Source of the DNA: Streptomyces sp. DG1A-41
GTDB taxonomy: Bacteria; Actinomycetota; Actinomycetes; Streptomycetales; Streptomycetaceae
Direction of reading: 5' to 3'
Assembly (NCBI RefSeq): GCF_037055355.1
Contig: NZ_CP146350.1
Location: 4,301,001-4,365,000 of the forward strand
DNA length: 64,000 nt
A program made the translations under genes and the position numbers. The notes below the pieces were generated by a model. It made no database searches and had not been told where the DNA came from. It was given only the letters and a program-made list of their open reading frames with translations. Of this stretch, positions 1 through 64,000 are shown piece after piece. How positions within the stretch are numbered: position 1 is the stretch's first letter; every line of letters begins with the position of its first letter.

Positions 1-56
1 TCGACGTCGGGGGTCGCGGCCGCGTGCTCGACCGTGTCCAAGGGCGTCCGGCTCAT
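1..56 (-). CDS. purL: PurL, N-terminal fragment (FGAM synthase large subunit)
   Basis: Only the first 18 codons lie in the window ([18 protein letters not shown]); the rest lies beyond base 1. The ATG at 56-54 overlaps the purQ stop codon as ATGA, which is typical of translationally coupled purSQL genes. PurL is the synthetase subunit that, with PurQ-delivered ammonia and PurS, makes formylglycinamidine ribonucleotide in purine synthesis. The identification rests on gene order and the coupled start more than on the short peptide. Confidence 0.75.
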
Positions 57-733
57 GCGTTGACCAGCTTCTTGAGGATCGAGGTGAAGAACGGGAGACC
101 GTCGGTACGACCGGTACCGATCAGCGGCTCGACGGCGTGCTCGGGGTGCGGCATGAGGCCTACGACGTTGCCGGCCTCGTTGGTGACACCCGCGATGTCG
201 TTGTTCGAGCCGTTGGGGTTGACGTCCAGGTACCGGAAGGCGACCCGGCCCTCGGACTCCAGCGTGTCCAGCGTGCGCTGGTCGGCGACGTACTGGCCGT
301 CAATGTTCTTCAGCGGGATGCGGATCTCCTGGCCGGCGGTGTAGTCGCTGGTCCAGGCCGTCTCGGCGTTCTCCACGCGCAGCTTCTGGTCACGGCAGAT
401 GAAGTGCAGGTGGTTGTTGCGCAGCATCGTGCCGGGCAGCAGATGGGCTTCGGTGAGGATCTGGAAGCCGTTGCAGATGCCGAGGACCGGGAGGCCGGCC
501 TTCGCCTGCTCGAGCAGGGGCTCCATCACCGGCGAGAAGCGCGCGATGGCACCGGCGCGCAGATAGTCGCCGTAGGAGAAGCCACCGCACAGCACCACGG
601 CGTCGACCTGCTTCAGGTCCTTGTCCTTGTGCCACAGGGCGACCGGCTCGGCGCCCGCGAGCCGGATCGCGCGCTGGGTGTCCCGGTCGTCCAGACTGCC
701 GGGGAAAGTGACGACGCCAATACGAGCGGTCAC
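53..733 (-). CDS. purQ: Phosphoribosylformylglycinamidine synthase subunit PurQ
   Basis: A 226-residue class I glutamine amidotransferase that releases ammonia from glutamine for PurL in the fourth step of purine synthesis (cytosolic PurLQS complex). The nucleophile cysteine is C87 in the VLGICNGFQ elbow, and the His/Glu of the triad are H196 and E198 in MPHPEHA. The length is standard for a stand-alone PurQ. It starts with a GTG at 733 that overlaps the purS stop as GTGA, and its TGA overlaps the purL ATG, so purS-purQ-purL read as one coupled operon. No defects are visible. Confidence 0.97.
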
Positions 734-993
734 TTCACGGCCTCCGCGACTTCCTCGACCCGGACCGTGAAGTCCTCGATCACGGTGTTCGCGAGGAAGG
801 ACTCCGCAAGATCGTGAATGCGGGCGAGGGCGGCCTCGTCGACCGGCCCGTCAACTTCCAGTTCGAAACGCTTTCCCTGGCGGACGTCCGAGACCCCGTC
901 GAAACCCAGCCGCGGCAGTGCGCGCTGCACCGCCTGGCCCTGGGGGTCGAGGATCTCCGGCTTGAGCATGACGTCGACTACGACGCGTGCCAC
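730..993 (-). CDS. purS: Phosphoribosylformylglycinamidine synthase subunit PurS
   Basis: An 87-residue PurS, the small dimeric subunit that bridges PurQ and PurL and helps channel ammonia. The sequence [19 protein letters not shown] and the later [10 protein letters not shown] are characteristic of the family. I chose the GTG at 993 because a GGGAG sits about seven bases upstream and family members begin M-A-R-V. An in-frame GTG at 999 would add two residues. It is the first gene of the purSQL operon, with its stop overlapping the purQ start. The divergent gene on the other side is the Lsr2-type gene, about 270 bp away. Confidence 0.95.
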
Positions 994-999
994 TGGCAC

Positions 1000-1260
1000 T
1001 CCCGGTGTGTGGTGCTGAGCAGGTTCCTTCAGACTACCCGCACAAAATTTCTACGCGCGTCGACTTGTAGGAATCTACGTGACGGTCATCACGATCCGGC
1101 ATCGACGGGCCCACACACGAAAATTTCCGGGAAAGATTCCGGGTCGACACCCGAAACCTATTGCGTTCGGACACGCGGAAGGATTTAGTCGGGTTTCACA
1201 TTGCATTGCCGGGCACTGTAGAAATGAATTGGCAAGTGCCGCAGGAAGGGACCGATATTC
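1000..1260. promoter_or_regulatory. Divergent purS / lsr2-type promoter region
   Basis: This 260-bp intergenic region separates the leftward purSQL operon from the rightward Lsr2-type gene. Its right half (about 1090-1260) is noticeably AT-richer than the surrounding DNA, with AAAATTT and several TTT/AAA tracts. Lsr2-family proteins bind AT-rich DNA, so autoregulation is plausible. This is an inference from composition and no defined operator was assigned. A GGAAGGGA ribosome-binding site lies just before the GTG at 1261. Confidence 0.4.
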
Positions 1261-1578
1261 GTGGCTCAGAAGGTCGTGGTCACTCTCTTTGACGACATCG
1301 ACGGCTCGGAAGCGGCGGAAACGATCGCCTTCGGACTGGACGGCAAGTCATACGAGATCGACCTGAACGAAGTCAATGCCGACGAACTGCGGAAGGCGCT
1401 CGCGCCCTACGTGGAGGCCGGCCGCAAGCGGTCCCGCTCGGGCCGGGCGTACCGGCAGACGGAGGTCGCCCCCGACCCGTCGGCCGTGCGGGCCTGGGCC
1501 CAGGCCAACAAGATGGAGGTCCCCGCGCGCGGGCGCATCCCCAAGAGGATCTACGAGGCGTTCACCGCCGCGCAGTGA
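1261..1578 (+). CDS. Lsr2-family nucleoid-associated protein (LsrL-like paralogue)
   Basis: A 105-residue basic protein with the two Lsr2 parts: an N-terminal dimerisation/bridging domain (about 1-60, starting MAQKVVVTLFDDIDG) and a C-terminal DNA-binding domain (about 70-105). The AT-hook-like RGR occurs at residues 90-92, inside PARGRIPKRIYEAF. Lsr2 proteins bridge AT-rich DNA and silence horizontally acquired and secondary-metabolite genes. Streptomycetes usually have two copies. The position beside purS matches, from memory, the second copy (lsrL) of S. coelicolor, but the paralogue assignment is by context only. The GTG start is supported by a GGAAGGGA upstream. Confidence 0.93.
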   Translation: MAQKVVVTLFDDIDGSEAAETIAFGLDGKSYEIDLNEVNADELRKALAPYVEAGRKRSRSGRAYRQTEVAPDPSAVRAWAQANKMEVPARGRIPKRIYEAFTAAQ

Positions 1579-1712
1579 CGGCCGGTGAGACCCGGGCGGA
1601 CGACGGGTCACCCGCCCCTCGCGGCAACCGACTTGCGCAGCACCCCGGCTGATCAGCTAGAGTCTGGAGCACGCCGAGGGGCGAGGCCGAAAGGCCCGGC
1701 TCACGGAAACAC

Positions 1713-1784
1713 GCGGGTGTAGTTCAGTAGTAGAACATCCCCCTTCCAGGGGGAAGGCGCAGTGTGCGATTCCTGTCACCCGCT
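1713..1784 (+). tRNA. tRNA-Gly(TCC) with non-canonical D- and T-loops
   Basis: The acceptor stem GCGGGTG (1713-1719) pairs perfectly with CACCCGC (1777-1783) and the discriminator is U. The D-stem GTTC/GAAC and the five-pair anticodon stem TCCCC/GGGGA are perfect, and the loop CTTCCAG gives anticodon TCC at 1745-1747. The D-loop is AGTAGTA, so the usual G18G19 reads AG. The T-arm has no GTTC: the segment reads GTGCGATT, and its stem is weak in any register (best is GCAG/CTGT with an enlarged loop). The two neighbouring tRNA-Gly(GCC) genes have normal loops. See findings. Confidence 0.85.
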
Positions 1785-1866
1785 CTGCATCGCCAGTACC
1801 GACCACTCTTGTGGATCAGGTAGGCTGGTGCCCGCACCGATCGGTGAGAGCCGGTCGGGAGCACAT

Positions 1867-1939
1867 GCGGACGTAGCTCAGTTGGTAGAGCGCAACCTTG
1901 CCAAGGTTGAGGTCGCGAGTTCGAGCCTCGTCGTCCGCT
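1867..1939 (+). tRNA. tRNA-Gly(GCC), copy 1
   Basis: A canonical 73-nt cloverleaf: acceptor GCGGACG/CGTCCGC, D-loop with GG, anticodon stem CAACC/GGTTG with loop TTGCCAA (anticodon GCC), and T-loop TTCGAGC. CCA is not encoded. It differs from the copy at 5777-5849 at only three positions, one pair of which is compensatory in the acceptor stem. Confidence 0.96.
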
Positions 1940-1948
1940 CGGGAATGA

Positions 1949-1974
1949 GACCCCGGTCCTGATGGACCGGGGTC
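1949..1974 (+). terminator. Rho-independent-type hairpin after tRNA-Gly cluster
   Basis: An 11-bp perfect stem, GACCCCGGTCC and its complement, around a TGAT loop, followed by TTCTTC. It lies ten bases past the tRNA and ends transcription of the tRNA-Gly pair before the ABC transporter gene. Confidence 0.85.
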
Positions 1975-2069
1975 TTCTTCGTGTTTCCTTCTCCGCTTCT
2001 GACATTTGTCATGCCGAGTGATGACAGCGCGCACTGCTGCCCGCCCTGTCGGGGCGGAACGCTGAAGGC

Positions 2070-3041
2070 ATGGAAACCAACGGACACGAACACGTGATTG
2101 AGGTCACTGACCTGCGGCGCGTGTACGGGGGCGGGTTCGAGGCGGTACGCGGAATCAGCTTTTCCGTACGACGCGGGGAGATCTTCGCCCTGCTGGGCAC
2201 CAACGGCGCGGGCAAGACGTCGACCGTCGAACTGCTGGAGGGACTCGCGGCGCCGGCGGACGGCCGGGTGCGGGTCCTCGGCCACGACCCGTACACCGAC
2301 CGGGCCGTCGTACGGCCCCGCACCGGGGTGATGCTGCAGGAAGGCGGCTTCCCGTCCGAGTTGACCGTCGCGGAGACCGCGCGGATGTGGGCGGGATGCG
2401 TGAGCGGGGCCCGGCCGCCGGCGGAGGTCCTGGCGCTGGTCGGGCTGGAGTCGAAGGCCGGCACCCGGGTCAAGCAGTTGTCCGGCGGCCAGCGGCGCCG
2501 GCTGGATCTGGCGCTCGCGCTGCTCAGCGATCCCGAGGTGCTCTTCCTGGACGAGCCCACCACCGGGCTGGACGCCGAAGGCCGCCGCGACACCTGGGAG
2601 TTGGTGAGCACGCTGCGCGACGGCGGTACGACGGTGCTGCTGACCACGCACTACCTGGAGGAGGCCGAGAACCTCGCCGACCGGCTTGCGATCATGCACG
2701 ACGGCCGCATCGCCACCACCGGGACCCCGGCCGAGGTGACCGCCGCGGAACCGTCGCGGATCTCCTTCGAGCTGCCCGAGGGCTACCTCGTGGGCGATCT
2801 CCCGCCGCTCGGCGAACTGGGCGTGACCGGACACGAGACCGACGGCCGGATCATCCGGCTCCGCACCCATGAACTCCAGCGGACGGCCACCGGGCTGCTG
2901 ACGTGGGCCGCGCAGGCCCGGGTGGAGCTGCGCCGCCTGGACGTGCGGTCGGCCTCCCTGGAGGAGGCGTTCCTCGGTATCGCCGAGAACGTCTCCGCGG
3001 AGCAGGCCGTCGGGATGACGACGAAGGAGTACGCGGCATGA
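2070..3041 (+). CDS. ABC-2 type exporter, ATP-binding protein
   Basis: A 323-residue ABC ATPase. Walker A GTNGAGKT is at about 43-50, the signature LSGGQ at 137-141, Walker B VLFLDE at 157-162, then the D-loop GLD and a switch histidine in LTTHYLEEAE near 190. The roughly 100-residue C-terminal extension is typical of the drug/antibiotic-type (DrrA/CcmA) subgroup. Its stop overlaps the permease start (ATGA), so the two form one exporter. The substrate cannot be inferred. The downstream histidine kinase and response regulator probably control the pump, as in many Streptomyces exporter/two-component cassettes. Confidence 0.93.
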   Translation: METNGHEHVIEVTDLRRVYGGGFEAVRGISFSVRRGEIFALLGTNGAGKTSTVELLEGLAAPADGRVRVLGHDPYTDRAVVRPRTGVMLQEGGFPSELTVAETARMWAGCVSGARPPAEVLALVGLESKAGTRVKQLSGGQRRRLDLALALLSDPEVLFLDEPTTGLDAEGRRDTWELVSTLRDGGTTVLLTTHYLEEAENLADRLAIMHDGRIATTGTPAEVTAAEPSRISFELPEGYLVGDLPPLGELGVTGHETDGRIIRLRTHELQRTATGLLTWAAQARVELRRLDVRSASLEEAFLGIAENVSAEQAVGMTTKEYAA

Positions 3042-3841
3042 GCGCCACGCACACGACGACCCGCCCGGCGCCGGCGGCGACCACTCCCCTGAGCCGGATG
3101 ACGGCTCTCGCCCGTGCCGAGGTGGCCCTGCTCGGGCGCACCAGGGGCGCGCTCGTCGCCGCGCTGTTCGTGCCACTGGTGCTGCCGGTGAGCACGTCCC
3201 AGGCGGCCAAGGAGATGGACCTCGCCGAAGTGGGTCTGGACACCGGCACCCTGGTGCTGCCCGCCGCGGTCGGCTTCTCCCTGCTGTTCGCCGTCTATTC
3301 GGTGCTCGTCGGCGCCCTCGTCGTCCGGCGTGAGGAACTCGTCCTCAAGCGGCTGCGCACCGGTGAGCTGCGGGACGCCGAGATCCTGGCCGGTTCCGCG
3401 CTGCCGGCCGTACTCACCGGGCTCGCGCAGTGCCTGCTGCTGGCGGCGGGCTGCTGGGTCCTGCTGGACCTGTCCGCGCCGTCCGCGCCCCATCTGGCCG
3501 TCGGCGGCCTGCTGTTGGGGCTCGTGATGTGCGCCGCGCTCGCCGCCGCCACCGCGAGCTTCACCAGGACCGGCGAGAGCGCCCAGGTCACGCCCATACC
3601 GCTGATGATCATCTCGATGATGGGCTCGGGCATGCTCTTCCCGCTGGAGCTGCTGCCGGACCGGGTGGCCTCCGTCTGCGAACTGCTGCCGCTGACGCCC
3701 GTCGTCACCCTGGTGCGCGGCGGCTGGACCGGCGACCTGTCGGCGCACGATGCGCTGGGCGCCGTCGCGACGGCGGTGGTCTGGATCGTCATCGCCGTGT
3801 TTGCTGTACGGCGGTGGTTCCGCTGGGAACCGCGGCGCTGA
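3038..3841 (+). CDS. ABC-2 type exporter, permease
   Basis: A 267-residue membrane protein with about six hydrophobic segments and the ABC2_membrane layout: a cytosolic N-terminus, paired helices, and a conserved PLMIISMMGSGMLFPLELLP stretch before the last helices. The ATG at 3038 overlaps the ATPase stop. It should form a homodimeric pore driven by the preceding ATPase. The next gene, a sensor kinase, starts 21 bases downstream, so all four genes are probably co-transcribed. Confidence 0.9.
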   Translation: MSATHTTTRPAPAATTPLSRMTALARAEVALLGRTRGALVAALFVPLVLPVSTSQAAKEMDLAEVGLDTGTLVLPAAVGFSLLFAVYSVLVGALVVRREELVLKRLRTGELRDAEILAGSALPAVLTGLAQCLLLAAGCWVLLDLSAPSAPHLAVGGLLLGLVMCAALAAATASFTRTGESAQVTPIPLMIISMMGSGMLFPLELLPDRVASVCELLPLTPVVTLVRGGWTGDLSAHDALGAVATAVVWIVIAVFAVRRWFRWEPRR

Positions 3842-3862
3842 CCAAGGGGGAGTGACGGGCTG

Positions 3863-5137
3863 ATGCGGGGGCCGGACAGGTGGTGGCGGCGGAAGACGAC
3901 GCCGGAGAAGGTCGAGACGTACACGCGGTCGTCGTTTCACTTCTTCGCGGTGTTCGAGTTCTTGTTCGTCGCGCTCACGGCCGTGGCTCCGCTGGGTGTG
4001 CGGCTGGGCGGCGTGATGCTGCTGATGGTGGCCGCGCACGCCGTCATCTCCTTCGTCACCGTGTCGCGGGCGGTGGACTGGACGCGTGGCAGGCGGTCGC
4101 AGCCCGTACGGCTGCTGTGGACACTGGCCGCCGTCACCGGCGCGGTCGCCGTCACCGCCATGGCCATCGTCCAGCACGGACCGGACCGCGAGAGCGTCGA
4201 TACCGCCGCGGGCGGGGTCTTCGGCACCGTCCTGGTCTACAGTCCCGGCATCATCGCGCTGGGCGTCCGTGACCGGCGGCGGGCGTTCGGGATCGCGGGC
4301 GGCTTCGCGGTGGGCGTCTGGCTCGTGTCGGTCGCGCTGGGTGCCTCCGCGCTCGGCGCGCTCTTCGCGGCGGTGGCCGTGCTGGGCGGCGGCCTCTTCC
4401 TCGCCTTCACGGCCGTCTTCTCCGTGTGGCTGCTCAACGCCGTCTACCAACTCGACGAGGCACGCGAGACCCGGACCCGGCTCGCCGTCGCCGAGGAGCG
4501 GCTGAGGTTCGGGCGGGATCTGCACGACGTCATGGGACGGAACCTGGCCGTCATCGCGCTCAAGAGCGAACTGGCCGTGCAGCTCGCCCAGCGGGGCAGG
4601 CCGGAGGCCGTGGCGCAGATGGTCGAGGTGCAGCGGCTCGCGCAGGAGTCGCAGCGGGAGGTACGGGAGGTCGTGCGCGGCTACCGGGAGGCCGACCTCG
4701 GCACGGAACTCGCCGGGGCGCAGGGGGTGCTGGCCGCGGCCGGCATCGACTGCACGGTGAGCGGGGCGACGGCGGCCGGGCTGCCGGTCGCGGTGCAGTC
4801 CGCCCTGGGGTGGGTCGTACGGGAGGCAGCGACGAATGTCCTGCGGCACGGGGACGCGCGGCGGTGTGCGGTGAGGCTGCGGGTGCTGGAGGGGCACGTG
4901 GTGTTATCCGTGGAGAACGACGGGGTCACCGAGGCCGGGGACGGGTCGTCCGGCTCGTCCGGCTCCGGGCTCGCCGGGCTGCGCGAGCGGCTGGCGGAGA
5001 TCGACGGGACGCTGGAGGCCGGGCCCGCGGACAAGGGGCTGTTCCGGCTGACGGCAAAGATTCCGATGCCGTCAGCCGGAACAGCCCCTTCCGAGTCCAT
5101 CGCCGCTGTGCGTTCCATGAGTGAGGTCACACCATGA
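3863..5137 (+). CDS. Sensor histidine kinase, NarL/DesK type
   Basis: A 424-residue kinase. It has about six predicted membrane segments between residues 25 and 195 and no obvious extracellular sensor domain. A HisKA_3 dimerisation domain follows, with the phospho-acceptor H221 in RFGRDLHDVMGRN, then a HATPase domain with the N-box REAATNVLRHG near 315 and a GSGLAGLRERL glycine box. Kinases of this layout usually sense membrane state or membrane-active compounds. The stop overlaps the response-regulator ATG as ATGA. The exporter immediately upstream is the probable target operon. Confidence 0.93.
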   Translation: MRGPDRWWRRKTTPEKVETYTRSSFHFFAVFEFLFVALTAVAPLGVRLGGVMLLMVAAHAVISFVTVSRAVDWTRGRRSQPVRLLWTLAAVTGAVAVTAMAIVQHGPDRESVDTAAGGVFGTVLVYSPGIIALGVRDRRRAFGIAGGFAVGVWLVSVALGASALGALFAAVAVLGGGLFLAFTAVFSVWLLNAVYQLDEARETRTRLAVAEERLRFGRDLHDVMGRNLAVIALKSELAVQLAQRGRPEAVAQMVEVQRLAQESQREVREVVRGYREADLGTELAGAQGVLAAAGIDCTVSGATAAGLPVAVQSALGWVVREAATNVLRHGDARRCAVRLRVLEGHVVLSVENDGVTEAGDGSSGSSGSGLAGLRERLAEIDGTLEAGPADKGLFRLTAKIPMPSAGTAPSESIAAVRSMSEVTP

Positions 5138-5754
5138 CGGCCGTAGAGCCGGTTCGGCTGCTGCTCGCCGATGACGAGCACCTCATTCGCGGGGCGCTCG
5201 CCGCGCTGCTGTCGCTGGAGGACGACCTCATGGTCGTCGCCGAGGCGGCCACCGGTCCGGAGGCGCTGGCGATGGCCCGGGCGCACAAGCCCGACGTCGC
5301 CGTACTGGATCTCCAGATGCCCGGCGCCGACGGTGTGAAGGTCGCCACATCCCTGCGCACCGAACTGCCCGGCTGCAAGGTGCTCATCGTCACCAGTCAC
5401 GGGCGGCCCGGGCATCTCAAGCGGGCGCTGGAGGCCGGGGTGCGGGGGTTCGTGCCGAAGACCGTGAGCGCTCAGCGGCTCGCGGAGCTCATTCGCACGG
5501 TGCACGCCGGGAACCGCTACGTCGACCCGGAGTTGGCCGCCGACGCGATCGCCGCCGGGGACTCGCCGCTGACCGCCCGGGAGGCCGAGGTACTGGAACT
5601 CGCAGCCGACGGTGCGCCGGTGGCGGAGATCGCGGAGCGGGCCGCGCTGTCGCAGGGGACCGTGCGCAACTACCTGTCGTCGGCCGTGTCGAAGCTCGGT
5701 GCGGAGAACCGGCATGCCGCGGTGCGGCTCGCGCGGGAGCGAGGTTGGGTATAG
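5134..5754 (+). CDS. Response regulator, NarL/LuxR family
   Basis: A 206-residue regulator. The receiver domain (about 6-122) has acidic residues D13/D14 and phospho-acceptor D59 in AVLDLQMPG. A LuxR-type HTH occupies about 140-205 (LTAREAEVLELAADG, then TVRNYLSSAVSKLG). It is translationally coupled to the kinase and ends 22 bases before the second tRNA-Gly(GCC). It most likely controls the ABC exporter upstream, though no binding site was identified. Confidence 0.94.
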   Translation: MTAVEPVRLLLADDEHLIRGALAALLSLEDDLMVVAEAATGPEALAMARAHKPDVAVLDLQMPGADGVKVATSLRTELPGCKVLIVTSHGRPGHLKRALEAGVRGFVPKTVSAQRLAELIRTVHAGNRYVDPELAADAIAAGDSPLTAREAEVLELAADGAPVAEIAERAALSQGTVRNYLSSAVSKLGAENRHAAVRLARERGWV

Positions 5755-5776
5755 TGGGTCTCGCGCCACGGCGCAT

Positions 5777-5849
5777 GCGAACGTAGCTCAGTTGGTAGAG
5801 CGCAACCTTGCCAAGGTTGAGGTCGCGAGTTCGAACCTCGTCGTTCGCT
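5777..5849 (+). tRNA. tRNA-Gly(GCC), copy 2
   Basis: A canonical 73-nt tRNA with acceptor GCGAACG/CGTTCGC, anticodon GCC in loop TTGCCAA, and T-loop TTCGAAC. It is almost identical to the copy at 1867-1939, so the four-gene exporter/two-component cassette is flanked by two direct tRNA repeats 3.9 kb apart. Confidence 0.96.
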
Positions 5850-5854
5850 CCAGC

Positions 5855-5888
5855 GAGAAGCCCCCCGGTTCCGGCCGGGGGGCTTCTC
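5855..5888. terminator. Bidirectional terminator between tRNA-Gly and purC
   Basis: A 14-bp perfect stem GAGAAGCCCCCCGG with its complement and a six-base loop. It lies between a rightward tRNA and the leftward purC, 20 bases beyond the purC stop, and so can serve both strands. Confidence 0.85.
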
Positions 5889-5907
5889 TGTGTCCTGGCC
5901 GCCGGTC

Positions 5908-6807
5908 CTACGTCCAGCTGATGCCGGTCAGGCGCTCGTACGCTTCCACGTACTTGGCGCGGGTGGCGTCGACGACCTGCTGCGGCAGCGCGGGCGGCGG
6001 CTGCTCGCTCTTGCGGTCCCAGCCGGACTCCGCCGAGGTCAGCCAGTCGCGGACGTACTGCTTGTCGTACGACGGCTGCGCGCGGCCCGGCTGCCACTGG
6101 TCGGCCGGCCAGAAGCGGGAGGAGTCCGCGGTGAGGACCTCGTCCGCGAGGACCAGGGAGTCGCCGTCGAAGCCGAACTCGAACTTCGTGTCCGCGAGGA
6201 TGATGCCCCGGTCGCGGGCGATGTCCCGGCCCCGGGAGTAGGCGGCGAGGGTCGCCTGGCGCAGCCGGGCGGCGGTGTCGGCGCCGACCTGGCGGGCGAC
6301 CTCCTCGTAGGAGACGTTCTCGTCGTGCTCGCCGACGGCGGCCTTGGTGGCCGGGGTGAAGATCGGGGCGGGCAGTTCACTGCCGTCGACCAGGCCCTCC
6401 GGCAGGGCGAGGCCGCAGACCGTGCGGGACTCGTTGTACTCGACCAGGCCCGAGCCGGTCAGGTAGCCGCGGGCCACGCACTCCACGGGGACCATCTGGA
6501 GCGACTTGCAGATGAGCGTGCGGCCCTCCCAGTCGGCGGGGGCGCCCGCGGGCAGTTCGGTGCTCAGGACGTGGTGGGAAACCAGGTCGGCGAGCTGCTC
6601 GAACCACCACAGGGAGAGCTGCGTGAGGATCCGGCCCTTGTCGGGGATCTCGGTCGGCAGCACCCAGTCGAACGCGGAGATGCGGTCGCTGGCGACCATC
6701 ACGAGGTCGCCCGCCTCGTTCTGGTACAGCTCGCGCACCTTTCCGGTGTGCAGATGCACCAGGCCCGGAACCTGGATCGGCTCGGGCTTTTCGACGAATC
6801 CGGACAC
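5908..6807 (-). CDS. purC: SAICAR synthase (phosphoribosylaminoimidazole-succinocarboxamide synthase)
   Basis: A 299-residue PurC that ligates aspartate to CAIR using ATP in purine synthesis. Family motifs visible are VRELYQNEAGDLVMVASDRISAFD near the start, IPDKGRILTQLS, CVARGYLTGSG, and DTKFEFGFD. The length fits the longer PurC form. The start ATG at 6807 follows a GGAGG-type sequence. It sits about 70 bp from the DMFase-like gene on the same strand and may be transcribed with it. Confidence 0.96.
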   Translation of the reverse strand: MSGFVEKPEPIQVPGLVHLHTGKVRELYQNEAGDLVMVASDRISAFDWVLPTEIPDKGRILTQLSLWWFEQLADLVSHHVLSTELPAGAPADWEGRTLICKSLQMVPVECVARGYLTGSGLVEYNESRTVCGLALPEGLVDGSELPAPIFTPATKAAVGEHDENVSYEEVARQVGADTAARLRQATLAAYSRGRDIARDRGIILADTKFEFGFDGDSLVLADEVLTADSSRFWPADQWQPGRAQPSYDKQYVRDWLTSAESGWDRKSEQPPPALPQQVVDATRAKYVEAYERLTGISWT

Positions 6808-6876
6808 GGTTCCTCCCCGTGGTTCTGAACGAGTGGCTCGATTCTCCCGTATGCGAGCTTGATCACCGACAGGGGG

Positions 6877-8352
6877 TCAGTCGCGTTTGCAGATGCGGTC
6901 CAGGAGGTTCGCGGTGGCCCGCTGGATGCGGGCGTCGACGTGGCCCGGTCGGTCCAGGGCCGGGGTCCAGGCGAACGTCCCGGACGCGAAGACCCACGCG
7001 CCGGACGGGGCGCGGTACAGGGACGTCTCCTGGTGGCGCTGTACGCGCTCCTTGTCGGTGTAGGGCGAGTGGGCGAGCAGCACGCGCTCCTCGTGCTCGG
7101 GCAGCGGCGTGCGCGGGAAGTAGCGGTCGGCCTCGCCCGCCACCAGGCCCTCGATCTCGTCCCCCTCGTGCGCCCCGGTCGCCTCCCAGAGCCAGTGCCC
7201 GGCGTTGCGCACGATCAGCGGGTGCGGCTCGGGGACGGGCCCGGCGTACTGGATGCCGATGAGCTGCTGCTCCGCACGGTCGATCTCCCGCCACAGCACC
7301 GGCTTGCCGGGGCCCCTGCGCTTGCGGCAGGTCAGCAGGCGGTCGGGGACGCCGGACGGGGAGGGGCCCAGTTCCACCTGCCAGTACATGGAGTTGGCGG
7401 AGAGGAAGACGAGCGAGGTGCCGGCGTCGCGGGCGAGCTCCACGGCGCCGCGCATCGCGGCCGACCAGTACTCGTCGTGGCCCGGGAAGACCAGGCCGCG
7501 GTAGCGGGTGGGGTCGACGCGGCCCGCGTGCAGGTCGCCGGCCGTGGCGTAGGCGATGTCGTAGCCGTAGCGCTCGGCCCAGCGGATGAAGTCGTAGGCG
7601 TGGCCGACGTGCAGGGGAAGGCCGGCGCCCGCGTACGGGCGGTCGAAGGAGACCGTGGTGGCGGCCTCGGCCTCGCCCAGCAGCCGGCCCTTCTCGTCCC
7701 AGGCGTGGTAGAGGCTGGCGCCGGTGCGGCCGTCCTCCGGGTAGAGGTTGTACGCCTGCCAGGTGATGTCGGGCAGGACGAGGAGCAGGTCGGCGGGCTG
7801 GTCGTGGCGGACCGTGAACGGAACATGGGAGCGGTAGCCGTCCGCGGTGGTGAGGACGGCGACGTACGCGCCGATGTTCCAGTGCGACGGGATCTGGAGC
7901 CGCCAGGACAGCCACCAGTGGTGGCAGGAGACCGTACGGTCCGCCGTGAGCGGCGGGGGCTGCACGATGCCGGACAGGCGCGGGCTGTTGGTGATCTTCG
8001 CGGCGCCGTCACCGCCGTAGTGGCCGATGCGGTAGATGTCGACGCCGAACTCCTGGGGCGGGTCGACGGTGATGTGGAAGTCGATGGCCTCGCCGGGCGC
8101 GACCGCGCCGGCGGAGGTGAAGCCCTTGATCTGGCGGTGGACGTCGTCGGCCGCGCGGGGGCCGCCGGAGCGGCTGCCGTTCTTCGGGGCCTGGGCCGGG
8201 TCCTGGTCCACGTACCAAGGGACGACCTGACCGCTGTCGTCGATGTACGTCACGTTCCCGCGCAGCCACGGAACGGGGCCCAGCCCGAAGGGATCCGTCA
8301 CGGCGTGCGCCAGCGCTCCCGACTCCCAGCGGCGGATCTGCTCCGAACCCAT
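6877..8352 (-). CDS. N,N-dimethylformamidase-like large-subunit protein (DMFA2_C type)
   Basis: A 491-residue protein resembling the C-terminal part of the N,N-dimethylformamidase large subunit: YRIGHYGGDGA, then TWQAYNLYPEDGRTGASLY, FPGHDEYWSAAMRGAVELA, LVFLSANSMYWQ and a terminal GAWVFASGTFAWTPAL. The glutamine-amidotransferase-like core (HDEYW) is typical. I chose the ATG at 8352 because GGGGAG lies seven bases upstream; the upstream in-frame extension is low complexity. No signal peptide is seen. The substrate in Streptomyces is unknown, and DMF hydrolysis should not be assumed. Confidence 0.8.
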   Translation of the reverse strand: MGSEQIRRWESGALAHAVTDPFGLGPVPWLRGNVTYIDDSGQVVPWYVDQDPAQAPKNGSRSGGPRAADDVHRQIKGFTSAGAVAPGEAIDFHITVDPPQEFGVDIYRIGHYGGDGAAKITNSPRLSGIVQPPPLTADRTVSCHHWWLSWRLQIPSHWNIGAYVAVLTTADGYRSHVPFTVRHDQPADLLLVLPDITWQAYNLYPEDGRTGASLYHAWDEKGRLLGEAEAATTVSFDRPYAGAGLPLHVGHAYDFIRWAERYGYDIAYATAGDLHAGRVDPTRYRGLVFPGHDEYWSAAMRGAVELARDAGTSLVFLSANSMYWQVELGPSPSGVPDRLLTCRKRRGPGKPVLWREIDRAEQQLIGIQYAGPVPEPHPLIVRNAGHWLWEATGAHEGDEIEGLVAGEADRYFPRTPLPEHEERVLLAHSPYTDKERVQRHQETSLYRAPSGAWVFASGTFAWTPALDRPGHVDARIQRATANLLDRICKRD

Positions 8353-8598
8353 CGTTGCTCCCCCTCCCCTTCGCCCCCGTGGTGGTGCGTGGTGGTGTGC
8401 GTTGCGTACTGGTATGCGTCCTGCGTGCTGAGCTGTGTGCGGTCTTCCGGGGGCCGTGCGGTTGCGTCGTGCTTTGTGTTTGTCGTATGTCGCAAGCCCT
8501 TGCCATGTGTGCGAACGGTTCAAGCACATCACATATCGCGCGCACTTCGTTACTGTTCGTTTTGAATTGGCCAGAAACGGAAGCGGGGGCTCCAGCGG

Positions 8599-10403
8599 TC
8601 AGACGAGGCGGACCGGCTTCTCGGGGCGTATCCCGAGCTCGGCCAGCCAGGCCCGCAGGGGCGTGGAGTCGCCGTCCTCGATGAGGGTGAGCACCTTGGG
8701 TGCCAGATCGGTGGTGCGTGCGCCGTTGTGGAGGAGGGTCGGGCCGTCCAGCCAGTCCATGCCCGGTGTCGCTCCCGCGGTGTCCATCGCGGCACAGCAG
8801 ATCATCGCCGTGAGGTGGTCGGCGAGCAGTTCACGGGCCGTGCGCGGGGGCTGGAGGGGGAAGAGGGGGAGGGCTCGGTCGTCCCAGAGGGCTGCCGGGT
8901 CCGGAGTGGCCGGGGCGCCGGCGGGTGAGGAGTTCGCGGTGGAGGGAGCGGTGGCCGACGGGCCGGGCGTCGCGGTGACCTCCTCACGGGACAGTTCGGC
9001 GCTGAGCCGGGCGGCGAGGGTGGCGCTGCGGGGAGTGGTGCCGGAGAGGTCCTCTTCGTCGTCGGGGGGTGGTTCCGGACTTCGGGTGGTGAAGGGGGTC
9101 GGTCCGGCCTGGTCTGTCAGGTGGCCCGCTCGGTCCGTCAGGTGGTCGAGGACGCGGGACAGGGTCGGACCGCTCGTGTTCGGGGCCGTGCTTCCCGGGG
9201 CCGGGCGGACGCCCATGGCGTCCAGGACGCGGTGGAGGCGGGCCGCGTCGACGCGCCACTTGCGGTCCACGACCTCCTCCGGATACTCGCTCCAGCCCAC
9301 CGGCGACCAGTCGGGCCCGGGCCCCGCGGGGCCGCCGTGGAAGAGGCGGGCGGCGAGGAGGGAGGCGGCCTCGTCGACCGCACCCGGCTCCTCCAGCAGA
9401 TCGCAGGCGGGCCGCTCACCGAGACGGGAGGCGAAGCCCTCGGCCAGGCGGTCGCGCCGGGACAACTCCGTGAGCGCCGCCACCACACCGGCGTCCAGCC
9501 GGGAGGGCCAGCGGCCCATCCGCCAGGCGGGCAGCGCGACCCGGGTCAGCAGCCGGTCCCAGCCCGCGTACGCCAGGCCCACCTGCTCCTGGGCGACGAT
9601 CCGCAGCCCGTAATCCACAGCCTGTGCACGCTCTGCGGCCGCGGCCGCCACGCCCCGCTCCATCTGGGCGGCGTGCACACGGCAGCTGCGCAGCAGAAGC
9701 CGGGCCGCCCACCCGACCCCGGCGAGCACGGCCCGCGACACCGGCCCCCGGTGCGGCGCCGAGGCCACGGCCACCGCGGCGTCCAGGCCCCGGACGAAGC
9801 GCCGGGCGGCGGCTATGTCCGGGTGCGCCGAGGGGCCCGTACCGGCGACGACCGGGGCGAGGACCGCGCGCAGCTCGCCGACCCGCATCCACCACAGGAA
9901 GGGCGAACCGATGACGAGGACCGGCGCGACCGGGTGACGGCGGTGCGCGTGTCTCCCGCCGCCCGCTATGTCGTCGTGCTCCTCGGCGGGGGCGGGCCGT
10001 GGGCCCGGTGGGTGCGGTCCTCCAGCCAGCTGTCGCAGTCCGGCGTGAGCGCTATCGCCGAGGGCGCGGGGACGTCGAGGCGGTCGGCGAGGTCGCGCAC
10101 CATCCGGTACAATTCGGGGGCCGCCTTCTCGGCGATCGGGATGGTCGGGCTCATGGCGGGGCGGGCCCGGGCGACGACCAGGGCGACACCCGCGGCGGCG
10201 AGCAGCACGAGGACCGCGACCGGCGTCAGGATCCAGCGGGCGGCATCCCAGCCGGGGCCGACGAGACGGCCGGTGGCGGCGCCCGCGAGCAGGATCACGG
10301 CGACGGCGGCGGGCAGCAGGGCGCCGGCCAGCGCGCGACTGCGGATGCGCAGCACGACGAGCGCCAGTGACCGCGCGACCTGCGCGCCTGCCTCCACACC
10401 CAT
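8599..10403 (-). pseudogene. M48-like membrane protein, frameshifted and without HExxH
   Basis: Two adjoining reading frames make one protein. The first (10403 to about 9990) has two membrane segments and a PAPSAIALTPDCDSWLED stretch. The second (about 9990 to 8599) continues with APVLVIGSPFLWWMRVGELRAVLAPVVAG and an alpha-helical C-terminal half. A one-base loss in a C-rich run near 9990-10000 breaks the frame. The layout resembles M48 metallopeptidases, where the zinc motif HExxH follows LRAVLA. Here that place reads PVVAG, so the protein would lack zinc-protease activity even if in frame. The start is uncertain (ATG 10403, or GTG at 10412 or 10424). Confidence 0.6.
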
Positions 10404-10646
10404 TCCGGTCACGACCGACCTCACCCCCTCCCCGTTGACCTGACGCTTTCCTTGCTCACTCCCCCACTGTGGCACCCGCCACTGACATCGCAATGCCGGT
10501 GGGCCAAGTGCCGGAACGCTTGCGCCGCACCCTAGTTGGGGCTCAGCCCCCCGTCAGCCGGATACGGCATCGGTCACTCGATGGAATGGCTTTGGGGAAA
10601 GGTGGATGACGGACAGCGAGGATCAGACCCCGCATACCGAAAACTT

Positions 10647-10680
10647 CAGGCCCCGGATCCTGAGACGGATCCGGGGCCTG
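10647..10680 (-). terminator. purD terminator hairpin
   Basis: A 14-bp perfect stem CAGGCCCCGGATCC with its complement around TGAGAC, located 53 bp beyond the purD stop. On the minus strand it is followed by a short T-rich run. The rest of the 10404-10732 interval holds no recognisable gene. Confidence 0.8.
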
Positions 10681-10732
10681 TGGGGTTCATCGAGCGGGAT
10701 GCCTTCCCGCCCTCGCCGGGGCGTGGGGCCGG

Positions 10733-11983
10733 TTACGCGCCCGCCGCCTTCGCGGCGATGTCCGTGCGGTGCTGGGAGCCGTCGAGGCGGATGCGGCCGA
10801 CGGCCGTGTAGGCGCGGTCGCGGGCCTCGGCGAGGTCCTTGCCGGTGGCCGTGACGGACAGGACGCGGCCGCCCGCGCTGACGATCGCGTCCCCGTCACG
10901 CTTGGTACCGGCGTGCAGCACGTACGCGTGCGGGGCGTCCTGGGCGGCTACCTCGTCGAGACCGGTGATCGGGTCGCCGGTGCGCGGGATGCCGGGGTAG
11001 TTGTGCGAGGCGACGACGACCGTCACGGCCGCGTCGTCGCTCCAGCGCAGCGGCTCCAGGTGGGCGAGGTTGCCGGTGGCCGCGGCCATCAGGAGACCGG
11101 CCAGCGGCGTCTTCAGCCGGGCCAGGACGACCTGGGTCTCGGGGTCGCCGAAGCGGGCGTTGAACTCGATCACGCGCACGCCGCGTGAGGTGATCGCGAG
11201 TCCGGCGTAGAGCAGGCCGGAAAACGGCGTGCCGCGCCGCTTCATCTCGTCCACGGTCGGCTGGAGGACGGTCTGCATCACCTCGTCGACCAGCTTCGGG
11301 TCGGCCCACGGCAGCGGGGAGTAGGCCCCCATGCCGCCGGTGTTCGGGCCCTCGTCGCCGTCCAGCGCGCGCTTGAAGTCCTGGGCGGGCTGGAGCGGCA
11401 CGACCGTCTCACCGTCGGTGACGGCGAACAGGGAGACCTCGGGGCCGTCGAGGTACTCCTCGATGACCACGCGCTCGCAGGCGGCGGCGTGGGCCCTGGC
11501 CGCCTCGATGTCGTCGGTGACGACGACACCCTTCCCGGCGGCGAGCCCATCGTCCTTGACGACGTACGGGGCGCCGAAGGCGTCGAGTGCCGCGTCGACC
11601 TCCTCGGCGGTCGTGCAGACGTACGACCGTGCCGTGGGCACCTCGGCCACCGCCATGACGTCCTTCGCGAAGGCCTTGGAGCCCTCGAGCTGGGCGGCCT
11701 GCCCGGACGGGCCGAAGACCGGGACGCCGGCCTCGCGGACGGCGTCGGCGACACCGGCGACCAGCGGCGCCTCCGGGCCGACGACCACGAGGTCCGCGCC
11801 GAGCCGCGTGGCCAGCGCGGCAACGGCCGCACCGTCCAGGGCGTCGACCTGGTGCAGCTCGGCGACCTCGGCGATGCCGGCGTTGCCGGGTCCGCAGTGC
11901 AGCGCGGTGACGTCGGGGTCGTGGGACAGGGAGTGGCACAGGGCGTGTTCACGGGCGCCGCTGCCGATGACGAGGACCTTCAC
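10733..11983 (-). CDS. purD: Phosphoribosylamine-glycine ligase (GARS)
   Basis: A 416-residue ATP-grasp ligase that joins glycine to phosphoribosylamine in purine synthesis. The N-terminal domain begins [15 protein letters not shown]. The ATP-grasp core contains [13 protein letters not shown] and [10 protein letters not shown], and the C-terminal domain ends in the usual [14 protein letters not shown] chose the GTG at 11983 because family members start at this point; the upstream 28 in-frame codons are proline-rich and unconserved-looking. It ends 53 bp before a strong hairpin. Confidence 0.95.
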
Positions 11984-12124
11984 GGGGGTCAGCCTAACGG
12001 GAGGCGGGGGGTTCCTTTTGTGCGGGCTTCCGAAGGGGGTGGGGATCTGGGTTGGAGGTTCCTCCACATCGGGGTGCGGCGGCCCGCGCGGGGAGGGCCT
12101 GTCGGGCCGGGGACGCCTGGGGCT

Positions 12125-12238
12125 GGCCGCCCGGGGGTTATCCGGCCGCTGGGGGCTTGCCCGGCCGCCCGGGGGTTATCCCGCCGCTGGGGGCTTGCCC
12201 GGCCGCCCGGGGGTTATCCCGCCGCTCGGGGCTTGCCC
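12125..12238. repeat. Three tandem 38-bp repeats
   Basis: Three contiguous 38-base units (12125, 12163, 12201), each beginning GGCCGCCCGGGGGTTATCC and ending GGCTTGCCC, differ at one to three positions. A partial fourth unit degenerates towards the IS end at 12263. The array lies upstream of purD and directly beside the IS701 element. There are no spacers, so this is not CRISPR. Confidence 0.9.
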
Positions 12239-12266
12239 AGCCGCTCGGGATCGTTCGGCCGCCTAG

Positions 12267-13708
12267 TAGGGCTTGGTCAGGTTCGTATGGGTGTGGGTAT
12301 GTCGCGGTGGCAGGTGGGGCAGGCGCCGGTCCAGGTGGCGAGGAGTGTCTGCAGTTCACGGACGACCTGGTAGAGGCTCAGGCCCGCGCCGGATCTTTTG
12401 GGTCTCGGGCCAGTCGTTGCAGGGTGCAGAAGGCATGGGCGGCAGAGACAAGAGTGACGTGGTGGTGCCAACCGGTCCAGGTGCGGCCCTCGAAATGGGC
12501 CAGTCCCAGGGCCTGTTTCATCTCGCGGTAGTCGTGCTCGATGCGCCAGCGGAGCTTGGCCAGCCGCACCAGCGTCGCCAGCGGCATCCCGGAGGGCAGG
12601 TTCGACAGCCAGAACTGCACCGGCTCGCTCTCACCGGCCGGCCACTCGGCCAGCAGCCAGCGTTCGGGCAGTTCCGGACCGCCGGTGGCCTTGCGGATGC
12701 CGCGTCCGGCGGGGCGGACCCTGAGGGCGACGAACCGCGAGTACATGCGCTTGAAGCCGCTGCGGCCCTTGCCCGGGCGGGAGCCCTCCCGCCAGGACAC
12801 CGGCCGTGCGGCCGCCTTCCCGGCCGCGATGAGCAGGTCCTTCACGGTCTGCGCGGGCTCGGGGTACTGCATCTTGGGCGGCCGGCCGGTGCCCGCACAG
12901 GCCGGTTGGACGGGCCGGGCCCTGGCCGGATGGGCGGTGTGGCGGCCGGAGATGCCGACCGCGTAGGGCAGATCTCGTTCCTCCAGCCCGAGGCGGAAGG
13001 CGGCGGCATCGCCGTAGCCGGCGTCCGCGACCACCAGCGGGGCATCGACACCCCATGACCGGGTCTCGTCGATCATGTCCAGGGCCAGCTGCCACTTCTC
13101 CACATGTCCCGCCTGGGCCGGGATGCCGCAGCGGGTGCGGCGGGCGACCTTGACCGCATCGGCCTGCGGCGAGGCGGGATCCCAGGAGGCGGGCAGGAAC
13201 AGCCGCCAGTTGACCGCGGCGGAGGCACGGTCGCAGGCCAGGTGCACGGAGACGCCCACCTGGCAGTTGGTGACCTTGCCCGCGGTGCCGGTGTACTGCC
13301 GGGCCACACATGCCGAGGCGTCCCCGTCCTTCAGGAAGCCGGTGTCGTCGATGATCAGTGCTTCCGGGCTGATCGCCTCGTGCATCCGCCAGGCCAGCCG
13401 GGCCCGTACATGGGCCGCATTCCACGGGCTGGAGGTGATGAAATGCGCCAGCGCCTGCCGGTTCCCGTCCTCACCGAGACGGGCCGCCATCGGCTCCACC
13501 GACTTGCGCCGCCCGTCCAGCAGCAGACCGCGCACATACGCCTGCCCCCACCGCCGTTGATCCGCGCGGAAAAACCCGTCGAACAACTCCGCCGCGAACG
13601 CCTCCAGGTCCTCCCGGACCCCGGTCATCTCCTCAGGTGTCACACCAGCCCAACGACACCGACGGGCAGGCAGACACGCCATCCGCGAGCGAAGATGACC
13701 AAGCCCTA
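12267..13708 (-). mobile_element. IS701-family insertion sequence, complete
   Basis: A 1442-bp element whose ends both read TAGGGCTTGGTCA inward (13-bp perfect terminal repeats, continuing imperfectly). It is flanked by a CTAG duplication at 12263-12266 and 13709-13712. CTAG/YTAR four-base target duplications are characteristic of IS701. It carries a single transposase gene on the minus strand. The right-hand CTAG contains the dnaX stop codon, so the insertion is at the very end of dnaX and leaves it intact. Confidence 0.92.
12378..13682 (-). CDS. IS701-family transposase
   Basis: A 434-residue DDE transposase. Catalytic residues are visible as the D of LIIDDTGFLK, the D of LVVADAGYGD, and the E of LRWRIEHDYREMKQALGL. 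The FLKDGDASACVARQYTGTAGKVTNCQVGVS region is the family signature. It starts at an ATG at 13682, 26 bases inside the right terminal repeat. The reading frame is undamaged, so the element may still be active. Confidence 0.93.
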   Translation of the reverse strand: MACLPARRCRWAGVTPEEMTGVREDLEAFAAELFDGFFRADQRRWGQAYVRGLLLDGRRKSVEPMAARLGEDGNRQALAHFITSSPWNAAHVRARLAWRMHEAISPEALIIDDTGFLKDGDASACVARQYTGTAGKVTNCQVGVSVHLACDRASAAVNWRLFLPASWDPASPQADAVKVARRTRCGIPAQAGHVEKWQLALDMIDETRSWGVDAPLVVADAGYGDAAAFRLGLEERDLPYAVGISGRHTAHPARARPVQPACAGTGRPPKMQYPEPAQTVKDLLIAAGKAAARPVSWREGSRPGKGRSGFKRMYSRFVALRVRPAGRGIRKATGGPELPERWLLAEWPAGESEPVQFWLSNLPSGMPLATLVRLAKLRWRIEHDYREMKQALGLAHFEGRTWTGWHHHVTLVSAAHAFCTLQRLARDPKDPARA

Positions 13709-16192
13709 CTAGGGCTCGTTCGAGAACTCCTCCACCACCGTCGCCCCCAGCTCCCGGACGATCAGCTCCTGGCCGGAGAGGGCCGACTCGTCGAGGTCGG
13801 GGTCGTCGTCCTCGGGGATGTCGTCCTCGACGGAGACGGGCCGGGGCTCCGGGGCGGAGGGCTGGGGTACGGGGGCGGTGGGTGCCGGGGCCGGGGTGGA
13901 GCCGCGGGTGGGGGTGCTCGACTGCTGGGTGGGGGCGGAGGCGGTCGCCGACTGGGACGTGGCAGGGCGCTGGGCGGTCGCCGTACCGCCACTGCCGGCG
14001 CTGTAGCCGCCGCCTCCGCTGCCGGCGCTGTAGCCGCCACCGCCACCGCCGCCGTAGCCACCGGCGTTGCCGCTCTGACCAGCGTGACCGCCCTGGCCGC
14101 CTCCGTACCCAGAAGGACCGCCCGGGGCCTGCGGCGCCGAGCCTCCGGAGGGGTCGACGATCGCCTCGATCTTCCACTGGACGTTGAACTGCTCGCCCAG
14201 CGCCTGCCGCAGCACGTCCTCACTGCCGCTGCTCAGGAAGTTGTCGCGCGCGCCCGCGTTGACGAAGCCGAGCTGGAGGGTGGTGCCGTCGAAGCCGGTC
14301 ACCTGGGCGTTCTGACTGAGCAGGATCCAGGTGAAGCGACGGCGGTTCTTGACCGCTTCCAGGATGTTCGGCCAGAGCATGCGGGGGTCGAGACCGCCGG
14401 GGGCCGGGGCGTGGGCGGCCGGTGCCGAGGCTAGGGCCGGGGCCGGGGGTGCCGGTGGGGTGCTGGGTGTGGGCGCGCTCGGAGCGGGCGCGCTCGCTGC
14501 CGGGGGGGCCGACGCGGGCGCGGGTGCGCCCGAGGCGGCCGTGGGCCAGCCGCCGGGGCGACGGCCGCTGCCGGCGGAGGCCGCGGTGGGCCAGGCGCCA
14601 GGGGCCGGGGCCTGGACAGAGGCGGATGCGGGAGCGTTGGAGGGAGCCGGAGCGGGAGCCTGGGCGGACGGTGTCTGGGACGCCTGGGCAGGCTGGGCGT
14701 GCCCGCCGTCGGTGGGGCCGGAGGTGGCCGCGGGGTCGGAGGGAACGCCCGGAGCGCCGGGAGCGGGCGTACCCGACACCGCCGACTGCTGCGCCTCCTG
14801 GCCCGCCGCAGCGGAGGCACGGGCAGGCCCGCCCGCAGCGGCCGTCTGACCGGCGCCACCGCCGCTGCCACCCCCCGGCGCTCCGGAGGCCCGGACCGCC
14901 GCCCGGGCCGCGGCCGGACCGCCACCCGGCGGAACGGGAGCGGCCACCGGACCGGCTGCCGCTGCCCCATGCCCCTCGGGACCTGGCACGTACCCCATGG
15001 CGGGCACGCCGGCGGGGCCCTGGGAGGAGAAGTTCACGCCACGCTCGATCCGGTCCAGGCGGGCCATGACGGACCGCTCGTCGCCGTAGGCGGCGGGGAG
15101 CAGGACGCGGGCGCAGATCAGCTCCAGCTGGAGACGGGGCGAGTTGGCGCCGCGCATCTCGGTCAAGCCCTCGTTGACGAGGTCGGCGGCCCGGCTCAGC
15201 TCGGCGGCGCCGAAGGTGCCGGCCTGGGCCTGCATGCGCTCGATGACGTCGGCGGGGGCGTCGATGAGCCCCTTCTCGGCCGCGTCCGGGACGGCGGCGA
15301 GGATCACCAGGTCACGCAGCCGCTCCAGCAGGTCGGCGACGAAACGACGGGGATCGTTCCCGCCCTCGATCACACGGTCGACGACTTCGAAGGCCGCGGC
15401 CCCGTCACCGGTGGCGAAGGCCTCGACGACCGAGTCGAGGAGGGAGCCGTCGGTGTATCCGAGCAGGGCGGTCGCCATGGCATACGTCACACCGTCCGCG
15501 GCGGCGCCGGCCAGCAACTGGTCCATGACGGACATGGAGTCACGTACGGACCCGCCACCGGCGCGCACGACGAGCGGGAGGACGCCGTCCTCGACCGGGA
15601 TGGCCTCCTTCTGGCACACCTCGGCGAGGTACTCCCGCAAGGTCCCGGGCGGGACGAGCCGGAACGGATAGTGATGGGTCCGCGACCGGATCGTCCCGAT
15701 GACCTTCTCGGGCTCGGTGGTCGCGAAGATGAACTTGAGATGCTCCGGCGGCTCCTCGACGACCTTCAGCAGCGCGTTGAAGCCGGCCGACGTGACCATG
15801 TGGGCCTCGTCGATGATGTAGATCTTGTACCGACTGCGCGCAGGTCCGAAGAAGGCCTTTTCGCGCAGGTCACGGGCGTCGTCCACACCGCCGTGCGACG
15901 CGGCGTCGATCTCGATGACATCGATGGAACCGGGGCCGTTGCGGGCGAGGTCCTGACAGGACTGGCACTCACCGCACGGTGTGGGCGTAGGGCCCTGCTC
16001 GCAGTTCAGACACCGCGCCAGGATCCGCGCGCTGGTCGTCTTGCCACACCCGCGCGGCCCGCTGAACAGGTACGCGTGGTTGACCCGGTTGTTCCGCAGC
16101 GCCTGCTGCAACGGGTCGGTGACATGCTGCTGCCCGATGACCTCGGCGAAGGTCTCCGGACGATAGCGGCGGTACAGAGCGAGAGACGACAC
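13709..16192 (-). CDS. dnaX: DNA polymerase III subunit gamma/tau
   Basis: An 827-residue DnaX, the clamp-loader ATPase. The AAA+ domain starts MSSLALYRRYRPETFAEVIGQ and has Walker A GPRGCGKTT, a four-cysteine zinc site (CLNCEQ with CGECQSC), Walker B IIDEAHMV, and a sensor TTEPEKV. A long Ala/Pro- and Gly-rich linker (about 450-790) interrupted by a conserved block around VKNRRRFTWILLSQNAQV follows. I chose the GTG at 16192 because the protein begins there in the family; upstream in-frame codons overlap the SRP RNA. The last codons are GAG CCC TAG, and the TAG lies inside the CTAG duplicated by the IS701 insertion. Confidence 0.95.
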   Translation of the reverse strand: MSSLALYRRYRPETFAEVIGQQHVTDPLQQALRNNRVNHAYLFSGPRGCGKTTSARILARCLNCEQGPTPTPCGECQSCQDLARNGPGSIDVIEIDAASHGGVDDARDLREKAFFGPARSRYKIYIIDEAHMVTSAGFNALLKVVEEPPEHLKFIFATTEPEKVIGTIRSRTHHYPFRLVPPGTLREYLAEVCQKEAIPVEDGVLPLVVRAGGGSVRDSMSVMDQLLAGAAADGVTYAMATALLGYTDGSLLDSVVEAFATGDGAAAFEVVDRVIEGGNDPRRFVADLLERLRDLVILAAVPDAAEKGLIDAPADVIERMQAQAGTFGAAELSRAADLVNEGLTEMRGANSPRLQLELICARVLLPAAYGDERSVMARLDRIERGVNFSSQGPAGVPAMGYVPGPEGHGAAAAGPVAAPVPPGGGPAAARAAVRASGAPGGGSGGGAGQTAAAGGPARASAAAGQEAQQSAVSGTPAPGAPGVPSDPAATSGPTDGGHAQPAQASQTPSAQAPAPAPSNAPASASVQAPAPGAWPTAASAGSGRRPGGWPTAASGAPAPASAPPAASAPAPSAPTPSTPPAPPAPALASAPAAHAPAPGGLDPRMLWPNILEAVKNRRRFTWILLSQNAQVTGFDGTTLQLGFVNAGARDNFLSSGSEDVLRQALGEQFNVQWKIEAIVDPSGGSAPQAPGGPSGYGGGQGGHAGQSGNAGGYGGGGGGGYSAGSGGGGYSAGSGGTATAQRPATSQSATASAPTQQSSTPTRGSTPAPAPTAPVPQPSAPEPRPVSVEDDIPEDDDPDLDESALSGQELIVRELGATVVEEFSNEP

Positions 16193-16249
16193 GCATACGA
16201 GGTTATAGGCGCCCACTGACAACGGACCCGCCACGGCAACCCCGGAACG

Positions 16250-16349
16250 CAAACGCCCCCCACGCACCCGCCAGAGCCGACCTACCCTTGCTGCCTTCCG
16301 GCCCTGGGGGAGTTCAGTCAGATAGCGCCGCGTGAGGGGCTGCGCCAAG
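16250..16349 (-). ncRNA. ffs: Signal recognition particle RNA (small 4.5S type)
   Basis: On the minus strand, the invariant apical loop GGGCCGGAAGGCAGCAAGG lies at about 16286-16304. The flanking arms are complementary (CCCCTCACGC near the 5' end, GCGTGGGGGG near the 3' end), giving a single hairpin of about 100 nt. It lies between dnaX and tRNA-Ser, as is common in Streptomyces. The exact ends are estimated from base pairing. Confidence 0.88.
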
Positions 16350-16416
16350 GCTACCTGATGTCGGGGGCAGGGAACGAGTTCGCGAGCACTCCTCTCGGTC
16401 ATGTAATGTTTCCGGC

Positions 16417-16504
16417 GGAGGATTCGCCTAGAGGCCTAGGGCGCACGCTTGGAAAGCGTGTTGGGGGCAACCCCTCACGAGTTCGAATCTCGTATCCTCC
16501 GCCA
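16417..16504 (+). tRNA. tRNA-Ser(GGA)
   Basis: A class II tRNA with acceptor GGAGGAT/ATCCTCC, anticodon stem CACGC/GCGTG with loop TTGGAAA (anticodon GGA), a long variable arm (TTGGGGGCAACCCCTC), and T-loop TTCGAAT. The CCA end is encoded at 16502-16504. Confidence 0.95.
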
Positions 16505-16525
16505 GTGCCTCACCGGGCACGATGT

Positions 16526-16559
16526 CGAAGGGCCCCACCGTTCACGGTGGGGCCCTTCG
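16526..16559 (+). terminator. Terminator hairpin after tRNA-Ser(GGA)
   Basis: A 15-bp perfect stem CGAAGGGCCCCACCG with its complement around TTCA, 21 bases downstream of the tRNA. Confidence 0.8.
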
Positions 16560-17175
16560 ACGTTGTCCGTCTCAGTTTCCGCCTCAGTTGGTTTCCGGGA
16601 GCTCCCACAGCACTTGGCCGACCTGCTGCGCGACCCTGCGGAGCATGGTCTCCCCGTCACATGCATGTGGCGCGGCCTGCCTCCTGTCTGCGCCCCGGCT
16701 TGCCGCGCCCGGCGGCGCGCCGCGCGCACGCGGACGGGGGAGGGAAACCCGGCTGCGGCTGGGCCGGTCGGCTCCGCGACTTCAGCCAGCCACTTCGGCG
16801 CGAGCCTCGAAGATCATGGCCCAACGTCGTGCGTCAGCGGGCAGGTCCTCAGACAAGCACCCGGCATCGAGTCACCCACGGCTCCGTTCGGCCCTCGCAT
16901 GCTTTTCCCATTACCCGCACGGCCGCACCGCACGTGCGGCACGCTCCGCACGCTGCGGCCGGTGGTGGACGATCCGGTGCGCCGAGAGACCCACGCGGTG
17001 GTCGGAGCCGGAGATCATCTCGTCGTCAGCCTCGATCCTGGCCTCATGGCGGTGAGGATCACGAGTGAGTCGGTCCCGATCGGCCAGTAGCCGGACCGTT
17101 CGACGGTCCGGCCGGGGTACCGCCGCGCACGCCGGAGGCGGAGTCCGCCGAAGACGGGCCCTTCGACGTGCGTGG
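16560..17175. other. No intact gene; short fragments beside tRNA-Ser
   Basis: This 616-bp stretch has no convincing intact gene. On the minus strand, residues reading MLRRVAQQVGQVLWELPETN then a stop (about 16592-16636) look like the tail of a lost gene. On the plus strand, a frame ending VVGAGDHLVVSLDPGLMAVRITSESVPIGQ (stop near 17090) looks like another gene tail. The sequence CTCAGTTTCCG(C/T)CTC right after the terminator is shared with the region behind the other tRNA-Ser (about 44505). This suggests remnants of elements that once used serine tRNA sites. Confidence 0.4.
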
Positions 17176-17607
17176 TCAGTTGCCGCCACCGGAACGGGGC
17201 TCGGCCTCGATCTCGGTGATCAGGGCCTCGATGCGGGTCTTGATCTCGTCGCGGATGGGGCGGACGGCCTCGACGCCCTTGCCCGCCGGGTCCTCCAGGG
17301 CCCAGTCGAGGTACTTCTTGCCGGGAAAGATCGGGCAGGCGTCGCCGCAGCCCATGGTGATGACGTAGTCGGACGCCTGGACGGCCTCGGTCGTGAGGAT
17401 CTTCGGCTTTGAGTCGGCGATGTCGATGCCGACTTCCCTCATGGCCTCGACGGCGGAGGGGTTGACCTGGTCGCCCGGGACGGAGCCGGCGGAGCGGACC
17501 TCGATCCGGTCGCCCGCGAGGTGGTGGAGGAATCCGGCAGCCATCTGGGAACGCCCGGCGTTGTGGACGCAGACGAACAGCACGGAGGCGAGCGGGCTGG
17601 AGGACAT
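17176..17607 (-). CDS. arsC: Arsenate reductase, low-molecular-weight phosphatase type
   Basis: A 143-residue cytosolic arsenate reductase that converts arsenate to arsenite for export. The P-loop VCVHNAGRSQ with the nucleophilic cysteine lies at about 12-21. A second redox pair region contains MGCGDACPIFPG, and the general-acid aspartate follows in LDWALEDPAG. It diverges from the arsR-acr3 pair across a 76-bp region with an ATCAG-N6-CTGAT operator-like repeat. Together they form the core of an arsenic-resistance island. Confidence 0.93.
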   Translation of the reverse strand: MSSSPLASVLFVCVHNAGRSQMAAGFLHHLAGDRIEVRSAGSVPGDQVNPSAVEAMREVGIDIADSKPKILTTEAVQASDYVITMGCGDACPIFPGKKYLDWALEDPAGKGVEAVRPIRDEIKTRIEALITEIEAEPRSGGGN

Positions 17608-17651
17608 CGGCTCTTCCTTCGTCGGCAGTTCTTGCTTCAGCTCTGACTGGT

Positions 17652-17667
17652 ATCAGCTCAGACTGAT
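17652..17667. promoter_or_regulatory. Candidate ArsR operator between arsC and arsR
   Basis: ATCAG-CTCAGA-CTGAT is a perfect 5-bp inverted repeat with a six-base spacer, and a further TATCAG lies 20 bases downstream. It sits in the shared divergent region of arsC and arsR, 16 bp before the arsR start. This is the size and position expected for an ArsR-family operator repressing both directions. The assignment is inferred from symmetry. Confidence 0.55.
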
Positions 17668-17683
17668 GTGACAGTATCAGCCC

Positions 17684-17992
17684 ATGATGACGTCAGTCGA
17701 CACTGATCTGATCCGGGTTCTGGCCGACCCGCTCAGGCTCCGGATCGTGACCCTGCTGGCCAAAGAGACGCTGTGCACCACCCACCTGGTGGAGGAGACC
17801 GGCGCCCGGCAGACCAACCTCTCCAACCACCTGAGGGTGCTGCGCGAGGCCGGGGTCGTCGAGACGGAACCGTGCGGCCGGTACACGTACTACCGGCTGC
17901 GCCCCGACGTCATCGACCGGCTCGCCGGCCAGTTCGCCGACCTGGCCGAGTCCGCACGCACCGCCGCCGACAACAAGAGGGCCTGCCCGTGA
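17684..17992 (+). CDS. arsR: ArsR-family metalloregulator (ars operon repressor)
   Basis: A 102-residue winged-helix repressor. It has DPLRLRIVTLLAKETLCTTHLVEETGARQTNLSNHLRVLREAGVVETEPCGRYTYYRL, with cysteines at the LCTTHL and EPCGR positions and in the C-terminal ACP that could bind As(III). GTGA overlap with acr3 indicates a two-gene transcript. A second ATG is three bases downstream of the chosen one. Confidence 0.9.
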   Translation: MMTSVDTDLIRVLADPLRLRIVTLLAKETLCTTHLVEETGARQTNLSNHLRVLREAGVVETEPCGRYTYYRLRPDVIDRLAGQFADLAESARTAADNKRACP

Positions 17993-19095
17993 CCCGCACC
18001 GAAGCATCCGCGACCACCGAAGAATCGGTCGTCGCGAAGCTCTCGACGCTCGACCGTTTCCTCGCCGTCTGGATCCTGCTCGCCATGGCCGTCGGCCTCG
18101 GCCTGGGCCGCGTGATCCCCGGCCTCAACGACGCCCTCGCCAAGGTCGAGATCGGCGGCATCTCGCTCCCGATCGCCATCGGCCTGCTGATCATGATGTA
18201 CCCGGTACTGGCCAAGGTCCGCTACGACAAGCTCGACGCCGTCACCGGCGACAAGAGGCTCATGGCCTCGTCGCTCGTCATCAACTGGCTCGTCGGCCCG
18301 GCGGTCATGTTCGCGCTGGCCTGGATCTTCCTTCCCGACCTGCCCGAGTACCGCACCGGCCTGATCATCGTCGGTCTCGCCCGCTGCATCGCCATGGTCA
18401 TCATCTGGAACGACCTCGCGTGCGGCGACCGTGAGGCCGCGGCCGTACTGGTCGCACTGAACTCGGTCTTCCAGGTCCTGGCGTTCGGCCTGCTCGGCTG
18501 GTTCTACCTCGACCTGCTGCCCGGCTGGCTGAACCTCGGCGACGGCGAGCACCTGGACATCTCCATGTGGAAGATCGCCCTGAACGTCGTCATCTTCCTC
18601 GGCATCCCGCTGCTGGCCGGATTCCTCACCCGCCGCATCGGCGAGCAGAAGCTCGGCCGCGAGACGTACGAGAACAGCTTCCTGCCAAAGATCGGCCCGT
18701 GGGCGCTGTACGGCCTGCTCTTCACGATCGTCATCCTCTTCGCCCTCCAGGGGAAGACCATCACCTCACAGCCGCTGGATGTCGCCCGTATCGCGGTGCC
18801 GCTGCTGGTGTACTTCGCGGTGATGTGGTTCGGCACCTTCGCGCTCGGCAAGGTCATCGGTCTCGCCTACGACCGCACCGCGACCCTCGCCTTCACCGCG
18901 GCCGGCAACAACTTCGAGCTCGCCATCGCGGTCGCCATCGCCACCTTCGGCGTGACCAGCGGTCAGGCCCTGTCGGGCGTGGTCGGGCCGCTCATCGAGG
19001 TGCCGGTCCTGGTGGCGCTGGTGTACGTCTCCCTGGCCTGGCGGCGGAAGTTCAGCGCCGGTCGGCAGCTGACGGCAGCGCCGCAGGAGAGCTGA
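17989..19095 (+). CDS. acr3: Arsenite efflux permease Acr3
   Basis: A 368-residue integral membrane protein with about ten hydrophobic helices. The Acr3 signature GLARCIAMVIIWNDLACGD contains the conserved cysteine of helix 4, and the later AAGNNFELAIAVAIATFG carries the conserved glutamate of helix 9. It exports As(OH)3 by proton antiport. The start is the GTG at 17989, overlapping the arsR stop. The tail is cytosolic and lacks the cysteine pair seen in its neighbours. Confidence 0.95.
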   Translation: MTRTEASATTEESVVAKLSTLDRFLAVWILLAMAVGLGLGRVIPGLNDALAKVEIGGISLPIAIGLLIMMYPVLAKVRYDKLDAVTGDKRLMASSLVINWLVGPAVMFALAWIFLPDLPEYRTGLIIVGLARCIAMVIIWNDLACGDREAAAVLVALNSVFQVLAFGLLGWFYLDLLPGWLNLGDGEHLDISMWKIALNVVIFLGIPLLAGFLTRRIGEQKLGRETYENSFLPKIGPWALYGLLFTIVILFALQGKTITSQPLDVARIAVPLLVYFAVMWFGTFALGKVIGLAYDRTATLAFTAAGNNFELAIAVAIATFGVTSGQALSGVVGPLIEVPVLVALVYVSLAWRRKFSAGRQLTAAPQES

Positions 19096-19156
19096 TGCGC
19101 CGGCCGGACCGCACCGGCGGCGCCCGGTGCGGAGCCGACGCGATCAAGGTGCGCGG

Positions 19157-19534
19157 TCAGCTTGCGGCCGACGTGCCGGTCAGCAGCTTGCCCATCGCGG
19201 CCAGCACGGACGGCTCGACGCGGTAGTAGACCCAGGTTCCACGCCGCTCGGAGGTCAGCAGCCCGGCCTCCTTCAGCTTCTTCAGGTGGTGGGAGACGGT
19301 CGGCTGCGAGACGCCCACATCGGAGATGTCGCACACGCACGCCTCGCCGCCCTCGTGCGAGGCCACCGCCGAGAACAGCCGCAGCCGCACCGGATCCCCC
19401 AGGGCCTTGAACATCCGCGCGGCCGTTTCGGCCTCCTCCGCGGTGAACGGACGCTCGGTGAGGGGCGGGCAGCACGGCGCCACGGCCTCGGGGACCTCGG
19501 CTTCCAGCAGCGGCAGCACCTTCATATTCGACAT
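19157..19534 (-). CDS. arsR: Second ArsR-family regulator
   Basis: A 125-residue ArsR of a type distinct from the one at 17684. It has a cysteine-containing ACVCDISDVGVSQPTVSHHLKKLKEAGL recognition region (the CxC of classical As/Sb sensors) and an N-terminal APCCPPL pair. I chose the ATG at 19534; a second ATG nine bases in is possible. It is convergent with acr3 and divergent from the arsO-like gene. The shared upstream region carries a duplicated GTCTATGTTGAC element that probably includes its operator. Confidence 0.9.
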   Translation of the reverse strand: MSNMKVLPLLEAEVPEAVAPCCPPLTERPFTAEEAETAARMFKALGDPVRLRLFSAVASHEGGEACVCDISDVGVSQPTVSHHLKKLKEAGLLTSERRGTWVYYRVEPSVLAAMGKLLTGTSAAS

Positions 19535-19536
19535 AC

Positions 19537-19616
19537 GTCTATGTTGACATACGTCGAACCAAACCTCTGGACTGCGGCTCGTGATTCGATTGATGTCTAT
19601 GTTGACGGCCATCGAA
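19537..19616. promoter_or_regulatory. Duplicated operator/promoter element between arsR and arsO
   Basis: GTCTATGTTGAC-N5-TCGAA occurs twice in direct orientation, at 19537-19558 and 19595-19616 (58 bp apart). The first copy starts right at the upstream edge of arsR, and the second ends 59 bp before the arsO start. Each contains TTGAC, a possible -35 hexamer. ArsR binding at both would co-regulate the divergent genes. This is an inference from the repeat and its position. Confidence 0.5.
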
Positions 19617-19674
19617 GCAGGTGCCATGCTGGCAGCGGAAGCCATCGACGAACGTCGAAGCAAAGGGGAACCTC

Positions 19675-21056
19675 GTGGCCGTGTCGATCAACAGCGTGCT
19701 CAGCACCGACCAGCTGCCCGTCGTGGTCATCGGAGCCGGCCCGGTCGGCCTGGCCGCCGCCGCCCATCTCGTCGAGCGCGGCCTCGAACCGCTGGTGCTG
19801 GAGGCCGGGCCGTCAGCCGGCACCGCCGTACGCGACTGGGCGCATGTGCGGCTGTTCTCGCCCTGGTCGGAGGTCACCGACCCGGCCGCGGAGAAGCTCC
19901 TCGCCCCGACCGGCTGGACCCGCCCGGACGGCTCCGCGTACCCCACCGGCGGCGACTGGACCGAGAACTACCTCCAGCCCCTGGCCGACGTCCTCGGCGA
20001 CAAGGTCCGCTACGGCGCCACCGTGACCGGCGTCGCCCGCGCCGGGCGCGACCGGATCGTCGACTCCGGGCGCGACGAGCAGCCCTTCGCCGTGCACATC
20101 CTGGCGGCCGACGGCCGTGAGGAACGGATCAGCGCCCGCGCGGTCATCGACGCCTCGGGCACGTGGTCCGCCCCGGCCCGCTGGGCGCCGACGGTCTGCC
20201 CGCCCTCGGCGAGAAGGCCGCCGCCGCACACCTCTCCTACCGCGTGCCCGACCTGGGCGAGAAGGCCGTCCGCGCCCGGTACGCGGGCAGGCGCACCGCC
20301 GTGGTCGGCTCCGGCGCCTCCGCCTTCACCGCCCTCGCCCACCTCGCCGACCTTGCACAGGACGAGCCGGGCACGCACGCGGTGTGGATCCTGCGCCGCG
20401 GTATCACCGGCTCCACGTTCGGCGGGGGCGAGGCCGACCAGCTGCCCGCCCGCGGCGCCCTGGGCCTGCGCGCCAAGGCGGCGGTGGAGCAAGGGCATGC
20501 GAGCGCGGTCACCGGGTTCCGTACGCAGGCCGTCGAGCGGGACAGCGGCCGGCTGGTCCTGGTCGCCGAGGACGGACGCCGCCTCGACCCGGTCGACGAG
20601 ATCATCGTCCTGACCGGTTTCCGCCCGGACCTGTCCTTCCTCTCCGAGGTCCGCCTGGGCCTGGACGACCGCCTCCAGGCGCCCACCGCCCTGGCCCCGC
20701 TCATCGACCCCAACGTCCACTCCTGCGGCACCGTCTACCCGCACGGCGTGAACGAGCTCTCCCACCCGGAGCAGGGCGTCTACCTCGTCGGCATGAAGTC
20801 CTACGGCCGCGCCCCCACGTTCCTCGCGATGACCGGCTACGAGCAGGTCCGCTCCATCACCGCCGCGATCGCCGGAGACCGTGAGGCCGCCGAGCGCGTC
20901 GAGCTGACACTGCCGGAGACCGGTGTGTGCGGCGGGGCGGGCCTGTTCGACGAGCCCGACGCCGCCCAGAACAGCGAGGGCGGTGGCTGCTGCGCAGCCC
21001 CCTCCACCTTGCAGATCGGCACCGGCGCCCCGGCCAACGCCTCAGGCGGCTGCTGA
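19675..21056 (+). pseudogene. ArsO-like flavin-dependent monooxygenase, frameshifted
   Basis: An FAD/NAD(P)H oxidoreductase of the ars-linked ArsO type. The first frame runs from the GTG at 19675 (Rossmann VVVIGAGPVGLAAAAHLVERG) to about 20175. A one-base loss in the run GCCCCGGCCCG shifts it to the second frame, which continues GPLGADGLPALGEKAAAAHLSYRVP. That frame carries a second nucleotide motif (TAVVGSGASAFTALAHL) and ends GGGCCAAP...ASGGC. Restored, it would be about 460 residues. All expected domains are present, so the break may be an assembly indel. The C-terminal cysteines are shared with several neighbours. Confidence 0.75.
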
Positions 21057-21084
21057 ACTCCCCATCCCTTCAAGGAGGTTCGCC

Positions 21085-21492
21085 GTGACGTCCCGTGTAC
21101 AGCTCGCCCTCCGCGTGCCCGACCTCGCCGAGTCCGTGGCCTTCTACACGAAGCTCTTCGGCACCGAGCCCGCCAAACTCCGCGACGGCTACGCCAACTT
21201 CGTCATCGCCGAGCCCCCGCTGAAGCTCGTTCTCATCGAAGGCACCGCAGGTGAGGCGACCCGCATGGACCATCTCGGCGTCGAGGTCGAGACGACCGGG
21301 GCGGTGCACGCCGCCACCGCCCGCCTGGGCGAGGCGGGCCTGGCCACCGACGTGGAGAACGACACCACCTGTTGCTACGCCCTCCAGGACAAGGTCTGGG
21401 TCCACGGCCCCGGCCGGGAACCCTGGGAGGTGTACGTCGTCAAGGCCGATGCCGGCGCGGAGGAACCGGCCGTCGCGGGCGGTTGCTGCTGA
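21085..21492 (+). CDS. ArsI/CadI-family VOC protein (heavy-metal/organoarsenical resistance)
   Basis: A 135-residue vicinal-oxygen-chelate protein beginning MTSRVQLALRVPDLAESVAFYTKLFG. Metal ligands are suggested by H in MDHLGVEVE and E in REPWEVYVV. The adjacent pair in DTTCCYALQDKVWVHGP matches the CC that binds As(III) in ArsI C-As lyases and is also found in CadI. It has a strong AAGGAGG before the GTG at 21085 and lies 28 bp behind the arsO-like gene. It ends GGCC. The choice between C-As lyase and cadmium-induced CadI cannot be made from sequence alone. Confidence 0.85.
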   Translation: MTSRVQLALRVPDLAESVAFYTKLFGTEPAKLRDGYANFVIAEPPLKLVLIEGTAGEATRMDHLGVEVETTGAVHAATARLGEAGLATDVENDTTCCYALQDKVWVHGPGREPWEVYVVKADAGAEEPAVAGGCC

Positions 21493-21537
21493 TCCGCCGA
21501 TGACCGGCCTCCACACCAGGCCGCGACCGGTACGGGG

Positions 21538-22251
21538 TCAGGTACAGCAATCGCAGCCCGGGCGGCAGCCGCACGCGTCGTCCGCGTCGGCACCGAGGAC
21601 AGGGGCCGCAGGAGCCGAGGGGGCGCAGCAGCCCTTGCCCTGCCAGGCGTCGCGGCCTTCCTTGACGGCGATGACCGCGATGACGAGGGCGGCGACGGGG
21701 TCCGCCCACGACCAGCCCAGGGTGGCGTTGAGGACCAGGCCGACCAGGAGCACGGCCGAGAGGTACGTGCACAGCAGGGTCTGCTTGGAGTCGGCGACCG
21801 CGCTGGCGGAGCCCAGTTCACGGCCCGTGCGGCGCTGGGCCGCTGACAGGAACGGCATGACCGCGAGGGAGAGGGCGGCGAGCACGATGCCGGGGATGGA
21901 GCGCTCCGCCTCCCCCGTGCCCGTGAGCACACGGACGGCGTCGACGGTGACGTAGGCGGCGAGCGCGAAGAACGACACCGCGATGATCCGCAGGGTCGTC
22001 TTCTCCCGCGCCTCGCGCACGGCGTGCTCACGGGCGGAGAACTGCCAGGCCACCGCAGCGGCGGAGGAGACCTCGATGACCGAGTCCAGGCCGAATCCGA
22101 TCAGGGCGGTCGAGGAGGCGAGGGTGCCGGCGATGATGGCGACGATCGCCTCGATGACGTTGTAGGTGATCGTCGCCGCGACCAGCAGACGTATCCGGCG
22201 GGCGAGTACGTCACGGCGGGCCGGGGAGGGTCCGAGGGATATCGCCGTCAT
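21538..22251 (-). CDS. Cation diffusion facilitator-type transporter
   Basis: A 237-residue protein with about six membrane helices. LIGFGLDSVIEVSSAAAVAW and SWADPVAALVIAVIAVKEG carry the Asp residues expected in the metal-binding transmembrane helices 2 and 5. It lacks the long cytosolic domain of large CDFs and ends instead in a cysteine-rich tail (GKGCCAP...DDACGCRPGCDCCT) that could bind thiophilic metals. The ATG at 22251 shares one base with the stop of the upstream sensor gene, so the two are co-expressed. Confidence 0.85.
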   Translation of the reverse strand: MTAISLGPSPARRDVLARRIRLLVAATITYNVIEAIVAIIAGTLASSTALIGFGLDSVIEVSSAAAVAWQFSAREHAVREAREKTTLRIIAVSFFALAAYVTVDAVRVLTGTGEAERSIPGIVLAALSLAVMPFLSAAQRRTGRELGSASAVADSKQTLLCTYLSAVLLVGLVLNATLGWSWADPVAALVIAVIAVKEGRDAWQGKGCCAPSAPAAPVLGADADDACGCRPGCDCCT

Positions 22252-22601
22252 CAGCAGCACCCCTTGTCGCCGGCCTCGGCACAGGTGCGGTCGGTCTCGA
22301 CAGCCACCACGGCCGCACGCAGGTCGTCCAGCGCGTGGCCGAGACGCTCGTCGGCCAGTTCGTAGCGGGTGCGGCGGCCGTCGGGCACGGTGACGACCAG
22401 CCCGCAGTCGCGCAGGCAGGCGAGGTGGTTGGAGAGCCGGGTGCGCGAGATGCCGAGGACGTCGGCGAGATCGGCGGGGTAGGCCGGGGCCTCGCGCAGC
22501 GCGAGCAGGATGCGGCAGCGGATCGGATCGGCGAGCGCGCGGCCGAAGCGGGCCAGCACTTCGATGTCGGGGGCAACAGTCAGCACGCCACGAAAGTACA
22601 T
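22251..22601 (-). CDS. CmtR-like Cd(II)/Pb(II)-sensing ArsR-family repressor
   Basis: A 116-residue winged-helix repressor closely resembling mycobacterial CmtR: ALADPIRCRILLALREAPAYPADLADVLGISRTRLSNHLACLRDCGLVVTVPDG. The CLRDC pair corresponds to the CmtR metal cysteines in the recognition helix, and the C-terminal DRTCAEAGDKGCC supplies more thiolates. It is transcribed with the CDF gene. A perfect 16-bp palindrome lies four bases upstream of the chosen start. Downstream GTG codons are alternative starts. Confidence 0.88.
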   Translation of the reverse strand: MYFRGVLTVAPDIEVLARFGRALADPIRCRILLALREAPAYPADLADVLGISRTRLSNHLACLRDCGLVVTVPDGRRTRYELADERLGHALDDLRAAVVAVETDRTCAEAGDKGCC

Positions 22602-22604
22602 CGA

Positions 22605-22620
22605 TTCCTGAATTCAGGAA
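22605..22620. promoter_or_regulatory. CmtR-like operator, 16-bp perfect palindrome
   Basis: TTCCTGAATTCAGGAA is a perfect inverted repeat immediately upstream of the CmtR-like gene. Its position between promoter and start, and its symmetry, fit an autoregulatory operator released by Cd or Pb binding. The next gene (HTTM) ends 54 bp away on the same strand. Confidence 0.7.
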
Positions 22621-22673
22621 ACCGTGGATCGTTGGCGGCAGCCTCACGCCTCACCGCCACCCACAACGGCTTC

Positions 22674-23813
22674 TCAGGACATCTCAGGGGCTTGAGGGAC
22701 TCGATGCTTCGAGCCGAGTGCGCTACCGGGCCCGCCTTGCGCAGGTACGGTTCCGGATCCTTCCTCTACTCCTGATGCCGGCCGCCTGCCGTCCGTCCGC
22801 CGCAGCACACGTCGGCACAGACGGGGCAGGAAGGTGTAGAAGCGGTCGGGAAGGAACACGGCGTCCGCGATGATCATCGCGCCGGAGAAGAGAGGCAGGC
22901 CGAGGAGCACGGCGATGCCGATGTGCATGCCCAGCAGCAGGGTGAGAACGGGGTACTTGAGCCTGCCGAAGAGCACGAACGGGAAGGCCACCTGCAAGAG
23001 CACGGTCATGTAGCCGACGATGGCGATCACGAGCGTGTGCTCGTCCACGAAGTGGGAGAGCGCGGGCCAGGGCCGGAACAGTTCGAGGTTCAGGGCGTAG
23101 TGGACAGCGGTGCCGCTGCCCCAGGAAGGGCCCTGGACCTTGTACAGGCCCGCTGATCCGTAGAGAACACAGACCTGCGCCGCGATGACGAACATTCCGC
23201 AGTTGTGCACCACTGTGACCAAGGTGGTCCGGGCGTCACGGAGTTGCCGTGTGAGCAGGCTTCTCGCCGGTTGCGGCGTGTTGTCGGCGGGAACCGACTT
23301 CAGCCTGTTTCTGCGCGCGTCCAGGGACCAGCGTCGGCCGCAGGCGGTGAGGACGAGGTAGAGGGCCATCAGCAGAACCAGATTGTCGCCCCCGTCCGTC
23401 ATGAAGATCGCGCGGGCATGGAACGAGGTCACCACGACGGCGAAGAGGACGGACATGACGCGGGTCCGCCAGCCCAGCGTGAACAGCGCGGACGTGATGA
23501 GCGCCAGCCCGTAGCAGAGCTCGAAGTAGGCGCGGCTGTCGGACAGGGCCAGGATGCTGAACCAGCCCGTCTGCTCGTAGAGCTGGTGTGCCAAGGCGGG
23601 CGTCCACGGAGATCCCGGGCCCCAGACCTCGTCCCGGTGCGGGAACTCACGCAGCAGGAAGATCAGGTAGAGCAGCCCGTAGCCGATGCGCAGCGCCGAC
23701 GCGGCGTACAGAGACACCGGCCGGCCGGTCAGGAGGCTCCATCCGGCACTGGTCCGGTCGACAAACCACCCGGCTGCGCCGGCAGACGCGGTCTTCTGCG
23801 CCTTATTTTCCAT
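22674..23813 (-). CDS. HTTM-domain membrane protein
   Basis: A 379-residue protein with at least eight hydrophobic segments. The HTTM (vitamin K-dependent carboxylase-like membrane) region starts SLYAASALRIGYGLLYLIFLLREFPHRDEVWGP and includes FHARAIFMTDGGDNLVLLMALYLVLTACG. The catalytic lysine region of true carboxylases cannot be confirmed. The start ATG at 23813 overlaps the end of the DUF5819 gene by 11 bases, so the pair is coupled. The substrate is unknown. Confidence 0.82.
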   Translation of the reverse strand: MENKAQKTASAGAAGWFVDRTSAGWSLLTGRPVSLYAASALRIGYGLLYLIFLLREFPHRDEVWGPGSPWTPALAHQLYEQTGWFSILALSDSRAYFELCYGLALITSALFTLGWRTRVMSVLFAVVVTSFHARAIFMTDGGDNLVLLMALYLVLTACGRRWSLDARRNRLKSVPADNTPQPARSLLTRQLRDARTTLVTVVHNCGMFVIAAQVCVLYGSAGLYKVQGPSWGSGTAVHYALNLELFRPWPALSHFVDEHTLVIAIVGYMTVLLQVAFPFVLFGRLKYPVLTLLLGMHIGIAVLLGLPLFSGAMIIADAVFLPDRFYTFLPRLCRRVLRRTDGRRPASGVEEGSGTVPAQGGPGSALGSKHRVPQAPEMS

Positions 23814-24468
23814 GGCGGGTCACCTTCCACCAGGGGAGAAGCCGGTTCTCGGTCGGCGTCGGCCGGCGATTGCCGGCCGCGGGGCCGGGTGCGGGGATGG
23901 GCAGTGTGACGACGCGGAGCTGAACGAAGTCGAAAGTGCCGCCCCTGTGGGCGGCGACGCGGTCCGCGGCGATGTTGGTCAGGTACTTCCGCATCATCCG
24001 TGCGCGTTCCGTGCGCGCCCTGTCGTCTCCGCCGTGCGAGTCGACGTAGCCGGACCAGGCACGACGCAACATGTTCTGCGCCGTGTGGCTCGGGAACACA
24101 TGATGTTCGACTGCGGAGCCGTCCACGGCGCTCAGGTCGAACCAGGGACTCACCTGGACCGATCCGTCGGAGTCGGTGTGGGCGGTTCTCGCCAGAATTT
24201 GCCGGTTGACGGATTCCGGGTCGGGGGCGAAGAGCCGCCAATCCTGTTCGAAGAAGGGGTACACCCATGCATTGATCTGCGGGCTGTATCGCTTGGAGAC
24301 GGTGTTGGCCGGTGTCACATGAAGGAACACCAGAAGCACGTGAACGACACTCGCCACCAGGCAGAGGGCCACGGCGGCGCACAGTCCGGCTTTCAGTGAC
24401 TGCGTGACCGGACCGGAATCGGAGTGCTGGATTTTCTCCACGGCCGCTGAGTCATTTCCGCTCGCCAC
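23803..24468 (-). CDS. DUF5819-family protein, partner of HTTM protein
   Basis: A 221-residue protein with one N-terminal membrane anchor (about 28-50) and an extracytoplasmic domain containing WVYPFFEQDWRLFAPDPESVNRQILARTA and a C-terminal FVQLRVVTLPIPAP. The WxLFAPDP motif is characteristic of DUF5819. It reads directly into the HTTM gene with an 11-base overlap. HTTM and DUF5819 genes recur as neighbours in actinobacteria, suggesting a membrane complex. The function is unknown. Confidence 0.8.
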   Translation of the reverse strand: MASGNDSAAVEKIQHSDSGPVTQSLKAGLCAAVALCLVASVVHVLLVFLHVTPANTVSKRYSPQINAWVYPFFEQDWRLFAPDPESVNRQILARTAHTDSDGSVQVSPWFDLSAVDGSAVEHHVFPSHTAQNMLRRAWSGYVDSHGGDDRARTERARMMRKYLTNIAADRVAAHRGGTFDFVQLRVVTLPIPAPGPAAGNRRPTPTENRLLPWWKVTRHGK

Positions 24469-24604
24469 CGTCCACCCTGTCTTTCTCGTATCAGCTGCTC
24501 GCGCCTGGCGTTCTCCGCTGACTACCGCTGACGGCGCCCGGCGGACTCGAGGAGATTCCGTCGCGCGCCGTCAGCCGGTGAGCGGACTGGCCGCGGTGGG
24601 CTGC

Positions 24605-25900
24605 CTAGCCCTCGTGGCTCTTGGAGTGGCCGTCTCCGTAGCCCTTGGGCTTCTTGTCGTAGCCGTAGTGCTCGTCGGACTGTTTGCCGTGGTCGGGCTT
24701 TCCGGGCTTGCCGCCGTAGTCCGGTTTTCCGGGCTTGCCACCGTGGTCCGGCTTTCCGGGCTTGCCACCGTGGTCCGGCTTTCCGGGCTTGCCGCCGTTC
24801 CCGCCGGTGGTGTTCCCCGCGGTGTTGCCCGAGGTGTTCCCGGACGTGACGCCCGAGGTGTTCCCCGCGGTGTTGCCCGAGGTGTTCCCGGACGTGACGC
24901 CCGAGGTGTTCCCCGCGGTGTTGCCCGAGGTGTTCCCGGACGTGACGCCCGAGGTGTTCCCGGTGTCCCCGGTCGTGCCGCCGGTGGTAACGATGGGCCC
25001 GCCCGTGGTGCCACCCGTGGTGGGGCCGCCAGTGGTGGGGCCACCCGTGGTGGGGCCGCCAGTGGTGGGGCCGCCAGTGGTGGGGCCGCCAGTGGTGCCA
25101 CCAGTAGTGGGGCCGCCAGTAGTACCGGTCGTCGTTCCGCCAGTGGTGGAGGTCGCGCACCCGCTGAGGAAGATGTTGTTGCTGTCGAGCGTCACGGCGC
25201 CCTCACGAGCCAGCGCCCGGCCCTGGATGTTCGCCCCTGTGTTGGCGCTGATCGACATCAGAGCCATGATGGTGCCCACGAAGGTGGAGCCGGTGCCGAG
25301 GGTGGCGGAACTCCCGACCTGCCAGAACACGTTGCACGGCGAGGCGCCGTTCGTGAGGAACACCCGGCTGCCGGACGCTGTCGTCAGGGCTTCAGGAATC
25401 TGGAACACCCAGACGGCGTTCGGGTTTCCCCTGGCGTCCAGGATCAGGTCGCCGGTGAGCAGGACTCCGGACCCGGCGGTGTAGACGCCCGGAATCAGCG
25501 TCTGGCCTGGGATACCGCCGATGGCCGCCGGGAGTTCGAAGTCCGTGGCCTGGCCGGCCGCTTGGTTGTACGCAATGACCAGGTCGGACTTGGCCTGACC
25601 TGCGACCTGGTCCGCAGCGTGCACGTCGCCGAGCACGATGCCGGGCGGGAATCCGGTGATGGAGGCGGTCGGGTGCGTGCCGAGGTCCTGGCCGATCACC
25701 GTGGGACCGGTGTTGGTGACGCCCGAACCTGCGAGAACGGAGAAATCCGCGGCCGTGCCCAAAGGCACGGGCGTAGCGATGGCCACCGCCTGCGTCGGCA
25801 TCAGGGCAACCATCACAGCGGCTACCGTGGCGGCGAGAACCGAGGCCAGCAATCCGGACAAAGTACGGCGGTGAGCTACCTGAGGGATCTTCAGCTTCAT
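24605..25900 (-). CDS. Secreted ice-binding-like (DUF3494) protein with repeat tail
   Basis: A 431-residue secreted protein. A signal peptide covers about 1-41 (RRTLSGLLASVLAATVAAVMVALMPTQAVA). The DUF3494 ice-binding-like fold (about 42-250) begins PVPLGTAADFSVLAGSGVTNTGPTVIGQDLG and includes PGVYTAGSGVLLTGDLILDA and VFWQVGSSATLGTGSTFVGTI. Three repeat tracts follow: TTGGP-type, three copies of a 16-residue NTSG/NTAG/VTSG unit, and KPGKPDHGG. The end is Gly/His/Lys-rich. No sorting signal is present. An ATG 27 bases upstream of the chosen one is an alternative start. In this family ice binding or adhesion are both known. Confidence 0.85.
   Translation of the reverse strand: MKLKIPQVAHRRTLSGLLASVLAATVAAVMVALMPTQAVAIATPVPLGTAADFSVLAGSGVTNTGPTVIGQDLGTHPTASITGFPPGIVLGDVHAADQVAGQAKSDLVIAYNQAAGQATDFELPAAIGGIPGQTLIPGVYTAGSGVLLTGDLILDARGNPNAVWVFQIPEALTTASGSRVFLTNGASPCNVFWQVGSSATLGTGSTFVGTIMALMSISANTGANIQGRALAREGAVTLDSNNIFLSGCATSTTGGTTTGTTGGPTTGGTTGGPTTGGPTTGGPTTGGPTTGGPTTGGTTGGPIVTTGGTTGDTGNTSGVTSGNTSGNTAGNTSGVTSGNTSGNTAGNTSGVTSGNTSGNTAGNTTGGNGGKPGKPDHGGKPGKPDHGGKPGKPDYGGKPGKPDHGKQSDEHYGYDKKPKGYGDGHSKSHEG
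24677..25140 (-). repeat. Coding tandem repeats in the DUF3494 protein tail
   Basis: Three consecutive tracts lie in the same gene. About 24677-24800 has a 27-base unit coding KPGKPDHGG. About 24815-24960 has three copies of a 48-base unit coding NTSGNTAGNTSGVTSG. About 25000-25130 has short TTGGP/TTGG units. Such tracts change length by slippage and recombination. Confidence 0.85.
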
Positions 25901-26114
25901 CGAAAGGCCATTTCCTGTGGGGGCCATGGCGTACCGGGCCCTACCATCCACCCGGGAAGCCTCGTTGCTGTTCCTGCCGCCGCATATTAAGCAGACATAT
26001 CCTTGTAACCGACCTGGACAAGACAGGAAATTTGTCCGATCATTCGAACGGCGCACAGCGCTAAGAAAATATTTCTAATCGAATGAGCGGAACCGAGGAC
26101 CGGCCCTCAGGTCC

Positions 26115-26671
26115 TCACGAAGTGCTGCTGGGAATCACGCAGTTCTTCGGTTGCGGCTTGCCCGTCGGCCGGCCCAGTCCGACGAGCTGCAGAATGCCGG
26201 GGCCCTTTCGGCCCGGGTCCAGTTCGACTATCGCGGCCGGCTTGTCGTAGTCGTTGCCTCCCGTGGTCAGGCAGATCAGGCCGCTGGTGCCCTGGACGCG
26301 GTGGCGGGACTGGAGGAGGGGCCACCGGCGGCCCACGTCCTCGCGGGTGGGGACCGATTCCGGCTGCGCATCTGCCGGCGCAGGGCCTCCCGGTCCGACT
26401 GGAGCGACAGCATCATCGCGACCGTGACGTACGGCTGGTTCTGGTTCTCTATGCTCCGGTTCTCCCGTGCGATGGCCCGGGCCACGTCGGTGATCTCCGG
26501 GGTGCCGAAGTCGTAGCCCTCGCCGTTGACGCCGATGCACTCGCCGTCGATCCGCTCCACACCGTCGGCACAGGTGTCCGGCTTGGTGACGAGCACATGG
26601 ACGAGCACGACGACTGCCGCGAGCGCCACCGCGCCCAGCGGTAAGAAGAGGAGCTTCCGCCATCTGGGCAT
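26115..26671 (-). pseudogene. Substrate-binding-protein-like gene, deleted and frameshifted
   Basis: The first part (ATG 26671) codes MPRWRKLLFLPLGAVALAAVVVLVHVLV, a membrane anchor, then CADGVERIDGECIGVNGEGYDFGTPEITDVARAIARENRSI and VTVAMMLSLQSDREALRRQM. The frame then changes near 26365 and continues GTSGLICLTTGGNDYDKPAAIVELDPGRKGPGILQLVGLG to the stop at 26115. From memory, related proteins are near 500 residues and resemble ABC substrate-binding proteins, so a large middle part appears missing. It directly follows another decayed gene. Confidence 0.55.
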
Positions 26672-26676
26672 GCCCG

Positions 26677-27466
26677 TTATCTCCTTCTCCGGAGCTGTTC
26701 GGTACAGGTGCAGGTGCAGCGCAGCAGGGGCTGTTCGTTCTCCGCGAGGCCGCTCCAGTCCGTCGCCGTCCTGCTGAAACAGGCCGGGCCCTCGAAGTCC
26801 ATGATCGACAGGAGGCTCAGCAGCTTGGCGAGTGTGCGGGCGGTCTCCTTGCCGGTCGGTCTGGCCCGCTCCTCGCACAGCCACACCGCGTGCAGCAGCT
26901 GGTCGACGGTGCGGCGCAGCGGGGGGCCGTCCACCGGCACCAGGCCCTTGGCGCGTTCCCGCCGGGTGTCAGCCGCGCCCGGGGTGCGGCGCCTGGGCGA
27001 TCTCCAGGAGCTCCGCGCACCACTCGCGGGGGCGGGCCGGGGAGTGTGGCGGCGAGGTGGCTGACGACATCGTCCACGCCGCCGGAGACGAGGTGGTGGT
27101 TCGGGCGGTGGGTGGTGAGGGAGCGGAAGGCGTCGTCGCCCGGCATCCCGTCGTCGGGCTCTCCGTCCCCCGTCTCCCCCGCCGCCCGTAGTGGTCGCGC
27201 AGGAAGTGGTGGTCGGCGTATCAGGCGGCGCCGTCGGGGCGTAGTCCGTACAGCCGGTGCACCAGCAGTTGGCGGAGGCCGAAGTCGCCTATGAAGTGGC
27301 GTTCGCAGCTCGGCCATCCGGTGTCGGTGAGGAGCCGGAAGACGTGATGGGCGGTCAGGTGGTGGACGTGGCCCGACTGGTGGTGGCGGAGCAGGACGTC
27401 CGCGCACTCCGTGTCGTGTGCCACCGACAGGTGGGTGAGGAGGTCTGCACCGAAGGCAGTTGGCCG
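26677..27466 (-). pseudogene. Decayed hypothetical gene with stop and several frameshifts
   Basis: Fragments in successive frames appear to be one protein: ALRPTAFGADLLTHLSVAHDTECADVLLRHH to LYGLRPDGAA, an in-frame TGA, YADHHFLRDHYG, a shift, DDAFRSLTTHRPNHHLVSGGVDDVVSHLAATLPG, a shift, REWCAELLEIAQ, a shift, and VPVDGPPLRRTVDQLLHAVWLCEERARPTGKETARTLAKLLSLLSIMDFEGPACFSRTATDWSG to the stop at 26677. I do not recognise the family. At least three frame changes plus a stop argue for real decay, although some changes could be assembly indels. Confidence 0.55.
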
Positions 27467-27472
27467 CAGTGC

Positions 27473-27940
27473 CTACGCGGGCCGGTCCGACGCCGGCCAC
27501 ACGTACGGGAGGTCGTCCGGAACGCCCGGGAAGAGGTCCGCGTAGGTGGCGGGGTCCTTGCGGACGAGGGCCGAACGGTGGCTGTGGTGGAAGGGGGTGT
27601 CGCCCAGCCACGGGGGCAGTTCGCCCTCGGCTGCCAGGACGTGCTGGTCGCGGACCGGGGCGTGCGGGCGGGTCGCCGCGAGGTCGGCGACCAGGGTGGC
27701 CGCGCAGCTGTCCTGGTGGCCCTGTTCGCGCCAGACGCGGCAGATCTCCAGGCCGTAGCGGACGAGTGCCTCCTCGTATCCGGCCCACATCCGGACGGCC
27801 GGGTGGTGGCGCCAGCCGTACCCCGGTACGACCAGGCCGCGCAGCACCTGCAACGCCTCGACCCGCTGTTTGCCGAGCCGGCGGCGGTCCAGGACGAGGG
27901 CCGACTCCCGGAAGCCGGGGTAGGGGAGGAAGGTCTGCAC
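27473..27940 (-). CDS. Pyrimidine-dimer glycosylase-like protein (MSMEG_6728 family)
   Basis: A 155-residue cytosolic protein starting MQTFLPYPGFRESALVLDRRRLGKQRVEALQVLRGLV, the hallmark of the Pyr_excise/MSMEG_6728 family distantly related to T4 endonuclease V. Further motifs are YGWRHHPAVRMWAGYEEAL and FHHSHRSALVRKDPATYADLFPGVPDDLPYVWP. The family length is normal. Repair activity is inferred from family resemblance only. Confidence 0.82.
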   Translation of the reverse strand: MQTFLPYPGFRESALVLDRRRLGKQRVEALQVLRGLVVPGYGWRHHPAVRMWAGYEEALVRYGLEICRVWREQGHQDSCAATLVADLAATRPHAPVRDQHVLAAEGELPPWLGDTPFHHSHRSALVRKDPATYADLFPGVPDDLPYVWPASDRPA

Positions 27941-27958
27941 GCGTCCCGTCCCGGGTGC

Positions 27959-28417
27959 CTACCGCTCCGCGCCGGTGCGGGTCGAACGGCGGCGGCCGAG
28001 GGCCAGAGCCAGGCCGATCATCGCGATGCCCAGGGCGAAGTGCAGCCAGTCGTCTGCGGCGTTGAGGGGGACGAAGTTGGCGTCGCTGTCGTGGCCGACG
28101 GACAGGCCGTACACCCACAGCACCAGGTAGACGGCGCCGCCGATCAGCAGGTACGAGTACGCTCCGGCGGCCGTGCGGGCGAGGGCCAGGCCGGTGAGAC
28201 CGTAGGCCAGGTGCACGATGTTGTGCAGGATCGAGACCTGGAACAGGCCCAGGAGCTCGGCGCCCGACTCGTGGGAGGCGAACTCCATCGAGCCGTAGTC
28301 GGTGGTGATGCCGGGGATGAACCCCAGCACGCCGACCAGGAGGAAGACGACGCCCACCAACTGGGCGGCCCGCTGCACGGGGGCCGCGGCGGCCCGGTGG
28401 GAAGTGTGTGTGGTCAT
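27959..28417 (-). CDS. DUF4383-family four-helix membrane protein
   Basis: A 152-residue protein with four hydrophobic helices. The family motifs are LVGVVFLLVGVLGFIPGITT, then FQVSILHNIVHLAYGLTGLALART and NAADDWLHFALGIAMIGLALALG. The function is unknown; relatives often sit near stress genes. It is 13 bp downstream of the phosphatase gene on the same strand, so co-transcription is likely. Confidence 0.85.
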   Translation of the reverse strand: MTTHTSHRAAAAPVQRAAQLVGVVFLLVGVLGFIPGITTDYGSMEFASHESGAELLGLFQVSILHNIVHLAYGLTGLALARTAAGAYSYLLIGGAVYLVLWVYGLSVGHDSDANFVPLNAADDWLHFALGIAMIGLALALGRRRSTRTGAER

Positions 28418-28430
28418 GGCCAGTGGATCC

Positions 28431-30921
28431 TCACGGGAGAGAGATGGTCTGTTCCGCCCAGATGGTCTTGCCCCAGGCGCCCTGGCGCGTGCCCCAGCGC
28501 CCGGTCAGCCGGGCCACGAGGAGCAGGCCACGCCCGCCCTCGTCGTAGGTGCGGGCGCGCCGCAGGTGGGGAGCGGTGTTGCCGCCGTCGGAGACCTCGC
28601 AGATCAGGGTGTTGTCGTGGATCAGCCGAAGCTGGATCGGCGGCTGAGCGTGCCGGATGGCGTTGGTGACGAGTTCGCTGACGACCAGTTCGGTGACGAA
28701 GGCCGCGTCGGACAGCCCCCACCTCTCCAGCTGCTCCACCACGTCCTTGCGGGTCTGGGCGACCGCGGACGGCTCGTCCGGCACCGCCCAGGTGGCGACC
28801 TGGCTCGCGTCGAGCGCGCGGGTGCGGGCGACGAGCAGGGCCACGTCGTCGGCCGGGCGCTGCGGCAGCAGGTCGGCGAGCACGCTGTCGCACAGGGCGT
28901 CCAGCGAGGGCGCCACGGGGGTGCCCCCTGCTCGGGCGAAGCCGAGAGCTTGGGGGACGGAGAGGGCCTCCCGCAGCTGGTGGACGCCGGCGTCGAGGTC
29001 CCGGTCCCGGTTCTCGATCAGGCCGTTGGTGTAGAGGACGAGCAGGCTGCCCTCGGGCAGGACGACCTCGGTGGCCTCGTAGGGCAGGCCGCCCACGCCG
29101 AGCGGGGGTGCGGCCGGAAGCCCGACCAGTTCGACACTGCCGTCAGGGCTCACCACGGCCGGCGCGGGATGCCCGGCCCCGGCGAAGCAGCAGCGCCGCG
29201 AGACCGGGTCGTACACGGCGTACAGGCAGGTGGCGCCCACGTCTCCGGAGGTCTCCGCGCCCTCGTCCTCCACGTTCAGCCGGGCGACCAGGTCGTCCAG
29301 GTGAGTGAGGAGCTCGTCGCACGGCAGGTCGATGTCGGCGAGGGTGCGTACGGCCGTGCGCAGTCGGCCCATGGTGGCGGAGGCGTGCAGGCCGTGGCCG
29401 ACGACGTCGCCGACGACCAGGGCCACCCGCGCCCCGGAGAGGGGGATGACGTCGAACCAGTCCCCGCCGACGCCGGCGTGCCCGCCCGCCGGCAGATAGC
29501 GGGACGCGACCTCGATCGCCGCCTGCCGGGGCAGCCGCTGCGGCAGCAGGCTGCGCTGGAGTGTGACGGCCGTGGCGCGCTCCCGGGTGTAACGGCGGGC
29601 GTTGTCGATGCTGACCGCGACCCTGGCCGCCAGCTCCCCGGCCAGGACCAGGTCGTCGTGCCCGAAGGGCTCGGGGGTGCGGTACCGCACGAAGCACACG
29701 ACGCCCAGCGTGGTGCCGCGGGCGACGAGCGGCACGGTCATCACCGAGTGGATGCCGAACGCCCGGATCCTCGCGGCACGGGCCGGGTCGTGCGCGAGCC
29801 ACGCCGTGAACGCCTTGTCGGTCCCCTCGTGCAGGGTGGTCCGTCCCGCGCGCAGGCCCTCGTAGGGAGCCGAGCCCTCCGGGTAGGAGTCCACCTGGCC
29901 GGCCACCACGGCCGACTCCGGTGCCCCCGGGGTCACGGACCGCAGCGCCACCCGCCGCAGCAGCAGCGGCCCGTCCGCCGGCAGCGCCTGGGCGGGCGGT
30001 TCGGGTACGTCGTCCAGCGCGGCGAGCAGATCGACGCTGACGAAGTCGGCCAGGGCCGGGACGGTCATGTCCGTCAGCTCCTGGGCCGTGCGCGTCACGT
30101 CGAGCGTGCCGCCGATGCGCCTGGCCTTCGGCGATCAGCTGGAGCCGCTTGCGGGCCCAGAACTGTTCCGTCATGTCGTGCGCGGAGAGGCAGACGCCCC
30201 GGATCGTGCCGTCGGTGTCCCGCAGCGCGGACTCGAAGACCGACCAGGCGTGCTCGCGGGTCTCGCCCGGGGCGCGCAGATAGTTCTCCTCGTACTGCGG
30301 CTCGCCGGTCCGCAGCACCCGGGCCATGCTGCGTTCCGCCCGCTCACCGGCCTCGTCGTCGACGATCTCGGACACGCGCAGGCCCAGCATCTCCACTTCG
30401 GTGAGCGCCATGGCCCGCTCCATGCCCTCGTTGGCCCGCCTGAGCCGGAGCCGGGTGTCGTAGAGCGCCAGGGCGCAGCAAGGGGACTGGGCGAAGCTCC
30501 AGCTCACGAGGGATTCGTCGAGGGCGGACCCGGGCTGCCCGCGGGCCAGGGCGGAGAGGAGGAGCCAGGCGGGGGCGCCGGTGCCCGGCGGCCTGTGGTG
30601 GGCGAGGACCCTGACGGTCAGCTTCCGGCCGTCGTGGTGCCGGAGGGCGATGTCGCCGTTCCACCGGGTCAGCCCGGCGAGCGTGGGCAGGCCGCCCCGT
30701 ACCGGGATCGGCTCGGCCAGCAGATCCGCCGCGCGGCGGCCGGTCATCTGCCGTGCCGAGTACCCGAGGAGCCGCTCCGCACCCGCGTTCCAGCCGGTCA
30801 CCCTGCCCTGCTCGTCGAGGGTGACGCGGGCGGTGAGGGCCTCGCCGACGAGGGCTTCGAGGGCCTCGGGTTCCGCTCCGGGCGACCGGGTGGTCCGGCC
30901 GGCGGTGACGGGCTGCTCCAT
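28431..30921 (-). pseudogene. PAS-PAS-GAF-SpoIIE phosphatase with HATPase domain, frameshifted
   Basis: Reconstructed at about 830 residues: PAS (about 15-120), second PAS ending SAHDMTEQFWARKRLQLIAE, GAF, PP2C-type SpoIIE phosphatase (GDWFDVIPLSGARVALVVGDVVGHGLHASATMGRLR), and an anti-sigma-type HATPase (LVVSELVTNAIRHA, then GGRGLLLVARL). The frame changes near 30115-30125: the first frame reads on as GQAHRRHAR, while the correct continuation is RIGGTLDVTRTAQELTD. Both parts are otherwise intact, so a one-base assembly error is possible. Such proteins dephosphorylate STAS anti-anti-sigma factors. A Streptomyces interspersed repeat is inserted in frame at 28924-28956. Confidence 0.8.
28924..28956. 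repeat. Interspersed hairpin repeat inside the SpoIIE gene
   Basis: CCCCC-TG-CTCGG-GCGAAG-CCGAG-AGCTT-GGGGG forms an imperfect stem-loop of a type often seen between genes in Streptomyces. Here it lies within the phosphatase-to-HATPase linker and is read in frame as about PQALGFARAGGT, lengthening the linker without breaking it. Confidence 0.7.
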
Positions 30922-31059
30922 GATCGGTCATCTCACTCTCACGGAGAATCAGACACAACCGCGTATATATTCGCTTATCACCTACTTACCCCGAATGCGA
31001 GGCCCGTACCGGCTCGTCGGCGGAGCCTGCCGCTGTCCCGCCCGGGTAACCGGTCCCCC

Positions 31060-32031
31060 ATGGGCGAGATCCTGGTGGGCACGTGTTCCTGGACCGACCG
31101 GGCCCTGGTCGGCAGCGGCTGGTATCCGGCGGGGCGGCGGGACGCCGAGGGGCGGTTACGGCACTACGCCGAGCGGTTCCCGGTCGTCGAGGTCGACGCG
31201 TCGTACTACGCGCTGCCGAGCGAGCGGAACAGCCGGTTGTGGGCCGAGCGGACACCGGACGGGTTCGCGTTCGACGTGAAGGCGTTCTCGCTGCTGACCG
31301 GGCATCCCACCCGGGAGGCGGCGCTGCCGGACGGGCTGCCGGCCGATCACCGGGACCCCGCCGTGCTCGACGAGGTGTGGGCGCGGTTCACGGCCGGGAT
31401 CGAGCCGCTGCGGCGGGCCGGGCGCCTGGGGAGCGTGCTGTTCCAGTTCCCGCCGTGGTTCCGGCCCGGGGAGCGGGCGGAGGCGTTCCTCCACGAGTGC
31501 GCCGAGCGGACGCGGGGCTGGCCCGTCGCCGTGGAGTTCCGGCATCCCTCGTGGTGGGAGCCGGGCCGGGCGGAGGCGACGCGCGCGCTGCTCGCCCGGT
31601 ACGGCATGGCCGCGGTCGCCGTCGACATGACGCAGACGCTGCCCTCCTCGATGCCGCCCGTCACCCCCGTCACCTCACCCCGGCTGTCCGTCGCACGGTT
31701 CCACGGGCGCAGCACCGCCTGGGGCACCGGCAGCAAGGAGGACCGGTTCCGGTACGGGTACGGCGAGGACGAACTCGCCGAGTGGCTGCCCCGCGTGCGC
31801 CGACTCGCCGAGCGGACCGAACAGGTCCACGTCCTGTTCAACAACTGCTGCGGCGACGCCGCCGTCCGTGCCGCCGCGTGCATGACGCGGCTCCTCGACG
31901 GCGGCCTGCCGACGGCGGCGCCGAGGCTGCCTAGGGCGCGATCCGCACCTTCTTCGACACCGTCACCTGGTCCACGTCCGACACCCGCACGGTCGTCTTC
32001 ATCGTCCAGGTCCCGGCGAGGGGCAGATTGA
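31060..32031 (+). CDS. DUF72 (YecE-like) protein
   Basis: A 323-residue protein with a TIM-barrel-like DUF72 domain: MGEILVGTCSWTDRALVGSGWYPAG, YYALPSERNSRLWAERTPDGFAFDVKAFSLLTGHP, VLFQFPPWF, VAVEFRHPSWW, and a terminal VHVLFNNCCGDAAVRAA. Related proteins usually stop shortly after this point. Here the frame runs a further 40 residues and overlaps the end of the convergent CopC-CopD gene by 101 bases, so the extreme C-terminus may be a frame error. The function is unknown. Confidence 0.82.
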   Translation: MGEILVGTCSWTDRALVGSGWYPAGRRDAEGRLRHYAERFPVVEVDASYYALPSERNSRLWAERTPDGFAFDVKAFSLLTGHPTREAALPDGLPADHRDPAVLDEVWARFTAGIEPLRRAGRLGSVLFQFPPWFRPGERAEAFLHECAERTRGWPVAVEFRHPSWWEPGRAEATRALLARYGMAAVAVDMTQTLPSSMPPVTPVTSPRLSVARFHGRSTAWGTGSKEDRFRYGYGEDELAEWLPRVRRLAERTEQVHVLFNNCCGDAAVRAAACMTRLLDGGLPTAAPRLPRARSAPSSTPSPGPRPTPARSSSSSRSRRGAD

Positions 32032-33835
32032 CGGAGTTGGTGCTCCAGTAGCCGCCGGCGTCGGCGAGTCCGGCGTCGATCGGGCCGACCTCGCGGGAGG
32101 GGAGGGTGAAGGTGATGCGGACCTCGGGGACGACGACCAGACCCTTGTCGGCGCCGTAGACCACGGCCTGGACGCCGTTCTCGCCGACGCGGGCCGGGTC
32201 CAGGGTGACCTGGACCGTGCCGCGGCCCGACAGAGTGCTGCCGCCCGTGTCGAAGGGCACCGTGATGAGGGTCGTGGGCGGCAGAGCGCCCGCCGGGGAT
32301 CGCTGCGCGGCCTCGGCCTGCGCGCGGCCCGGCAGCGTGGTCGTGAGCAGTGTCGTGATCAGCAACACCACGGCGGCGACGGCGACTTCGACGAGGACGG
32401 AGCGGCGCAGCCCGCGACGCCGGGCGTCCGCTTCGCCGGGCCCGGGAGCCGGCTCCGGCGGCCCCTCCCGTTTCTCCGGCGCTTCGGGCTTCTCCCTCTC
32501 CTCCGGTTCCGGGGCCTCCGCCGCGGCCTCCCCCGGCCCCTCCGGCGGTACCGGCGCCCCCGCTCCGACCGGCTGCGGGACCCGATCCGGTACGGCCGTC
32601 CGGGCGGTGGCCGCCGGTGCCATGAGGCGGGCCGTCCACCGGCGCGAGTACCCGGCCGCCAGCAACAGCGCGGTCACCGCGGCCAGTTTGGCCAGCAGCA
32701 GCCGGCCGTACGACGTGCCGGTCAGCGCGGTGAGGGAGCCGAGGCCGCGCCAGGACTGGTAGAGGCCGGTGACGGCCAGGACGGTCACCGAGGCGAAGGC
32801 GATACGGGAGAAGCGGGGCACGACCTCCGTCAGGGCGTCGACGGAGGCGCGGCGCAGGGTCAGGAGCAGCGCCACGAGGCCGCCGAGCCAGACCCCCGTC
32901 GCCACCAGGTGCAGCACGGACGACGTCATCGCCACCGGTACCTGGATCCCGGCGGAGGCGTGCTCGGCCGCCGCCCAGGTCAGGGCCAGGGCGACGGCCA
33001 GGGTCGCGGCCACCGCCCGCACCACGGGCTGTCGGTGGTCACGGCGCCTGGACAGCCGTAGCAGGAAGACGGCGGTCAGCAGCAGGACGGCCAGCCGGGC
33101 GAGCAGGGCCAGGCCCGGACGGCTGGCCAGGGTGCGTGCGAGGGGGGACGGGTCGAAGGCCGCGGCCGGGCCCGCGCCCGCCTCGTACGGGGCGCGCAGC
33201 ACCAGCAGGACGACCGTGGAGCCGAGCAGTGTCCACCAGGCCGCCATCAGCGGTCTGCGCAGCGGGGACGTGTCCGCGGGCCGGCACAGCAGCGCGAACG
33301 CCACGGTGCCGACGAGCAGCGCGGCGGCGAGGTAGGCGAGGTAGCGGGCGGCGTCGTAGAGGCCGCCGGTCAGCGGGTCCTCGTCCGGGCCGGTGTCGAC
33401 CTGCGCGGTCGTCGCGGACCGTTTGCCGACGGAGAAGGTGAAGGCGCCGGAGACCGGGTGGCTGTCGGCGGACACCACTCGCCAGGCCACCGTGTAGGTG
33501 CCCTGGGCGAGTTTCCCGGGCAGTCCGACCCGGGCCGTGTCGGAGCGGCCGTCCGCGTGCCGCGCCTCGCCGGTGTGCACGCGGCGCTGGTCCGGGCCGA
33601 AGACCCGGAAGGAGTCGTCGAGCAGGCCGACGGACTCGGTGAAGGTCAGGGTGAGATGGCGGGGGGCACGCTGGACGACGGATCCGTCGTCGGGGTCGGT
33701 GCCGCGGAGGGCGGCGTGGGCGGAAGCGGGGGCTCCGCCGAGGAGGAGCAGGACCAGCACGGTGCCGAGCAGCACCAGGGCTTGAAGTCGCCGGGGGTGT
33801 CCGACATTCCGCTCCTCGTTCCGCCGTTGGTGCAC
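31931..33835 (-). CDS. CopC-CopD fusion copper-resistance protein with C-terminal YtkA-like domain
   Basis: A protein of about 634 residues. A signal peptide (RRLQALVLLGTVLVLLLLGGAPASA) is followed by mature HAALRGTDPDDGSVV, a CopC domain whose N-terminal His and the later DSHPVSGAF are copper-site residues. Eight or so helices of a CopD domain follow (DAARYLAYLAAALLVGTVAFALL to GTSYGRLLLAKLAAVTALLLAAGYSRRW), then a Pro/Glu-rich linker, one more helix, and a YtkA/FixH-like beta domain (STNSVNLPLAGTWTMKTTVRV). It probably moves copper across the membrane. The start is uncertain: GTG 33835 was chosen, and an upstream in-frame ATG at 33955 exists. Confidence 0.85.
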   Translation of the reverse strand: MHQRRNEERNVGHPRRLQALVLLGTVLVLLLLGGAPASAHAALRGTDPDDGSVVQRAPRHLTLTFTESVGLLDDSFRVFGPDQRRVHTGEARHADGRSDTARVGLPGKLAQGTYTVAWRVVSADSHPVSGAFTFSVGKRSATTAQVDTGPDEDPLTGGLYDAARYLAYLAAALLVGTVAFALLCRPADTSPLRRPLMAAWWTLLGSTVVLLVLRAPYEAGAGPAAAFDPSPLARTLASRPGLALLARLAVLLLTAVFLLRLSRRRDHRQPVVRAVAATLAVALALTWAAAEHASAGIQVPVAMTSSVLHLVATGVWLGGLVALLLTLRRASVDALTEVVPRFSRIAFASVTVLAVTGLYQSWRGLGSLTALTGTSYGRLLLAKLAAVTALLLAAGYSRRWTARLMAPAATARTAVPDRVPQPVGAGAPVPPEGPGEAAAEAPEPEEREKPEAPEKREGPPEPAPGPGEADARRRGLRRSVLVEVAVAAVVLLITTLLTTTLPGRAQAEAAQRSPAGALPPTTLITVPFDTGGSTLSGRGTVQVTLDPARVGENGVQAVVYGADKGLVVVPEVRITFTLPSREVGPIDAGLADAGGYWSTNSVNLPLAGTWTMKTTVRVSDVDQVTVSKKVRIAP

Positions 33836-33932
33836 GTGGTTCTCCGGGGTTGGGCTGTACGGCTCCCGGTTATGTACGGATGGGAGTTGTCTAGCGCTCA
33901 GCGTGGGGGGGCGGGTGTGTGGTTCGGCGCGT

Positions 33933-33980
33933 GCGGGTGCGTGGGAGTTGGTCACGCAGTTCCCCGCGCCCCTAAGAAGC
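33933..33980. repeat. Common Streptomyces intergenic repeat (CGCAGTTCCCCGCGCCCCT type)
   Basis: GTGGGAGTTGGTCACGCAGT followed by TCCCCGCGCCCCTAAGAAGC matches a short sequence I recall as very frequent between Streptomyces genes. It sits between copCD and the cupin gene, and its end supplies the cupin stop codon (33974-33972). Confidence 0.6.
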
Positions 33981-34451
33981 AGGTCGGCACAGCCCGGGGA
34001 TGCGGTCAGCCGCTGCCGGATAGCGTGCCGTCAGGTCCGCCGCATCACCGTGCTCGTACCCCTCGAACGTGAAGCCGGGGGCCATCGTGCAGCCGAAGAG
34101 GGTCCACTGCCCGCCCTCGCGCACCCTGCCGCCCATCCACGTACCTGCCGGGACCGTGAACTGCACGTGCTGACCGCCGAGAACGTCCGGGCCCAGCACC
34201 GCCGTCCTCGTAGTCCCGTCCGGGGCGAGCAGGAGGAGCTCCAAAGGATCGCCGAGGTAGAAGTGCCAGATCTCGTCGGTCGGCAGGCGGTGCAGGGCGG
34301 AGAAGTCGTCCGCCGTGAGGAGCGCGACGATCGCCGTGCCCTCGGGTCTGCCGTCCGGGCGTTCGGGGCCGGCCCAGGTCTGGCGGAACAGGCCGCCCTC
34401 GCGGGGGATCGGCTCAAGGCCGTAGTGGGCGATGAGGTCGTCAGGCGTCAC
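33972..34451 (-). CDS. Cupin-5 (DUF985) protein
   Basis: A 159-residue single-domain cupin: HYGLEPIPREGGLFRQTWAGPER, LPTDEIWHFYLGDPLELLLLAPDGTTRTAVLG, QFTVPAGTWMGGRV, and CTMAPGFTFEGYEHG. A metal site is suggested by the E and H of DEIWHFY and the later E of FEGYEHG. The start is the GTG at 34451, overlapping the GNAT stop as GTGA, so it is the last gene of the iron-box operon. The biochemical role is unknown. Confidence 0.85.
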   Translation of the reverse strand: MTPDDLIAHYGLEPIPREGGLFRQTWAGPERPDGRPEGTAIVALLTADDFSALHRLPTDEIWHFYLGDPLELLLLAPDGTTRTAVLGPDVLGGQHVQFTVPAGTWMGGRVREGGQWTLFGCTMAPGFTFEGYEHGDAADLTARYPAAADRIPGLCRPAS

Positions 34452-35056
34452 CCGGGGAAGCGTATCTCCCGGTCGAGGAAGGCGAGCTGTGCCTTCTTCT
34501 CGGGCAGGTACACGTCCGGGAGGTCGATCTCCGGCAGGACCACCACCGGCCCCGCCGTGAAGCCCATGGTGAGGAAACGGACGACCGCCTTCTCGTTGCG
34601 GACGTCCGGGTCGACCACGATCCGCCGGCGGTCCAGACCGAGCAGGACGTACTCGGTGATGACGGCCACCAGCCGGGCCGTCCAGCCGGACTGCCCGCCG
34701 CCCGGCCCGGCGGGCGCGAGCAGCAGATGCAGGCCGATGTCGCCGGGACGGACCTCGTAGCACTCGCTCACGCGGTCGGCCTCGGGCTCGTAGGTCTGGA
34801 GGAGCGCGACCGGCTCGCCGTCGCGGACGACGAGGAAGGCGTGGTGGGTCGTGAGCGTGTCCAAGTGGGCGTAGATCTCGGACACCTGCCGCTCGGTGAG
34901 ACCGGTCATGCCCCAGAAGACGGCCCGCTCCTCGCTCACCCAGCGATGGACCGTCCCGGCGTCGGCCTCCGGGTCCAGCGGCAGGACGCGGACGGTGCCG
35001 AAGTCGTCGGTCACCTGCTCGTGGACGGCCGTGCGGGAGGCGTACGGGTCAGACAT
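34448..35056 (-). CDS. GNAT acetyltransferase, siderophore-type (IucB/AlcB-like)
   Basis: A 202-residue acetyltransferase resembling the lysine N6-hydroxylysine acetyltransferases of siderophore pathways (IucB/RhbD/AlcB group): DAGTVHRWVSEERAVFWGMTG, then HHAFLVVRDGEPVALLQTYEPEADRVSECYEVRPGDIGLHLLLAP and RRIVVDPDVRNEKAVVRFLTMGF, the acyl-CoA site. It overlaps the acylase gene by eight bases and lies in an operon preceded by an iron box. The acyl acceptor is not known; no hydroxylase or NIS synthetase is in the window. Confidence 0.85.
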   Translation of the reverse strand: MSDPYASRTAVHEQVTDDFGTVRVLPLDPEADAGTVHRWVSEERAVFWGMTGLTERQVSEIYAHLDTLTTHHAFLVVRDGEPVALLQTYEPEADRVSECYEVRPGDIGLHLLLAPAGPGGGQSGWTARLVAVITEYVLLGLDRRRIVVDPDVRNEKAVVRFLTMGFTAGPVVVLPEIDLPDVYLPEKKAQLAFLDREIRFPG

Positions 35057-37154
35057 CGGTCTCCTTCGTCAGCAGGGCCCAGTCGGTGACGACCGGGACG
35101 AGCTCGCCGGCGAGCCAGAGGGGGAGCTGGTCGCGGTGGTGGGGCGAGCCGGGGACGCCCGAGGCGCCGAGCGGGACGACCCAGCGGCTGTCCTCGCGCC
35201 GGGCCAAATCCCAGACGTACCGGGCCGCCGGGCCGCGCGCGGCGCGGTCGGTGAGGCCCGGCACGCCCGAGGTGCACAGCACGCAGTCGTGGTCGCCGGA
35301 CAGCCCCGGTTCGTCGAACGGCGTCTCCGGCTCCAGCGCCCGCCAGGGGGCCAGCCGGTGGGTGTCGCCCCAGACGCCGGCGGGCGGCCGGGCGGCCACC
35401 TCCTCGACCGCCGCGCGGACGGCCGCCGGGCGGTCGATTCCGTACAGTTCCCCGGCCCGCAGCAGGTGTTCCAGGGCGAAGCCGACGCGCGGCAGGAGGG
35501 CGAGCCAGGGCCGGAACACCTCCGGGTACGCCGGCGGTGCGGCGAGCGCGGCGAAGACGGGGTGCGCCGCCAACCGCCGTACGACCGCGCCGCGCACGGC
35601 CGAGTAGAGGGCCGCGTCGGCGCTGTCGGCGTCCATGCGGCGGTTCCAGGCGAGGAGGCGGTCCCGGAGGGCGGAGGCCTCGGGGGTGAGGACACCCTCG
35701 AGGGCCCGGAGGTGGTCCAGGAGGGCGGACGCGGAGGCGAGGTGGGTGTCCGTGTGGATGGCGGGCATGTCGGCGGCGGACCAGCGCTCCTTGCCGGCGA
35801 GCAGCGCGGCGATGCGGTCGTGGCGGTGGGGCGGGGCGAACTCGACGCCGAGGGGTTCGGCCGGGCCGCGCTGGTTGGCCATGACGGCGACGCCGTCAGT
35901 GAGCCCGGCACGGGGCGTCTCGTGCCAGCCGCGCCACTCGTGGCCGGGCTCCCAGGCGGGCACCAGGCGCAGGCGGTTGGCCTCGGCGCGCAGCGGCACG
36001 CGCCCGGCGACGCGGTGCAGGACGCCGCCCTCGGTGTCGGCGGCCTGGACGACATTGACGGGCTCGGCCCACCGGTCGAACGCCCGGTCCACGTCGGCGA
36101 CCCGGCGGGCCCGCAGCAGCGGCAGCAGGGCGCCGAAGCCGAGGTCGCCGGTGACGCGGGGCGGGTGGCGCAGGCTGATCGCCACGGGCGTGCCGGAGGG
36201 ATCGGCCGGGTCGGACGGGTCGCCGTCGAGTCCCTCGGGGCCGCCGATGACCACCGGGCCCCGGGCGGTCTCGATCACCTCGACCTCGACCGGCTCCTCA
36301 CCGGCCACCTCGACGACCTCGGTGTGCCGGGCCGCCCGGCGCCAGACCCCGTCCGGGCCGAGGGCCTCCACCCCGGCGCCGGTGCGCCGCAGCCGCTCCC
36401 GGTACAGGTCCTGGTAGTCGGCCATGGCGTTGGTGATGGCCCAGGCGACGGTGCCGGTGTGCCCGAAGTGGGCGATGCCGGGGATGCCGGGGACGGCCAG
36501 GCCGACGACGTCGAACTCGGGGCAGGACAGGTGGATCTGCTGGTAGACGCCGGGGTCCTCGATCCAGCGGTGGGGGTCGCCGGCGATGACCGCCTGCCCG
36601 GTGACGGTCCGTTCGCCGCTCACCAGCCAGCCGTTGCTGCCGGAGGTGCCGGGGCCGTCGGTGGCGAACAGGCCGATGGCGTCCGCGCCCAGGTGGGCCG
36701 CGACCTGCTCACGCCAGAGCTTGGCCGGGAACCCGGCGAAGAGGATGTGGGTGGCGAGCCAGACGCCGAGGGGGGTCCAGGGGTGCCAGGAGCCGGGGGC
36801 CAGGCCGGTGCGGGCGAACTCGGGGGCCGCGTCGGCGCCCGCCGCCAGCTGGCCGTTGACCCCCTCCACATACGCCCGCACCCACTTTGCCGTCTCGGGG
36901 TCCCGGCCCTCCAGGTCCGTGAAGCAGCGTCTGGCGGTGTCGTCGAGTCTGGCCCGTCGGGCGAACCGGTCCCAGGCCAGGGCGCTCTCGCCGAGGAAGG
37001 ATGCCGAGGTGCCCTGGGCCCGGTGCCGCTCGACCTCCAGCTGCCAGGCCCGGTCGCGGGCGGTGACGAGGCCCTGGGCGTGGGCGAGTTCGGCCGCGCT
37101 GCCCGCGCGCAGATGCGGAATGCCCCAGGCGTCGCGGTAGATCTCGGTGGCCAC
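35049..37154 (-). CDS. Penicillin-acylase-family Ntn hydrolase, iron-regulated
   Basis: A 701-residue precursor of a two-chain amidohydrolase. The alpha chain begins MATEIYRDAWGIPHLRAGSAAELAHAQGLVTARDR. Autocleavage would expose S173 in GTSGSNGWLVSGE as the beta-chain nucleophile; the conserved N appears later in the DPHRW and NAMADYQ region. No signal peptide is visible, unlike secreted penicillin or acyl-homoserine-lactone acylases, so it probably works in the cytosol. It starts 20 bp from an iron box and is followed by coupled GNAT and cupin genes, pointing to cleavage of an amide in a siderophore or its precursor. Confidence 0.88.
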   Translation of the reverse strand: MATEIYRDAWGIPHLRAGSAAELAHAQGLVTARDRAWQLEVERHRAQGTSASFLGESALAWDRFARRARLDDTARRCFTDLEGRDPETAKWVRAYVEGVNGQLAAGADAAPEFARTGLAPGSWHPWTPLGVWLATHILFAGFPAKLWREQVAAHLGADAIGLFATDGPGTSGSNGWLVSGERTVTGQAVIAGDPHRWIEDPGVYQQIHLSCPEFDVVGLAVPGIPGIAHFGHTGTVAWAITNAMADYQDLYRERLRRTGAGVEALGPDGVWRRAARHTEVVEVAGEEPVEVEVIETARGPVVIGGPEGLDGDPSDPADPSGTPVAISLRHPPRVTGDLGFGALLPLLRARRVADVDRAFDRWAEPVNVVQAADTEGGVLHRVAGRVPLRAEANRLRLVPAWEPGHEWRGWHETPRAGLTDGVAVMANQRGPAEPLGVEFAPPHRHDRIAALLAGKERWSAADMPAIHTDTHLASASALLDHLRALEGVLTPEASALRDRLLAWNRRMDADSADAALYSAVRGAVVRRLAAHPVFAALAAPPAYPEVFRPWLALLPRVGFALEHLLRAGELYGIDRPAAVRAAVEEVAARPPAGVWGDTHRLAPWRALEPETPFDEPGLSGDHDCVLCTSGVPGLTDRAARGPAARYVWDLARREDSRWVVPLGASGVPGSPHHRDQLPLWLAGELVPVVTDWALLTKETDV

Positions 37155-37173
37155 GCTGTGCCCCTACTTTCAT

Positions 37174-37192
37174 TTAGGTTAGCCTCGCCTAA
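37174..37192. promoter_or_regulatory. Iron box (DmdR/IdeR-type operator)
   Basis: TTAGGTTAGCCTCGCCTAA is a near-perfect 19-bp iron box matching the actinobacterial consensus TTAGGTTAGGCTCACCTAA at nearly all positions. It lies in the 80-bp region between the divergent acylase operon and the siderophore-interacting-protein gene, so iron-loaded DmdR1/IdeR should repress both. Confidence 0.9.
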
Positions 37193-37235
37193 GTCTTGGC
37201 TGTGGCGGAAATCGTACGCGAAGGGTGAATACGGG

Positions 37236-37958
37236 ATGGGGCAGGGGCGGGGCTGGGACGGCGCGGTCCTCCGGCTGCTGCGCGCGAAGGATTTCGTGTG
37301 ACCCACGCCGAGGACGTCACCCCGGACTACCGGCGGCTGCGCTTCACCGACGGCGGTCTGCTCGCGGCGACCGGCGTGCACCCGGCCATGTGGGTACGGC
37401 TCTGGTTCGACAACGCGGGCAAGCCCCACCAGCGGGCCTACACCCTGCTCGAACCGGCCCCGGCGGCCGGGACGTTCTGCCTGGAGTTCGCCCTGCACGA
37501 GGGCTGCCCCGGCGACTGGGCCAGGGCGGCGAAGCTGCGGCGACACCATCGAGGCGACCGTCCAGGGCACCGGCTTCGAGCACCCCGACCCCGCTCCCTC
37601 CCACGTCTTCGCCGTCGGCGACCCGGCCTCGCTGCCGGCCATCAACTCCCTGCTGGGGGCTCCGCCCCGGCCACGGTCTGGTTCGAGGGCGACGACGACC
37701 TGCCGTTCCGCACCGCCCCGGGCCGGCACGAGTGGCGCACGGTACCGCGCCTGGACTCCGGCGCCCACCCGGTCGACCAGGTCAGGAAGGCCTGCCCGGC
37801 CTCCTCCAGGACACCTTTGACCCGTACGTCTGGATCGCCTGCGACACGGCCACGACCCGGACCCTGTCGGCGTACGTCCGCAAGGAACTGGGCCTGCCCG
37901 ATCAGGGGGTACACGCGCTGGACCACTGGCGGGCGACGCAGGCCCGGGCGGGGGATGA
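37236..37958 (+). pseudogene. Siderophore-interacting protein (ferric reductase), multiply frameshifted
   Basis: The pieces line up with SIP proteins: MGQGRGWDGAVLRLLRAKDFV, a shift, THAEDVTPDYRRLRFTDGGLLAATGVHPAMWVRLWFDNAGKPHQRAYTLLEP, a shift near 37540, GDTIEATVQGTGFEHPDPAPSHVFAVGDPASLPAINSLLG, a shift, ATVWFEGDDDLPFRTAPGRHEWRTVPRLDSGAHPVDQVRK, a shift, and DTFDPYVWIACDTATTRTLSAYVRKELGLPDQGVHALDHWRA. All FAD- and NADPH-binding parts are present and only single-base changes separate them. Either the gene is dying or this stretch has several assembly indels. It diverges from the acylase operon across the iron box. Confidence 0.8.
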
Positions 37959-37965
37959 TCGGTGC

Positions 37966-38559
37966 ATGGACGTCACTCTTCACCTCGCCCAGGACCCCGA
38001 GGCCGACGCGCTGCTCGGGCGCAGTCCGCTCGCCGCGCTGGTCGGGATGCTGCTGGACCAGCAGATCCCGATGGAGTGGGCGTTCAAGGGTCCCGTGACC
38101 ATCGCCCAGCGGCTCGGCACGGACGACCTGGACGCGCACGAGATCGCCGCGCACGAACCCGAGGCCTTCGCCGCGCTGCTCTCCCAGAAGCCGGCGGTGC
38201 ACCGCTACCCGGGCTCCATGGCCAAGCGGATCCAGCAGCTGTGCCAGTACCTCGTGGAGCACCACGACGGTGACGCCGAGGCCGTCTGGAAGGACGCCGC
38301 CACCGGCAAGGAACTGCTGAAGCGACTGTCCGAGCTGCCCGGCTTCGGCAAGCAGAAGGCCCAGATCTTCCTCGCCCTGCTCGGCAAGCAACTCGGCGTG
38401 CAGCCGACGGGCTGGCGCGAGGCCGCGGGCTCCTACGGCGAGCCGAACTCCTTCCGCTCGGTCGCCGACATCACCGGCCCCGAGTCGCTGGCCAAGGTAC
38501 GAGCACACAAACAGGAGATGAAGGCAGCAGCCAAGGCGGCGAAGGCAACCGGGAGGTAG
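37966..38559 (+). CDS. HhH-GPD base-excision repair family protein
   Basis: A 197-residue protein with the helix-hairpin-helix-GPD fold: SPLAALVGMLLDQQIPMEWAFKGPVTIAQRLG at the start, HRYPGSMAKRIQQLCQYLVEHH in the middle, and the hairpin LKRLSELPGFGKQKAQIFLALLGKQLGVQP. The lysine-rich tail fits DNA binding. The ATG at 37966 lies seven bases past the broken SIP gene. Glycosylase activity is inferred from the family; this actinobacterial subgroup is uncharacterised. Confidence 0.85.
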   Translation: MDVTLHLAQDPEADALLGRSPLAALVGMLLDQQIPMEWAFKGPVTIAQRLGTDDLDAHEIAAHEPEAFAALLSQKPAVHRYPGSMAKRIQQLCQYLVEHHDGDAEAVWKDAATGKELLKRLSELPGFGKQKAQIFLALLGKQLGVQPTGWREAAGSYGEPNSFRSVADITGPESLAKVRAHKQEMKAAAKAAKATGR

Positions 38560-38592
38560 CCCCCTACGGGGTCGGGTGGCGCCAGCCGCGTG

Positions 38593-38671
38593 GCCCGACC
38601 CCGACGGCGGCAACAGCGACGGGGCCCGACCCAGACGGCGGCAACAGCGACGGTGCCCGACCCAGACGGCG
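38593..38671. repeat. Tandem 31-bp repeats (2.5 copies)
   Basis: Units beginning GCCCGACCC(C/A)GACGGCGGCA and ending ACAGCGACGG occur at 38593-38623 and 38624-38654, with a half copy at 38655-38671. They lie in the 260-bp gap between the HhH-GPD gene and the HdeD-like gene. No gene is seen in the gap. Confidence 0.85.
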
Positions 38672-38819
38672 TACGCCGGCGACGTGGACGGACCCCGGTG
38701 GCAGGCGCCAATGTCGTGCCCGGAACCAGCGGCTGGCGTCAGTCGTCCCGGACGGCAGACATCAACCGCACGGCCCGTCCCAGGTGGCGAGCCTCTCCCG
38801 GTCGGTCCAAGCATGGACC

Positions 38820-39314
38820 ATGACCGAGCCACCGAGCGGCTCCCCCTGGGAGCCGGAGCGCGGGCCCTCGCACGGGCTTGTGCCCCGTCCGCCCCAGGGC
38901 TCGGAACCCCACGTCCCCCAGGGCCCGGGCCGGACGACGGCCCTGATCGTCCTCGCCTTCGTCAGCGGCACGCTCTCGATCCTGCTCGGCCTGTTCTGCT
39001 TCCGCCGCCCCATGCAGTCGATCCTGCTGCTCGCCCTCTGGACCGGCATCGGCTGGCTGTTCCGCGGCATCACCCAGATCCTTGCCGCCGCCCACGACCC
39101 GGCGATGCCCGTCCGGGGCCGGCAGATCTTCCTCGGGGCCCTCACCGTCGTCGGCGGCATCGTCCTCATCGACGCGCCCTTCGAGTCCGTCGCCGTCCTC
39201 ACCCTCGTCGGCGGCTGCTGGCTGCTCGCGGTCGGCGCCGTCGAGACCGTCACGGCCCTGCCCATCCGGGGCCGCAGTACGCCGAGCGAGCGGATCTCGC
39301 AGCCGGTGGGATGA
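38820..39314 (+). CDS. HdeD/DUF308-family membrane protein
   Basis: A 164-residue protein. A proline-rich N-terminal 40 residues is followed by four or five hydrophobic helices: LIVLAFVSGTLSILLGLFCFRRP, SILLLALWTGIGWLFRGITQILAAAHDP, IFLGALTVVGGIVLIDAPFESVAVLTLVGGCWLLAVGAVETVTAL. The layout matches the HdeD acid-resistance/DUF308 group. I chose the ATG at 38820; an ATG 12 codons upstream is possible. Its stop overlaps an ATG at 39311 that begins the next, disrupted small gene. Confidence 0.82.
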   Translation: MTEPPSGSPWEPERGPSHGLVPRPPQGSEPHVPQGPGRTTALIVLAFVSGTLSILLGLFCFRRPMQSILLLALWTGIGWLFRGITQILAAAHDPAMPVRGRQIFLGALTVVGGIVLIDAPFESVAVLTLVGGCWLLAVGAVETVTALPIRGRSTPSERISQPVG

Positions 39315-39683
39315 ACGGCATACGCACAACGGGGAACCACCTCCCGTGACCCCCGCACCGCAGCCGGCCCCGCCGGCACCCGCCGGAAGACGTGGCCGCG
39401 GGTACTCGCCCTGCTGCTCGCCCTGCTCGTGCCCGGCGCGCACGCCGAGGCGCACACAGGACCGGCGGCCACCGTCTCCGGGAAGAGCACGGCCGTCGAG
39501 TGCGACGTCCTCGACACCGCCCTGCGCCCACCCCCCCGGGGCGCCCGGCGCACCGCCGTCCCCCTGCACCCCGCCCCGCTCCCAGCCGCCGGGCCCGCGT
39601 ACGCCGCGCCGTATCCCGTGCCCGTGCCGCCCGGCCCGCGGCACGACCCTCGCCCCCTGCGTTCCGAAGTCCTGCGCTGCTGA
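39311..39683 (+). pseudogene. Small secreted hypothetical protein, apparent frameshift
   Basis: MNGIRTTGNHLP ends early in one frame. The next frame continues GTRRKTWPRVLALLLALLVPGAHAEAHTGPAATVSGKSTAVECDVLDTALRPPPRG and ends SEVLRC, which looks like a signal peptide plus a short Pro-rich secreted protein. The frames could be one gene joined by a single base near 39345, with an ATGA overlap to the HdeD-like gene. Without that change no good start codon exists for the second part except a GTG at 39429. Confidence 0.4.
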
Positions 39684-39751
39684 CAGGACCGGACACCGGT
39701 CCATCAGCCCGTACGCAGCACAACGCAGCAGACGGAACGAGGAACACAGAC

Positions 39752-39904
39752 ATGCTCGAAGACCCGTACGCGGTCCTGCGCGCCCTCCTGCGCGCCGAGG
39801 CCGTCCGCAACGCCCCCAAGCCGCCCCAGCACAAGCCCACGCCGCAGACACGAGAGCGACAGCAGCCCCCGACGGCACCCGCGAGGGAAAGGGAACGCGG
39901 CTGA
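39752..39904 (+). CDS. Small hypothetical protein, 50 residues
   Basis: MLEDPYAVLRALLRAEAVRNAPKP followed by a polar Pro/Gln/Arg-rich tail. The start ATG is preceded by GAACGAGGAACA. I do not recognise the family. It may be co-transcribed with the preceding small genes. Confidence 0.35.
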   Translation: MLEDPYAVLRALLRAEAVRNAPKPPQHKPTPQTRERQQPPTAPARERERG

Positions 39905-39955
39905 CCGATCCGCGACGGCGGAGGCGGCCGACCTAGGGAATGTCCTAGGGCAGCC

Positions 39956-40849
39956 CTAGCGCCTCCGCCGCCCCGAACACCGTGCCGTCCGTGCCGTCCC
40001 GAAGAGCGACCGCGTGATCTCCCGCCCGATCCGCGTCCCCACCGACCGGGCCAGGGACGTGAACACCCCGCTCCCGGCTACCCGCTCCACCACGGACGGC
40101 CCCTCCTCCGCACGCCGTTCCGGCGCGGCGTCGCGCATCTCGTCGGGCCCCTTCGCCCCGCGGTCGGCCCAGCGGCCATCCACCGGCCGCTCGTACGCCG
40201 ACTCCGGTCCAGCGCCTTCTTCCCGACCGGCCCCATCAGGGACCCGGGCGCGCGCAACCGGGTCGCGACGCGTGCTGGACGCGGTTTTGCCGAGTTGGGC
40301 GAGGACGACGTCGGCGGGCACGTCCTTCGGGGTCTGCGCCACGAAGAAGACGCCGACCCCTTTCGAGCGAATCAGGCGCACGGAGCGCGTGGTCGACTCC
40401 AGGAACGCCTCGGAGGCGTCGTCGAAGAGCAGGTGCGCCTCGTCGAGGAAGAAGACCAGCCGGGGCTTGTCGGCGTCACCGACCTCGGGCAGATCGTGGA
40501 AGAGGTCGGTGAGCAGCCACATCAGGAAGGGCGAGAACGTCTGCGGCCTGCAGACCCCTGCCGTCGGCGTAGTGGAAGATCAGCGCGAGGCACTGCTCCT
40601 GGGTCCGGTTCAGCCGCAACACCTTGGACAGCAGCACCGGCCCGAAGCTGGTGACCGTCGCCCGGACCGGGACGCCTGGCCGTCCCACAGCAGTACGCCC
40701 AGATGCAGGGCGGGGCCGGTGAAGGCGTAGCCGGAGGCGATCCGCAGGGCCTCCTGGGGAAGTGCGGCGGCACGGGCGGTCACTCCGGGGGCGCAGGCCG
40801 GCGGCATGGTCTCGCGGTCCGGCATATTCACGCCCTGTTCCCGGTTCAT
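39956..40849 (-). pseudogene. HerA-like ATPase (DUF853), internally deleted
   Basis: The remaining parts in order: MPDRETMPPACAPGVTARAAALPQEALRIASGYAFTGPALHLGVLLWDG; after a shift VPVRATVTSFGPVLLSKVLRLNRTQEQCLALIFHYADGRGL; after a shift MWLLTDLFHDLPEVGDADKPRLVFFLDEAHLLFDDASEAFL (Walker B) and VRLIRSKGVGVFFVAQTPKDVPADVVLAQLG; and an end REITRSLFGTARTAR. The Walker A region expected between the first two parts and the core before the C-terminal basic tail are missing. Deletions as well as frame changes mean this copy cannot be functional. Confidence 0.75.
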
Positions 40850-40930
40850 GCCGCCTTGTGGGGTTTTTTTCAGCGTCGCACTCCGTCGCCACGGCTGCGC
40901 CCGGAAGGTCCCGCCCGGTAGGCTTTCCGT

Positions 40931-41227
40931 GTGATCTTCAAGCGCATCGGAAACGGCCGGCCGTACCCCGACCACGGCCGGGACAGCACCCGGCAGTGGG
41001 CGGACGTCGCGCCGCGCCCGGTCCGCCTCGATCAACTCGTGACGACCAAACAGCAGCTCGATCTCGAGACGCTCCTCGCCGAGGACTCGACGTTCTACGG
41101 CGACCTCTTCGCGCACGTCGTGAAGTGGCAGGGCGATCTGTACCTGGAGGACGGCCTGCACCGCGCGGTGCGGGCGGCGCTCCAGCAGCGCCAGGTGCTG
41201 CACGCGCGCGTGCTCGAGCTCGACTGA
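40931..41227 (+). CDS. Conserved actinobacterial small protein (often labelled VapB-type antitoxin)
   Basis: A 98-residue protein starting VIFKRIGNGRPYPDHGRDSTRQWADVAPRPVRLDQLVTTKQQLDLETLLAEDSTFYGDLFAHVVKWQGDLYLEDGLHRAVRAALQQRQVLHARVLEL. The GTG start is at 40931. I recall automatic annotations naming this conserved Streptomyces protein a VapB-family antitoxin, but no toxin gene is adjacent, so that role is doubtful. It precedes the LytR_C gene by 96 bp. Confidence 0.75.
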   Translation: MIFKRIGNGRPYPDHGRDSTRQWADVAPRPVRLDQLVTTKQQLDLETLLAEDSTFYGDLFAHVVKWQGDLYLEDGLHRAVRAALQQRQVLHARVLELD

Positions 41228-41323
41228 ACCCGGCCGGTCACGGGTTGGCCCTTTCGGGTTCTGCTGGGCGACGTCGATGATCATCTAGTAGGCATCGTCG
41301 CCCGGGCGCACTACGCTGCGCTC

Positions 41324-41962
41324 ATGAGCATGCTGACTCCCCCCGGCATGGGCGGCAAATACCGCATCAAGGGAAACAAGTACCCGCGGATGCGCCGGCC
41401 CCGGCGGCGCGGCAGGCTCGTCGCCCTGGTCGTCGCCTCCGCCGCCGTACTCGGCGTGGGCGGCTGGGGCACGTGGCAGCTCATCGACGCCTTCACCGGC
41501 GGCGGAAAGGCTTCCGCGGCCGGCAGCGGGACGGACTGCGCCCCCGAGACCAAGTCGAGCCCCTCGCCCCGCGCCAAGCCCCTGCCCGAACCACGCACCA
41601 TCACGGTCAACGTGCTCAACGCCACCACCCGCAGCGGCCTGGCCAAGAAGACCGCCGACGAGCTGAAGAAGCGCGGCTTCAAGATCGGCGACGTGGGCAA
41701 CGCGCCCCAGCAGTACGACAAGAAGGTCAAGGGCCCCGGCGTGCTGCTCGGCCCCGCCTCCGCCCTCGACACCTCGCTGCCGGTGCTCGGCACGCAGCTC
41801 CCGGGCGCCGAACGGCGTACCGAGGCGGCCCGCAAGGGCGCTGCCGTCGACCTCGTCATCGGCGACGGCTTCAAGGAGCTGGCGAAGAAGCCGGACGCCG
41901 ACCGGGCCCTGACCAAGCTGGCCAGGCCCGAGCCGGCGCCGTCGTCGAAGAAGGGCTGCTGA
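41324..41962 (+). CDS. LytR C-terminal domain membrane protein
   Basis: A 212-residue protein. A basic cytosolic N-terminus (RMRRPRRRGR), one membrane helix (LVALVVASAAVLGVGGWGTW), a Ser/Pro linker, and a LytR_C domain (ITVNVLNATTRSGLAKKTADELKKRGFKIGDVGNAPQQYD to VDLVIGDGFKEL) follow. It is a stand-alone LytR_C protein facing the cell wall. The binding partner is unknown. It is convergent with upp, whose stop is 15 bp away. Confidence 0.88.
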   Translation: MSMLTPPGMGGKYRIKGNKYPRMRRPRRRGRLVALVVASAAVLGVGGWGTWQLIDAFTGGGKASAAGSGTDCAPETKSSPSPRAKPLPEPRTITVNVLNATTRSGLAKKTADELKKRGFKIGDVGNAPQQYDKKVKGPGVLLGPASALDTSLPVLGTQLPGAERRTEAARKGAAVDLVIGDGFKELAKKPDADRALTKLARPEPAPSSKKGC

Positions 41963-41977
41963 GCAGCTCCGAAGGGC

Positions 41978-42613
41978 TTACTCGGCCGCCCCGTACATCC
42001 GGTCCCCCGCGTCGCCGAGGCCCGGCACGATGTAGCCGTGCTCGTTCAGGCGCTCGTCGACCGACGCGGTCACGACCGTCACCGGGGTGCCCGCCAGCTC
42101 GCGCTCCATGACCTCGACACCCTCCGGCGCGGCCAGCAGCACCACGGCGGTCACGTCGTCGGCGCCGCGCCGGATCAGCTCCTGGATCGCCGCGACCAGC
42201 GTGCCGCCGGTGGCGAGCATCGGGTCCAGCACGTACACCTGACGACCCGACAGGTCCTCCGGCATACGCGTGGCGTACGTGGAGGCCTGGAGCGTCTCCT
42301 CGTTGCGGATCATGCCGAGGAAGCCCACCTCGGCGGTCGGCAGCAGCCGGACCATGCCGTCCAGCATGCCGAGGCCGGCCCGCAGGATCGGCACCACCAG
42401 CGGACGCGGGTGGGACAGCTTGACGCCCGTGGTCGTGGCCACCGGCGTCTGGATGTCGACCTGCTCGGTGCGCACGTCGCGCGTGGCCTCGTAGGCGAGC
42501 AGGGTGACCAGCTCGTCGGCGAGACGGCGGAAGGTCGCGGAGTCGGTGCGCTGGTCGCGCAGCGTGGTGAGCTTGTGGGCGACCAGGGGGTGGTCGACGA
42601 CGTGGAGACGCAT
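41978..42613 (-). CDS. upp: Uracil phosphoribosyltransferase
   Basis: A 211-residue salvage enzyme making UMP from uracil and PRPP. The PRPP-binding loop reads [10 protein letters not shown], the uracil site [16 protein letters not shown] lies at the C-terminus, and [11 protein letters not shown] is conserved. It begins [20 protein letters not shown] at the ATG at 42613. The length is typical. Confidence 0.96.
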
Positions 42614-42735
42614 GTCCACAACAGTAGCCGGGCCCGTTGACCCCGGCCGCACGGCCGGCCCGCCGCCCGCCCGTCACCCGTTCGCTGGCGTCAAACCGCC
42701 CGTCCGGGGAAAGTGGGAAGGACGGACTGGGGGTG

Positions 42736-42975
42736 GTGAACCTGATGCCCGACCGGGATTCCCGAGACTTTCCGTCGCCGCGCGCACGGCGCGCGACGGA
42801 CCCGGAGACGTACGAGACCGGGACGAACGAGACCGACGCCGAGCGCCGTCGGCGGCGCGCCCGGTTCCTGCGCGATCTGGCCGAGGCCCGGGAGCTGCGC
42901 AACCGCGTCCAGCCGCGCCGGGTCAAGACGGCCCGGCTGCGGCACGCGATGCGCATGCGTACGTTCCGCTGGTAG
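42736..42975 (+). CDS. Small basic hypothetical protein
   Basis: About 79 residues, very arginine-rich: PRARRATDPETYETGTNETDAERRRRRARFLRDLAEARELRNRVQPRRVKTARLRHAMRMRTFRW. The start is a GTG at 42736, or an ATG at 42745. The family is unknown to me. It lies divergent from upp. The 275 bp after it hold no gene before the TadA-associated gene. Confidence 0.55.
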   Translation: MNLMPDRDSRDFPSPRARRATDPETYETGTNETDAERRRRRARFLRDLAEARELRNRVQPRRVKTARLRHAMRMRTFRW

Positions 42976-43250
42976 GAAACGGGTGAGGAAACCCCCGGGG
43001 AAGATCACGAACCGCGCGGACGTTGTCGAGGTGGCCGTGCGTGGAGCGAGGGAAAGCCGCGTACGATCCGCAGGTGGCGGCAACGAGCGTGCGATCAAAA
43101 CTGCCGGACACAGGGAGCCGAAGACGTCCCCTGAACGCCTTGTTTCTGCCACGATTCCGAGTGGGTGGGGCTCGGACGAGCACTCCCCGCCCGCAACCTC
43201 CGCCGGGGGGACCCCCAACCGGCATGCCTACGACCAGTGGGAGAGTCACG

Positions 43251-43787
43251 GTGTACTTCGCCGCACTGCTCGCGCGCACCGAAGACGGGTGGGAAGCGAG
43301 CGACACAGAGCTCGACGATGTGGAAACCCTGTCGGATCTGGCCGACCTGGCCCGTGGAGCCTCCCCCGACGAGGACACGGTGCTCGTGCTCATCGAGCAG
43401 GAGGACGCCTGGTTCGGCGTCGTCCGCGTGGACGGCGAGGAGGATCCTCGCATCTACGTCTCGGACGCCGCCGCCGCTGCCCGCAGCAGCTACGGCGAGA
43501 TCCTGCTCACCGACGAGCTGCTCGGACGCGATCCGGACGACGGGGACGACCTGGACGCCCTCGACCTCGACGGTACCGAGGACGGTGAGTCCGACGACGA
43601 CGAGGCCGACGACGGCGACGCGGTCGCCGGAGCCGGCGAGGCCGTGCCGCACGGCCCGGTCGGCGACGCCCAGATCCTGGACGACCTCGGCGTGAGCGAG
43701 AAGGAGCTGCGCTCGCTGGCGACCGACGCCGTCACGGAGATCGCCGAGGCCCTCGGCGCCTCGGAGACCCTGGAGACCGTCCGCTGA
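43251..43787 (+). CDS. tRNA adenosine deaminase-associated protein
   Basis: A 178-residue acidic protein beginning VYFAALLARTEDGWEASDTELDDVETLSDLADLARGA. It has an Asp/Glu-rich middle (DDGDDLDALDLDGTEDGESDDDEADDGD) and an end GVSEKELRSLATDAVTEIAEALGASETLETVR. It is conserved in actinobacteria directly upstream of tadA, which gave the name. The GTG start is preceded by GGGAGAG. A molecular role has not been established. Confidence 0.85.
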   Translation: MYFAALLARTEDGWEASDTELDDVETLSDLADLARGASPDEDTVLVLIEQEDAWFGVVRVDGEEDPRIYVSDAAAAARSSYGEILLTDELLGRDPDDGDDLDALDLDGTEDGESDDDEADDGDAVAGAGEAVPHGPVGDAQILDDLGVSEKELRSLATDAVTEIAEALGASETLETVR

Positions 43788-43888
43788 CCGCTCGCACCAC
43801 CCCGGGACCGCCGGACCAGCCGGACCAGCCGGACCAGCCGGACACGTCTGACACGCCGGATCCGGTACGGGACCCCTGGCGGCCCGCG

Positions 43889-44320
43889 ATGCGACTCGCC
43901 CTGGACGAGGCCGCCGAGGCCGTCCAGGGCGGGGACGTCCCCGTCGGCGCCGTCGTCCTGGCCCCGGACGGCACGACCGTGCTCGCGGCCGGACACAACG
44001 AACGCGAGGCCGGCGGCGACCCGACGGCCCACGCGGAGGTCCTCGCCCTGCGGCGGGCCGCGGCCGCGCTCGGCCGGTGGCGGCTCGCCGGCTGCACCCT
44101 CGTGGTGACGCTGGAGCCCTGCACGATGTGCGCGGGCGCGATCCAGCAGTCCCGCGTCGACCGGCTCGTCTACGGCGCCCGCGACGACAAGGCGGGCGCG
44201 GCCGGCTCCCTCTGGGACCTCGTCCGCGACCGGCGGCTCAACCACCGGCCCGAGGTGATCGAGGGCGTGCTCGCCGAGGAGTGCGCCCGGGTCCTCACCG
44301 AGTTCTTCCGCGGCCGCTGA
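43889..44320 (+). CDS. tadA: tRNA-specific adenosine deaminase TadA
   Basis: A 143-residue zinc deaminase that converts wobble A34 to inosine in tRNA-Arg(ACG). The zinc site is H48-A-E50 and C78-T-M-C81 (PTAHAEVL; LEPCTMCAG). The C-terminal RLNHRPEVIEGVLAEEC is typical. I used the ATG at 43889. The frame stays open upstream through a PDQPDQPDQPD stretch to a CTG at 43784 overlapping the previous stop, which could be the true start. Confidence 0.92.
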   Translation: MRLALDEAAEAVQGGDVPVGAVVLAPDGTTVLAAGHNEREAGGDPTAHAEVLALRRAAAALGRWRLAGCTLVVTLEPCTMCAGAIQQSRVDRLVYGARDDKAGAAGSLWDLVRDRRLNHRPEVIEGVLAEECARVLTEFFRGR

Positions 44321-44365
44321 ATACCGATTTCAAAGCACGCCGCACCTTGCTGTAAGGTCTCCCTC

Positions 44366-44450
44366 GGTAGCGTGTCCGAGCGGCCGAAGGAGCTCGCCTC
44401 GAAAGCGAGTGTGGCGCAAGTCACCGAGGGTTCAAATCCCTCCGCTACCG
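44366..44450 (+). tRNA. tRNA-Ser(CGA)
   Basis: A class II tRNA: acceptor GGTAGCG/CGCTACC, anticodon stem CTCGC/GCGAG with loop CTCGAAA (anticodon CGA), a long variable arm, and T-loop TTCAAAT. Its 3' part (44397-44450) is repeated at 45871-45923, so this gene served as an integration site. Confidence 0.94.
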
Positions 44451-44458
44451 CAGGTGGA

Positions 44459-44491
44459 CGAAGGGTCCGGCTCATCGAGCCGGACCCTTCG
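44459..44491 (+). terminator. Terminator hairpin after tRNA-Ser(CGA)
   Basis: A 15-bp perfect stem CGAAGGGTCCGGCTC with its complement around ATC, nine bases after the tRNA. Confidence 0.8.
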
Positions 44492-44534
44492 CGCTTCTCC
44501 GTCTCAGTTTCCGTCTCGGTTGGGGCTCGACGTC

Positions 44535-45240
44535 TCAGTCCGTCGCCGGGCTACGGGCCATTGCGTGGGTCACCGCTTCCATGAGCGCGTCGTGAATCCC
44601 TCCGAGTTCATGGCGCGGCCGCTCTTCCTCCGCCTGTGCGGCCGCCACCGCAGGACCGTCGAGAGCAAGGAACGCGTCCGTCCATTTCTCGACGGAATCA
44701 TGGTGATCTTCTACACCCCTGCGGAGCTGCAACGCCTGCTCCCGGACGGCGAAGAGCCAGCCCTCGTCCGTCCACTTGTCACCGGCCGCCGCGCGCTCGG
44801 CATGCTGCTGACGCTCATGAGCGCGCGACATGTCCACAAGCTGTGGAGGGAGCCCCGACGGCGCGTCGACCCGCGCGGGTTCGTGTCGGCGGTCTCCGGG
44901 TTCGTCCGCTGACACTGGGGGCAGTACCCGGCTTTGCGGCCGCAGGTTTCACCGCACCGTGCGCGTAGCGCGGGCGCCCACGACTCCGGCGGACCAGCAG
45001 TACGCCGTTGTCCAGATCGACATCCGACCACTTGAGGCCCAGCGCCTCGCCCTGCCGGAGCCCCAGGGCGAGCGCCACGGCCCAGCGTGCGGAATTCCGC
45101 CGGCGGCGGTACGCAGCAGGCGCTGCACCTCTTCCGCGGGAGACGCGCGCCGCGGAACGGGCTTGTCGCCGCGACAGCATCACCGCTTGCCGTACGCCCC
45201 GGAAGGCGTCGCCGTTGGAAGGGCTGCTGGGGACCGTAGC
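44535..45240 (-). pseudogene. Tyrosine integrase remnant beside tRNA-Ser(CGA)
   Basis: On the minus strand, different frames hold AVALALGLRQGEALGLKWSDVDLDNGVLLVRRSRGRPRYAHG (the conserved arm around the first catalytic Arg of Streptomyces integrases), then CGETCGRKAGYCPQC (zinc-finger-like cysteines), RAHERQQHAERAAAGDKWTDEGWLFAV (the usual next segment), and an unrelated-looking end. The HxxR and Tyr region is absent. Multiple frame changes and the loss of both ends mark a decayed integrase whose element has been lost. Confidence 0.7.
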
Positions 45241-45291
45241 CCAGGACCGTTATGGTTGCCGGGGGTAAAGAATGGGACATATCGTCTTGTT

Positions 45292-45540
45292 ATGGATGAA
45301 ATCCATCCCAACATTGATCAGATCATGGTTCTTGTCGCGGACAGGCATGGGCGCGTCGGCTACCGGGTGTGGCGCACCGCGCAGGACGACCGCTTCGACA
45401 CGTACACAGGCCCGAAGACATACTGGGACGCCGAAATCCGCAGCAAGAAGCAGGCTAGGAGCATCGCTGCGCAGGAAGGCTTCGAACTGCGGTGTGAGGG
45501 CGAGGTCTGGGATCGCCTACCCGAAGATGAAGAGGGCTGA
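45292..45540 (+). CDS. Small hypothetical protein in the integration scar
   Basis: An 82-residue protein: MDEIHPNIDQIMVLVADRHGRVGYRVWRTAQDDRFDTYTGPKTYWDAEIRSKKQARSIAAQEGFELRCEGEVWDRLPEDEEG. It lies between the two tRNA-Ser repeat copies, so it is probably a passenger of the former integrated element. Its local GC is lower than that of its neighbours. The function is unknown. Confidence 0.6.
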   Translation: MDEIHPNIDQIMVLVADRHGRVGYRVWRTAQDDRFDTYTGPKTYWDAEIRSKKQARSIAAQEGFELRCEGEVWDRLPEDEEG

Positions 45541-45870
45541 TCGGCGTGCCCGGGTGGGCGCACGAGACAAGGGCATGGTTCCCCCTCAGGACCGACGACT
45601 ACCGCGGCGTCGTCGCCGCAGCGCAGGTACGGCCGGAGGCGGCGCCGCACCACGGCGCGGCGGTGCAGCATGCAAACCCAGGAAGTCAAGGCGTGGTCGC
45701 GGCGGAGACCGCCGGCAGGTCGAGCTGGGCACGAGATCCCTCAGCCCCGCCTCGGTTTCCGTCTCCTTCATGGCCGTACGCCATGTCCGCGACCGTTCAA
45801 CCGGCCCAGGACTGCGCCACCACGAACGGGGACGTACGACTCCGAACGGCGCCCCCGCAGGGGAACAGAA
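45541..45870. other. No clear gene; inner part of the integration scar
   Basis: A 330-bp stretch without a convincing gene. On the minus strand it codes MKETETEAGLRDLVPSSTCRR near 45770, where the DNA reads CTCGGTTTCCGTCTC. That resembles the sequence found right after both serine tRNAs (CTCAGTTTCCG(C/T)CTC) and suggests another piece of the integrated element's end. Confidence 0.4.
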
Positions 45871-45923
45871 CCTCGAAAGCGAGTGTGGCGCAGTCACCGA
45901 GGGTTCAAACCCCTCCGCTACCG
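45871..45923 (+). repeat. Duplicated tRNA-Ser 3' end (att-site repeat)
   Basis: CCTCGAAAGCGAGTGTGGCG and the following 33 bases match 44397-44450 with one missing base and one substitution, and stop exactly at the tRNA 3' end. This is the arrangement left when an integrative element inserts into a tRNA gene. The two copies lie 1.5 kb apart around the integrase remnant. Confidence 0.88.
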
Positions 45924-45929
45924 GCTTGG

Positions 45930-45959
45930 GAAAGGTCCCGTCGACAGACGGGGCCTTTC
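45930..45959 (+). terminator. Terminator-like hairpin after the att repeat
   Basis: GAAAGGTCCCGTC and GACGGGGCCTTTC form an imperfect stem around GACA. Its position just after the tRNA fragment parallels the hairpins following the intact tRNA genes. Confidence 0.65.
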
Positions 45960-46040
45960 GTGCGATCCGCCTCTTCGTGTGATCGGCCCTTCGTGCGATC
46001 ATGTGCGCTGTTTGAGACAGCAGTGACAGGGGAGGCCGCA

Positions 46041-46217
46041 ATGGCGGTGAACGCGAAGAAGGTCGCCGTCTACGTCGTCGCGGTCTTCGCGCTGTACGTG
46101 ATCATCACGGACCCGACCAGGGCCACGGGCTACGTCCAGATAGTGTTCCAGGGCATATCGGACGCCGCCCAGGCCCTCGGCGACTTCGCCACGTGGGTCG
46201 CCAACGGAGGAAAGTGA
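46041..46217 (+). CDS. Small single-helix membrane protein
   Basis: A 58-residue protein, MAVNAKKVAVYVVAVFALYVIITDPTRATGYVQIVFQGISDAAQALGDFATWVANGGK, with one membrane helix near the N-terminus. A strong GGGGAGG precedes the ATG. Its TGA shares one base with the ATG of the Dabb gene, so the two are translated together. The function is unknown. Confidence 0.75.
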   Translation: MAVNAKKVAVYVVAVFALYVIITDPTRATGYVQIVFQGISDAAQALGDFATWVANGGK

Positions 46218-46510
46218 TGATCCGCCACCTGGTCCTCTTCAAGCTGCACGAGGGCGTCGAGCGCGACGACCCGCGGGTCGTGAAGGGCGTCGAGGCCTTC
46301 CGCGCCCTCGACGGCACGATCCCCGAGATCCGCTTCTGGGAGCTCGGCTGGAACGTCAGCGACCGTCCCATCGCCCATGACTTCGCCATCAACTCCGCCT
46401 TCGACGACGCGGACGCCCTGCGCCGGTACGTGGAGCATCCCGACCATCAGGCGGGTGTCGCGCTGTGGCGCGAGTTCGCCACGTGGGTGATCGCCGACTA
46501 CGAGTTCTGA
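46217..46510 (+). CDS. Dabb (stress-responsive A/B barrel) family protein
   Basis: A 97-residue dimeric alpha/beta barrel protein: MIRHLVLFKLHEGVERDDPRVVKGVEAFRALDGTIPEIRFWELGWNVSDRPIAHDFAINSAFDDADALRRYVEHPDHQAGVALWREFATWVIADYEF. The paired HLVLFK and YVEHPDHQA motifs are typical. It is coupled to the small membrane gene and followed by a hairpin terminator. The biochemical role is unknown. Confidence 0.88.
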   Translation: MIRHLVLFKLHEGVERDDPRVVKGVEAFRALDGTIPEIRFWELGWNVSDRPIAHDFAINSAFDDADALRRYVEHPDHQAGVALWREFATWVIADYEF

Positions 46511-46524
46511 ACCCGCCGCTTCGG

Positions 46525-46547
46525 GCCCCCGTCGTTCCGACGGGGGC
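46525..46547 (+). terminator. Terminator after the Dabb gene
   Basis: GCCCCCGTC-GTTCC-GACGGGGGC followed by TCTTTT. This separates the Dabb operon from the sigma-factor gene. Confidence 0.85.
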
Positions 46548-46736
46548 TCTTTTCGTCGCTGGTCCGCTGCCACGGCCGTTGTCGGGTCCATTACTGGTGT
46601 ACATCTATGCGGTATTTCATCCCTCAACACGTAGTTATGGGGTGCTTGCACACAGTGCACATGTCTTGTGATGCTATGACCGCTTTTGATGGAAGAGCTG
46701 ACGGATGGGTTGACGGATGACGAGATGGAGTTGACC

Positions 46737-47555
46737 GTGCTGGCCAGTACCGCACCTCAGGCACCATCCTCGGAACCGGCTCCCCAGCGGAGCCGCGGCG
46801 CCGACACCCGCGCCCTCACGCAGGTCCTCTTCACGCAGCTCAAGGAGCTCCAGCCGGGGACGCCGGAGCACGACCGGGTGCGTGGGGCGCTCATCGAGGC
46901 CAACCTCCCGCTCGTGCGCTACGCGGCCGCCCGGTTCCGCTCCCGCAACGAGCCGATGGAGGACGTCGTCCAGGTCGGCACCATCGGGCTCATCAACGCC
47001 ATCGACCGCTTCGACCCGGACCGGGGCGTGCAGTTCCCGACGTTCGCGATGCCGACGGTGATCGGCGAGATCAAGCGCTACTTCCGCGACAACGTCCGTA
47101 CGGTCCACGTGCCGCGCCGGCTTCACGAGCTGTGGGTGCAGGTCAACAGCGCGACCGAGGACCTCACGACCGCCTTCGGGCGCACCCCGACCACGGCCGA
47201 GATCGCCGAACGGCTGCGCATCACCGAGGACGAGGTGCTGTCCTGCATCGAGGCCGGACGGTCGTATCACGCGACCTCTCTGGAGGCCGCCCAGGAGGGC
47301 GACGGGCTGCCGGGGCTGCTGGACCGGCTCGGCTACGAGGACCCCGCGCTGGACGGAGTGGAGCACCGGGATCTCGTACGGCATCTGCTCGTACAACTGC
47401 CCGAAAGGGAGCAGCGCATTCTGCTGCTGCGGTACTACAGCAATCTCACACAGTCTCAGATCAGTGCGGAACTCGGTGTCTCGCAGATGCATGTCTCGCG
47501 GCTACTCGCGCGTAGCTTCCAGCGGTTGCGGTCTGCGAACCGGATCGACGCGTAG
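46737..47555 (+). CDS. sigF: RNA polymerase sigma factor, SigF type (SigB/F/G group)
   Basis: A 272-residue group 3 sigma factor. Region 2 reads [64 protein letters not shown]. Region 3 includes [15 protein letters not shown], and region 4 [41 protein letters not shown] chose the GTG at 46737 (GGAG six bases upstream); in-frame ATGs lie at 46686 and 46725. Order beside Dabb and a SigN-like gene matches SigF of S. coelicolor, a sporulation sigma factor, as I recall it. The paralogue assignment is by synteny. Confidence 0.85.
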
Positions 47556-47869
47556 CCGCGAACCGGGGTGGTGGGTGACCGCGAACCCCCTCGACACGTA
47601 ACCGCAAACAGTTGCGAGTGATAACCGTTGCGAGCGAATCGCTCATCAGGGCGGTTCCCGACAGTTGCGGGCCGAAAAGGCGTCAGACCCCTTTTCTGCA
47701 GGGTGGATTCGCGTCTCAGATGTCGACATGTCACTACAGCGTGTTGCCGACATGTGACATTCTGCGGGAAGCGCGTTTGCCGGGGCTTCGGCTCCGGTAT
47801 TCAGGTGAAGGCTGCGTTCCTCAGACGGGAGCGTCCGCCGCGACCGTCCCGCGACCCAAAGGGGGTGGC
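47556..47869 (+). promoter_or_regulatory. Upstream region of the second sigma gene, with direct repeats
   Basis: A 314-bp gap without a gene. It contains GTTGCGAGTGA at 47611 and GTTGCGAGCGA at 47627 (16-bp spacing), and CGACATGTCAC near 47724 with CGACATGTGAC near 47748 (about 24-bp spacing). Both pairs are candidate regulator sites for the SigN-type gene. No promoter was assigned with confidence. Confidence 0.4.
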
Positions 47870-48775
47870 ATGTCCGCAGAACAGGGCAGCTCGAAGGTGC
47901 TCACGCTCGCGGAGAGCGACTCAGCTCCCCATGCTCTCGACTCACTCGGCCCCATCGACGACGTTCCGGCCGAGCTCGCGACCGAGCCCGCCCCGGCGCT
48001 TCCGGCCACGGGGGCCATCGACACCCGCACCCTGTCCCGCTCCCTGTTCCTGCGGCTGGCCGCGCTCGACGAGGACAGCCCCGAGCGTGCGTACGTCCGC
48101 GACACGCTGATCGAGCTCAACCTGCCGCTGGTGCGGTACGCGGCGGCGCGGTTCCGCTCCCGCAACGAGCCGATGGAGGACATCGTCCAGGTCGGCACGA
48201 TCGGGCTGATCAAGGCGATCGACCGGTTCGACTGCGAACGGGGCGTCGAGTTCCCCACGTTCGCGATGCCAACCGTCGTGGGAGAGATCAAGCGGTTCTT
48301 CCGCGACACGTCGTGGTCGGTGCGGGTGCCGCGCCGGCTTCAGGAGCTGCGGCTGGCCCTGACGAAGGCCAGTGACGAGCTCTCGCAGAAGCTGGACCGC
48401 TCGCCGACGGTCACCGAACTCGCGTCCGTGCTCGGGGTGTCCGAGGAGGACGTCGTCGACGGGCTGGCGGTGGGGAACGCGTACACGGCGTCCTCGCTGG
48501 ACTCCCCGGCGCCGGAGGACGACGGCGGCGAGGGCTCGCTGGCGGATCGGCTGGGGTACGAGGACAGCGCCCTTGAGGGCGTCGAGTACCGGGAGTCCCT
48601 GAAGCCGCTGCTGGCCAAACTGCCGCCCCGTGAGCGGCGGATCATCATGCTGCGGTTCTTCGCGAACATGACCCAGTCGCAGATCGGCGAGGAGGTCGGC
48701 ATCTCACAGATGCACGTGTCCCGCCTGCTGACGAGGACCCTGGCGCAGCTGCGGGAAGGCCTCATCTCGGACTGA
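47870..48775 (+). CDS. sigN: RNA polymerase sigma factor, SigN type (SigB/F/G group)
   Basis: A 301-residue group 3 sigma factor with regions 2 to 4 closely matching the gene upstream ([55 protein letters not shown]). Its N-terminus [20 protein letters not shown] differs and is long and acidic. It starts at ATG 47870 behind GGGGGTGG. The tandem pair suggests an old duplication. SigN of S. coelicolor acts in late aerial growth, from memory. The assignment is by synteny and N-terminal resemblance. Confidence 0.83.
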
Positions 48776-48786
48776 GCATGACCGCC

Positions 48787-48823
48787 CCGCCCCGCGGGTG
48801 GTGGGTTACCACCCGCGGGGCGG
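48787..48823 (+). terminator. Terminator hairpin after the SigN-type gene
   Basis: A 16-bp perfect stem CCGCCCCGCGGGTGGT with its complement around GGGTT, 11 bases past the stop. There is no T-run, as is common in Streptomyces. Confidence 0.75.
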
Positions 48824-49081
48824 TGGGTCGGGGCCGCGCCGGAGGGCCAAACAGTGACCGATGGGTACGCGGGAGCGTGATCGTAAGGTGTACCGGCCGC
48901 TATGGCGGGCCGGCCTTGAGGTGATCCCGAACGCCGTGCCGGATGGAACGATGCCGTTCGTCCATGGATACGGTGCCGAGGACGTGGTCGGTGGCTTCTC
49001 CCACCGGTACAAACGTCGGCTCCCACGTCCTGGAGACGCCACTGAACGTTTCACCTGCCCACTTCCGTCGTGGCCGGACGG

Positions 49082-49618
49082 TCAGCGTGGGATCAGCGTG
49101 CCCTCTCCGGTGACCGTCAGGCGCACCTGGGAGCCGTCCGGCGAGCAGTTGCGGCCGTTGGAATAGGTGGGCTGCGGGGTGGTGGTACTGATCTGCCGGT
49201 CGAGCACGGTGGCGCCCCGCTGGTTCTTGAATACCAGCGTGACCTGTATCGGCTTACGTGACGGGAGGTCCCGTATGACCACGAAGCCAGGCCAGGGGAG
49301 AGAAGGCTCGGGGTTTTCCGGGGCCCTCGCTGCCGGAGGTTCTGTGGCGGTAGCGGATTCCGTGGTCAGTACGGGGTTTCCTGGGGTCGCCGGTTCTTCC
49401 GGCCAGGTGTCCAGCTGCAGCGTGCGCTTCCGGCATGTGCCGTCCCAGCAGGCTGTGAGGGTCGCGTCGGCCACGCTGTTCGCCAGGTCCGGGTGGACAG
49501 CGACCCGGATCCCGGCCGGCGTGTCGATCAGGGTGCAGATGTCTTGCGTGTAACCTCCGCACGCGGTCAGCAGCGCCAGAGCCGCCAGGGGAACCGCCAA
49601 TCCGATGTTGCGTCCCAC
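49082..49618 (-). CDS. Putative lipoprotein
   Basis: A 178-residue protein. The signal is VGRNIGLAVPLAALALLTACGGY with a lipobox LTAC; the cysteine would be lipid-modified. The mature part has a cysteine pair in CWDGTCRKRTLQLDTW and an end SPDGSQVRLTVTGEGTLIPR. The start is the GTG at 49618. I do not recognise a named family. Confidence 0.72.
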   Translation of the reverse strand: MGRNIGLAVPLAALALLTACGGYTQDICTLIDTPAGIRVAVHPDLANSVADATLTACWDGTCRKRTLQLDTWPEEPATPGNPVLTTESATATEPPAARAPENPEPSLPWPGFVVIRDLPSRKPIQVTLVFKNQRGATVLDRQISTTTPQPTYSNGRNCSPDGSQVRLTVTGEGTLIPR

Positions 49619-49866
49619 GCTGGCTCCTCGGCAACCGTCTGCGTCTTGATCATGGCCACTCACGATGGCACAGCAGCTGTAGCACGTCGCTCGACCTATG
49701 CTGTCACGTGCCATCCTCTCTCCTGTTGCTGAGTCAGGGCCGCGCGGGGCGTGGCTGGAACAGCGGAAGCGATGGCCCCGTGTGGCCGGTGGCATGAACA
49801 CGGGTCGGCCACAGCGCGCGGCCGTCTTGCTCCTGGGTGTACGCCGACACCAATGAGGTGATCCGG

Positions 49867-50061
49867 TCAGCCTGCGGAGGTGTTCTGGGCTCGGGCGGCC
49901 CGTGTGCCGGCGAGTCGGTAGGACGCGGTGCCCGTCTCGATGATGTTCCCGCCGAAGGTGAGACGGTCGACGATGGCCGCACAGAGCCGCGGATCGGTGA
50001 CCGTCCTGGTCCAGTCATCTGGGGCCGGCACTTGTTCCCTCACAAGGGTCGCTGCTGCCAC
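49867..50061 (-). pseudogene. IstB-like (IS21-type) C-terminal remnant
   Basis: The minus strand codes VREQVPAPDDWTRTVTDPRLCAAIVDRLTFGGNIIETGTASYRLAGTRAA, resembling the end of IstB helper ATPases (normally about 250 residues). Everything upstream, including the ATPase core, is missing. Confidence 0.55.
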
Positions 50062-50199
50062 CTGGCCGTTCCCGTTCCTGCGGTCCTCGTCGGGGCACTG
50101 TCACGTTGGCTGACCGGTTGCATGATCTTAGGGTTGATCGACCCGGGAAGGTTCGTCCGTGGGGAGCGCGTCGCCGTCGTGCAAGGGGCTCCGGTACCC

Positions 50200-50410
50200 G
50201 GTGGAGGTCGGCAGCGCGAACGCGCTGTGAAGGGTTTCCACAGCACCGGCGGGGCCCAGCGGTTCCCGTCCGCGTTCAGCGGCATCTCACCCCGCTTCCG
50301 GCCCCGCCGCCATCTGATGCCCGCACACGACCACCGAGCCGATATGACCGTCCGCTTCGCAATCTGGAGCACATCACCGGAGTCGCCGGTCTCTCCACCA
50401 CGGCCTGAGC
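50200..50410 (+). pseudogene. DDE transposase C-terminal remnant (IS6-like)
   Basis: The plus strand codes GRQRERAVKGFHSTGGAQRFPSAFSGISPRFRPRRHLMPAHDHRADMTVRFAIW, which resembles the C-terminus of IS6-type transposases (RERxMxxFxSxxxAQRFLSAFSGISPHFRPRRH). No catalytic triad, ends or repeats remain. Confidence 0.6.
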
Positions 50411-50439
50411 ACAGCCCGGAACCGGGCTCCAGCACGCCG

Positions 50440-50900
50440 CAACACACCATCAGACACCTACCACGCAACAACGTGACAGCGCCCGGCTGTCCCTGAAACG
50501 GGAACGCGGGAGTCCCGGTGACGTCGCGTCCCGTGCGCACGCGGTAGCGGATCCGCGTGCCTGAAGGTCCCGAGGCACGAATGGTTCCCCAGGGGATCGT
50601 CTGACCGGTCTTGAGGGCGGTGAAGTTGCGGTTTTCGGTGACGAGGTCGAGATTGATGCGTTCAGGCGTCGGCTGAGCGTGAGGGTGTCGCGAGGTTCGA
50701 GGATCTCGACGGTGGCCTGCTTCGCGACCGCCAGGTGCAGCTGCTCCAAGCGGTCGCGGCCAATGATCGCGGTCTTGTCCCGAACGGCCACGACGACACC
50801 TCGTCCCCCACGACCGTAGTTGAACTGGGGCGCGGTGTGAGGGCAGGAAGGCGAGGACTGACGCTCCGGGACATCCCTGATGCGGTCGCGATGCCGCAAC
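50440..50900 (-). other. Degenerate coding-like stretch
   Basis: On the minus strand, GRGGRGVVVAVRDKTAIIGRDRLEQLHLAVAKQATVEILEPRDTLTLSR (about 50835 to 50680) changes frame and continues as ERINLDLVTENRNFTALKTGQTIPWGTIRASGPSGTRIRYRVRTGRDV (about 50680 to 50510). They read like one gene broken by a frameshift. I do not recognise the family. Together with the two transposase remnants this makes 49.8-50.9 kb a debris zone. Confidence 0.35.
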
Positions 50901-50916
50901 CGGCACAATTCACAGC

Positions 50917-51558
50917 ATGGCAGATCCACGTTCCGACTACCTCGCGCGCCTTGACGCCGCGCTCGTCGGCCCTGGGCGCACCCGCCGCAGCCTGGTGCGC
51001 GAGGCGGCGGATCATTTGGATGACGCCACCGAGGCGCTGGTCGCAACCGGTTACGACGAGGATTCCGCCGCACGTCAGGCGGTCGTCGATTTCGGCTCGG
51101 TGCCGGACATCGCGGCGTCGTTCCAGACGACGCTGGCTGTGGCCGCCTCCCGACGTACAGCGTGGCTCCTTCTGCTCGTTCTCGGCTACCAGCCGATTCT
51201 TTGGGACTCCGGTTTCAACCTGGCCTCGAACAGCGCCGACGCCCGCTCCGACACGTGGTTGTTCCACTTGCTTGACAACACGATCGAGGCAGGCAGTTGG
51301 ATTGTCCTGGCCGGCGCACTGCTCCTGCTCGTGGCCACCGGGATCGGCAGCCGATGGTGGTTCAATGGTCGAGCCACAGCGCGATTCACCGGCGCCTTCG
51401 CACTCGCCGCCACAACGTTCGTACCTCTTACCAGTGTCACGATGATCGTGACGGCCGACAGCGCCAATGCCGGGCTCTGGGTGCTGGCGCTCACCCTCGT
51501 GGTGTTGCCGCTCGCGGGCGTCGCGGTATCTGCCCGGCGTACCCTGGCGGCCAGCTGA
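50917..51558 (+). CDS. Membrane protein with permease-prefix domain
   Basis: A 213-residue protein. The N-terminal 70 residues (YLARLDAALVGPGRTRRSLVREAADHLDDATEALVATGYDEDSAARQAVVDFGS) match the permease prefix domain that precedes some permeases. Four hydrophobic helices follow. Proteins with this domain are usually encoded next to PadR regulators, as here (PadR gene convergent, 77 bp away). The transported compound, if any, is unknown. Confidence 0.8.
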   Translation: MADPRSDYLARLDAALVGPGRTRRSLVREAADHLDDATEALVATGYDEDSAARQAVVDFGSVPDIAASFQTTLAVAASRRTAWLLLLVLGYQPILWDSGFNLASNSADARSDTWLFHLLDNTIEAGSWIVLAGALLLLVATGIGSRWWFNGRATARFTGAFALAATTFVPLTSVTMIVTADSANAGLWVLALTLVVLPLAGVAVSARRTLAAS

Positions 51559-51634
51559 TCCCTCCTGAAGCACGCAGGACCCGGCTGATGCGACGGCGGA
51601 TTGGCATGACGGAGCGGGACGCCTTTGCCGGGGG

Positions 51635-51955
51635 CTAGCCCGGGCGGAGCACGGCCTCGACGACACTGGCGAGGCCCCGCCAGGCGGCACGTTCAGCCCG
51701 CAAGGACCGGTGTCCGGCCGGGGTCAGGCTGTAAGTCCGGCGCTTGCGCCCACTGACCGTGCTCCACGCGCTGACGAGCAGTCCCGCGGCCTCCAGGCGC
51801 CGCAGTGCCGGGTACAGCGTCCCGGTGGCGAGATCGAGCGCGCCGTCGCTGCGCGCCGCCAGTTCCTCGGAAATGGCATAACCATGCAGGCCGCCGCCTT
51901 CCAGGATCGCGAGGATCAGCGCGTCCAGGTGCCCGCGTAGCGCATCCGCCTTCAT
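51635..51955 (-). CDS. PadR-family transcriptional regulator
   Basis: A 106-residue PadR: MKADALRGHLDALILAILEGGGLHGYAISEELAARSDGALDLATGTLYPALRRLEAAGLLVSAWSTVSGRKRRTYSLTPAGHRSLRAERAAW. The HGYAI and GTLYPALRRLE motifs are diagnostic. I chose the ATG at 51955. A 36-bp palindrome centred at 51998 lies just upstream, between this gene and the oxidase operon. It should bind this repressor and control both directions. Confidence 0.93.
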   Translation of the reverse strand: MKADALRGHLDALILAILEGGGLHGYAISEELAARSDGALDLATGTLYPALRRLEAAGLLVSAWSTVSGRKRRTYSLTPAGHRSLRAERAAWRGLASVVEAVLRPG

Positions 51956-51980
51956 GGCAACAGAGTACGGGCCTGGGTTC

Positions 51981-52016
51981 ATAGATAGACAGCCTACATG
52001 TAGTGTGTTTATCTAT
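51981..52016. promoter_or_regulatory. PadR operator, 36-bp near-perfect palindrome
   Basis: The arms ATAGATA (51981-51987) and TATCTAT (52010-52016) and the centre CTACATGTAG (51994-52003) belong to one palindrome in which 15 of 18 positions pair. It lies 26 bp upstream of the PadR start and 47 bp before the membrane protein/oxidase operon. PadR operators of this kind (ATGTA...TACAT cores) are known. Confidence 0.8.
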
Positions 52017-52063
52017 CGCCCGTTGAACCGCAGAAGAGCACCACGGACGCGACGGGACGGACG

Positions 52064-52477
52064 ATGCCAACCACCACTCTTTGGCTGCTCAGAGCGACTT
52101 TGTCGCTCCACGCCGCCCTGGCGCTCACCCAGCCGGTGTCAGCCGGCAGCTATCTGTCCGGCAACTTCGACATCCTGGCGACGCATGGGAACAGCGGCGT
52201 CCTGCTGATAGCGGCTACTGCCGGGTGGGGCGCCGCGGCGGTCGCGTACATAGCGGCAAACCGTGGGGCCAGGTGGCCGCTGCTCCTCCTCGTCCCCATC
52301 GTCTTCATCGCGGAGGGAATCCAGATCGGCATGGGGCACCAGCGCAACCTGGCGGTGCACATCCCCCTGGGGGTCTTGATCGTGCTGACGGCGGTGCTGC
52401 TCGCCGCCTGGTCCTTCACGTCGTGGGCCCGCCCGCAGCGGCGCATGACGCAGGCCGCACCGGGAGAGGAACGATGA
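52064..52477 (+). CDS. Small four-helix membrane protein of the oxidase operon
   Basis: A 137-residue protein with four hydrophobic segments: MPTTTLWLLRATLSLHAALALTQPVSAGSYLSGNFDILATHGNSG, LIAATAGWGAAAVAYIAANRG, LLLLVPIVFIAEGIQIGMGHQRNLAVHIPLGVLIVLTAVLLAAW. The conserved histidines (H17, H41, HQR, HIP) could hold haem or metal. Its stop overlaps the oxidase ATG, so it is likely a membrane partner of the oxidase. The function is unproven. Confidence 0.8.
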   Translation: MPTTTLWLLRATLSLHAALALTQPVSAGSYLSGNFDILATHGNSGVLLIAATAGWGAAAVAYIAANRGARWPLLLLVPIVFIAEGIQIGMGHQRNLAVHIPLGVLIVLTAVLLAAWSFTSWARPQRRMTQAAPGEER

Positions 52478-53985
52478 CGATCTCGCGCCGGAGGTTCCTG
52501 GGCCTCGCTGCCGGAGTGGGCGCCGCCGCGACCGGCTGCTCGATCTCCACGCCGACCTCCACCGGCCAGCTCTTGCCCAGCGGTATCGCGCTGCCCCGGC
52601 CGTTCACCGCGCCCTTGCCGCCGATGCCGGTCCTCCGGCCGTCGTCGGCGTCCGGTGGGCGCGACGTGTTCGATCTCGCGCAGCGCCCGGCGACTATAGA
52701 GCTACTGCCCGGAGTCCGCACGGACCTGCTGACGTACGGCGGCACCTTTCCCGGGCCGTTGCTGGAGACGCGCAGCGGCCGGCCCGCGGTGGTGCGACAC
52801 CGCAACGCACTCGACGTACCGGTTTCGGTACACCTGCACGGGGGCCACACGCCCGGCACGAGTGACGGCTACCCCACCGACCTGGTGCACCCCGGCGAGA
52901 GGCGCGACTACGCCTACCCGATGAGGCAGCGGGCGGCGATGCTCTGGTACCACGACCACCGCATGGACTTCACCGGCGAGCAGGTCTACCGCGGCCTTCT
53001 GGGAGTACACCTCGTGCGCGACGACGAGGAGGACGCCCTGCCGCTGCCCCGCGGCGACCGCGAGGTGGTGCTCGCGATCGTGGACCGTTCCTTCGACGAG
53101 CACGGCCAGCTCCACTACCCGTCCTCTGACCCGGGCGGGCATGCCCACCATCACGCTGACACCCCGGGCGTCGACGACGCCCACATCGAGGGGGTGCTCG
53201 GCGACGTGATGCTTGTGAACGGGGCTGCTTGGCCGGTACTGGAGGTGGACGCCGCCCGCTACCGGCTGCGCCTGCTCAACGGCTGCAGTTCCCGACGCCT
53301 CGACCTGACGCTCGACCCGCCGCCCCCTGCCGGCGCGATGTTCACGCAGATCGGCTCGGACGGTGGGTTGCTCGCCACGCCGGTCGCACACGAGCACCTG
53401 CTGATGGCGCAGGCGGAACGGTTCGACGTCCTCGTGGACTTCTCGAAGTATCCCGTCGGCACCCAGGTCACACTGCGCAACCGGTTCGGCTCCGGCCCGA
53501 TGGGCGCCGTGATGCGGTTCGTGGTCGCGCGCCGCGCCGGCGACGACAGCGCACCAGCGGATCGTCTGCCAGATCGGCTGTCGGAAATCGAGCCGCTCGA
53601 CACCACCAATGCCCGGGTACGCGAGTGGGCGTTCACCCGCGGTGAGGTGCACGGCAGGTCGGGCTGGGTGATCAACGGTGAACCCTTCGACCCGGAGGTG
53701 ATGGCAGCCACGGTGCCACTCGGCAAGACGGAGATCTGGCGCTTCCGCACCGACCTGCACCATCCCGTGCACGTGCACCTGGACCCCTTCCAGGTCATCG
53801 GACGGGGGACCTCCCGGGGCCCAGGACCGTTCGACCACGGCTGGAAGGACACCGTCGACGTTCGGCCTGCCGAGCACGTCGACGTCGCAGTGCGGTTCAC
53901 CGACTACGCGGGCCGCTACGTCATCCACTGCCACAACCTTGAGCACGAGGACCGCATGATGATGGCTGCGTTCGCTACCGCCTGA
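52474..53985 (+). CDS. Multicopper oxidase, Tat-exported lipoprotein
   Basis: A 503-residue three-domain multicopper oxidase. The N-terminus SRRRFLGLAAGVGAAATGC has both a twin-arginine motif and a lipobox cysteine at 22. Copper ligands are HLHGGH (H120, H122), WYHDH (H160, H162), HPVHVHLDPF, and HCHNLEHEDRMMM near the end. A His-rich loop (GGHAHHHADTPG) in the middle may help load copper. It is coupled to the small membrane gene and controlled by the PadR operator upstream. The substrate is not known; CueO/CotA-like roles are possible. Confidence 0.93.
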   Translation: MTISRRRFLGLAAGVGAAATGCSISTPTSTGQLLPSGIALPRPFTAPLPPMPVLRPSSASGGRDVFDLAQRPATIELLPGVRTDLLTYGGTFPGPLLETRSGRPAVVRHRNALDVPVSVHLHGGHTPGTSDGYPTDLVHPGERRDYAYPMRQRAAMLWYHDHRMDFTGEQVYRGLLGVHLVRDDEEDALPLPRGDREVVLAIVDRSFDEHGQLHYPSSDPGGHAHHHADTPGVDDAHIEGVLGDVMLVNGAAWPVLEVDAARYRLRLLNGCSSRRLDLTLDPPPPAGAMFTQIGSDGGLLATPVAHEHLLMAQAERFDVLVDFSKYPVGTQVTLRNRFGSGPMGAVMRFVVARRAGDDSAPADRLPDRLSEIEPLDTTNARVREWAFTRGEVHGRSGWVINGEPFDPEVMAATVPLGKTEIWRFRTDLHHPVHVHLDPFQVIGRGTSRGPGPFDHGWKDTVDVRPAEHVDVAVRFTDYAGRYVIHCHNLEHEDRMMMAAFATA

Positions 53986-54456
53986 CCACAAATGGCGCGG
54001 CATCCCCCTGCTACGACAGGGCCGGCGAGTCCTACCAGGTGGCTTGGCGAAGGTCAGGACGCCGCCGTGCCGACGCGGCCGTCCGCCCTTCGGCCCGGAG
54101 CGGGCGGGGCCGGGGTCGCGGAGCTTTCCTCGGATGTGCAGTGGTGCACGGCGGCGCCGAAGGTATCACAAAGATCATCACCCGCACCTCGCCAGGGCGA
54201 ACGTTGCCTGATGCGGCATTAGATGCGGGCAGTCGTGCCGCTTGGGGCGGCACGGGTGGGCGCAGCGGCACCCCGCTCCGCCGGGTTGCGGATCCCCCGT
54301 ACCCCGGCAGCCGCTGGCGGCACCCCGTCCCGCCTGGCGGCGCGACGCCCCGCCCCAGGGACAACGCCGGGCGACCGGTCAGCGCCGAGCCGCGCAACCG
54401 GCCTGAACACCGCTGCCGGTTTCAGGAAACCCGCCGTACGCGCCGCACGGCCGGCG
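53986..54456. other. 471-bp gap without recognisable gene
   Basis: Nothing convincing is seen on either strand. Open frames here have no family-like sequence. Some of this is probably the untranslated tail of the oxidase operon. Confidence 0.5.
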
Positions 54457-54651
54457 TCATCCCAGCGCCAGCCAAGCCACCGCCGCGACAACCGCGATGG
54501 CGACAACGACTCCGAGGATGAGACCGATGCGCGGCCCGCCGCTCGTCGGCGGGGCCTGCCGTCCCTGCGGCGCCTCGTCGACGAACGCGCGGAACATCTG
54601 GGTGCTGCCGGCGGGGTCGTGGTTGCCCTGCGGGGCCTGGTTGTTAGCCAT
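54457..54651 (-). CDS. Small tail-anchored membrane protein
   Basis: A 64-residue protein, MANNQAPQGNHDPAGSTQMFRAFVDEAPQGRQAPPTSGG, followed by a C-terminal membrane helix (IGLILGVVVAIAVVAAVAWLALG). The polar N-terminus faces the cytosol if tail-anchored. It is divergent from the MarR gene. The function is unknown. Confidence 0.65.
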   Translation of the reverse strand: MANNQAPQGNHDPAGSTQMFRAFVDEAPQGRQAPPTSGGPRIGLILGVVVAIAVVAAVAWLALG

Positions 54652-54808
54652 GGCCCGAGACCCTAGCGAAAACGTCGGGGCTCCCCAAGTGGGGGTTGGC
54701 ATTCCGCTTGAGGCCACCCGACCTCCGCCGCCAGGCTCATCACCTGCACATTTACTGCCGCAATGCTTGCCTTTGCCAAGTTTTTATGCCGCACCTCGCC
54801 CCGTTTAT

Positions 54809-54851
54809 TTGCCTTCAGCAACCAACAGATCCTATGGTTGCCCTAAGCAAC
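54809..54851. promoter_or_regulatory. Twin MarR-type operators
   Basis: TTGC-CTTCA-GCAA at 54809-54821 and GTTGC-CCTAA-GCAAC at 54837-54851 are inverted repeats with the same arms and five-base spacers, with centres 29 bp apart. The second lies 17 bp before the MarR start. They fit autoregulation and control of the MFS gene by two MarR dimers. Confidence 0.65.
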
Positions 54852-54867
54852 GAAAGCGGGAGGTGTC

Positions 54868-55355
54868 ATGGCCGAGAGGGCGCAGTACGAAGAGCTGGTC
54901 CGCCAGTTCAGTGCCTTCGGCGCCGTGAAGCGGGAGCTCGGCCGGATCATGCCGGCCGACTGCCCCGGCGGTTCGGCGGCCGTACTGACACTGCTGGGCC
55001 GCCACGGCGACATGCGCATGAGCAAGCTCGCCGAGCTGCTCGCGGTGGACATGTCGGTCACCAGCCGCCATGTCGCGCACGTCGTGGCCCGGGGCTGGAT
55101 CGAACGCTCCCCCGACCCCGCGGACAAGCGCTCACGCATCCTGCGCCTCACCCCCGCGGGCCACGCTCAGCTCGACGAGCTGTCCCGGCGAACCACCGAG
55201 GTCCTCGCCGAGCGCCTGAGCGACTGGACCGACGAGGACGTCGGCCGGCTCACGGACCTGATGGCACGGCTGAGGGAGAGCTTCGACTGCCAGCCGCACC
55301 CCGGGCGACACCACTCGCTGTCGAACAGACCACCCGTACACCCGCAAGCACGTAA
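54868..55355 (+). CDS. MarR-family regulator, frame runs into the MFS gene
   Basis: A MarR regulator: MAERAQYEELVRQFSAFGAVKRELGRIMPADCPGGSAAVLTLLGRHGDMRMSKLAELLAVDMSVTSRHVAHVVARGWIERSPDPADKRSRILRLTPAGHAQLDELSRRTTEVLAERLSDWTDEDVGRLTDLMARLRESFD. After about residue 140 the frame has no stop and continues in frame into the MFS gene. The other frame (APRATPLAVEQTTRTPAST, stop at 55353-55355) looks like the true end, implying one lost base near 55290. The chosen end reflects that reading. It represses the pump, judging by its neighbours and the operators upstream. Confidence 0.8.
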
Positions 55356-55368
55356 GAAAAGGAAGCCC

Positions 55369-57918
55369 ATGGCAACGACCACACCAGCCGGTGTGCGGGC
55401 TCATGCCAAGCACGGGGGAGGCTCCCACGGCTCCTCCGGCGGCGGCGCTCCGATGACGCACCGGCAGATCATGGAGGCCCTCACCGGTCTCCTGCTCGGC
55501 ATGTTCGTCGCGATCCTGTCGTCGACGATCGTCTCCAACGCCCTGCCCCGGATCATCGGCGACCTAGGCGGCGGCCAGAGCGCCTACACCTGGGTCGTGA
55601 CCGCGTCCCTGCTGACGATGACCGCGTCCACGCCGCTGTGGGGCAAGCTCGCCGACCTGTTCTCCAAGAAGCTCCTGATCCAGCTCGCCCTGGTCGTCTT
55701 CGTGCTGGGCTCGGCGGCGGCCGGCATGTCGCAGAACCCGGGCATGCTCATCACGTTCCGCGCCGTCCAGGGCATCGGCATGGGCGGTCTGTCCGCGCTG
55801 GCCCAGATCATCATGGCGGCGATGATCTCGCCGCGTGAGCGCGGGCGATACAACGGCTACCTGGGCGCCGTGTTCGCCACGGCCATGGTCGGCGGTCCGC
55901 TGGTCGGCGGTGTCATCACCGACACCGACTGGCTCGGCTGGCGCTGGTGCTTCTACGTCGGCGTGCCGTTCGCCGTGATCGCCCTGATCGTGCTCCAGAA
56001 GACCCTGCACCTGCCGGTCGTGAAACGGAAGGTCAAGGTCGACTGGGCCGGCGCCTTCTTCATCACCGCGGCCGTCTGCCTGCTGCTGGTCTGGGTGACC
56101 TTCGCCGGTGACAAGTACGACTGGATCTCGTGGCAGACCTACGCGATGGTCGGTGGCTCGGTCGTGCTGCTGGCGCTGTTCGTCCTGATCGAGGCGAAGG
56201 CGAGCGAGCCGATCATCCCGCTGCGGCTGTTCCGCAACCGGACCATCGCGCTGGCGTCGCTGGCCTCGCTGTTCGTCGGTGTCGCGATGTTCGCGGGGAC
56301 CGTCTTCTTCAGCCAGTACTTCCAGCTGGCCCGGGACAAGTCGCCGACGATGTCCGGCGTCATGACGATCCCGATGATCGCGGGCCTGTTCGTCTCCTCC
56401 ACCGTCTCCGGCCAGGTCATCACCCGGACCGGACGCTGGAAGGGCTGGCTGATCGGCGGCGGTGTGCTGGTGACCGCGGGTCTCGGGCTGCTGGGCACGA
56501 TCCGGTACGACACCGAGTACTGGCACATAGCGATCTTCATGGCGCTGCTGGGTCTCGGCATCGGCATGATGATGCAGAACCTGGTGCTGTGCACGCAGAA
56601 CCAGGTGGAGCCGGGTGATCTCGGTGCCGCGAGCTCCACGGTGACCTTCTTCCGGTCCCTCGGCGGTGCGATGGGCGTCTCCGCCCTGGGTGCGGTCCTG
56701 GCCAACCGGATCACCGACTACGTCAAGGACGGTCTCGCCGGCCTCGGCCCCGAGGGCGCGGCCCTCGGTCACGCCGGCACGGGCGAGGGCAACATCCCCG
56801 ACCTGAGCGCGCTGCCCGCGCCGATCCGCACGGTCGTGGAGAGCGCCTACGGCCACGGTGTCGCGGACGTGTTCCTCTACGCGGCCCCGCTGGCGCTGCT
56901 CGCGCTGCTGGTGTCGCTGTTCATCAAGGAGGTCCCGTTGAAGACGAAGGGCGGGCTGGCGCAAGCGGCGGCGGACACCGACGCCCGCCCGGAGGCTCCC
57001 GCCGAGGAGGCCGCCCAGGCTCCCACCGCGGACAAGGCCGTGCCGAGCTGGGCCGTGGCGGACACCGAGGCCGCCGGCGGCACCGGGCCCGAGGGCACGC
57101 AGCGGCTCGCCGCCGTCGCCACGGCGGTCCGGGCCGAGGAGCCCGCGTCCGGTGAGGGCGGCGTGCCGGTCCGCGGCTTCGTCCGCGGCAACGAGAGCGC
57201 GCCCGTGCCGCAGGCCGCCGTCACGCTGATCTCGCTGGCCGGACGCCAGCTGGGCCGGTCCGTGGCGCAGTCCGACGGGTCCTACGCGGTGGACGCGCCG
57301 GGTGCCGGGTCGTACGTGCTGATCGCGTCCGCCGACGGCTACCAGCCGCAGGCGTCCACGGTCGTGGTGAACGGCGAGCCGGTCGCCTACGACATCCTGC
57401 TCAGCGGCACCAGCGGGCTGACCGGCCTGGTGCGGGCCGCCGGGAGCGGGCAGCCGGTCAAGGACGCGATGGTCATCGTGACCGACGTACGCGGGGATCT
57501 GCTGGCCACCCAGGCCACCGGTGACCAGGGCGAGTTCTCCTTCGCCGAGCTGGTGCCGGGGGCGGTGACCGTCGCCGTGAACGCCACCGGGTACCGGCCG
57601 CGCGCCCTGCCCGTCGAGGTGGGCGGCACCGGGGTCACCCGGGTCGAGATCGACCTGGACTCGGGCGCCCGCGTCCAGGGTGTCGTCCGCGCCCCGCACG
57701 GCCCGCTGGCCGACGCCCGGGTGACGCTGGTCGACCAGGCGGGCAACGTCGTCGGCTCGGCCACGACCGGGACGGACGGGGCGTACGCCTTCACCGACCT
57801 GGACGGCGGCGAGTACACCGTCATCGCCACGGGCTACCCGCCGGTGGCCACCGCCCTGACGGTCACGGGCCGCGGCACCGACGCCCACGACATCGAACTC
57901 GCCCACCCCGGCGAGTAG
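55369..57918 (+). CDS. DHA2-type MFS efflux pump with three C-terminal beta-sandwich modules
   Basis: An 849-residue protein. Residues about 30-525 hold 14 helices of a DHA2 drug:proton antiporter (GMFVAILSSTIVSNALPRIIGDLGG; later LGLGIGMMMQNLVLCTQNQVEPGDLGAASSTVTFFRSLGGAMGVSALGAVL). After a Pro/Ala-rich linker come three carboxypeptidase-regulatory/CnaB-like repeats of about 75 residues (VRGFVRGNESAPVPQAAVTL; LTGLVRAAGSGQPVKDAMVIV; VQGVVRAPHGPLADARVTLV), each followed by DG.Y/GEF and SYVL/VTV strands. I used the ATG at 55369 behind AAAAGGAAG. Confidence 0.92.
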   Translation: MATTTPAGVRAHAKHGGGSHGSSGGGAPMTHRQIMEALTGLLLGMFVAILSSTIVSNALPRIIGDLGGGQSAYTWVVTASLLTMTASTPLWGKLADLFSKKLLIQLALVVFVLGSAAAGMSQNPGMLITFRAVQGIGMGGLSALAQIIMAAMISPRERGRYNGYLGAVFATAMVGGPLVGGVITDTDWLGWRWCFYVGVPFAVIALIVLQKTLHLPVVKRKVKVDWAGAFFITAAVCLLLVWVTFAGDKYDWISWQTYAMVGGSVVLLALFVLIEAKASEPIIPLRLFRNRTIALASLASLFVGVAMFAGTVFFSQYFQLARDKSPTMSGVMTIPMIAGLFVSSTVSGQVITRTGRWKGWLIGGGVLVTAGLGLLGTIRYDTEYWHIAIFMALLGLGIGMMMQNLVLCTQNQVEPGDLGAASSTVTFFRSLGGAMGVSALGAVLANRITDYVKDGLAGLGPEGAALGHAGTGEGNIPDLSALPAPIRTVVESAYGHGVADVFLYAAPLALLALLVSLFIKEVPLKTKGGLAQAAADTDARPEAPAEEAAQAPTADKAVPSWAVADTEAAGGTGPEGTQRLAAVATAVRAEEPASGEGGVPVRGFVRGNESAPVPQAAVTLISLAGRQLGRSVAQSDGSYAVDAPGAGSYVLIASADGYQPQASTVVVNGEPVAYDILLSGTSGLTGLVRAAGSGQPVKDAMVIVTDVRGDLLATQATGDQGEFSFAELVPGAVTVAVNATGYRPRALPVEVGGTGVTRVEIDLDSGARVQGVVRAPHGPLADARVTLVDQAGNVVGSATTGTDGAYAFTDLDGGEYTVIATGYPPVATALTVTGRGTDAHDIELAHPGE

Positions 57919-58006
57919 GACAAGCCCCGGCCCGTGGCGGTGGGCGCGCTCCGAGCGGAGGTGCGTCTGCTGCCGCGGGCCGGTTTCTTTTGAGGAGTGA
58001 GCTGAG

Positions 58007-58828
58007 ATGGGACTGACCGCGAGGATCCGTACCCGGGACGGTTGGGCCGTGTCGCACGCGGTCGTCACCGTGGCCGACATGACCGGTGCGCAGGCGCTGC
58101 GGGCCGAGGCCGACGCGGAGGGCTCCGTACGGGACGCGACGCCGCTGGAGCCGGGGGCGTACACCGTCATCGTCACCGCCGTCGGATACGCGCCCGCGGC
58201 CTCGAGCGTGATCGTCACGGCGAGCGGCCGGGCCGAGGTCGGCACGGTGACGCTGGCGCGGCAGGGCGGCACCGAGCTGCCGCCGCCGGGGCCGTGGACC
58301 GTCGACCCGGTGCACTCCAGCGTGGCCGCCGTGGCACAGCACCTGGGCATCTCCAGTGTGCACGGCCGGTTCACGGAGTTCTCCGGCTCGATCGAGATCG
58401 CCCCGGACGACGTCACCAAGTCCCGTGTGGAGGCGGTGATCCGGGCCGCGTCCGTCGACACCGGCAACGGCATGCGCGACGGGCATCTGAAGTCGCCGGA
58501 CTTCCTGGACGTCGAGCGGTTCCCCGAGATCACCTACCGGTCCACGGGACTCACGGCGACCGGGTCCGACCGGTGGACCGTGCACGGCGAGCTGGGCATG
58601 CACGGCGTCGTCCGGCCGGTCGACCTGGACCTGGCCTACCTCGGCACGGGCCCGGACCCCTGGGGCGGCACCCGCGCGGCCTTCCGTGCCACGACCGAAC
58701 TGCACCGCGAGGACTTCGCGATGAACTACAACCAAATCCTCCAGGCGGGCATCGCCGCCATCGGCACGACGCTCAGGGTGGAGCTGGACATCCAGGCCGT
58801 GCAGGGCGAGTCACTTCCGGTTGGCTGA
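58007..58828 (+). CDS. YceI-family protein with N-terminal beta-sandwich module
   Basis: A 273-residue protein. Residues 1-95 form one carboxypeptidase-regulatory-like module (GLTARIRTRDGWAVSHAVVTVADMTG to GAYTVIVTAVGYAPAASSVIV), of the same type as the three on the upstream pump. Residues 98-268 are YceI, a lipocalin-like barrel that binds polyisoprenoids: WTVDPVHSSVAAVAQHLGISSVHGRFTEFSGSIE and DFLDVERFPEITYRST. No signal peptide is seen, so it is probably cytosolic. It follows the pump by 88 bp and ends overlapping the ANTAR gene. Confidence 0.9.
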   Translation: MGLTARIRTRDGWAVSHAVVTVADMTGAQALRAEADAEGSVRDATPLEPGAYTVIVTAVGYAPAASSVIVTASGRAEVGTVTLARQGGTELPPPGPWTVDPVHSSVAAVAQHLGISSVHGRFTEFSGSIEIAPDDVTKSRVEAVIRAASVDTGNGMRDGHLKSPDFLDVERFPEITYRSTGLTATGSDRWTVHGELGMHGVVRPVDLDLAYLGTGPDPWGGTRAAFRATTELHREDFAMNYNQILQAGIAAIGTTLRVELDIQAVQGESLPVG

Positions 58829-59512
58829 GCCGGGGGCGGAGACCTTCGCCACCAACTGGCCGCACAAGTCCCGGAGTTTGACGTTCCGGTGCTGCGAGGC
58901 GCGGCGCAGCCGCTCCAGCGCGTCACGGGCGTCGATCCGCTCCCGGGCCATGAGGATGCCGATCGCCTGGTCGATGACGCTGCGGGAGAGCAGCGCGGTG
59001 CGCACGTCGGCCGCCGACTGGCGCCGGTGTTCGATGCGCAGCGCCATGTCGATGGCGTCCCCCGCCCGGGCCGCGAAGGTCCGGGCCGTGTCCCCGCTCG
59101 TGCCGAGCACCCCGGGCCGCACGCCGTAGTAGTTGATCGCGGCCCCCGTCTCGCCCTCGAGGGCGAGCGGCACCGCCAGCACGCACCGGACGCCCTGGGT
59201 CAGCGCGTACCGCGTGTACGCCGGCCAGCGGGACTCCGCGGCCAGGTCGGGGGCGTACTGCTCGACGCCGGTCTCGGCGGCCTCGACGCAGGGGCCCGAG
59301 CCGTTCTCGTACTGCCGCTGGTCCAGGCCGCTGGGCAGGCCGCCGCTGCCGGCCAGGGTGAGCAGCCGGCCCGCGCGGCGCACGGTGATGCTGCACGCGG
59401 CGGCGCCGGACACCTCCTGCACCGCACGGTCGGTCAGATCGCGCAGCAGGGTGTCGAGACCGCTGCTGCGCACCATCGCCTGGTCCAGCGTGTCGGACGT
59501 CTCGGAGCTCAT
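58811..59512 (-). CDS. GAF-ANTAR RNA-binding antiterminator (first)
   Basis: A 233-residue protein. A GAF domain covers about 20-160 (GSGPCVEAAETGVEQYAPDLAAESRWPAYTRYALTQGVRCVLAVPL). The ANTAR domain covers about 170-225 (LLSRSVIDQAIGILMARERIDARDALERLRRASQHRNVKLRDLCGQLV). ANTAR proteins bind paired hairpins in nascent RNA to prevent termination. It is tail-to-tail with the YceI gene (18-bp overlap) and 58 bp downstream of the second GAF-ANTAR gene. Confidence 0.92.
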   Translation of the reverse strand: MSSETSDTLDQAMVRSSGLDTLLRDLTDRAVQEVSGAAACSITVRRAGRLLTLAGSGGLPSGLDQRQYENGSGPCVEAAETGVEQYAPDLAAESRWPAYTRYALTQGVRCVLAVPLALEGETGAAINYYGVRPGVLGTSGDTARTFAARAGDAIDMALRIEHRRQSAADVRTALLSRSVIDQAIGILMARERIDARDALERLRRASQHRNVKLRDLCGQLVAKVSAPGSANRK

Positions 59513-59569
59513 GACCGTACGGGTATCCCGTAGGCGTCCTTCGACGCCCCCGCCCTGACTCGGTGTGCC

Positions 59570-60289
59570 TCACGTGGAGTTGTGAGTGCCGACGATACGG
59601 CGGGCCAGATCGCGCAGCTTCACGTTCTCCCGCTGGGAGGCCCGCACCAGGCTCTCGAAGGCCGCGGCGGCGTCGATGCCCTGGCGCTCCATGAGGATGC
59701 CCGTGGCCTGGCCGATCAGGTCCCGGGTGTGCATGGCCTCGGTGAGCTGCTCGCGCACGGTCGCGGACTCCAGGGCGATGCTGACGTGCGTGGTGAACAG
59801 CCGCCCGATGCGCGTCGCGTCCTCGTCGAAGGCGCCCGGCTTGCGCGCGTAGGCCGTGAGCACGGTCAGTCGGCGGCGGTCGGCGCGCAGCCGCAGCGAC
59901 AGCGCCGAGCGCAGCCCCAACGCCGACAGCACGTCCCAGCCGTCGTCCTCGCTGTCCGTTATCGCCGCCACCGGGTTGTTCCACAACTGGTCCCAGTGCC
60001 TGAGCGGTTCGCGGCCGCCGTGCCGGGCCTCGGCTGAGCGCACGACGTCGTCGGTCCAGGCGAGCGTACGGAGCTTGTTGCCGCGCTCGATCTCGGAGAT
60101 GCCGGCGTGCTCGGCCCCGGGCATGATGTGCACGGCCAGCCGGACCGCCGTGCGCAGCGTGTTGTGCCGTGTGGGGGTCTCGTGCAGTTGCTGAGACGCC
60201 ACCGTCAGGGCCTCGGCCAGCTCGAAGCCGACCTTAAAACGGGGCAAATCAGGAAACTCGGACGCAGCCACCACGAACCTCTTCGGCAT
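59570..60289 (-). CDS. GAF-ANTAR RNA-binding antiterminator (second)
   Basis: A 239-residue protein of the same layout: GAF about 30-165 (HIMPGAEHAGISEIERGNKLRTLAWTDDVV; SALSLRLRADRRRLTVLTAYARKPGAFDEDATRIGRLFTTHVSIAL) and ANTAR about 175-235 (MHTRDLIGQATGILMERQGIDAAAAFESLVRASQRENVKLRDLARRIV). It is upstream of and probably co-transcribed with the first. The signal sensed by the GAF domain is unknown. Confidence 0.92.
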   Translation of the reverse strand: MPKRFVVAASEFPDLPRFKVGFELAEALTVASQQLHETPTRHNTLRTAVRLAVHIMPGAEHAGISEIERGNKLRTLAWTDDVVRSAEARHGGREPLRHWDQLWNNPVAAITDSEDDGWDVLSALGLRSALSLRLRADRRRLTVLTAYARKPGAFDEDATRIGRLFTTHVSIALESATVREQLTEAMHTRDLIGQATGILMERQGIDAAAAFESLVRASQRENVKLRDLARRIVGTHNST

Positions 60290-60505
60290 GCACGACCATG
60301 GCCGTGCGCAGGAGAGCTCCGCAGCACATTCCCGACTGCGAGCACAGGACGAACAGCACTCTAGCTGCTCGATTGCGTCCAGGTGACGTCCGGCCGAGAG
60401 CCGCCACAGGCGCTTCCGCAGCCGCGCCCCGGCGTGGTGGAATGGGCCCGAGGGTCAGGAAGCGGCCTTACCGGAATCCGGACGAACGTCTGCCAGGTGA
60501 GTGCT

Positions 60506-60859
60506 GTGACCTTCTTCCCGAATCCCACCGAACCGCAGGACCTGCCCGGCCGCGTCCACCTCCCCATGCCCGCGGAGATCGACTTCTGCAACGCGGAGCA
60601 GCTGCTTCCGCTCATCATGTCCGAGGCCCGGGCCCGTGGTGACCGGCTGGAGGTGCTCGTCCTCGACCTTACCGCGACCAGCTTCATGGACTCCCAGGGC
60701 GTCCGCCTCCTCAACGACCTGCGCCACCGGCTGCGCACCGGGGCCCGCTTGCGCCTGGTGGCCCGGCCGGACGGTGTCGCGAGCCGCGTACTGGAGCTGA
60801 CCGGCCTGCGCCGGGACGTCCCCGTGTACGACAACCTCGCGGAGGCCATGGCGTCGTAG
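60506..60859 (+). CDS. STAS-domain anti-sigma-factor antagonist
   Basis: A 117-residue single-domain protein: GRVHLPMPAEIDFCNAEQLLPLIMSEARARGDRLEVLVLDLTATSFMDSQGVRLLNDLRHRLRTGARLRLVARPDGVASRVLELTGLRRDVPVYDN. The serine in MDSQGVRLL is the expected phosphorylation site. Such proteins bind anti-sigma kinases and are reset by SpoIIE-type phosphatases. I chose the GTG at 60506; an upstream GTG at 60497 also fits. Confidence 0.88.
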   Translation: MTFFPNPTEPQDLPGRVHLPMPAEIDFCNAEQLLPLIMSEARARGDRLEVLVLDLTATSFMDSQGVRLLNDLRHRLRTGARLRLVARPDGVASRVLELTGLRRDVPVYDNLAEAMAS

Positions 60860-60869
60860 GCTGCCTGGC

Positions 60870-61340
60870 ATGGCACCGAACATCGCTACGAACACCCGCG
60901 TCTCCCTGGACGAGCTGCTCGACTTCGTACGCCCCCGGCACCACGCGATCCTGCTGACCCGGCGGGCCGACGGCGGCCCCCAGGGCTCGCCGCTGACCTG
61001 CGGGGTCGACGACTCCGGCCGGATCGTCGTCTCGACGTACCCGGAGCGGGCCAAGACCCGCAACGCCAAGCGGGACCCCCGGGTGAGCCTGATCGTGCTC
61101 AGCGACGACTGGAACGGCCCCTGGGTCCAGATCGACGGCACGGCCGAGGTCGTCGACACGCCCGACTCCGTCGAACCGCTCGTGGAGTACTACCGGAACA
61201 TCGCCGGGGAGCACCCCGACTGGGACGAGTACCGCGCGGCCATGGTCAAGCAGGGCAAGTCGATCATCCGCATCACACCGGAGCGGTGGGGGCCGGTGGC
61301 GACCGGCGGGTTCCCGGCGCGGCTGGTCGAGGGGCAGTAG
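60870..61340 (+). CDS. PPOX-class F420-dependent oxidoreductase family protein
   Basis: A 156-residue split-barrel protein: LDELLDFVRPRHHAILLTRRADGGPQGSPLTCGVDDSGRIVVSTYPERAKTRNAKRDPRVSLIVLSDDWNGPWVQIDGTAEVVD and YWNIAGEHPDWDEYRAAM-type spacing before IRITPERWGPV. The motifs match the F420-binding PPOX group of actinobacteria. It begins 10 bp after the STAS gene. The substrate is unknown. Confidence 0.88.
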   Translation: MAPNIATNTRVSLDELLDFVRPRHHAILLTRRADGGPQGSPLTCGVDDSGRIVVSTYPERAKTRNAKRDPRVSLIVLSDDWNGPWVQIDGTAEVVDTPDSVEPLVEYYRNIAGEHPDWDEYRAAMVKQGKSIIRITPERWGPVATGGFPARLVEGQ

Positions 61341-61344
61341 CTCC

Positions 61345-62046
61345 TCACCCCGACTGGTCGTCCCGCCGATTCAGCCGTACGCAGCCCCACGTGCCTGTCG
61401 CGACGGTCAGCGCTGCCAGGCCGCCGATCGTCCCTCTGTACGAGCCGGGGTCCAGGTCCGCTTCCGTGTCCTCGTCCTCCAACGGACCCGATGCGCCCTT
61501 GGGGTCGTACAGAACACGCAGTCTGTCGCCCGGCTCAACCAATTCCGGGTCGCAGCCGTCCGTCATCCGAGGTGAGATCTCCCGGCCGTCGCGGGTGCGG
61601 AGCGCGCACTTGTCGGTCTTGCCGTTCTCGACCTCGACCACGACGGCCTCGGTCCAACGGCCCCGCTTCTCCAGTCCCCGTTCGTCACCGGCCTTGTGGG
61701 TGATGATCGCCAGCACGACCGCGGCGGGGAGGGCAACGGTGAGCGCCGCGATGGCCGATTTCGGCGGCTTCTTGTGAGTGACGTGGCGGAGCAAGAGGGC
61801 CGGCACCAGGATGAGCGCCAGGGGTATCAGCAGCGCAGAGGTGACGAAGGCCGGGCCGCGCAGCAGGGCCGGCAGTGGCACCACCGGCGCGCACCACATC
61901 AGGGCCACCGCGGCCGCAACGCACGCGCTGTTGAACAGAAACCAGTGAATCGGGCCAGTACGGCGTCGGGGAGGGGCGTTCTCGGCCGGCCGGGCCGCTC
62001 GGTCGCCTCCTGCCGCGAGCCCGCGTATGTCCCTGGCCCCCGCCAT
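61345..62046 (-). CDS. DUF3592-type membrane protein
   Basis: A 233-residue protein with four or so helices (SACVAAAVALMWCAPVV; LLIPLALILVPALLL; AIAALTVALPAAVVLAI; and one near the end). Between helices is an extracytoplasmic stretch EKRGRWTEAVVVEVENGKTDKCALRTRDGREIS...LVEPGDRLRVLYDPKG, typical of DUF3592. The ATG at 62046 has GGAGAGGGAG upstream. It ends four bases from the convergent PPOX gene. The function is unknown. Confidence 0.75.
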   Translation of the reverse strand: MAGARDIRGLAAGGDRAARPAENAPPRRRTGPIHWFLFNSACVAAAVALMWCAPVVPLPALLRGPAFVTSALLIPLALILVPALLLRHVTHKKPPKSAIAALTVALPAAVVLAIITHKAGDERGLEKRGRWTEAVVVEVENGKTDKCALRTRDGREISPRMTDGCDPELVEPGDRLRVLYDPKGASGPLEDEDTEADLDPGSYRGTIGGLAALTVATGTWGCVRLNRRDDQSG

Positions 62047-62175
62047 GCGCTCCCTCTCCGTCCACGTCGGCCTGTCGACGGACGAGCGCACGGGGTGCGG
62101 AACCCGGGCTGATCGGCGAGGTCTCGTCGGGTGACGTGACGCCATGTGACCGATCGAGGGACATGACACGGCTTC

Positions 62176-62934
62176 TCATTCGCGGGCGACCATCGCCTCG
62201 ATGCCCGCGATCAGCAGTTCCAGCGCGAACTCGAAGTCGCGCTCCAGCATCTCGGCGACCGTGTCACCGCCGCGCGCCGCCATGATCTCCTGGGACTCCT
62301 TGAGGACGTCGGCGGCCTGCGGGGCCGCGGTCACCGTGCTCAGGGCCTGCTGGAAGTACTCGTCCACGGTCATGCCGCCGGCCGCGGCCCGGGCGGAGAG
62401 ATGGCCCTCCAGCGTGCCGTAGCCGTAGACGAACTGGAAGACGGCCGAGATCGTGCTCGTCAGGCGTTTCGCGGGCAGCCCGGTCCTTCGGACGACGCGC
62501 TGCACGACCCGTGAGAAGGCCAGGTTGTTGGGGCCGATGTTGAGGAAGACGCCGACCAGCGCGGACACCCAGGGGTGACGCACCAGCAGCGTCCGGTACT
62601 CCCGGGCGAGCGCCCGCACCTGGTCCCGCCAGTCCTCGTCGGCATCCGGATCGGGCAGCCGCATCTCGCCCATGACCTGGTCCAGGGCGAGTTCGAGGAG
62701 GTCGTCCTTGGTGTCGACGTACCAGTAGACGGACATCGCGGTGACGTTCAGCTCACCGGCCAGCCGCCGCATCGAGAACTTGGCGAGCCCCTCGGCGTCC
62801 AGCAGCCGGACGGTGACCTCGATGATGCGCTCACGGTCCAGCCCCGAGGGCTGCCCGCCGCCGCGCCGCCGGTGCGCTTTGCTTTCCAACCAGACGCTGG
62901 TCCGCGGCTGACTCTCCCGAGCCGCTTTCGCCAT
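62176..62934 (-). CDS. TetR-family regulator of adjacent MFS pump
   Basis: A 252-residue regulator with HTH LDRERIIEVTVRLLDAEGLAKFSMRRLAGELNVTAMSVYWYVDTKDDLLELALDQVMGE and a TetR_C_1-type ligand domain (HPWVSALVGVFLNIGPNNLAFSRVV; VYGYGTLEGHLSARAAAGG). It lies just downstream of the MFS gene on the same strand, about 110 bp away, and probably represses it. Confidence 0.92.
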   Translation of the reverse strand: MAKAARESQPRTSVWLESKAHRRRGGGQPSGLDRERIIEVTVRLLDAEGLAKFSMRRLAGELNVTAMSVYWYVDTKDDLLELALDQVMGEMRLPDPDADEDWRDQVRALAREYRTLLVRHPWVSALVGVFLNIGPNNLAFSRVVQRVVRRTGLPAKRLTSTISAVFQFVYGYGTLEGHLSARAAAGGMTVDEYFQQALSTVTAAPQAADVLKESQEIMAARGGDTVAEMLERDFEFALELLIAGIEAMVARE

Positions 62935-63045
62935 GGCGCACCTTCCTCGACGTGCTGATGCCGATCATGCTCTCAGGGGTGCGGCGAACTGCGCGACCAG
63001 CCACAACGACTCCGCACCCGCGAGACGACCGTACGCCCCGAGCCC

Positions 63046-64000
63046 TCAGGCGGATTCTGCCCGCTCAGCCCGCCGCAGCAACGCCGCCGCGACCAACCCC
63101 CCGGCCAGCACAGCCACCGCCCCCACCAACTGACTGGTCTCCAACCCGGAGGCGAACGCGTCAGAGATACGCGCCTTCTCCTCGGCACCGTCGGCCGCGG
63201 CCAACGCCGCCGGCAACGACGCCGCCGATACGGCGACCAGGGACGCGAACCGCGCATTGAGCACGGCACCGAGGACCGCCACACCGAGGCCGTTGCCGAA
63301 TTCCGCGAGCGTTCCGTTGATCCCCGCTCCCACTCCCGCCTTCTCCGGCGGTATCGCGCTCATGATCGCGTTGGCCATGGCGGGCATCGACAGCGCCACA
63401 CCCGCGCCCATCACGACCAGGCCGAGCAGCAACCCGCCGTACCCGTGCCCGCCGAGCAGCGCGATCGCCGCCAGCCCGGCCGACACCAGGGTCATACCGA
63501 GCGCGATGGCCCCCGGCGTACCGACCTTGAGGACCAGCTTCGCTCCGATCCCGGTGAAGTTGAGCGCGACCACGGTCAACGCCAGCGGCGCCGTCCGCAG
63601 ACCGGCGTCCAGCGGCTCGTAGCCGAGCACGAACTGGAGGTGCTGGGTGAGCAGGAACAGCGAGCCCGTCATGCCGAAGGCCACGAGGATCGCGCCCGCG
63701 ACCGCGCCCACGAACTTCTGGTTGCGGAAGAAGTGCATGTCGAGCATGGGGTGCTCGATCCGCAGCTCCCACGTCACGAACAGGCCGAGAACGGCCATGC
63801 CGATCAGCGCGGAGAGCAGCACCTGCCCGGACGTCCAGCCGTGCTCGGGGCCGGTGATGATCGCGTACACGACGGCCGTCATGCCGATGGTCGACAGCAC
63901 CGCGCCGACCAGGTCGGGCCGGTCGCCCGCCTTGTGCTTGGACTCCGGTACGAGCGCGGCGACCGCGATCAGGCCGAGCACGGCGACCGGGATGTTGATC
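63046..64000 (-). CDS. DHA2-type MFS efflux transporter, C-terminal part
   Basis: About 318 residues of a 14-helix drug:proton antiporter; the N-terminal helices are beyond the window. The visible sequence includes the family-typical INIPVAVLGLIAVAALVPESK, a long middle with GWTSGQVLLSALIGMAVLGLFVTWELRIEHPMLDMHFFRNQKFVGAVAGAILVAFGMTGSLFLLTQHLQFVLGYEPLDAGLRTAPLAL, and an end with ILNARFASLV-like helices. It pairs with the TetR gene. Confidence 0.92.
   Translation of the reverse strand, partial: INIPVAVLGLIAVAALVPESKHKAGDRPDLVGAVLSTIGMTAVVYAIITGPEHGWTSGQVLLSALIGMAVLGLFVTWELRIEHPMLDMHFFRNQKFVGAVAGAILVAFGMTGSLFLLTQHLQFVLGYEPLDAGLRTAPLALTVVALNFTGIGAKLVLKVGTPGAIALGMTLVSAGLAAIALLGGHGYGGLLLGLVVMGAGVALSMPAMANAIMSAIPPEKAGVGAGINGTLAEFGNGLGVAVLGAVLNARFASLVAVSAASLPAALAAADGAEEKARISDAFASGLETSQLVGAVAVLAGGLVAAALLRRAERAESA

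Follow-up and report, generated by a model that had tools for sequence, protein, structure and literature searches.

The glycine tRNAs that serve wall synthesis in staphylococci carry GUGC in their T-loop, and the wall bridge of Streptomyces consists of one glycine. In Staphylococcus aureus, three of the five tRNA-Gly have A49-U65 and A51-U63 instead of G49-U65 and G51-C63, and the same three non-proteinogenic tRNAs have UU or CU in place of G18G19; the portion of PMC4052509 available holds that these changes fit a weak hold of EF-Tu on the tRNA and its diversion into wall synthesis. According to excerpts of two further papers, a staphylococcal tRNA-Gly(UCC) whose D and T loops are altered is charged, yet EF-Tu recognizes it inefficiently (PMC8007984), and the affinity of a tRNA for EF-Tu is set mainly by the pairs 49-65, 50-64 and 51-63 (PMC4499158). 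The same portion of PMC4052509 names FemX and VanK of Streptomyces coelicolor as users of aminoacyl-tRNA, and remarks that the way in which ribosomes and the wall pathway share the aminoacyl-tRNA pool is in most instances somewhat unclear. In the open-access literature on Streptomyces or actinobacterial tRNA or Fem, in so far as its text was accessible, no description was found of a Streptomyces tRNA of the kind reported below.

The window, i.e. the whole stretch of DNA that was analysed, comprises 64,000 nucleotides (G000:C1:4301001-4365000) of a single-contig genome of 8.99 Mb. An earlier note on this DNA had pointed to a glycine tRNA gene with unusual D and T loops and had proposed that it may be dedicated to the wall. 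The features of the locus are as follows.

1261..1578, + strand: lsr2-type gene upstream, used as a syntenic marker (Pfam Lsr2, 99.8 bits)
1713..1784, + strand: deviant tRNA-Gly(TCC), 72 nt (Rfam RF00005, 53.5 bits; 150 copies from 142 genomes)
1726..1732, + strand: D-loop AGTAGTA, A18 at 1729 and G19 at 1730 (sequence; A18 in 143 of 150 copies)
1745..1747, + strand: anticodon TCC within the loop CTTCCAG, with C32-G38 (sequence, homologue copies)
1759..1764, + strand: 5' side of the T-stem, GCAG-T-G, T1763 bulged (pair counts across homologues)
1765..1771, + strand: T-loop TGCGATT, G55 at 1766 and C56 at 1767 (sequence, homologue comparison)
1772..1776, + strand: 3' side of the T-stem, CCTGT, pairing with 1764 and 1762-1759 (pair counts across homologues)
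1867..1939, + strand: canonical tRNA-Gly(GCC), the downstream neighbour (ARAGORN, Rfam)
1947..1976, + strand: terminator-like hairpin following the GCC tRNA, perhaps common to both tRNAs (consensus scan only)

Results

A Conserved tRNA-Gly(TCC) Gene with Deviant Loops

The Rfam tRNA covariance model RF00005 matched 1713-1784 with 53.5 bits (E 1.1e-8), above the gathering cut-off of 29, and ARAGORN, run on the window, did not call a tRNA at these positions. The acceptor, D and anticodon stems were all fully paired, in agreement with the earlier description of a tRNA-Gly(TCC) in which these three stems are perfect, and the letters of the D-loop (AGTAGTA, with A at 18) and of GTGCGATT in the T-arm were as previously read. 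In a letter test over the 80 Rfam tRNA matches that make up the inventory of the genome, this gene alone lacked TTCRA in the T-loop window, and it was among the three that lacked GG in the D-loop window. The identity set of bacterial GlyRS is C2-G71, C35, C36 and U73. TCC and U73 were found in all 150 copies read from 142 genomes and C2-G71 in all of the 56 distinct 72-nt sequences used for pair counts, so that the gene has the identity bases of a tRNA-Gly.

A canonical TCC glycine tRNA is present elsewhere in the genome (G000:C1:3058340-3058410, 71.6 bits), and one of the two conditions under which, by the earlier note, the proposal would fall (no other TCC tRNA in the genome) does not hold. 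The genome also has a canonical CCC glycine tRNA (4976008-4976078, 71.5 bits) and several GCC glycine tRNAs. Compared with the canonical CCC and TCC tRNAs, both of which have G49-U65 and G51-C63, the window tRNA is alike in its GlyRS identity bases, in an acceptor stem identical to that of the CCC tRNA and in an overall identity of 76% to the latter, whereas it differs by an extra T-stem base, by A18/G55 and by A51-U63.

Other RNA regions of the same genome were noted. Outside the window, eleven same-strand tRNA matches lie within 1.2 kb at G000:C1:5014474-5015654, including a Gly(gcc) of 46.9 bits, an array that a mobile element may carry; two further matches that resemble tRNAs, each about 97 nt long, at G000:C1:4979898-4979994 and 4980236-4980331 (43.5 and 42.7 bits) were not called by ARAGORN. 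Within the window, 16246-16344 on the minus strand holds a gene for the bacterial small SRP RNA.

The surroundings of the deviant gene recurred in other genomes: of the 83 copies whose flank extends for 190 nt or more, 74 have a GCC tRNA that begins no further than 200 nt downstream, and a short, loose Lsr2 motif lies upstream in all 68 loci tested. The anticodon TCC was invariant (150/150 copies), as were U8, A14, U54 and A58 (150/150). All copies are 72 nt long except that of G413, which is 71 nt. The anticodon loop of the 149 copies of 72 nt was only CTTCCAG or TTTCCAA, with a 32/38 pair of C-G in 104 and U-A in 45. This Watson-Crick pair was considered as a bar to decoding and judged weak, the same pairs occurring among the 76 other tRNAs of the genome (C32-G38 in 4, U32-A38 in 9).

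Double changes were seen in two pairs of the acceptor stem, one of the D stem and five of the anticodon stem, and therefore selection acts on the folded tRNA. Together with conservation in 142 genomes, they uphold the earlier view that the gene is not a dead one. A sequencing error hiding canonical loops, which the note had allowed for, is excluded because the deviant form is conserved in those 142 genomes. Tandem copies, two or three in number, were found in six genomes (G018, G035, G036, G284, G460 and G359; loci L073, L074, L075, L134, L153 and L209), as if dosage mattered. The gene at 1713-1784 is a real, conserved tRNA gene, neither an artefact nor an ordinary one.

Structure of the T-Arm

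In the window copy, positions 1759-1762 and 1764 form five pairs with 1772-1776 when T1763 is left out, and this bulged register was paired in 279 of 280 cells in the 56 distinct homologues; the T-stem, previously called weak, thus has five pairs and one bulged base. The register given before (CAGTG with CCTGT) was paired in only 112 of 280 cells and was rejected. The minimum-energy fold of the window sequence alone prefers a different T-arm hairpin, CGCA-GTG-TGCG, which as a conserved structure was also rejected (185/224 cells in homologues, broken in several genera). Since the T-arm is near-invariant and provides no covariation to choose between registers, the bulged register is favoured by the pairing of nearly all copies and by G354, in which the bulge is shifted.

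The bulged T-arm was present in all 150 copies; the bulged base was T in 148, C in one (G392) and lay one pair lower in one (G354). Positions 18 and 55 were A/G in 143 copies and G/U in the seven copies of genera g119 and g122, and were never mixed. A51-U63 was found in all 56 distinct sequences, and so were G19 and C56. The pair 49-65 was G-U in 49 of the 56, including the window copy, and A-U in seven, the holders of A49-U65 being 13 of the 14 copies of genus g120 plus that of G354. Over all copies, 49-65 was G-U in 136 of 150 and 50-64 stayed C-G, both as in the canonical glycine tRNAs of the genome. The earlier claim that G18G19 and TPsiC are both lost therefore stood for G18-Psi55, which A18/G55 replace, and fell for G19 and C56, which are kept; only the G18-Psi55 contact is exchanged, and the G19-C56 pair can still form.

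Distribution and History of the Gene

When 61 relatives were searched at the nucleotide level, the deviant tRNA turned up in all 37 same-genus genomes. We then used a covariance model built from 15 distinct copies on 296 genomes of the class. All 28 same-genus genomes matched at 97.5 bits or more; among the matches listed, the best one outside the genus scored 74.1 bits, close to the 67 bits that the canonical glycine tRNAs of the genome reach. Five of the 296 gave no match at the cut-off used, and the stricter filters of this search can lose weak matches. In a survey of the family (150 genomes, 17 genera), 107 genomes in 15 genera had the deviant tRNA at E 1e-20 or better. Over the nucleotide search and the family survey it was present in 73 of 73 same-genus genomes. 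The deviant form is kept in the greater part of the family, with A18/G55 in nearly all copies. Phage records gave no match at E 1e-3, and plasmid records gave 10 matches at 76-79%.

The 43 family genomes without the deviant tRNA (20 listed directly, 23 by elimination against the FemAB survey) were all 38 of genus g131, all three of g128, G371 (one of the two of g133) and G456 (g124, 71% complete). A closer search of nine of these 43 genomes returned ordinary glycine tRNA matches only; most of their CCC/TCC matches were read base by base, one locus being too short. Since the g131 genome G358 matches a locus of Kitasatospora sp. CB01950 without a difference over 2,983 bases, g131 is Kitasatospora and the family is the Streptomycetaceae. 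Judging by the family and by the size of the genus, the window's own genus (g1) is probably Streptomyces. What appears to be the same lsr2 place held two GCC tRNAs in three g131/g128 loci. A scan of named records for this arrangement gave at least 80 loci; the 23 of Streptomycetaceae examined (14 Kitasatospora, 9 Streptomyces), among the matches listed, showed both GCC tRNAs in 21 and were cut by the locus end in two, and in none of these 23 was the deviant tRNA found.

In order to place these differences we used a tree of the rpoB region with 30 genomes and two outgroups, whose backbone is poorly supported in places (25 to 47), the branching points used here being unaffected. In the genome that holds the window, the rpoB match (G000:C1:5544061-5545313) falls into two parts that lie in different reading frames, perhaps by a sequencing frameshift. 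Genera g119 and g122, with the bulge and G18/U55 (support 100), form the sister group of the rest of the family (99), and all A18/G55 genomes of the tree fall on the other side. Genera g128 and g131, without the deviant tRNA (support 93), nest among A18/G55 genomes in a clade of support 100 with g120 and g121. By parsimony on this one tree, the order of events suggests that the bulge came first, that the 18/55 exchange happened once, and that the gene was then lost in the ancestor of g128 and g131; G371 is either a separate loss or an assembly gap. The seven early-branching copies with the bulge and normal G18/U55 would be a living intermediate. Genera g122 and g119 may be Embleya and Yinghuangia, and g120 is likely Streptacidiphilus, which fits the branching told in the available part of PMC6113628.

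FemAB Proteins and Wall Chemistry

At least two FemAB proteins are encoded in the genome, and an alanine-racemase-like gene directly follows one of the FemAB genes (L263:2806-3837; G000:C1:4476305-4477336). In the class survey, FemAB proteins occurred in 138 of 296 genomes, i.e. in 28/28 of the same genus and in 110/268 outside it. The deviant tRNA was not found in those 110, four of which, all incomplete, gave no glycine tRNA match. In nine FemAB-bearing genomes outside the family, 30 of 36 matches were read and all had canonical loops by the letter test, a few of them not being glycine tRNAs. Within the family, 149 of 150 genomes had FemAB, including all 43 without the deviant tRNA; the draft G366, the sole genome without a FemAB match, has the tRNA. 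No link between FemAB and the deviant tRNA was found across the 150 family genomes. Because FemAB occurs in genomes without it, the deviant tRNA is not needed for FemX-type enzymes. Kitasatospora has DL- and LL-A2pm, as does Streptacidiphilus according to the available part of PMC6113628; since Streptacidiphilus (likely g120) keeps the tRNA and Kitasatospora lost it, wall chemistry gives no clean division into keepers and losers.

Discussion

By analogy with the staphylococcal tRNAs, the redundant TCC tRNA may now mainly donate glycine outside the ribosome, most likely to the wall bridges made by FemX-type enzymes, a proposal we hold to be evenly poised. It draws on the anatomy of the tRNA and on that analogy. 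A second TCC glycine tRNA would have split off from its ordinary counterparts at the base of the Streptomycetaceae, and the kept C2-G71, C35, C36 and U73 predict charging by GlyRS. The bulge would displace the T-stem strand gripped by EF-Tu and, together with A51-U63, would lower EF-Tu affinity; Gly-tRNA escaping EF-Tu would be free for FemX, and FemX-type enzymes would put its glycine on the diaminopimelate of the wall. As the acceptor stem is that of the genome's CCC tRNA, specialisation would act by exclusion from EF-Tu and not by special recognition by FemX. The wall-dedicated tRNA proposed in the earlier note thus gains from the redundant TCC tRNA, its conservation, the GlyRS identity bases, at least two FemAB proteins and A51-U63, and loses from FemAB in 43 of 43 family genomes without the tRNA. 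That the phage records gave no match also speaks for a donor role, though weakly. A broader statement, which we put forward tentatively and just short of an even chance, is that the Streptomycetaceae independently evolved a tRNA removed from translation by a T-stem bulge, to which the exchange of the near-universal G18-Psi55 contact for A18/G55 was later added, and that they use it to direct glycine into reactions outside the ribosome, above all the wall bridge.

Several observations speak against a donor. U34 is unchanged in 150 copies, which suggests codon reading, and GlyRS should not need U34; with G19-C56 kept, the elbow may fold nearly normally, and both features together speak for some possible decoding role. 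The gene adjoins lsr2 and an ordinary GCC tRNA, not a wall gene, and 49-65 (mostly G-U) and 50-64 (C-G) are like those of canonical glycine tRNAs. The alternative of a ribosomal tRNA of unusual build, which reads GGA/GGG, tolerates A18/G55 and the bulge and is perhaps tuned to growth phase or spores, would draw on the constant TCC, the two anticodon loop forms, U8, A14, U54 and A58, the kept G19/C56 and the adjoining GCC tRNA. We nevertheless regard it as rather unlikely, since a canonical TCC tRNA is present in the genome, Kitasatospora (38/38) and g128 (3/3) do without the deviant tRNA, and both A51-U63 and the bulge are located in the T-stem, which, as the available part of PMC4499158 leads us to infer, EF-Tu contacts.

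The same argument from anatomy would serve a tRNA that gives its glycine neither to the ribosome nor to the wall bridge, e.g. to Gly-tRNA-dependent natural-product enzymes of Streptomyces (DhpK, Orf11) or to the glycylation of lipids or proteins, and Fem-like enzymes of Streptomyces use Gly-tRNA according to the accessible text of PMC12945691; presence in 73 of 73 same-genus genomes is wider than would be expected of one antibiotic pathway, and we consider this improbable. A decaying pseudogene or an assembly error, in spite of the missing ARAGORN call and a score that is low beside the genome's other NCC-type glycine tRNAs, can be practically dismissed in view of conservation over 142 genomes, double stem changes and up to three tandem copies.

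The preferred reading, a tRNA that mainly donates glycine outside translation, most likely to the wall, matters because every same-genus genome sampled keeps this redundant, odd glycine tRNA, which makes the question of how the pool is divided directly testable by deletion in a model genus that is harmless, with the intermediates that combine the bulge with G18/U55 and the Kitasatospora losses as natural controls. If true, it would add a second tRNA that independently came to be reserved for work outside translation, and a clear example in which the G18-Psi55 contact has been exchanged. A T-stem bulge as a device for removal from translation was not reported in those parts of the related tRNA literature that were found.

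Comparison with Known Systems

A single-base T-stem bulge in a bacterial tRNA is shared with the selC* tRNA-Cys with bulged A51a described in the available part of PMC7609411, which differs in its 8/4 build, in its amino acid and in the position of the bulge. The wall tRNA-Gly(UCC) of Staphylococcus is alike in being a redundant UCC isoacceptor beside a canonical one, in changes to both D-loop and T-loop (here the loss of G18 and G55 in 143/150 copies), in A51-U63 (all distinct copies here) and, in part, in A49-U65 (some copies here, mostly of g120, the window copy having G49-U65), and in a genome with FemABX-type proteins. In the staphylococcal tRNAs both G18 and G19 are replaced according to the portion of PMC4052509 available, whereas here G19 stays (56/56); the T-stem bulge is present here, and none is mentioned for the staphylococcal tRNAs in the accessible portions of PMC4052509 and PMC8007984. 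Staphylococcus belongs to another phylum and has five glycines in its bridge, against one in Streptomyces. The deviant tRNA looks built to avoid the ribosome, perhaps supplying wall glycine as the staphylococcal tRNA does, and by this analogy it most likely works like the staphylococcal wall tRNAs, though with G19 retained.
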